Shown here one piece after another: positions 1 through 22,073 of a DNA stretch of 22,073 nucleotides. The notes beneath the pieces were generated by a model. It was given only the letters and a program-made list of their open reading frames with translations. It searched no databases and was not told the DNA's origin. Position numbers and translations under genes: made by a program. The DNA comes from a virus, in the IMG/VR virus record IMGVR_UViG_3300030110_002599, positions 1-22,073 of that record; one strand, 5' to 3'. Position 1 is the stretch's first letter. Every line of letters begins with the position of its first letter.

Positions 1-1962
1 TCAGGCACAAGTGGGTCTTCAGGTACTTCAGGTACTTCAGGTTCATCAGGATCTTCAGGTGCATCAGGTACATCAGGTACAAGCGGTACTTCAGGAACTT
101 CAGGATCATCAGGTACATCAGGTTCATCAGGATCCTCAGGTACATCAGGTACATCAGGTTCTTCAGGTACAAGTGGTACATCAGGTACTTCAGGTTCATC
201 AGGTTCATCAGGTGCATCAGGTTCATCAGGATCTTCAGGTACTTCAGGCACAAGTGGATCTTCAGGTACATCAGGTACTTCAGGTACATCAGGATCTTCG
301 GGTACATCAGGTACATCAGGTACATCAGGTTCATCAGGTGAATATGGAGGTGTTCCATATACATTTAGTAATACAACATCTTCAGGAGGTATAAGCACAG
401 GACTTATAAGATTTAATAATGGTACATTATCAAGTGTTTCCCAAGTATTCATTAAAAATGAAAACAATCAGAGTGTTAGTGTAGCTACATGGTTATCACA
501 AATGGGAGCTGGTGGTTATTTATATGTTAAAGCAGCTAATGGAGCAGACACTTCAGTTGCTATATTTAATATTACATCTGAATCTCAAGGTGCTTCATTT
601 ACAACATTAGGAGTTAATAATGGAGGAGGAGCACAATTTTCAAATGGGGAAGAAGTAAGTATAATATACGCACCAAAAGGTAATAATGGTGAAGCTGGAA
701 CATCAGGTACATCAGGAACTTCAGGAACTTCAGGTTCATCAGGTACTTCAGGTACATCAGGATCTAGTGGTACCTCGGGAACTTCAGGTTCATCAGGTTC
801 ATCAGGTGCATCAGGTACATCAGGTACTTCAGGAACTTCAGGTTCATCAGGTACAAGTGGTACTTCAGGTTCATCAGGTTCATCAGGTACATCAGGTTCA
901 AGTGGTTCATCAGGTACAAGTGGTACTTCAGGTTCATCAGGCACATCAGGTACTTCAGGTACTTCAGGATCTAGTGGTTCTTCAGGTGCTTCAGGTAACC
1001 CAGGTACACCAGGTACTTCAGGAACTTCAGGTTCATCAGGTTCATCAGGTACAAGTGGTACTTCAGGTTCATCAGGTACATCAGGTACTTCAGGTACTTC
1101 AGGTTCATCAGGATCTTCAGGTGCATCAGGTACTTCAGGTACATCAGGTACAAGTGGTACTTCAGGTACATCAGGTTCATCAGGATCTTCAGGTGCATCA
1201 GGTACTTCAGGAACTTCAGGTACATCAGGTACTTCAGGTACATCAGGTACTTCAGGTTCATCAGGTTCCTCAGGTACGTCAGGTTCATCAGGATCTTCAG
1301 GTGCATCAGGTACTTCAGGTACATCAGGTACAAGTGGTACTTCAGGTACATCAGGTACTTCAGGTTCATCAGGTTCATCAGGTAACTCAGGTACTTCAGG
1401 TACATCAGGTACATCAGGTACATCAGGTACTTCAGGATCATCAGGATCTTCAGGAGCAACAGGAGCAACAGGACCAATAGGAGGATCAAATACACAAGTT
1501 ATTTATAATGATGGTGGTACAGCAAATGGATCTAATGATTTAGTATTTTCAGATTCAACGGGTCAATTAACAGCTGAAAGATTAAGAGTAGGATTAAGTG
1601 CTGCTACTGTAAGCACAGATGGTATGATTAGAGCTGAAAATGATATTATAGCATTCTCATCATCAGATAAAAGATGGAAAGAAAATATTAAATCAATTGA
1701 AGATGCATTAAATAAAATATCTAAAATAAATGGTGTTACATTTGATTGGAAAGAACTTACTAATGAAGAAAAAAGATCACAACATAGTAATGAAGGACAT
1801 GATGTTGGGGTAATAGCACAAGAAATAGAAAAAGTTCTACCAGAAATTGTAACTACAAGACCAAATGGGTATAAAGCAGTTCAATATGAAAAAATTGTTC
1901 CTTTATTAATTGAAGCTATTAAAGAACTAAAAGCTGAAGTTGATGATTTAAAAAAAAGATAA
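1..1962 (+). CDS. Collagen-like tail fibre with C-terminal S74 chaperone domain (5' partial)
   Basis: Frame 1 is open from the first base to the stop at 1960-1962 (653 visible codons), so the gene begins upstream of the window; the ATG at 502 is internal. The order is: a Gly-X-Y arm, a globular insert of about 120 residues (340-696), a second arm of 87 Gly-X-Y triplets, a linker, then an S74 peptidase/endosialidase chaperone domain. That domain starts with the motif SDKRWKENI (Ser codon at 1663) and contains GHDVGVIAQEIEKVLPEIV. In this family the domain trimerises the fibre and then cuts itself off just before the Ser-Asp, leaving a mature trimer. A coiled coil (IKELKAEVDDLKKR) closes the protein. 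The gene is probably a receptor-binding or accessory fibre. The next gene starts immediately after its stop, suggesting translational coupling. Family assignment is firm; the receptor is unknown. Confidence 0.85.
   Translation, partial: SGTSGSSGTSGTSGSSGSSGASGTSGTSGTSGTSGSSGTSGSSGSSGTSGTSGSSGTSGTSGTSGSSGSSGASGSSGSSGTSGTSGSSGTSGTSGTSGSSGTSGTSGTSGSSGEYGGVPYTFSNTTSSGGISTGLIRFNNGTLSSVSQVFIKNENNQSVSVATWLSQMGAGGYLYVKAANGADTSVAIFNITSESQGASFTTLGVNNGGGAQFSNGEEVSIIYAPKGNNGEAGTSGTSGTSGTSGSSGTSGTSGSSGTSGTSGSSGSSGASGTSGTSGTSGSSGTSGTSGSSGSSGTSGSSGSSGTSGTSGSSGTSGTSGTSGSSGSSGASGNPGTPGTSGTSGSSGSSGTSGTSGSSGTSGTSGTSGSSGSSGASGTSGTSGTSGTSGTSGSSGSSGASGTSGTSGTSGTSGTSGTSGSSGSSGTSGSSGSSGASGTSGTSGTSGTSGTSGTSGSSGSSGNSGTSGTSGTSGTSGTSGSSGSSGATGATGPIGGSNTQVIYNDGGTANGSNDLVFSDSTGQLTAERLRVGLSAATVSTDGMIRAENDIIAFSSSDKRWKENIKSIEDALNKISKINGVTFDWKELTNEEKRSQHSNEGHDVGVIAQEIEKVLPEIVTTRPNGYKAVQYEKIVPLLIEAIKELKAEVDDLKKR
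4..336 (+). repeat. Gly-X-Y coding repeat, arm 1
   Basis: There are 37 uninterrupted codon triplets reading Gly-Thr-Ser, Gly-Ser-Ser or Gly-Ala-Ser, built from 9-nt units such as ggtacatca and ggttcatca. The block probably extends upstream of the window. It encodes a collagen-like triple-helical rod almost free of proline. Confidence 0.9.
697..1479 (+). repeat. Gly-X-Y coding repeat, arm 2
   Basis: There are 87 uninterrupted Gly-X-Y triplets (783 nt) from the same 9-nt units as arm 1. Most are GTS, GSS and GAS, with a GNP-GTP pair near 995-1013 and GAT-GAT-GPI at the end. Shared units between the arms make this DNA prone to length change by recombination or slippage. Several alternative frames are open only because of the repeat. 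Confidence 0.9.
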
Positions 1963-3999
1963 ATGGCAATAACTAATTTATCATTAAATAATATTCAAAC
2001 ATACACAGTAGGTGGGGCTACTAATTATTTTGTACCTTTAAGATGGAATATACCTAACACAGATACTGAGTCTTTTTCATTTATATCTAATATAATAGGT
2101 TTTACTCCAGGGATACCTTCACTGAATGCTGACATTAATGGTCCTATAATGAGAATGGAACATCTTAAAGGAATAGTAACTAACCCTTCAGGAACGGCTC
2201 AAAATGAAAGAATAAGACATATGACTTCTGCTAATTGGAATTTAGGAGATTTAGCTAACATGTTTTTTATTGTATATGCAGGATCTTATAGAGTTATAAA
2301 TTGGTGTGATTCAACAACTATTTATAAAAATGGATCTTCACAAGGAACAATAACAAATGCAGGAACTATAACTACTTTAAGCTCTTTATCTGTTGGGGAT
2401 AGAATAGAATGTAATAAACCATATTCTTTGTATTACAACGGACTCCCAGGATTATATGGTGCTTACGCTGGATTTTCAGGCTATTCATTTGCTACTAGAA
2501 ATGATAGAGAATCAACTACAAATGGAAATAAATTTTATGTATTTTGTACAGATTTTGAACCAGATGCAAATACTGGAAGTTTTCTTAATATTAATTATAC
2601 TACTACAGGAAATTCAAATGTAACGTCTACAACAAATGATGTAGATGAAGAATTTTCTAGTCCTTTTGAAGAATTTAATACAAGTATGGTAAATGGTAGA
2701 GCATATTTTGCAGGTTCTAATGCTTTATTTTGTGCTTGGAGAGGGAGATCAACTGGATCATCATTATATGATTCTGTCCCGATGTATCCTTTAACCCCAG
2801 AACCAAAATATGGTTGGTATTCAAATGGGGGACATATATTAGCTTGCGCTGGACCTTATCAAGTTAGAGATGCATCAACTTCAAATTATCAAGTAAAAAC
2901 ACGTAATTCAACAACTTCAACAACAGAATTTTCTCTATCAACATCTGTAGAAAGATGGGCAAGAAATGACTCTAACACAGGAGCAAATACTGCAGCTAAA
3001 TTTGCAGGATCACCAGCAGTGACTTTTGCAGATCCAACAGGATCAAATGGTCAAGCTCCTTTATTTGCAGCTGAATCACAAGGTGATGGTGATGGAACTG
3101 AAATGACTCCTCACGTAGGATCAAATGCTTCATCAACATTTCATTGCAATCCAGGAGGAGGTAATTGGCAAGCACATATGAGTTTATTTACAGGAAGCGC
3201 AGGAGGAGGAGTAGTTCAAAGATTTAATTCATCAAGAACATTTGTTGAATCATATGCACTTGGTAACTCAACAAATGGTTTTACTAACACAACATCACAC
3301 CCATTTGCATCTTGTCGTTTTACTAATTTAAATGCTGGAGATGTTTTTGTTACTACACCTGCAAGAGGTGGAGGTCATTCACAATCATTAGCATGGGCTG
3401 ATATGGATAGTAGTGATGATGATGAAACATATTTACCTTCAGGTGATACTATGGATGGATTTTCATTTACAGCATGGACTATATATTATGATGAAGAAGA
3501 ATCAAGTTTTTTATCTACATCTGCTCTTGGTGCATGTGATTTAGAAGATAACACTATGACAATGTATAGTCCTTCAACATCAATACAAGCTGGTATGGTT
3601 TTTTATCTTCAAAATACTGATATTACAACTCCATTAAATATAATAACTGGAGCATCTGCAAGAGCAGAAAATGGATATTTAAAAGTACAGGATGGAAGAG
3701 ATTTTTACGCTGTAGAATTTGGATCATTTTCTAATGGTAGAGTTGAATCTGTTACTACTTGTTTATCAGACAGAAGACTTAAGAAAAATATTACAAAAGT
3801 AGGTACGTCACCTTCAGGAATTAACATTTATAGATTTGAATATATTGATTCTAAATTATATGGTGGAGGAGTATTTGAAGGAGTTATGGCACAAGAAGTA
3901 CCTAAAGCATCTATTTTAGGTAAAAATGGATACTATTCTGTGGATTATTCTAAACTAGATGTTACATTTAAACGAATAAATTATTCTTTAGTAGGTTAA
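1963..3999 (+). CDS. Tail fibre/adhesin with C-terminal S74 autoprocessing domain
   Basis: This 678-residue protein starts directly after the TAA of the preceding fibre. The first ~595 residues are rich in Ser, Thr, Asn, Gly and aromatic residues and have no family I recognise; they look like a beta-rich receptor-binding region. The C-terminal ~80 residues form a short S74 domain: SDRRLKKNI with the cleavage Ser at about residue 602, then GVMAQEVPKAS and a YYSVDYSKL segment. Self-cleavage before Ser602 would release a mature protein of about 600 residues. There are no collagen repeats, unlike its neighbour. It is probably a tail fibre or spike; its position next to the first fibre suggests the two are parts of one host-recognition apparatus. 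Confidence 0.75.
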   Translation: MAITNLSLNNIQTYTVGGATNYFVPLRWNIPNTDTESFSFISNIIGFTPGIPSLNADINGPIMRMEHLKGIVTNPSGTAQNERIRHMTSANWNLGDLANMFFIVYAGSYRVINWCDSTTIYKNGSSQGTITNAGTITTLSSLSVGDRIECNKPYSLYYNGLPGLYGAYAGFSGYSFATRNDRESTTNGNKFYVFCTDFEPDANTGSFLNINYTTTGNSNVTSTTNDVDEEFSSPFEEFNTSMVNGRAYFAGSNALFCAWRGRSTGSSLYDSVPMYPLTPEPKYGWYSNGGHILACAGPYQVRDASTSNYQVKTRNSTTSTTEFSLSTSVERWARNDSNTGANTAAKFAGSPAVTFADPTGSNGQAPLFAAESQGDGDGTEMTPHVGSNASSTFHCNPGGGNWQAHMSLFTGSAGGGVVQRFNSSRTFVESYALGNSTNGFTNTTSHPFASCRFTNLNAGDVFVTTPARGGGHSQSLAWADMDSSDDDETYLPSGDTMDGFSFTAWTIYYDEEESSFLSTSALGACDLEDNTMTMYSPSTSIQAGMVFYLQNTDITTPLNIITGASARAENGYLKVQDGRDFYAVEFGSFSNGRVESVTTCLSDRRLKKNITKVGTSPSGINIYRFEYIDSKLYGGGVFEGVMAQEVPKASILGKNGYYSVDYSKLDVTFKRINYSLVG

Positions 4000-4000
4000 T

Positions 4001-4555
4001 ATGTACACTTTTTTAAACGACAAGATTCTAGATGAAGAAGGTCGAGAAATAATGATGGATTGGGAAACTAACTTAATGCAAGAACATGCTAAAGTAGTTA
4101 CTGAAAATAGGGGTGATATTCTAGAAATAGGATTTGGAATGGGTATTTGTTCTAATTTTATACAAGAAGCAAATATAAATTCTCACACTATAATTGAAAT
4201 TAATGATCAAATATTTAATAAACTATTAGAATGGGCTAAGGATAAACCTAATGTAATACCTATAAAAGGTGATTGGTTTGATAGTATTCCAAATAAAAAA
4301 TATAATGGTATTATGTTTGATACTTGGATGGAAAAAAATTGGCACTACTTTTTACCTAAAACAAAATCTTTATTAAATAAAAATGGCATAGTTACTTGGT
4401 ATAACCCAAATAATAAAGATGTAGTAGAACACAATTATAATAATTTAAAATGGGGTACTTTAACAATTAAAGAAATTAATGTAAATCCACCAAAGGATAT
4501 GCAGTATAAATATTTTAATCAAAAAAAATATTATGTACCTAAATTAGTATTATAA
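4001..4555 (+). CDS. GAMT/Rmt2-like class I SAM-dependent N-methyltransferase
   Basis: A 184-residue Rossmann-fold methyltransferase starting one base after the fibre stop. The SAM-binding motif I reads ILEIGFGMG (residues 40-48), followed by an acidic strand end HTIIEIND (62-69). The sequence matches the guanidinoacetate N-methyltransferase (GAMT) pattern as I recall it: DWETNLM (20-26) against GAMT RWETPYM, IMFDTW (104-109) against LYDTYP, and a final PP.D..Y..F..P.LV block. Glu22 and Asp107 correspond to the GAMT residues that hold the guanidino group, so a guanidino or arginine side chain is the likely acceptor. Yeast Rmt2, an arginine delta-N methyltransferase, shares this fold. Position between fibre genes and tail genes suggests modification of a virion or host protein; that is inference. 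Fold assignment is strong; substrate is unproven. Confidence 0.8.
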   Translation: MYTFLNDKILDEEGREIMMDWETNLMQEHAKVVTENRGDILEIGFGMGICSNFIQEANINSHTIIEINDQIFNKLLEWAKDKPNVIPIKGDWFDSIPNKKYNGIMFDTWMEKNWHYFLPKTKSLLNKNGIVTWYNPNNKDVVEHNYNNLKWGTLTIKEINVNPPKDMQYKYFNQKKYYVPKLVL

Positions 4556-4564
4556 CTATTATAT

Positions 4565-4583
4565 TATTAGAAATTTTCTAATA
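4565..4583. promoter_or_regulatory. Perfect 9-bp dyad (TATTAGAAA-T-TTTCTAATA)
   Basis: The arms TATTAGAAA and TTTCTAATA are separated by one base, just after the methyltransferase stop, and overlap the start of the promoter-like motif at 4582. The loop is too short for an efficient terminator hairpin and there is no T tract, so a protein-binding dyad is more likely, if it is functional at all. Confidence 0.3.
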
Positions 4584-4600
4584 TGTATAACAAAATAAAA
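4582..4600 (+). promoter_or_regulatory. Candidate late-promoter motif, copy 1
   Basis: TATGTATAACAAAATAAAA lies 23 nt upstream of the start at 4605 and matches similar sequences before the sheath, tube, gp26-like, tape measure and 12118 genes. It resembles the AT-rich late promoters (TATAAATA) of T4-like phages, but the assignment rests only on repetition and position. Confidence 0.4.
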
Positions 4601-4604
4601 TCGA

Positions 4605-4862
4605 ATGATTAAGAAAAAACAAGTTTTAGAAAAAGATGAAATTAGTAAAATTCAGGAGTTAAAAGAAAGGTTAAACACAATTACAGAAATTTCAGGTGTT
4701 GTAGAAGTACAAAATTATAACATACAAATAAAAAAAGAACAATTGAAGTTAAGTTTACAAGGTTTACAGCAAGAAGAAGCTGCTTTAGCTAAGAAGTTAG
4801 AGGAAAAATATGGACCAGGAACTATTTCATTAGAAAATGGTGAATTTTTACCAAGTAAATAA
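4605..4862 (+). CDS. Small coiled-coil protein of unknown function
   Basis: An 85-residue, highly charged protein. Residues ~8-70 are Lys/Glu/Leu/Gln-rich with heptad-like spacing and look like a helical coiled coil with a central break (ISGVVEVQNYNI). The C-terminal tail has EKYGPGTISLENGEF. There are no cysteines, signal peptide or membrane segment. It sits alone between the methyltransferase and the sheath, with its own promoter-like motif upstream and another motif (4881) between it and the sheath gene. I do not recognise a family. A small chaperone or structural accessory for tail assembly is plausible from position only. Confidence 0.65.
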   Translation: MIKKKQVLEKDEISKIQELKERLNTITEISGVVEVQNYNIQIKKEQLKLSLQGLQQEEAALAKKLEEKYGPGTISLENGEFLPSK

Positions 4863-4880
4863 ACTTTTGAAAAAATTTAG

Positions 4881-4900
4881 TATATTTATCATAAAAATAA
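4881..4900 (+). promoter_or_regulatory. Candidate late-promoter motif, copy 2 (sheath)
   Basis: TATATTTATCATAAAAATAA lies 26 nt upstream of the sheath start, in the same position as copies 1 and 3. A separate promoter before a very abundant structural protein would make sense. Confidence 0.4.
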
Positions 4901-4906
4901 CATAAA

Positions 4907-7900
4907 ATGGCAGAAACATTAATTTCCCCAGGAGTATTAGCAAGAGAAAATGATCAATCTCAAGTAACTTCACAACCAATTCAGGCCGGTGCGGCTATCG
5001 TTGGACCAACTGTTTTAGGTAGTGTAAACATTCCTAAATTAGTAACGAGTTACTCAGAATATTTAGCAAATTTTGGTAGTACATTCTCAAGTGGATCAGA
5101 CGAATACACATACTTTACATCTATTTCAGCATATAATTACTTTCAAAATGGTGGTACATCATTAATAGTAAATAGAGTAGCTTCAGGATCATGGACTCCT
5201 GCAACTTCTTCAGTAATTCAAAATGATGTAACTAGTACGGCATTAAATCCTAGTCCTTATAACTTTACAGGATCAGCAGGAATAACAGGTAGAGGAGGTA
5301 CAGCTGGAACTTTTTCAGCAGTTGCTTCTACAAAAGATGGAGGAGCTTCTGATGCTACATTTAACGTAGTAAGAGGAACTTCAATAGGAAAAATATATAA
5401 TGGAACTGCTAACACAGTAGGAACTGCAGGTAGTTTTGCAGCATTAGTTGCTGCAGGTACTAACCCAGTAGATTGTCTTGTTAGTACAGTATTTGGATCT
5501 TCAACTCCAATTTCAGTAACTGGTGGTACAGGAACTGGAGCAACAGTTAAAGTTACAACTGGAACAGATTTAGGTACACAAAGAGGTACAATTACAGAAA
5601 TAGAAGTAATTAGTGGAGGAACAGGATATATAGCAGGTGACATAATAACAATTCCAGCAGGATCTTTAGGATCAGGAATGATTAAAGTAGCAGCTAAATC
5701 ACCAGATGCAGCAAATACAGTAGGTACAGCAACCCCAGGTACTCAAGTTATAACAGAAGGTACATCTGGAGCAGGTTCAAATACATACTCAGTAGCAAAT
5801 GGTACAGCTTCTTCAAAAGGATCAGGTGCTACATTTAATTGTATATTTAACTCATCAGCAGGAAAATTAATTCAATCTACTACAATAACAGGTGGTGGTG
5901 TAAATTTAACAGGTGCAACACCATCTCAAACTGCAACAGGATTAACATTAGCAGATTTAACAGCTAGTGGTGGTGGTATTACTGGTGGTGGATCAGGTGG
6001 TACATTTAGTTTAACCTCATCTGGAGCAGGTGTTATAACAACACTTACTATTACAGATGCTACAGGAGCTTCAGGATATACAACTTCTTCAGAAATAACA
6101 ATTAATGCAGCAGCAATGAATGCCTTATCAGGTACACCATTTGGTGGTGCTGTAGCAGGTGGTGGAGCAACTTTCACATTTGCTCAAGCTAATTTATTAA
6201 CAGAAGTAATTAGTATAACTCCAACAAATGCAACATTTGTAGAAGGATTCCAAGCAGGAAATACTATTACAATAGAATCTGGAAATATTACAGGAATTGA
6301 TAGTAATGTAGTATTTACATTATCTGCAGGTGATTTAGATAATTCATCAGCAGCAGTATCAGCTGCAATAGCAGTAAATGGTGGTAGTAATCAGGATACT
6401 AATAATAACTTAGTAATTGAACCAACTTCAATTGTGTTAGTTACACAAGGAGCTACTACATTTACCAATTTAAATGACATTGAAATAGCAGCCGGAGTAA
6501 TTGGTACACCAACAACAGCAATAGACATAGATTTACAAGATGCAGATTTAGTAGATGATGTAGCTTTTGAATTAGAAACATTATCTGATGGAACTATAAT
6601 GAATGTTGGAGATACAACAGGAGCAAATGGAACATTAACTGGTGGAACTTCTAATAATATTAGATGGGAAATACAAGGAAGAGATGTAGCAACTGGAACA
6701 TTTAGTGTAATTATTAGACAAGGTAATGATACACAAACAGCTAAAAGAGTATTAGAAATATTCCCTAATGTATCATTAGATCCAAAAGCATCAAATTACA
6801 TAGAAAGAATAATAGGTAATATGACAAAAGTATTTAATGGAGCTGGAACAACAGATCCATATATTAGTACAGTTGGAAACTACCCAGTATCTTCAAGATA
6901 CGTAAGAGTAAAATCAGTAACAGCTAAAACTCCAGATTATTTTGATAATAATGGAACAGCAAATCCAGCGTATGCTGATTTCTTACCAGATAATGCAAGT
7001 GGATCATTTGGTGGTGCTCAAGGAGAATTATTCTCTAAAACAGGATTCCCATCATATGCACAAGCTAAATATTATGATCAAATAACAGATGGTAATTCAC
7101 AAGGTATGACTTCAACAGAAGCACAAACATACACAGATGCATTTAATTTATTAGCAAATAAAGATGATTATCAATATAATATTATTTCTGCACCTGGTTT
7201 ATATTATGCATCTTCAACTTGGGCAACTCCAATGAATACCTTATTATCAAATACACAAGGAAGAGGAGATGCTATAGCAGTTATAGATGTAGTTAACTAC
7301 TCAGGAGGAACAGTTGCAACAGCAAAAACACAAGCTGCTTCAATTGATAATTCATATGCAGCAACTTATTGGCCTTGGGTTCAATTAAATGACCCAGATT
7401 CAAGACAGTTAGTATGGGCAGTACCATCAGCGGTTATTCCTGGTGTGTATGCGTTTAATGACAGAACAAGTGAAGCTTGGTTCGCTCCCGCTGGAATTAA
7501 CAGAGGTGGTTTAAGTACAGTAGTACAAGCACAAAGAAAATTAACTCAATCTAATAGAGATAGTTTATATACAGGTAAAGTAAACCCAATAGCTACATTC
7601 CCAGGAAGAGGAGTTGTAGTATTTGGACAGAAAACTTTACAATCAACAGCATCAGCATTAGATAGAATTAATGTTAGAAGATTATTAATAGCATTAAAAT
7701 CATTTATTGTACAGATTGCTGATAATTTAGTATTTGAACAAAACACAGCTGCAACAAGAAATAATTTCTTAGCGCAAGTAAATCCATTTTTAGAATCAGT
7801 ACAACAAAGACAAGGTTTATATGCCTTTAAAGTACAAATGGATGCTGCAAATAATGGACCAGATGTAGTTGATAGAAACCAAATGGTAGGTGCGATTTAT

Positions 7901-7978
7901 ATCCAACCAACTAAAACGGCTGAATTTATTTATTTAGATTTCAACATTTTACCAACTGGAGCTGAATTTCCATCATAA
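4907..7978 (+). CDS. Contractile tail sheath protein (gp18-like) with large insertion
   Basis: A 1023-residue sheath subunit, compared with about 660 residues for T4 gp18. The N-terminus (SPGVLARENDQSQ, then AAIVGPTVLGSVNIPKLVTS and a YFQNGGTSLIVNRV segment) and the C-terminal half from about residue 548 are recognisable sheath. The latter includes GTFSVIIRQGND, LDPKASNYIERIIGN, the RINVRRLLIALK helix and a closing DFNILPTGAEF. Between about residues 100 and 545 lies a Gly/Thr/Ala/Ser-rich insertion with GGTGTGATVKV and SGGTGYIAGDIITIP elements, probably beta-sandwich decoration domains facing outward. Sheath subunits stack around the tube and contract on infection. The tube gene follows directly, as in T4 (18-19). 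Identification is strong; the insertion's role is unknown. Confidence 0.92.
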   Translation: MAETLISPGVLARENDQSQVTSQPIQAGAAIVGPTVLGSVNIPKLVTSYSEYLANFGSTFSSGSDEYTYFTSISAYNYFQNGGTSLIVNRVASGSWTPATSSVIQNDVTSTALNPSPYNFTGSAGITGRGGTAGTFSAVASTKDGGASDATFNVVRGTSIGKIYNGTANTVGTAGSFAALVAAGTNPVDCLVSTVFGSSTPISVTGGTGTGATVKVTTGTDLGTQRGTITEIEVISGGTGYIAGDIITIPAGSLGSGMIKVAAKSPDAANTVGTATPGTQVITEGTSGAGSNTYSVANGTASSKGSGATFNCIFNSSAGKLIQSTTITGGGVNLTGATPSQTATGLTLADLTASGGGITGGGSGGTFSLTSSGAGVITTLTITDATGASGYTTSSEITINAAAMNALSGTPFGGAVAGGGATFTFAQANLLTEVISITPTNATFVEGFQAGNTITIESGNITGIDSNVVFTLSAGDLDNSSAAVSAAIAVNGGSNQDTNNNLVIEPTSIVLVTQGATTFTNLNDIEIAAGVIGTPTTAIDIDLQDADLVDDVAFELETLSDGTIMNVGDTTGANGTLTGGTSNNIRWEIQGRDVATGTFSVIIRQGNDTQTAKRVLEIFPNVSLDPKASNYIERIIGNMTKVFNGAGTTDPYISTVGNYPVSSRYVRVKSVTAKTPDYFDNNGTANPAYADFLPDNASGSFGGAQGELFSKTGFPSYAQAKYYDQITDGNSQGMTSTEAQTYTDAFNLLANKDDYQYNIISAPGLYYASSTWATPMNTLLSNTQGRGDAIAVIDVVNYSGGTVATAKTQAASIDNSYAATYWPWVQLNDPDSRQLVWAVPSAVIPGVYAFNDRTSEAWFAPAGINRGGLSTVVQAQRKLTQSNRDSLYTGKVNPIATFPGRGVVVFGQKTLQSTASALDRINVRRLLIALKSFIVQIADNLVFEQNTAATRNNFLAQVNPFLESVQQRQGLYAFKVQMDAANNGPDVVDRNQMVGAIYIQPTKTAEFIYLDFNILPTGAEFPS

Positions 7979-7994
7979 GAAGTATAAAATATAA

Positions 7995-8013
7995 TATGTA
8001 TAATAAAATAAAA
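7995..8013 (+). promoter_or_regulatory. Candidate late-promoter motif, copy 3 (tube)
   Basis: TATGTATAATAAAATAAAA lies 29 nt before the tube start, in an A/T-only leader that also supplies an A-rich translation-initiation region. It matches copy 1 at 18 of 19 positions, differing only at AAC versus AAT. Confidence 0.45.
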
Positions 8014-8023
8014 TAATAATAAA

Positions 8024-8512
8024 ATGGCAGTAGTAAATCCAAACGAAATGTTTTTCACAGCTTTTGAACCAAAAGTTGCCAATAGATTTATAATGTATGT
8101 AGATGGTATACCATCATATATGATCAAAGAAGTAGGTGAGATTAAGGTAGAGCAAGGTGAAATTGTACTTAATCACATTAATACTTATAGAAAAGTAAAA
8201 GGTAAAGCTAAATGGGCTGATGTGTCTATGACATTATATGACCCAATTACACCATCAGGAGCTCAAGCTGTTATGGAGTGGGTAAGATTACACCACGAAT
8301 CAGTAACAGGTAGAGATGGTTATTCTGATTTCTATAAAAAAGATGTAACTATTAATGTACTAGGACCTGTAGGTGATGTAGTATCAGAATGGATATTAAA
8401 AGGTTCATTTATTAAAGATGCAACATTTAAAGGATTTAATTGGGATACTGAAGCGGAAGCTCAAGATGTTTCATTAACTTTAGGAATGGATTACTGCGTA
8501 TTGAATTTCTAA
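8024..8512 (+). CDS. Tail tube protein (gp19-like)
   Basis: A 162-residue protein of the size expected for T4 gp19 (163 residues). It has the tube-protein layout: an N-terminal segment EPKVANRFIMYVDGIPSYMI, a strand-rich core (VEQGEIVLNHINTYRKVKGK), a central WADVSMTLYDPI segment, a helix QAVMEWVRLHHES, and a closing strand pair ending DVSLTLGMDYCVLNF. It forms the inner tube through which DNA passes, polymerising on the baseplate to a length set by the tape measure protein. It directly follows the sheath gene and is followed by a strong terminator, so sheath and tube appear to end one transcription unit. Confidence 0.9.
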   Translation: MAVVNPNEMFFTAFEPKVANRFIMYVDGIPSYMIKEVGEIKVEQGEIVLNHINTYRKVKGKAKWADVSMTLYDPITPSGAQAVMEWVRLHHESVTGRDGYSDFYKKDVTINVLGPVGDVVSEWILKGSFIKDATFKGFNWDTEAEAQDVSLTLGMDYCVLNF

Positions 8513-8538
8513 AAGAAATTTTAAATATATTAAAGAAT

Positions 8539-8565
8539 AGCTTGGCTTCGGTCAAGCTTTTTTTT
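8539..8565 (+). terminator. Intrinsic terminator with UUCG tetraloop
   Basis: AGCTTGGC-TTCG-GTCAAGCT forms an 8-bp stem with one G-U pair and a stable UUCG loop, followed by eight T residues (8558-8565). It lies 27 nt after the tube stop. It would separate the highly expressed sheath/tube unit from the gp26-like/tape measure unit. Confidence 0.92.
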
Positions 8566-8573
8566 ATGTTATA

Positions 8574-8592
8574 TATGTATACACGAAATTAA
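8574..8592 (+). promoter_or_regulatory. Candidate late-promoter motif, divergent copy 4
   Basis: TATGTATACACGAAATTAA begins 39 nt before the start at 8613 and immediately follows the terminator, where a new promoter is needed. It shares TATGTATA with copies 1 and 3 but diverges downstream. Confidence 0.35.
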
Positions 8593-8612
8593 GTTATAAC
8601 TAAATAAAAGAT

Positions 8613-9362
8613 ATGAGTGAAGAAAAATTAAAATTCCCTACTGAAGTAGTTGAATTACCCTCAAATGGTATAGTTTACCCAAAAGACAACCCATTATCAT
8701 CTGGAAAAGTAGAAATGAAATACATGACTGCTAAAGAAGAAGATATTTTAACAAACCAATCATACATTCAAAAAGGTACAGTAATAGATAAATTATTAGA
8801 AGCTTTAATAGTATCAAAAGTAGATTATAAAGATTTAATAGTTGGTGATAAAAATGCTTTATTAATTGCTGCTAGAATATTAGGTTATGGTAGTGAGTAT
8901 GAATTTTCATACAGAAATGAAAAAGTTACAATAGATTTATCATCTTTAGAAAATAAAGAATTTGATAAATCTCAATTTGAACAAGGTAAAAATGAATTTC
9001 CATTTACTTGTCCAAAATCAGAAACAATGCTTACATTTAAACTTTTAACTCACAAAGATGAAACTAAAATTGATAATGAATTAAAAGGTTTAAAGAAAAT
9101 TAATAAAAATGCTTCACCTGAATTATCAACACGTCTTAAACACATGATTGTATCTGTAGATGGTTCTGATGATTCAAAAGATATTAGAAATTTTGTGGAT
9201 AATTACTTCTTAGCACAAGATTCAAGAGCATTTAGAAATTATGTCAGAGATTTTCAACCAGATGTTGATTTGTTAGTTGAAATTGACACATTAGAAGGAG
9301 GAGAGGAGGAGATCTCAGTGCCCATTGGGCTTAACTTTTTTTGGCCTGACACAGACATATAG
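8613..9362 (+). CDS. T4_baseplate/gp26-family protein, probable tail assembly chaperone
   Basis: A 249-residue protein of the T4 gp26 baseplate-hub family. The family signature is visible in the N-terminal VVELPSNGIVYPKDNPLSSG, in MTAKEEDILTNQSYIQKGTVID, in TFKLLTHKDETKID near the middle, and in the C-terminal VPIGLNFFWPD. T4 gp26 is classed as a hub component. Here, however, the gene lies between the tube and tape measure genes and its end overlaps a second ORF in the +1 frame, exactly where other tailed phages keep the G/G-T tail assembly chaperones. I therefore favour a chaperone that coats the tape measure protein. The start is the ATG after an A-rich leader (AAATAAAAGAT). Family call is good; the chaperone role is inference. 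Confidence 0.75.
   Translation: MSEEKLKFPTEVVELPSNGIVYPKDNPLSSGKVEMKYMTAKEEDILTNQSYIQKGTVIDKLLEALIVSKVDYKDLIVGDKNALLIAARILGYGSEYEFSYRNEKVTIDLSSLENKEFDKSQFEQGKNEFPFTCPKSETMLTFKLLTHKDETKIDNELKGLKKINKNASPELSTRLKHMIVSVDGSDDSKDIRNFVDNYFLAQDSRAFRNYVRDFQPDVDLLVEIDTLEGGEEEISVPIGLNFFWPDTDI
9295..9342 (+). promoter_or_regulatory. Candidate programmed +1/-2 ribosomal frameshift signal
   Basis: A purine run (aaggaggagaggaggag, 9295-9311) resembling a strong internal Shine-Dalgarno is followed by a small GCCC-ATT-GGGC stem (9320-9330) and then AAC followed by seven T residues (9336-9342). Slippage on the T run by +1 or -2 moves ribosomes from the gp26-like frame into the downstream ORF before the TAG at 9360. 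Codons here (GAG, GTG, CCC, GGG, CTT) are G/C-rich compared with flanking genes, hinting at selection on the RNA itself. Confidence 0.5.
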
Positions 9363-9645
9363 AGTAAGCTTATTTGCTCAAATTCATGACATAGTATTTC
9401 ATGGTAAGGGTGGTTACGATTGGCATACTATTTATAATATGCCTATATGGTTACGTAATTTTACTTTTCAAAAAATAAATGAGTTTTATGTAGAAGAAAA
9501 CGCTAGAGTTAAAAAAGCCCAAGGAAATAGTGGTAATACTAAATCACTAACTACAGATGGTAAAGTAACAGCTCCTGAATTTCTTAAACATGCTAAAAAA
9601 CAACCCTCAAAACCTACTTATTCAACAAAGGCATCTAAAAAATAG
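9325..9645 (+). CDS. Downstream extension (T-like) ORF, probably made by frameshift from the gp26-like gene
   Basis: This +1-frame ORF is open from just after a TAG at 9292-9294 to the stop at 9643-9645. It has no ATG before 9439, which falls inside its conserved part, and only a TTG at 9325. The protein has a recognisable segment YRVSLFAQIHDIVFHGKGGY followed by WHTIYNMPIWLRNFTFQKI, then a Lys-rich flexible tail. Slippage at 9336-9342 would produce a fusion of about 343 residues, joining the gp26-like protein to this domain. Genes like this next to tape measure genes usually act as the longer tail assembly chaperone. Independent initiation at TTG remains possible; the start coordinate here is nominal. 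Confidence 0.65.
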   Translation: MGLTFFGLTQTYRVSLFAQIHDIVFHGKGGYDWHTIYNMPIWLRNFTFQKINEFYVEENARVKKAQGNSGNTKSLTTDGKVTAPEFLKHAKKQPSKPTYSTKASKK

Positions 9646-9653
9646 ATGCTTTT
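9631..9653 (+). terminator. Weak hairpin plus T4 tract at the end of the T-like ORF
   Basis: GCATCTA and TAGATGC form a 7-bp stem around an AAAAA loop, followed by four T residues. The stop codon TAG lies in the 3' arm. The AT-rich stem and short T tract suggest at most partial termination before the tape measure gene. Confidence 0.4.
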
Positions 9654-9654
9654 G

Positions 9655-9669
9655 ATATTTATAATAAAA
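9655..9669 (+). promoter_or_regulatory. Candidate late-promoter motif, copy 5 (tape measure)
   Basis: ATATTTATAATAAAA lies 22 nt before the tape measure start and right after the weak hairpin. It is identical over these bases to copy 6 before the gene at 12118. Confidence 0.4.
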
Positions 9670-9676
9670 CCCTTTA

Positions 9677-12082
9677 ATGGCTGACAATTTTAAGCAAAAT
9701 AAAAAAAACGCACAAGAGTTTAATAAAGAATTAGGCTATATTGAGGATCAAATTCTTAATATAGCTGCTTCCTTATCTGGTGCAGTTAAAGATGCTCTTG
9801 AAGATTTAAAGGATGAAGGAAAGCAAGTTGGTGAAATATTAGTAAATAAAGTTGATAAAGGGATAAAATCATTAGCTAAAGGACTTGATCTTACATTAAG
9901 AAACCAAATAAAACTAGAAAAAGGGTTGTTAAGTTCTGCTGACATCTCTCAGCAATTATTAGATAATGAAGCAAAAAAGCAAGGTGTCCTTAATGGAATT
10001 CAACAATTAGTAGATCAGAAATTACTTAAAGATGGCGAGGAAGCTAAGCTGAAGGCTGAACTTAATGAAGCTATGAAATTTAGTAATGATTTATTAAAAC
10101 AACAATTAGCAGAAGCAACAGAGATTGAAAAAAAAATGGGTGCTATCGGGGGAATAGTAAAAGGGATTTCCAAAATCCCCATAATTGGAGAATTAATTAA
10201 TGCTGATGAAATACTAGGAAAAATCCAAGCAAAAGCAGCTAAAACAGAAGGAGCTTTTGCAGGACTTGAAATAGCAGCTTTTGGAATTGGGCAAATATTA
10301 GGTAGTGCTTTTGAAACTTTAACTGACCCAACAGTTATATTTACCGGTCTTTTAAAAGCAGCAGGAGAAATTTCAAAACAACAAAAAGAATTTAGATCCT
10401 TAACAGGACAAAATGTAGATATAACTAATGCTTTAGGTGCAGAATTTGTTACAACAGGTGAATATATAAAAGCAGCAACAGAGTTATCTAAAGAATTAGG
10501 AGTTAATGCTGCAGTTGTATTCTCTCCTGAAACAATTAAAGAGGTAGCAGAATTAACTGAAAATATGGGATTAGGTGCTCATGAAGCAGCCCAATTAGCT
10601 AAATTTGCTAAAATATCTGGTAAACCTCTATCAGAAGTTACAGCTAATGTAGAGGCATCATTTAAATCTTTTGTTGGGCAGAATAATACAGCTATGAATT
10701 TTGCAGATGTAATGAATGACGTAGGAAGTGTTTCAGCAGCTACTTCATTATCATTAGGTAGTTCAGCAGAAGCAGTACAAGAAGCTGCTATGCAAGCTAG
10801 AAAATTAGGTTTATCTTTAGAACAAGTAGATCAAATAGCAGGTTCAATATTAGATTTTGAATCTTCTATTCAGGCAGAAATGGAAGCTGAATTACTTACA
10901 GGTAAACAATTAAATTTAGATAGAGCTAGAGCACTAGCACTTAATAATGATTTAGCAGGTTTATCTGAAGAAATAGGTAATAATACAGAAATATTAGCAG
11001 CATTTTCATCTGGTAATAGAATACAACAAGAAGCTACAGCTAAAGCTTTAGGTATGAGTAGAGAAGAAGTTGCTAAAATGATCTACAACCAAAAACTACA
11101 AAATAATTTATCAGATGAACAAGCAGCAAAAGCAGCAGGTATATCTTTAGAAGAAGCAAAACGATTAAGTATACAACAACAGATAGAAAAATCAGTAGCT
11201 AAAATAACTGAAGCATTAGCTGGTCCTTTAACATTAGTAGCAGATTTATTATCAAATACAGCAGTTCTTTATCTTACAGTAACAGCTATTGGAGCTTCTT
11301 TAGCAACTAAAGCAGCTCCTGCTTTAAAAAGTATGGCTAAAAATATGTTTGATTTAGGTAAAGGAGCCCTAACTTATGTTAAAAACTTAATGAAAGGACA
11401 AGGTATACTTGGTTCTTTAAAAGGAGCAGGAGGAGATGGTAAAGCTGGTGATGTAATGGAAAAAGTAACAAAGTCAACATCAAAAATAAAACCAGGAGCT
11501 GGAAAAATGATACAAAGCTTTCTTACAGGACTTGGAAAAGGTCTATCAGCTCTTGGTAAAGCTGTAATGGGTCCACAAGCAGTAGGTATAGCAATAGGTA
11601 TAGGTTTAGTATCCGTAGGAGTAATAGCTTTAGGAGCAGCTTTAGGATTAGCAGCCCCAGCAATAAAAGCATTTGGTACTGTAGTAACTGCAGTATTTGA
11701 AGGTATAGGTTCTATAATAACAGCAGTAGCAGATGGATTTGTTAAAATAATGGAAGCAGTTTCAATGGAAAATATTACTCCAATGTTACTATTAGGACCT
11801 GCATTATTTGGTATTGCAGGAGGACTTTTAGCTATAGGATTAGCTGGATTAACAGCTTTACCTGTATTAGCTGGTTTAGGAGCTTTAGCTTTAGTAGCTA
11901 CTCCATTACTTGAATTAGCTGGTGTATTTGGTGGGGGAGATGGAGGAGGAGGAGATGATACTTCTCAAATAGTCGAAAAATTAGATAAATTAATAGCCGT
12001 GGTAGAAAAAGGAGGTAATGTTTATATGGATGGTAATAAAGTAGGAAAGAGCTTAGTAATTGCATCTTCTGGAATAGGTTAA
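9677..12082 (+). CDS. Tail tape measure protein
   Basis: An 801-residue protein with the usual tape measure plan. There is a long helical, charged N-terminal region (residues ~10-150), Ala/Leu/Glu-rich helices through ~520, two hydrophobic stretches near residues 635-665 and 700-750 (VGIAIGIGLVSVGVIALG and LLLGPALFGIAGGLLAIGL), and a small closing strand domain GNVYMDGNKVGKSLV after a Gly/Asp-rich linker. It sets tail length and is ejected ahead of the DNA; the hydrophobic segments may help cross the host membrane. Position after the candidate chaperone pair supports the call. T4's counterpart gp29 is about 590 residues, so a somewhat longer tail is expected if scaling holds. Sequence similarity to gp29 itself was not evident by eye. 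Confidence 0.88.
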   Translation: MADNFKQNKKNAQEFNKELGYIEDQILNIAASLSGAVKDALEDLKDEGKQVGEILVNKVDKGIKSLAKGLDLTLRNQIKLEKGLLSSADISQQLLDNEAKKQGVLNGIQQLVDQKLLKDGEEAKLKAELNEAMKFSNDLLKQQLAEATEIEKKMGAIGGIVKGISKIPIIGELINADEILGKIQAKAAKTEGAFAGLEIAAFGIGQILGSAFETLTDPTVIFTGLLKAAGEISKQQKEFRSLTGQNVDITNALGAEFVTTGEYIKAATELSKELGVNAAVVFSPETIKEVAELTENMGLGAHEAAQLAKFAKISGKPLSEVTANVEASFKSFVGQNNTAMNFADVMNDVGSVSAATSLSLGSSAEAVQEAAMQARKLGLSLEQVDQIAGSILDFESSIQAEMEAELLTGKQLNLDRARALALNNDLAGLSEEIGNNTEILAAFSSGNRIQQEATAKALGMSREEVAKMIYNQKLQNNLSDEQAAKAAGISLEEAKRLSIQQQIEKSVAKITEALAGPLTLVADLLSNTAVLYLTVTAIGASLATKAAPALKSMAKNMFDLGKGALTYVKNLMKGQGILGSLKGAGGDGKAGDVMEKVTKSTSKIKPGAGKMIQSFLTGLGKGLSALGKAVMGPQAVGIAIGIGLVSVGVIALGAALGLAAPAIKAFGTVVTAVFEGIGSIITAVADGFVKIMEAVSMENITPMLLLGPALFGIAGGLLAIGLAGLTALPVLAGLGALALVATPLLELAGVFGGGDGGGGDDTSQIVEKLDKLIAVVEKGGNVYMDGNKVGKSLVIASSGIG

Positions 12083-12099
12083 TATTTATAATAAAATAA
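12082..12099 (+). promoter_or_regulatory. Candidate late-promoter motif, copy 6
   Basis: ATATTTATAATAAAATAA starts at the last base of the tape measure stop codon and lies 36 nt before the next start. It would drive the baseplate genes downstream. Confidence 0.4.
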
Positions 12100-12117
12100 C
12101 AATTTAAATTAAAAATT

Positions 12118-12513
12118 ATGGCACAATCATTAAGGAATAAATTTGACTCAGAGGGATCAAGATTAGGATATCCTATATCACCAGCTTCTCCTCAACCTAT
12201 GGCTCCGTCACCATCGTTGCCATCAACAATGCATAATAAATACTCATTAGAAAATGATCCATCGGAATTATTAGTATCTCCAAGATATGATAATACTGGT
12301 ACAACTGTACCTTATCCTCAACCTACTAAATTAAAACCTCTTGGAGGCCCTTCAAATAATTTAGCAGCAGCTGCAGGATTTGAAGTATATAATAATCAAC
12401 AAACATATGATGATTTTATATTAAATCAAGGTGCAGGAGGTGCATTAGCAGCAGCTAGATTTCAAGGAACTGGAGATACCTTCTTAGGTACTTTAGCTAG
12501 TAATTCTAATTAA
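12118..12513 (+). CDS. Unknown Pro/Ser-rich tail-module protein
   Basis: A 131-residue protein with no family I recognise. The first ~45 residues are rich in Pro and Ser (YPISPASPQPMAPSPSLPS) and look disordered. A second Pro-containing segment (TVPYPQPTKLKPLGGPS) follows, then an Ala/Gly-rich C-terminus (NLAAAAGFEVYNN, GAGGALAAARFQGTG) that may be short helices. There is no signal peptide, membrane segment or cysteine. It lies between the tape measure and the large baseplate gene, with a promoter-like motif upstream and a 30-nt gap downstream. In T4 the corresponding place holds tube-cap genes; a linker or assembly factor of the baseplate is possible, from position only. Confidence 0.65.
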   Translation: MAQSLRNKFDSEGSRLGYPISPASPQPMAPSPSLPSTMHNKYSLENDPSELLVSPRYDNTGTTVPYPQPTKLKPLGGPSNNLAAAAGFEVYNNQQTYDDFILNQGAGGALAAARFQGTGDTFLGTLASNSN

Positions 12514-12543
12514 AAATAGTATTATATTAAATAACATCCAATT

Positions 12544-15096
12544 ATGATAATAAATTCAACTACAGAATTAAATAAGTTGAAATTTACTACTAATGGAAGT
12601 GACAGGCAAAATAGTGCGTGGAGTGGTCAACCTTTCATACCGAAAGATATACCAAATGTTGAATATGACAACCCAAACCAAACTTTTCAATCTATGGAAG
12701 GTTTACCACCAGAGCCTGCTGCATTAGGTGGTATTGATTTCTTTTTAAGAGGCGGTATATTAGCAACTACTAACGCTGAGGATGATGTTAGTAGATTAAC
12801 TAAATTACTGTTTGATACGAAATCACCTAATGGTTTTGAGTTTATAGCTAAACAAAATGTACTATCTCGTCAGAGTGTAAAAACAGAAGCTACCTTTGGA
12901 GGTGGTTATGGTTTTGGATTAATTAATCAAGGTTTATACTTACCTACTAGTACATTACTACAGACTGGTTTAGCTCCAATTGCACCTGGATCTATTAATT
13001 TATTTGGAGTAAATCCTGTAACTGATAATGTTCCTTTAAGAATAACAGATGGTGATCCTAGAAGAATAGGTAGTGGTGGTATAAATAGTTATTTTGGAAC
13101 TGTTAATGCACAAAATATTGGTAGTGGGGGAGAACAAGCAAATAGATTAGTTTTATTACAAAATGCTGTTAGTACAGGTAAACAAGAAAAAACAGCAGGT
13201 GGAAGAATACTTTTAGGGGGAAGAGGAAATAAATTTATAACAAGATATGGTGGAGGACCTAATTCAATAGGGGGAACAGTTGGTAGAACTACAATCCCAT
13301 TTACAGATCAAAGAACAGGAGTAAATAATCCTAAAGTAAAATCAACTACTCTTGGGTTTTACAATTCTAAAAATTTAGTAAATTTTGATTTTCAACTAGT
13401 TGATCAAACTTTTGATCAATTTTTACAAGCACCACTTATTGGGGAGGCTACTAATGTAATTAATTATGTACCATCTAAAGGTAATTATTCAGCTTTTAAA
13501 CGCCCTGCTACAACAGACACATTTAGTTATGATGTTAATGATGCTAGCAATCCAGGAGTTTCTTTAGAATATATTAATAAAGATAGATATGATTTAACTA
13601 GTAGATTTGGGGGCTTTTTTACTAATGAAAATTGGGTAGGAAGAGATATACTAGTTATAGATAATGACTTTGATAAAACATCTAAATTTAAAAATGACTT
13701 CGGCCCTGATAATTATTCAGGATTAAATAGTTATTCTCCAACTATTGAAGGAGGTTTAAATGTAAATAATACAAATATTGGACAAGTAATAAGAGGAAAT
13801 TTATTTAAATCCTCAGTTAGTAATAAATTTGTTGAAATCTTCCCAAAAGAAGCTTTATCAATAATGGGGGAATTAGATGGGGGTATTGCAGCTTTTCTTC
13901 CAAAAGAATTAGAAGCACTTGGTGCTCCTAATGATTATTTTTTCCAACCTGAAGGATTTAAAAATCCTCAAACTTTTAATTCAAATGTATACTCATCTCC
14001 TTTAGAATCAGATACAGAAATTATTAAAAAAGGTAATACTTTTGTACAAACACAAACACAATTATATGAAAATAATTTAAGCTCACAAGGTAATAATACA
14101 GGAATAAAAAACCCTAAAGATTTTAGAAAATTAACTACTGCAGGAACTTTTGGTAATATTAATTTAAACCCTAATTCTCCTACAGGTGGTAATATTAGTG
14201 CTAATGAACAAATGAAAAAACAGTTAAAATCCTCAAAGATTTTATCATTAGCACCAGATTATAGGACTAAAAATCAAAATAATAGAATAAATATGGGGGA
14301 TCCTGGACAAGAAGCAGGTATAACATTACCTAATACCCCAGGACAAACAGTTAACCCAGTTAAAAATGTTTTAAATTATGGAGTGGCAGCTAATACTTTA
14401 CAAGCTTTAGATAAACTTACAGCTTTACCAATGTATTCTGGTTCTCAAGTAAATCAAACACTAGCAACAAGTGACTCAGTTAATTTTAATATAGCTGTTA
14501 TGAATTTTGAAAATCCTTCTCAAAATACATACATACATTTTAGAGCATTTATTAACGAATTTACTGATAATTACACAGCTAATTGGGATCCTGTTAAATA
14601 TGTAGGTAGAGGAGAAGAATTATATAACTACCAAGGGTTTGGAAGAGAAATTTCAATGGGTTGGACAGTTTATGCTCAGTCAAAAGCTGAATTAATTCCA
14701 ATGTATAAAAAATTAAATTATTTAGCATCATCTTTAGCACCTGATTATAGTAGTGGTGGTTATATGAGAGGAAATATAGTAAGATTAACAATGGGAGGTT
14801 ATTTATATGACCAACCAGGTATTATAACAGGATTAAGCTATGGAATACCTGAAGAATCCCCTTGGGAAATAGCAATTAATGAAAATGGTGAAGAAGATAC
14901 ATCTGTTAAACAAATGCCTCATATGATACAAGTAACAGGATTTCAATTTATACCAATACAGAAATTTGTCCCTGCAAAAGCAAATGATTTAGTTAATCCA
15001 ACACAAAAATACATAGCATTAGCTAATTCTGCTGGTAGTACTAATTACTCAGATGTATATAAAAGCTATGAAAATACAGGAGCACCAGTAGCATAA
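12544..15096 (+). CDS. Large baseplate protein, possible tube initiator/cap
   Basis: An 850-residue protein rich in Asn, Gly, Thr and Phe, without a signal peptide or membrane segment. Residues ~1-620 are unfamiliar and contain many short Gly/Asn loops. The C-terminal ~200 residues are more ordered: a YIHFRAFINEFTDNYTANW strand segment, VKYVGRGEELYNYQGFGRE, then MGWTVYAQSKAELIPMYKKL and a helix LNYLASSLAPDY. This resembles the tube-like fold of proteins that start or cap the tail tube at the baseplate. The gene follows the tape measure region, where T4 has gp48 and gp54, and ends 3 nt before the LysM-like wedge gene. The structural role is likely; the exact T4 equivalent is a guess. Confidence 0.65.
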   Translation: MIINSTTELNKLKFTTNGSDRQNSAWSGQPFIPKDIPNVEYDNPNQTFQSMEGLPPEPAALGGIDFFLRGGILATTNAEDDVSRLTKLLFDTKSPNGFEFIAKQNVLSRQSVKTEATFGGGYGFGLINQGLYLPTSTLLQTGLAPIAPGSINLFGVNPVTDNVPLRITDGDPRRIGSGGINSYFGTVNAQNIGSGGEQANRLVLLQNAVSTGKQEKTAGGRILLGGRGNKFITRYGGGPNSIGGTVGRTTIPFTDQRTGVNNPKVKSTTLGFYNSKNLVNFDFQLVDQTFDQFLQAPLIGEATNVINYVPSKGNYSAFKRPATTDTFSYDVNDASNPGVSLEYINKDRYDLTSRFGGFFTNENWVGRDILVIDNDFDKTSKFKNDFGPDNYSGLNSYSPTIEGGLNVNNTNIGQVIRGNLFKSSVSNKFVEIFPKEALSIMGELDGGIAAFLPKELEALGAPNDYFFQPEGFKNPQTFNSNVYSSPLESDTEIIKKGNTFVQTQTQLYENNLSSQGNNTGIKNPKDFRKLTTAGTFGNINLNPNSPTGGNISANEQMKKQLKSSKILSLAPDYRTKNQNNRINMGDPGQEAGITLPNTPGQTVNPVKNVLNYGVAANTLQALDKLTALPMYSGSQVNQTLATSDSVNFNIAVMNFENPSQNTYIHFRAFINEFTDNYTANWDPVKYVGRGEELYNYQGFGREISMGWTVYAQSKAELIPMYKKLNYLASSLAPDYSSGGYMRGNIVRLTMGGYLYDQPGIITGLSYGIPEESPWEIAINENGEEDTSVKQMPHMIQVTGFQFIPIQKFVPAKANDLVNPTQKYIALANSAGSTNYSDVYKSYENTGAPVA

Positions 15097-15099
15097 ATT

Positions 15100-15423
15100 A
15101 TGAATAGATACGAAACCATACAAGAAATAAGAAATAAAAATCCATACGTTGGAACTATAGGAGATGAATATTATGACACAGTTTATTATCCTGAGGTTGG
15201 AGCTAGCGAATCAGATATTTATGTTGAGACAGAATTTGGTGATAGATTAGATGCTTTAGCATATCAATTTTACGGAGATACTACTTTGTATTGGATAATA
15301 GCAATAAGAAATCCTAATAAAGTTAATTTTGGTTCAATTTATTTGTCACCTGGTTCACAAATAGCAATTCCTCAAAACATTGGAGAAATAATAGATGAAT
15401 ACAGGAACTTAAATGAGTTGTAA
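15100..15423 (+). CDS. LysM-like baseplate wedge protein (gp53-type)
   Basis: A 107-residue protein. Its core is LysM-like: FGDRLDALAYQFYGDTTLYW (residues ~47-66), IIAIRNPNK and YLSPGSQIAIP. This is the pattern of the small LysM baseplate proteins of contractile tails, including the N-terminal part of T4 gp53. In the baseplate such domains hold the inner wedge to the central hub rather than bind cell wall in solution. T4 gp53 is about 196 residues, so this version carries little beyond the LysM core. It lies 3 nt after the large baseplate gene and 2 nt before the hub gene, in a clearly co-transcribed run. Confidence 0.75.
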   Translation: MNRYETIQEIRNKNPYVGTIGDEYYDTVYYPEVGASESDIYVETEFGDRLDALAYQFYGDTTLYWIIAIRNPNKVNFGSIYLSPGSQIAIPQNIGEIIDEYRNLNEL

Positions 15424-15425
15424 AA

Positions 15426-17750
15426 ATGAATATATTAGGACAAAACTTTGACACATGGGTAACTAATCAAGTTAACTTTAGACAAAAATCATTAGGTCTA
15501 GGTAGTGGAAGAAGTGCTAAGGATTTACAATATCAACAATCAAAAACACCATGGGTTAGATTAGCAAGTTCGATTGATGTTAAAGGTGATGATGGTCAAA
15601 AAGCAAAAGAATTAATATTACAAGGAGGAGCTAGAAGCGGTAAAAATCAAAGATTTGATATTACCCCAAATTTAAGCCTTAAAGCTGGAGGTGCTTATGG
15701 TTGGGGAGGTGATAGAGAAAGAGGATATGTGCCAATGCCTGGTATTACTAATGCTACTGTAAAATATATAAATAACGGAGCCTTATCAAAATCAGAAGTT
15801 ACAATAAAATGCTACAGTAAAAAACAATTTGAATTAATAGATGAATTGTATATGCGACCTGGGTATACTTTACTCCTAGAATTTGGATGGACTACATATT
15901 TAGATTCTAAGGGTAATTTTCAATCATTTGATAATTTTAATTCTCCAGCACTAAGAGGATTTTTAAAAGGAAATGATAATCAATATGATGTAGTTAAAAA
16001 AATTCAAAAAGAAAGAGAAAAAAGAGCAGGAAATTATGAGGGTGTTTTTGGAAAAGTAACAAATTTTAAATGGAATTTTAATCCTGATGGAAGTTACGAT
16101 ATTATAGTTGATATAGTTGGAATAGGAGATGTAATAGAAACTCTTAAAATTAACTCTAGTTTAAATAAAAAAGAAGAAGATCCTGAAGGTGAAGAAACTA
16201 AAGACTCTTCAGATTCTGAAGTACCATTAATTGATAATGCTACTCAAGATTCTTTAAGTCAGTGGTTATTTAAAACATATCAAGAATTTAGTAATAATGG
16301 TGGTTCTGGAAATTTTGATAATAATAAGTTTGACCCAGTAGATGGAAAAATTAAAAGTTTTAGATTTGAATCTTCTAATTATAAATCAGAAAAAACACTT
16401 ACTATTGAAAAAGCTGTAGTTTATACTAAACAAGCAGCATGGATAAGTGGAGGAGTAAAAGCTAGAAACCAAACAGGAAACCCTCAAGTATTTATTAAAT
16501 TTAGTTTTCTTTTAGCTTGGTTACAAAAAAATATAATGTTAAATAGTGGGGGTATACCTAATACTGTTTTTGATATAAATTTTGAATATTTAGGTGAAGA
16601 TAATACTGATACTAGTAAAGCAGACTTAACATTATTTAATTGCCTTGCAGGAAATTTATCATCAGATCCTATGGTATGTTTAATACCTTTTAAAAAAGAA
16701 ACAACATGGGGAGGTATAAAATTAAATTATTCGGATGATGGATATCAGTACCTGCCTAAAGAATTAAATAAAGAATATGCAAAACAATTTAGATACGATA
16801 AATATAATGGAAGAATATCTCAAATTTTAATAAACCAACATTTTATAGCACAATGTTTACAAGATACAACAGCCGATGATAATGGTGCTAAACCTTTATT
16901 AGAGTTTTTAAATAATATAATATCAGGAGTAAATAAAGCATTAGGTAGTGTTAATAATATTACTGTAAAATTAAATCAAGATCAAACAAAAATCCAATTT
17001 ATAGAAGATGCTCCTCAAATATTAGAAAAACCTATTAAAAAAGGAAAAGCATGTACATTTGAAACTTTTGGAATAAGTAATCCTAATCTTAATAGTGCTA
17101 AGGGATCTTTTATAAGAAATATAACTTTAGATGGAAGTATACCTTCTAATTTTGCAGCTATGGTTACAATTGGGGCTCAAGCTAATGGTAACCAAACATC
17201 TGGTAATGCAACTTCATTTTCAAAATATAATCAAGGTTTAATAGATAGAATTATTCCTGTAAAAACCTCAGAAGGCGACGATGATAAAGAAAAGGAAACC
17301 CCAGCAGATATGAAGAAAAATCAAGAAAAGAAAATAAATACTGTATTTAAAAAAATAGATAAAGGAGAGGGATTTTTCCAAAAAGCAGGAATTACAGCTG
17401 CTCCTTTAGAAGTATGTTATGATAATTTAGAATGGGCAGTTGAAAAAAATCAAACATTTAATAATCTTCATAACCAACTAATGCAACTTTTAACAGGATA
17501 TCTATCGAATCCATCATCTGAAGGTGGTCTTGGTTTATTACCTGCTCCCTTTTTCTTACCATTTAACCTTCAATTAGAAATGGATGGTATATCAGGTATA
17601 AAACTTTACGAAACTTTTAAAGTAGATGGTAAAGTATTACCACCATCTTATGATAAAGATAAAATTAAATTAATAGTTAAAGGAACAAATCATAATATAG
17701 ATGGTAGTGCATGGACAACAACATTAGAAACACAATCAACTCCGGCATAA
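15426..17750 (+). CDS. Baseplate central hub protein (gp27-type)
   Basis: A 774-residue protein with the pattern of hub proteins from myophages: RGYVPMPGITNATVKYINNG (residues ~99-118), ALSKSEVTIKCYSKKQFELI, and YMRPGYTLLLEFGW. A second conserved-looking strand region follows (VFGKVTNFKWNFNPDGSYDI). Residues ~245-265 form an acidic low-complexity linker, and another charged linker lies near ~620-640. The C-terminal part (PFFLPFNLQLEMDGISGIKL through VKGTNHNIDGSAWTTTLETQ) resembles the closing strands of hub domains. The hub forms the ring under the tube to which the puncturing device attaches. It is about twice the length of T4 gp27 (391 residues), so it may include extra domains. The next gene starts 2 nt after its stop. 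Confidence 0.7.
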   Translation: MNILGQNFDTWVTNQVNFRQKSLGLGSGRSAKDLQYQQSKTPWVRLASSIDVKGDDGQKAKELILQGGARSGKNQRFDITPNLSLKAGGAYGWGGDRERGYVPMPGITNATVKYINNGALSKSEVTIKCYSKKQFELIDELYMRPGYTLLLEFGWTTYLDSKGNFQSFDNFNSPALRGFLKGNDNQYDVVKKIQKEREKRAGNYEGVFGKVTNFKWNFNPDGSYDIIVDIVGIGDVIETLKINSSLNKKEEDPEGEETKDSSDSEVPLIDNATQDSLSQWLFKTYQEFSNNGGSGNFDNNKFDPVDGKIKSFRFESSNYKSEKTLTIEKAVVYTKQAAWISGGVKARNQTGNPQVFIKFSFLLAWLQKNIMLNSGGIPNTVFDINFEYLGEDNTDTSKADLTLFNCLAGNLSSDPMVCLIPFKKETTWGGIKLNYSDDGYQYLPKELNKEYAKQFRYDKYNGRISQILINQHFIAQCLQDTTADDNGAKPLLEFLNNIISGVNKALGSVNNITVKLNQDQTKIQFIEDAPQILEKPIKKGKACTFETFGISNPNLNSAKGSFIRNITLDGSIPSNFAAMVTIGAQANGNQTSGNATSFSKYNQGLIDRIIPVKTSEGDDDKEKETPADMKKNQEKKINTVFKKIDKGEGFFQKAGITAAPLEVCYDNLEWAVEKNQTFNNLHNQLMQLLTGYLSNPSSEGGLGLLPAPFFLPFNLQLEMDGISGIKLYETFKVDGKVLPPSYDKDKIKLIVKGTNHNIDGSAWTTTLETQSTPA

Positions 17751-17751
17751 G

Positions 17752-18453
17752 ATGAATATTAAACCAACATATCAACAAACAGTAGGCCAAAATTTACCCC
17801 CTGCGCCACTACCATTACCTTTAAGTCAAGAATCATTAAGGGTTAATTTATGTAGAATAATGGATGATCGTTCTCAAACTTTAGGAGTAATGGATATTTT
17901 AAATAAAGATGGTAAAATTTTATATTCATTAGCAACTGTAGAATTACCTTGGAATAATAACCAAAATGGTATTAGTTGTGTTCCTATGGGTAATTATAGA
18001 GTTATATCATATAGTAGTGGTAAGTATGGTAGATGTTTTTGGTTAATAGGAAATGATAATGGAGGTTATCAAGATAATAGAATTACTGGAAATGGTTATA
18101 CTAGAGGTTCTATATTAATATATGCTACTCCTAAAGCAACTAAAGATTTACAAGGGTGTATAGGATTAGGATTAAAGTTTAATACTCAAACAAATCAAAT
18201 GGGTAGTCAAAAAGGAACAGGACAATTCTATTTATCACCTGCTAAAGAACAATCACAACAAGCATTAAATAAATTGTTAAGTACTTTATATAGTATGGGA
18301 TCATTTAGAATGGAAATAAAAAGTGCCTTTCCAACAGTAACAGATGAAGATAGAACTATTTATCCTCAATTACCACAATCATTTAGTGGTATAGTTCAGG
18401 AATATGCACAAAGAAAAAATTTAACACCAAATCCTTATATAGCTCCTAAATAA
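17752..18453 (+). CDS. DUF5675-like protein in the baseplate operon
   Basis: A 233-residue protein. Residues ~28-150 match the DUF5675 pattern: VNLCRIMDDRSQTLGVMDIL, ATVELPWNNNQNGISCVPMG, a SYSSGKYGR strand, then RGSILIYATP and DLQGCIGLG. In this family the usual C-terminal signature reads roughly IHxGN...D..GCI, which recalls the His/Cys centre of L,D-transpeptidase-like folds. Here Cys136 of the GCI motif is kept, but the His is Tyr124 and the GN is missing. The N-terminus is Pro-rich (PPAPLPLPL) and the C-terminal ~80 residues are an unfamiliar helical extension. Adjacent to the hub gene, it may be a hub-tip cell-wall-interacting or structural protein. Enzyme activity is doubtful. Confidence 0.65.
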   Translation: MNIKPTYQQTVGQNLPPAPLPLPLSQESLRVNLCRIMDDRSQTLGVMDILNKDGKILYSLATVELPWNNNQNGISCVPMGNYRVISYSSGKYGRCFWLIGNDNGGYQDNRITGNGYTRGSILIYATPKATKDLQGCIGLGLKFNTQTNQMGSQKGTGQFYLSPAKEQSQQALNKLLSTLYSMGSFRMEIKSAFPTVTDEDRTIYPQLPQSFSGIVQEYAQRKNLTPNPYIAPK

Positions 18454-18458
18454 TAATT

Positions 18459-19268
18459 ATGTATATACCTAAAAATAGAATAAAAACTAATTTATATACT
18501 CGAGGAAATGAGTATAAAAATATAAGAACTGGTGAAGAATACATTGGTTATTATTGGTCTATGTATAATGGTACTTTATTTACCGGAAAAAATCCAAATG
18601 ATAAACCATCAGAACAAATAATTAAAATTACACAAACAGAAAACATTGAAAAACAAGAATCAGAAAATCTAAATTTTCAACAATTTGCGGCTAATTATGA
18701 TATGGAAGTTATACCAGGTCAGTATCAAAATATGAGAGATATTGATGTTTATAATAATCTAAATGAAGTAGACATTTCAGCTACACAATTAATCCCACAA
18801 CAATATTATCCAAATCCAACAGAAGAAGATTATACAAATGGATTTTTTATGAGATATTTTGCCTGTAAAATTAATGAAACTAGTTATTTAGAATTAGATG
18901 AAGATACTTACACTAAAATGAAAAAACAAGATCCTGCCTATAATTGGATACCTTATAGAATATTTCGAATACAATGGACCTTAGTAGGTGAAGCACGAAA
19001 TGTAGCTCAAGCTAATTTATCACAAATAGATTTAGTAGAAACTAGAATTCGTAAAAAAGGCTTAAAAGAATTTATTAGAAATGATTTTTCTAAATTTTAC
19101 AAACCTCAATCAATACAAAGTAATTTAATTACAGATGGTACAGTGTATAAAAATAGTAGAACAGGTTTAGCATATTCGGGGTCTTATCATATTCATCCTG
19201 ATAAAGGGCCTATGGTAGGAGCAGAGCATATAAAAGAATACCACGATTATTTAGTACCTATTTCATAA
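18459..19268 (+). CDS. Baseplate-module protein with duplicated terminal domains
   Basis: A 269-residue protein whose two ends are related. Residues 8-43 (TNLYTRGNEYKNIRTGEEYI, then GYYWSMYNGTLFTG) align with residues 219-254 (SNLITDGTVYKNSRTGLAYS, then GSYHIHPDKGPMVG). The C-terminal copy carries His244, His246, His257 and His262, a pattern that could bind metal; the N-terminal copy lacks them. The middle (~57-215) contains a segment FFMRYFACKINETSYLELDE and basic helices. There is no signal peptide or membrane segment. It is the last gene of the baseplate run, 5 nt after the DUF5675-like gene, so a baseplate tip or fibre-attachment part is reasonable. I do not recognise a named family. Confidence 0.65.
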   Translation: MYIPKNRIKTNLYTRGNEYKNIRTGEEYIGYYWSMYNGTLFTGKNPNDKPSEQIIKITQTENIEKQESENLNFQQFAANYDMEVIPGQYQNMRDIDVYNNLNEVDISATQLIPQQYYPNPTEEDYTNGFFMRYFACKINETSYLELDEDTYTKMKKQDPAYNWIPYRIFRIQWTLVGEARNVAQANLSQIDLVETRIRKKGLKEFIRNDFSKFYKPQSIQSNLITDGTVYKNSRTGLAYSGSYHIHPDKGPMVGAEHIKEYHDYLVPIS

Positions 19269-19271
19269 AGT

Positions 19272-19300
19272 TTGGATTACTAATAAATTAATTGTATATT
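19272..19300 (+). promoter_or_regulatory. Candidate promoter of the replication module
   Basis: TTGGAT (19272-19277) and TATATT (19295-19300) are separated by exactly 17 nt, in the 49-nt gap between the baseplate run and the polymerase gene. The -10 is 5 of 6 to TATAAT but the -35 is only 3 of 6. The same bases can be read as a weak Bacteroidota-type TTTG / TATATTGA promoter. Confidence 0.4.
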
Positions 19301-19317
19301 GAGCCAAAATAAAAGTT

Positions 19318-20577
19318 ATGTTTTGGTTAGTTGAAGACGACAAACAATTAGAGTTATTTAAAAATTATGCTAAAGGTGAAGCATTTGTTGAAATAATCCC
19401 TAATAATCATTTTGAACATCCTACAAATAATGGAGTATGTGCTGTTTACATTCGTCCGTTAAATAGTAATAAAGGATTTATATTGACGAATGACCATAGT
19501 GAAACATTAAACGTTGGTATTGACGCTATAAAATATGTATTAAACACATTAGATAAGATATATGTGCGGGATAAGAAGGAATTTCTACATTATTTTATTC
19601 TTCAAAAGCTTTTTGACATAACATTAACATCACCTACGTATATACCAGAAAAAACAGTAAGCCATCAATACTTTTACTACAAATATCCTAGTAAAGAAGA
19701 TGTAAATAGAATAGTACCTATTGTTAAACATTATGAGTATTGTGAGAATATATTTAACGACTTAAAAAATAGAATAAATGAGCCAATCAACGACTTTTAC
19801 AACACAAAAGCCACAGTGGTATTCAACGCCGTGGAACAAAGTGGAATACGAATTAATAGAGACGAATTTAAATCGCACTTTTACGATGAGCGTAGCGAAT
19901 ACGTATACACGCAGTACAACTTTAAAACATTAACAACAAGACCCGCAAATAAATTTAATGGAATTAATTACGCAGCACTTAACAAAGATAATGGATGTAG
20001 GAAAAGTTTTATTCCACGTAATGATAAATTTATTGAGCTTGATATTGGTGCTTATCATCCTACTCTTCTTGGGTTGTTGGTGGGTTATAATTTTGGCGAA
20101 GAAGACATTCACAAAGCGTTTGCAAAAATGTATGGCGTGGATTACCAAAAATCTAAAGAATTAACATTTAAACAACTATACGGAGGAGTATTCGAGCAGT
20201 TTAAAGATCTGGAATTTTTTCAAAGAGTACAAATATATGTGGATGATTTGTGGTTAAGATTTAATAAAGAGGGCTACATAGAGTGTCCTGTTTCAAAGCA
20301 TGTGTTTAGAAAAGATAAGCTAGAGGACATGAAACCTCAAAAGTTATTAAATTATGTTCTTCAAAACTTGGAGACCGCAATGAATGTTCGTATATTGTGG
20401 GACATATTTAAATCATTAAGAAATCGAAAAACTGAGCTGGTTTTATATACTTATGATTCGTTTTTGTTTGATTTTAAGGAAGGTGAAGAAGATTTAATTG
20501 ATGAAATTAAACAAATAATAAAAAAATATAAATTACAAATAAAAGAAAGTTATGGAAGCAACTACGATTTTAGATAA
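19318..20577 (+). CDS. Divergent compact family A DNA polymerase
   Basis: A 419-residue polymerase. Motif A reads FIELDIGAYHPTLLG with Asp242 in the catalytic position, followed by EEDIHKAF (262-268), the family A 'DIH' helix. Motif B is KELTFKQLYGG: Lys280, Phe284 and Tyr288 fit the Pol I pattern K-x3-F-x3-YG. Motif C is LYTYDSFLFDF with Asp380. Relative to Pol I, the Glu after motif A's Asp (E710) is His247, and HDE of motif C is Tyr-Asp-Ser. The N-terminal ~170 residues recall a degraded 3'-5' exonuclease domain (AFVEIIPNNHFEHP, then YVRDKKEFLHYF) but lack the DxE acids. It probably copies phage DNA with the gp32-like protein downstream. T4 itself uses a family B polymerase. The gene has more G/C-rich codons than its neighbours near 19780-19930. 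Confidence 0.75.
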   Translation: MFWLVEDDKQLELFKNYAKGEAFVEIIPNNHFEHPTNNGVCAVYIRPLNSNKGFILTNDHSETLNVGIDAIKYVLNTLDKIYVRDKKEFLHYFILQKLFDITLTSPTYIPEKTVSHQYFYYKYPSKEDVNRIVPIVKHYEYCENIFNDLKNRINEPINDFYNTKATVVFNAVEQSGIRINRDEFKSHFYDERSEYVYTQYNFKTLTTRPANKFNGINYAALNKDNGCRKSFIPRNDKFIELDIGAYHPTLLGLLVGYNFGEEDIHKAFAKMYGVDYQKSKELTFKQLYGGVFEQFKDLEFFQRVQIYVDDLWLRFNKEGYIECPVSKHVFRKDKLEDMKPQKLLNYVLQNLETAMNVRILWDIFKSLRNRKTELVLYTYDSFLFDFKEGEEDLIDEIKQIIKKYKLQIKESYGSNYDFR

Positions 20578-21025
20578 ACCAGTTAATATGTATACTGTAG
20601 ACGATTTTAACGAATTTTCTACATTAAACATAAAAGATTTGAATAACAAATTATTTTGCACATTTACTACATTAGATGAGTTAGATTCATTAATTGAAGG
20701 TCTGACTTCTAAGTATGATATCATGTATAATAAGATATTTGTATTGCATATTAAAAGCAATGATGAATATGTTTGCACATATAATATTGATCAGGCAAAT
20801 CTAGACAGCTTACCACAAAATACAATTCTAGTACATAGAAAAAAAGAATCAAATACATTGTATACTATAAATGCTCTTAATGAATTAATTAAAAAATTAA
20901 ATGGAGGAGTAGTTGATACTAAATTTCCAATTACTTGGGAACATTATAGAAATACAATTTTACTTACTCAAAGAGATGAATTAAAGCAATTAAAGACTAA
21001 GATTCATAAAATTCTTGAAGTATAG
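20552..21025 (+). CDS. Unknown protein overlapping the polymerase gene
   Basis: A 157-residue protein starting 26 nt inside the polymerase gene in another frame, preceded by AAAAGAAAGTT, the same kind of leader as the polymerase gene. The N-terminal half has VDDFNEFSTLNIKDLNNKLF and LDELDSLIEGLTSKYDIMYN helices and a strand IFVLHIKSNDEYVCTYNID. The C-terminal half is a helical pair, TLYTINALNELIKKLNGGVV and RDELKQLKTKIHKIL, around a WEHYRNTI segment. I recognise no family. Translational coupling to the polymerase and position before the ssDNA-binding protein suggest a replication accessory factor. Confidence 0.65.
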   Translation: MEATTILDKPVNMYTVDDFNEFSTLNIKDLNNKLFCTFTTLDELDSLIEGLTSKYDIMYNKIFVLHIKSNDEYVCTYNIDQANLDSLPQNTILVHRKKESNTLYTINALNELIKKLNGGVVDTKFPITWEHYRNTILLTQRDELKQLKTKIHKILEV

Positions 21026-21040
21026 TTAGGCAAATCGAAC

Positions 21041-21055
21041 ATTCGTTCGTATATT
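21041..21055 (+). promoter_or_regulatory. Possible promoter element before the ssDNA-binding protein
   Basis: The 70-nt gap at 21026-21095 holds CGAAC-ATTC-GTTCG (21036-21049), a 5-bp inverted repeat, ending directly at TATATT (21050-21055), the same -10-like hexamer as at 19295. No convincing -35 is visible. The inverted repeat could be an operator. The gap ends with an A9 run and AGTTATT before the ATG. Confidence 0.25.
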
Positions 21056-21095
21056 CAATACATTAATAAACGTTATAAACAAAAAAAAAGTTATT

Positions 21096-21911
21096 ATGGA
21101 TTTAAATCTTATCAAACAACGCTTAGAATCGTTAAACAAGCAATCTGCAAATAATACTGGAGGAGGAGGTAAATCACTTTTCTGGAAACCTTCAGTAGGA
21201 AAACAAGTAGTTAGAGTAGTACCTAACAAACACAACAAACAAATACCATTTACAGAAATGTTATTTTATTATGGAATTGGGCCAAGAGTAATGGCATCGC
21301 CACAAAATTGGGGTGAAAAAGATCCAATCCAAGAATTCACAAAACAATTACGTCAAAGTGGAGATAAAGAAAACTGGAGGTTAGCTAAAAAATTAGATGC
21401 TAAAACTCGTATTTTTGCTCCTATTGTAGTAAGAGGACAAGAAGATGAAGGTGTTAAATTATGGCAATTTGGTAAAAAAGTATACCAAGATTTCTTAAAT
21501 ATGGCTTCTGATGATGAAATTGGAGATTTTACAGATATAACAGCTGGTAGAGACATTAAATTAACTACTGTAGGACCTGAAGTAACAGGAACTCCATATA
21601 ATGATACATCAGTAGGACCATCTTTAAAAACATCACCAATATCTAATGACCAAAATGTTGTAAAAAGTATTCTTGAAAATCAACCAAACCCATTTGATGT
21701 ATTTAAAAAATATACATTTGATGAAGTTAAAGCTGGATTACAAGAGTTTTTAGCTCCTGATGAGGAAGAAGGTAGTATTTCATCTGAACCATCAGTACCA
21801 TTTGATGGTGAAAAGAAAAATTACTCATTAGATACAAATAAAAGTAAACCTAAAGTAGATCAATTTGATGATTTATTTAAGGATGATGACAAGGACGATT
21901 TACCATTTTAA
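21096..21911 (+). CDS. gp32-like single-stranded DNA-binding protein without zinc ligands
   Basis: A 271-residue protein with the layout of T4 gp32 (301 residues). It has a basic N-terminal helix MDLNLIKQRLESLNKQ, a Gly-rich linker, the OB-fold start SLFWKPSVGKQVVRVVPNKH, then AKTRIFAPIVVRG, VKLWQFGKKVYQDFLNM, and an acidic C-terminal tail DDLFKDDDKDDLPF. These correspond to gp32's N-terminal cooperativity domain, DNA-binding core and tail that contacts replication partners. In T4 a zinc site (HxxxCPxC type) sits in the core. Here the aligned stretch is NWGEKDPIQEF (residues 71-81) and the whole protein has no cysteine, so no T4-type zinc site. It would coat ssDNA for the polymerase and the recombinase downstream. 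Confidence 0.82.
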   Translation: MDLNLIKQRLESLNKQSANNTGGGGKSLFWKPSVGKQVVRVVPNKHNKQIPFTEMLFYYGIGPRVMASPQNWGEKDPIQEFTKQLRQSGDKENWRLAKKLDAKTRIFAPIVVRGQEDEGVKLWQFGKKVYQDFLNMASDDEIGDFTDITAGRDIKLTTVGPEVTGTPYNDTSVGPSLKTSPISNDQNVVKSILENQPNPFDVFKKYTFDEVKAGLQEFLAPDEEEGSISSEPSVPFDGEKKNYSLDTNKSKPKVDQFDDLFKDDDKDDLPF

Positions 21912-21923
21912 TAAATTAAATAC

Positions 21924-22073
21924 ATGGCGAGAAAGAAAAAATCACTAACAGAGGCAGTCTCTGCAGAAATACAATCAAATTTTAATTTAGATGCATTTAA
22001 AGAGAAAAAGGGATTAAAACAAAACATTAAGTTTAAAGATCAAGAATGGATCCCTTTATCTCAAGCATTTCAA
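21924..22073 (+). CDS. Probable UvsX/RecA-like recombinase, N-terminal fragment (3' partial)
   Basis: An ATG at 21924, 12 nt after the ssDNA-binding protein stop, opens a frame that runs off the window (50 codons). It reads MARKKKSLTEAVSAEIQSNF, then LDAFKEKKGLKQNIKFKDQE, then WIPLSQAFQ. A basic start, a helix, and a W-hP-LS-A segment just before where a Walker A domain would begin fit the N-termini of phage UvsX/RecA-type proteins, and gp32-UvsX adjacency makes functional sense. The ATPase core lies outside the window, so the name is an inference. Confidence 0.45.
   Translation, partial: MARKKKSLTEAVSAEIQSNFNLDAFKEKKGLKQNIKFKDQEWIPLSQAFQ

Follow-up and report, generated by a model that had tools for sequence, protein, structure and literature searches.

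Frameshifting in tail assembly chaperone genes is widely conserved, with T4 as an exception, and slips of -1, -2, or +1 are known (PMC5009743). In phage lambda, a short form (gpG) and a long form (gpGT) are made from one locus through a -1 frameshift near the end of the first ORF. T4 gp26 and gp51 (PF12322/phrog_150) are encoded by two separate genes, found on opposite strands in the T4 record, and no frameshift is involved. Vladimirov et al. 2022 (Virology 566:9-15) are said to have identified gp26 and gp51 as tail assembly chaperones. A 2010 paper had given the two proteins as hub assembly chaperones (PMC3004832), and passages in two later papers credit the 2022 study with the tail assembly role (PMC12846349, PMC10885494), with separate short and long genes described in some T4-like phages (PMC10885494). 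Other members of the same family, at the gp26 loci of KVP40, cyanophage Bellamy, XacN1, and Atu_ph07, enter the -1 frame at T TTT TTC or T TTT TTA, as do RAS14 and a group of huge phages. The use of -1 by T4-like relatives, like the chaperone role of gp26/gp51 in T4, has already been published.

The window analyzed here is the whole of a 22,073-nucleotide stretch of viral DNA (IMG/VR record IMGVR_UViG_3300030110_002599, positions 1 to 22,073), which carries a T4-like tail module comprising sheath, tube, ORF1, ORF2, and tape measure genes (Table 1). The ORF that follows ORF2 has homology (E 9e-53) to the tape measure protein annotated in Flavobacterium phage immuto, and in all 102 relatives with enough sequence a long ORF begins at most 160 nt past the ORF2 stop. 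The arrangement resembles that of lambda gpG/gpGT in its location between the tube and tape measure genes and in that a single locus is predicted to give both a short and a long product, the slip falling close to where the first ORF ends. It differs in that the second ORF lies in the +1 frame, the N part is larger and of the gp26 family, and the phage is contractile tailed.

Table 1. Features of the tail module and of the ORF1/ORF2 junction (positions in the window)
Feature	Position	Strand	Evidence or remark
Tail sheath protein gene	4907-7978		
Tail tube gene	8024..8512	+	phrog_4542 E 8.5e-21; Phage_T4_gp19 E 3.8e-5
ORF1, 249 aa, short form (TAC-N), gp26-like	8613..9362	+	phrog_150 E 2.6e-10; AlphaFold2 pLDDT 91.9
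Predicted long form, frame 0 to slip, then +1	8613..9645	+	phrog_150 7-270/282, E 1.6e-11
G/C-rich codon segment, with purine (Shine-Dalgarno-like) run 9293-9312	9291..9335	+	GC content; anti-Shine-Dalgarno energy
ORF2 (TAC-C domain), +1 frame	9295..9645	+	Family alignment; +1 offset in 154/156 relatives; longer phrog_150 match of the fusion
Small stem GCCC/GGGC	9320-9323/9327-9330		Present in window
Slippery site UUU UUU UGG (frame 0)	9336..9344	+	Conserved in 121/121 distinct junctions
Proposed P-site codon UUU at +1 slip (alternative 9336-9338)	9339..9341	+	Inferred from re-pairing analysis
TGA in -1 frame, within conserved CCTGAC; a -1 slip would terminate here	9347..9349	+	
Tape measure protein gene	9677..12082	+	Homology to annotated phage immuto protein

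ORF1 ends in ...GLN FFW PDTDI*, the TAG codon at 9360-9362 terminating the short form, and the +1 frame at the overlap reads ...FFGLTQTYRVSLFAQIHDIVFHGKGGYDWHTIYNMPIWLRNFTF.... ORF2 is open from 9295 to its stop codon at 9643-9645; its conserved part starts at GGC 9343, and the sole ATG, GTG, or TTG before that point is TTG 9325. The T run occupies exactly 9336-9342, read as AAC TTT TTT TGG in frame 0 and as ACT TTT TTT GGC in frame +1. A first-pass annotation, made from the letters of the window, had described a +1-frame second ORF that overlaps the first and has no ATG before its conserved part, AAC plus seven T residues at the overlap, and the gene order tube, ORF1, ORF2, tape measure; the ORF map bears out the former points, and the phrog_4542 and immuto homologies the last. 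As expected of a G/GT-type chaperone, an overlapping ORF pair, the second without a start of its own, thus lies between the tube and tape measure genes. Translation across the junction gives a predicted long form of 343 aa if the slip is +1, with one extra Phe if it is -2.

The match of ORF1 alone to phrog_150 (gp26/gp51) covers positions 7-170 of 282, and that of the fused protein extends nearly to the end of the profile. The T4 gp26 match runs to 235 and that of gp51 to 280, and the C domain of a cyanophage gp51 matches 231-281. The extents of these matches make gp26 the short and gp51 the long paralogue, and the counterpart of the frameshift product would be gp51, which likewise covers almost the whole of phrog_150. 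The N part therefore matches the family profile and the long form covers the gp51 C-terminal part. The initial assignment of ORF1 to the gp26 family is upheld by the profile and by structure, although the window ORF1 has no Pfam match, PF12322 included; this family is matched by the relatives RM378, GXN1, and LIS04. ORF1 and ORF2 were folded separately. The AlphaFold2 model of ORF1 resembles predicted phage gp26/'baseplate hub' proteins (best E 5e-20), among them Gp26 of Aeromonas phage 25 (E 3e-4). Among PDB structures, the HK97 tail assembly chaperone 2OB9 ranks first (E 3.3, TM 0.40 by target length), a nonsignificant similarity that offers only a hint. ORF2 is predicted to be helical, with no significant structural match in a fold search. 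Sequence searches of the PDB gave no matches, and single-sequence hhalign comparisons with T4 gp26/gp51 gave only short weak matches, so the identity of the product comes by the profile route. It had also been suggested that, if the frameshift is correct, gp26-family proteins in this lineage act as tail chaperones and not as hub parts; the chaperone reading is supported, and the inference itself was already in print.

To see how the junction is kept among relatives, viral contigs carrying both ORFs were compared. ORF2 lies at the same +1 offset in 154 of 156, the only exceptions (L003 and L095) being a single contig that contains Ns and seems to have gained one base upstream. Each of the 121 distinct junctions retains TTTTTTTGGCCT, TTTCTTTGGCCT, or TTTTTTTTCCCT, the site being TTTTTTTGG in 105, TTTCTTTGG in 12, and TTTTTTTTC in 4. 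Fifteen bases, TTTTTTTGGCCTGAC, are near-invariant (101 junctions identical, 12 with TTTCTTTGG, and 4 with TTTTTTTTCCC), and most flanking positions carry 0.1 to 1 bit only. Relative to the first T of the run (T1), the first -1-frame stop is at T1+11 in 121/121, and the 0-frame stop lies 18 to 36 nt after T1 in all. Before the conserved part of ORF2, the +1 frame has no ATG in 103 of the 121 junctions and no ATG, GTG, or TTG in 51. The T run and the missing start, for which a homologue comparison had been proposed as the check, are therefore both conserved, and a conserved recoding site is present at the overlap, as in G/GT-type chaperones. TTTTTTTGG occurs once in the window, and since about one copy is expected by chance in so AT-rich a sequence, the motif alone proves nothing; it is the conservation that carries the case. 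To avoid circularity, the 17-mer ACTTTTTTTGGCCTGAC was searched without a protein query against 2.9 million viral contigs. Among the matches listed (at least 119 loci), 119/119 encode ORF1 in frame 0 and 117/117 that could be assessed have ORF2 in +1, the sequence of the other two stopping within 24 nt of the motif. Coding in both frames (W-P-D and G-L-T) can account for much of GGCCTGAC, and less easily for the T run, which sits at wobble positions. The same TTTTTTTGG with a +1 continuation is found in phage RM378, which is about 24% identical.

Taken together with the neighboring genes, the conserved T run and missing start support the central claim of the first-pass annotation, that a gp26-family protein is joined to a downstream domain by a programmed frameshift and acts as a tail chaperone. 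We consider it probable that ORF1 and ORF2 constitute one gene for a G/GT-type (gp26/gp51) tail assembly chaperone, with the long form made by programmed +1 frameshifting. Ordinary translation would yield an abundant short form. When UUU paired with Phe-tRNA occupies the P site and UGG the A site, a fraction of ribosomes would move forward by one base along the U run (UUU to UUU) and continue into ORF2. The product would be a rarer long form whose C-terminal domain is helical. On the lambda model, the tape measure protein would be coated by the N part and tail tube subunits recruited by the C domain, and neither form would stay in the virion. The proposed slip resembles that of bacterial prfB (CUU UGA), where a P-site pyrimidine-UU slips +1 onto UUU, and TTTCTTTGG contains CUU U; it differs in having UGG and not a stop codon in the A site and in the distance of the purine run from the P site, about 27 nt compared with 3 nt in prfB. 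Several observations count against +1 frameshifting as described. At its third base, which closes the first Phe codon, the run has T in 121/121, although 14% of ORF1 Phe codons are TTC; a slip at the second codon alone does not require this invariance. UGG is not obviously a slow codon, and four sequences have UUC in its place. The fusion is also not essential everywhere, as ORF2 is a separate gene in two relatives.

The direction of the slip was addressed by tabulating re-pairing at eleven site types from +1-frame lineages. UUU re-pairs fully at +1 in 11/11. A -2 slip, suggested at the outset on the model of phage Mu, would leave the frameshift and chaperone unchanged, with Phe-tRNA moving back two bases and one more Phe incorporated, so that the junction peptide of phage immuto would be VSFLFGLTPEYR. 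Mu, a myophage, likewise reaches the +1 frame in its tail chaperone (PMC5009743), and -2 pairs as well as +1 at the U7 of the window, with full re-pairing also allowed at U8 sites, RM378, SP-15, L170, and LIS04; the invariant T at the third base of the run also speaks for it. However, -2 re-pairing fails at 4/11 site types, namely, group A (TTCTTTTGG; GGC TTC TTT TGG), Streptococcus phage GXN1, and Streptomyces phage BRock, where a middle-position mismatch would be needed, and LR756508, all of which allow perfect +1 re-pairing. Because +1 pairs everywhere and -2 fails at four types, +1 is the simplest shared mechanism and explains present sites better; we regard -2 as unlikely, with a modest chance of being correct.

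Slippage by RNA polymerase on T7, producing mRNAs with altered numbers of U from which ORF2 would be read without any ribosomal slip, would suit a homopolymeric run that is T8 in four relatives. It is nonetheless very unlikely, as the TTTCTTT (12/121) and TTCTTTT (group A) sites keep the same frame relation with no run longer than 4 and are poor substrates for such slippage. That ORF2 is a separate gene, translated from TTG 9325 or CTG 9346 with the purine run as its ribosome-binding site, is scarcely credible: TTG 9325 does lie 12 nt past the purine run, and L181 and L186 have an independent ORF2 with its own ATG, but a +1-frame stop within 8 nt of T1 makes an upstream start impossible in 53/121 relatives and the invariant U run is left unexplained.

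In L181 (1501-2540) and L186 (1501-2510), the ORF2 homologue stands directly after ORF1. An ORF2 with its own ATG had been named in advance as a case that would speak against a frameshift, and such cases do occur; a quick tree nests both relatives in the frameshifting clade, within the group carrying TTTCTTTGG (support of 99 for the group and 95 for the enclosing node, with some inner branches open). They look like derived losses by this phylogeny and not a refutation. Long branches outside the main clade leave the deep order of the tree unsure.

The segment ahead of the slip site has an unusual composition. The 15 codons leading up to the T run have a GC content of 49%, compared with 29% in the ORF1 body, and the value is higher in 121/121; at third codon positions (GC3) it is 48% versus 15%. 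The purine run ends 23 nt before T1, and the anti-Shine-Dalgarno duplex energy is lowest at -32 to -25, with a mean of -8.7 kcal/mol compared with -5.5 kcal/mol for synonymous recoding. Both the G/A-rich Shine-Dalgarno-like run and the unusually G/C-rich codons had been reported in the first-pass annotation and were recovered here. Outside the main clade, in small samples of related sequences, an elevated GC3 is seen in 11 of the 12 other loci tested from +1 lineages, clearly in only 1 of 6 loci using -1, and in neither of 2 split-gene loci. Shine-Dalgarno stimulators act at a distance of 3 nt in prfB and about 10 nt in dnaX, and we know of none that acts from as far as 25 to 30 nt. The 45-nt segment is a new observation; going by composition and predicted duplex energy, it is possible, though doubtful, that it is a new long-range cis element promoting +1 frameshifting from about 25 to 30 nt upstream.

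Two other roles were considered for this region and rejected. As a ribosome-binding site for ORF2, the purine run would have to do with a start codon, and its mean energy is the same in the 53 junctions without a start (-8.67 kcal/mol) as in the 65 with a possible start (-8.66 kcal/mol). The GCCC/GGGC stem noted earlier is present in the window and is not conserved: RNAalifold found no consensus structure on the 121 junctions, and folding z-scores just upstream of the slip are only about -0.7, so it was discarded as a frameshift element.

Annotation pipelines split the gene, and its first half is usually labeled 'baseplate hub'. Phages with the motif form a large and very common group among uncultured T4-related phages of aquatic origin, and many of their annotations are put in question. 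Deposited annotations of ORF2 in immuto, RM378, and Mel-JY01 (L159:5851-5961, L161:4701-4877, and L160:5746-5982) begin at internal or arbitrary codons because the frameshift apparently went unrecognized. C domains in the -1 frame (L195, L196, L197, L198, L199, L167, L191, and L193) are annotated as separate small genes or are unannotated. One chaperone family would have four decodings, a +1 slip, a -1 slip, a split gene, and duplicated short and long genes. The slips of both directions fall at the same Phe-Phe codon pair, in KVP40, Bellamy, XacN1, Atu_ph07, RAS14, and the huge phages as in the +1 lineage, making a natural experiment on the evolution of slip direction, and the end of T4 gene 26 retains TTC TTT. 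The +1 lineage seems to be new, no account of it having been found in a literature search that covered mainly open-access papers. As a test case for forward (+1) frameshifting it is unusually clear, and since phage immuto (TTTCTTTGG) is a cultured relative, the mechanism is directly testable.

Elsewhere in the window, a 131-aa ORF (12118-12513), which follows the tape measure gene and precedes the next long ORF, gave no Pfam or PHROGs match. Positions 1-1962 encode a collagen-like protein with GTSG/GSSG repeats and a terminal Peptidase_S74 endosialidase-chaperone domain, probably a tail fiber, and positions 1963-3999 a second protein with a weak S74 match. The tail sheath protein is 1,023 aa long, with recognized sheath domains confined to residues 743-1014 and a long glycine/threonine-rich stretch ahead of them.
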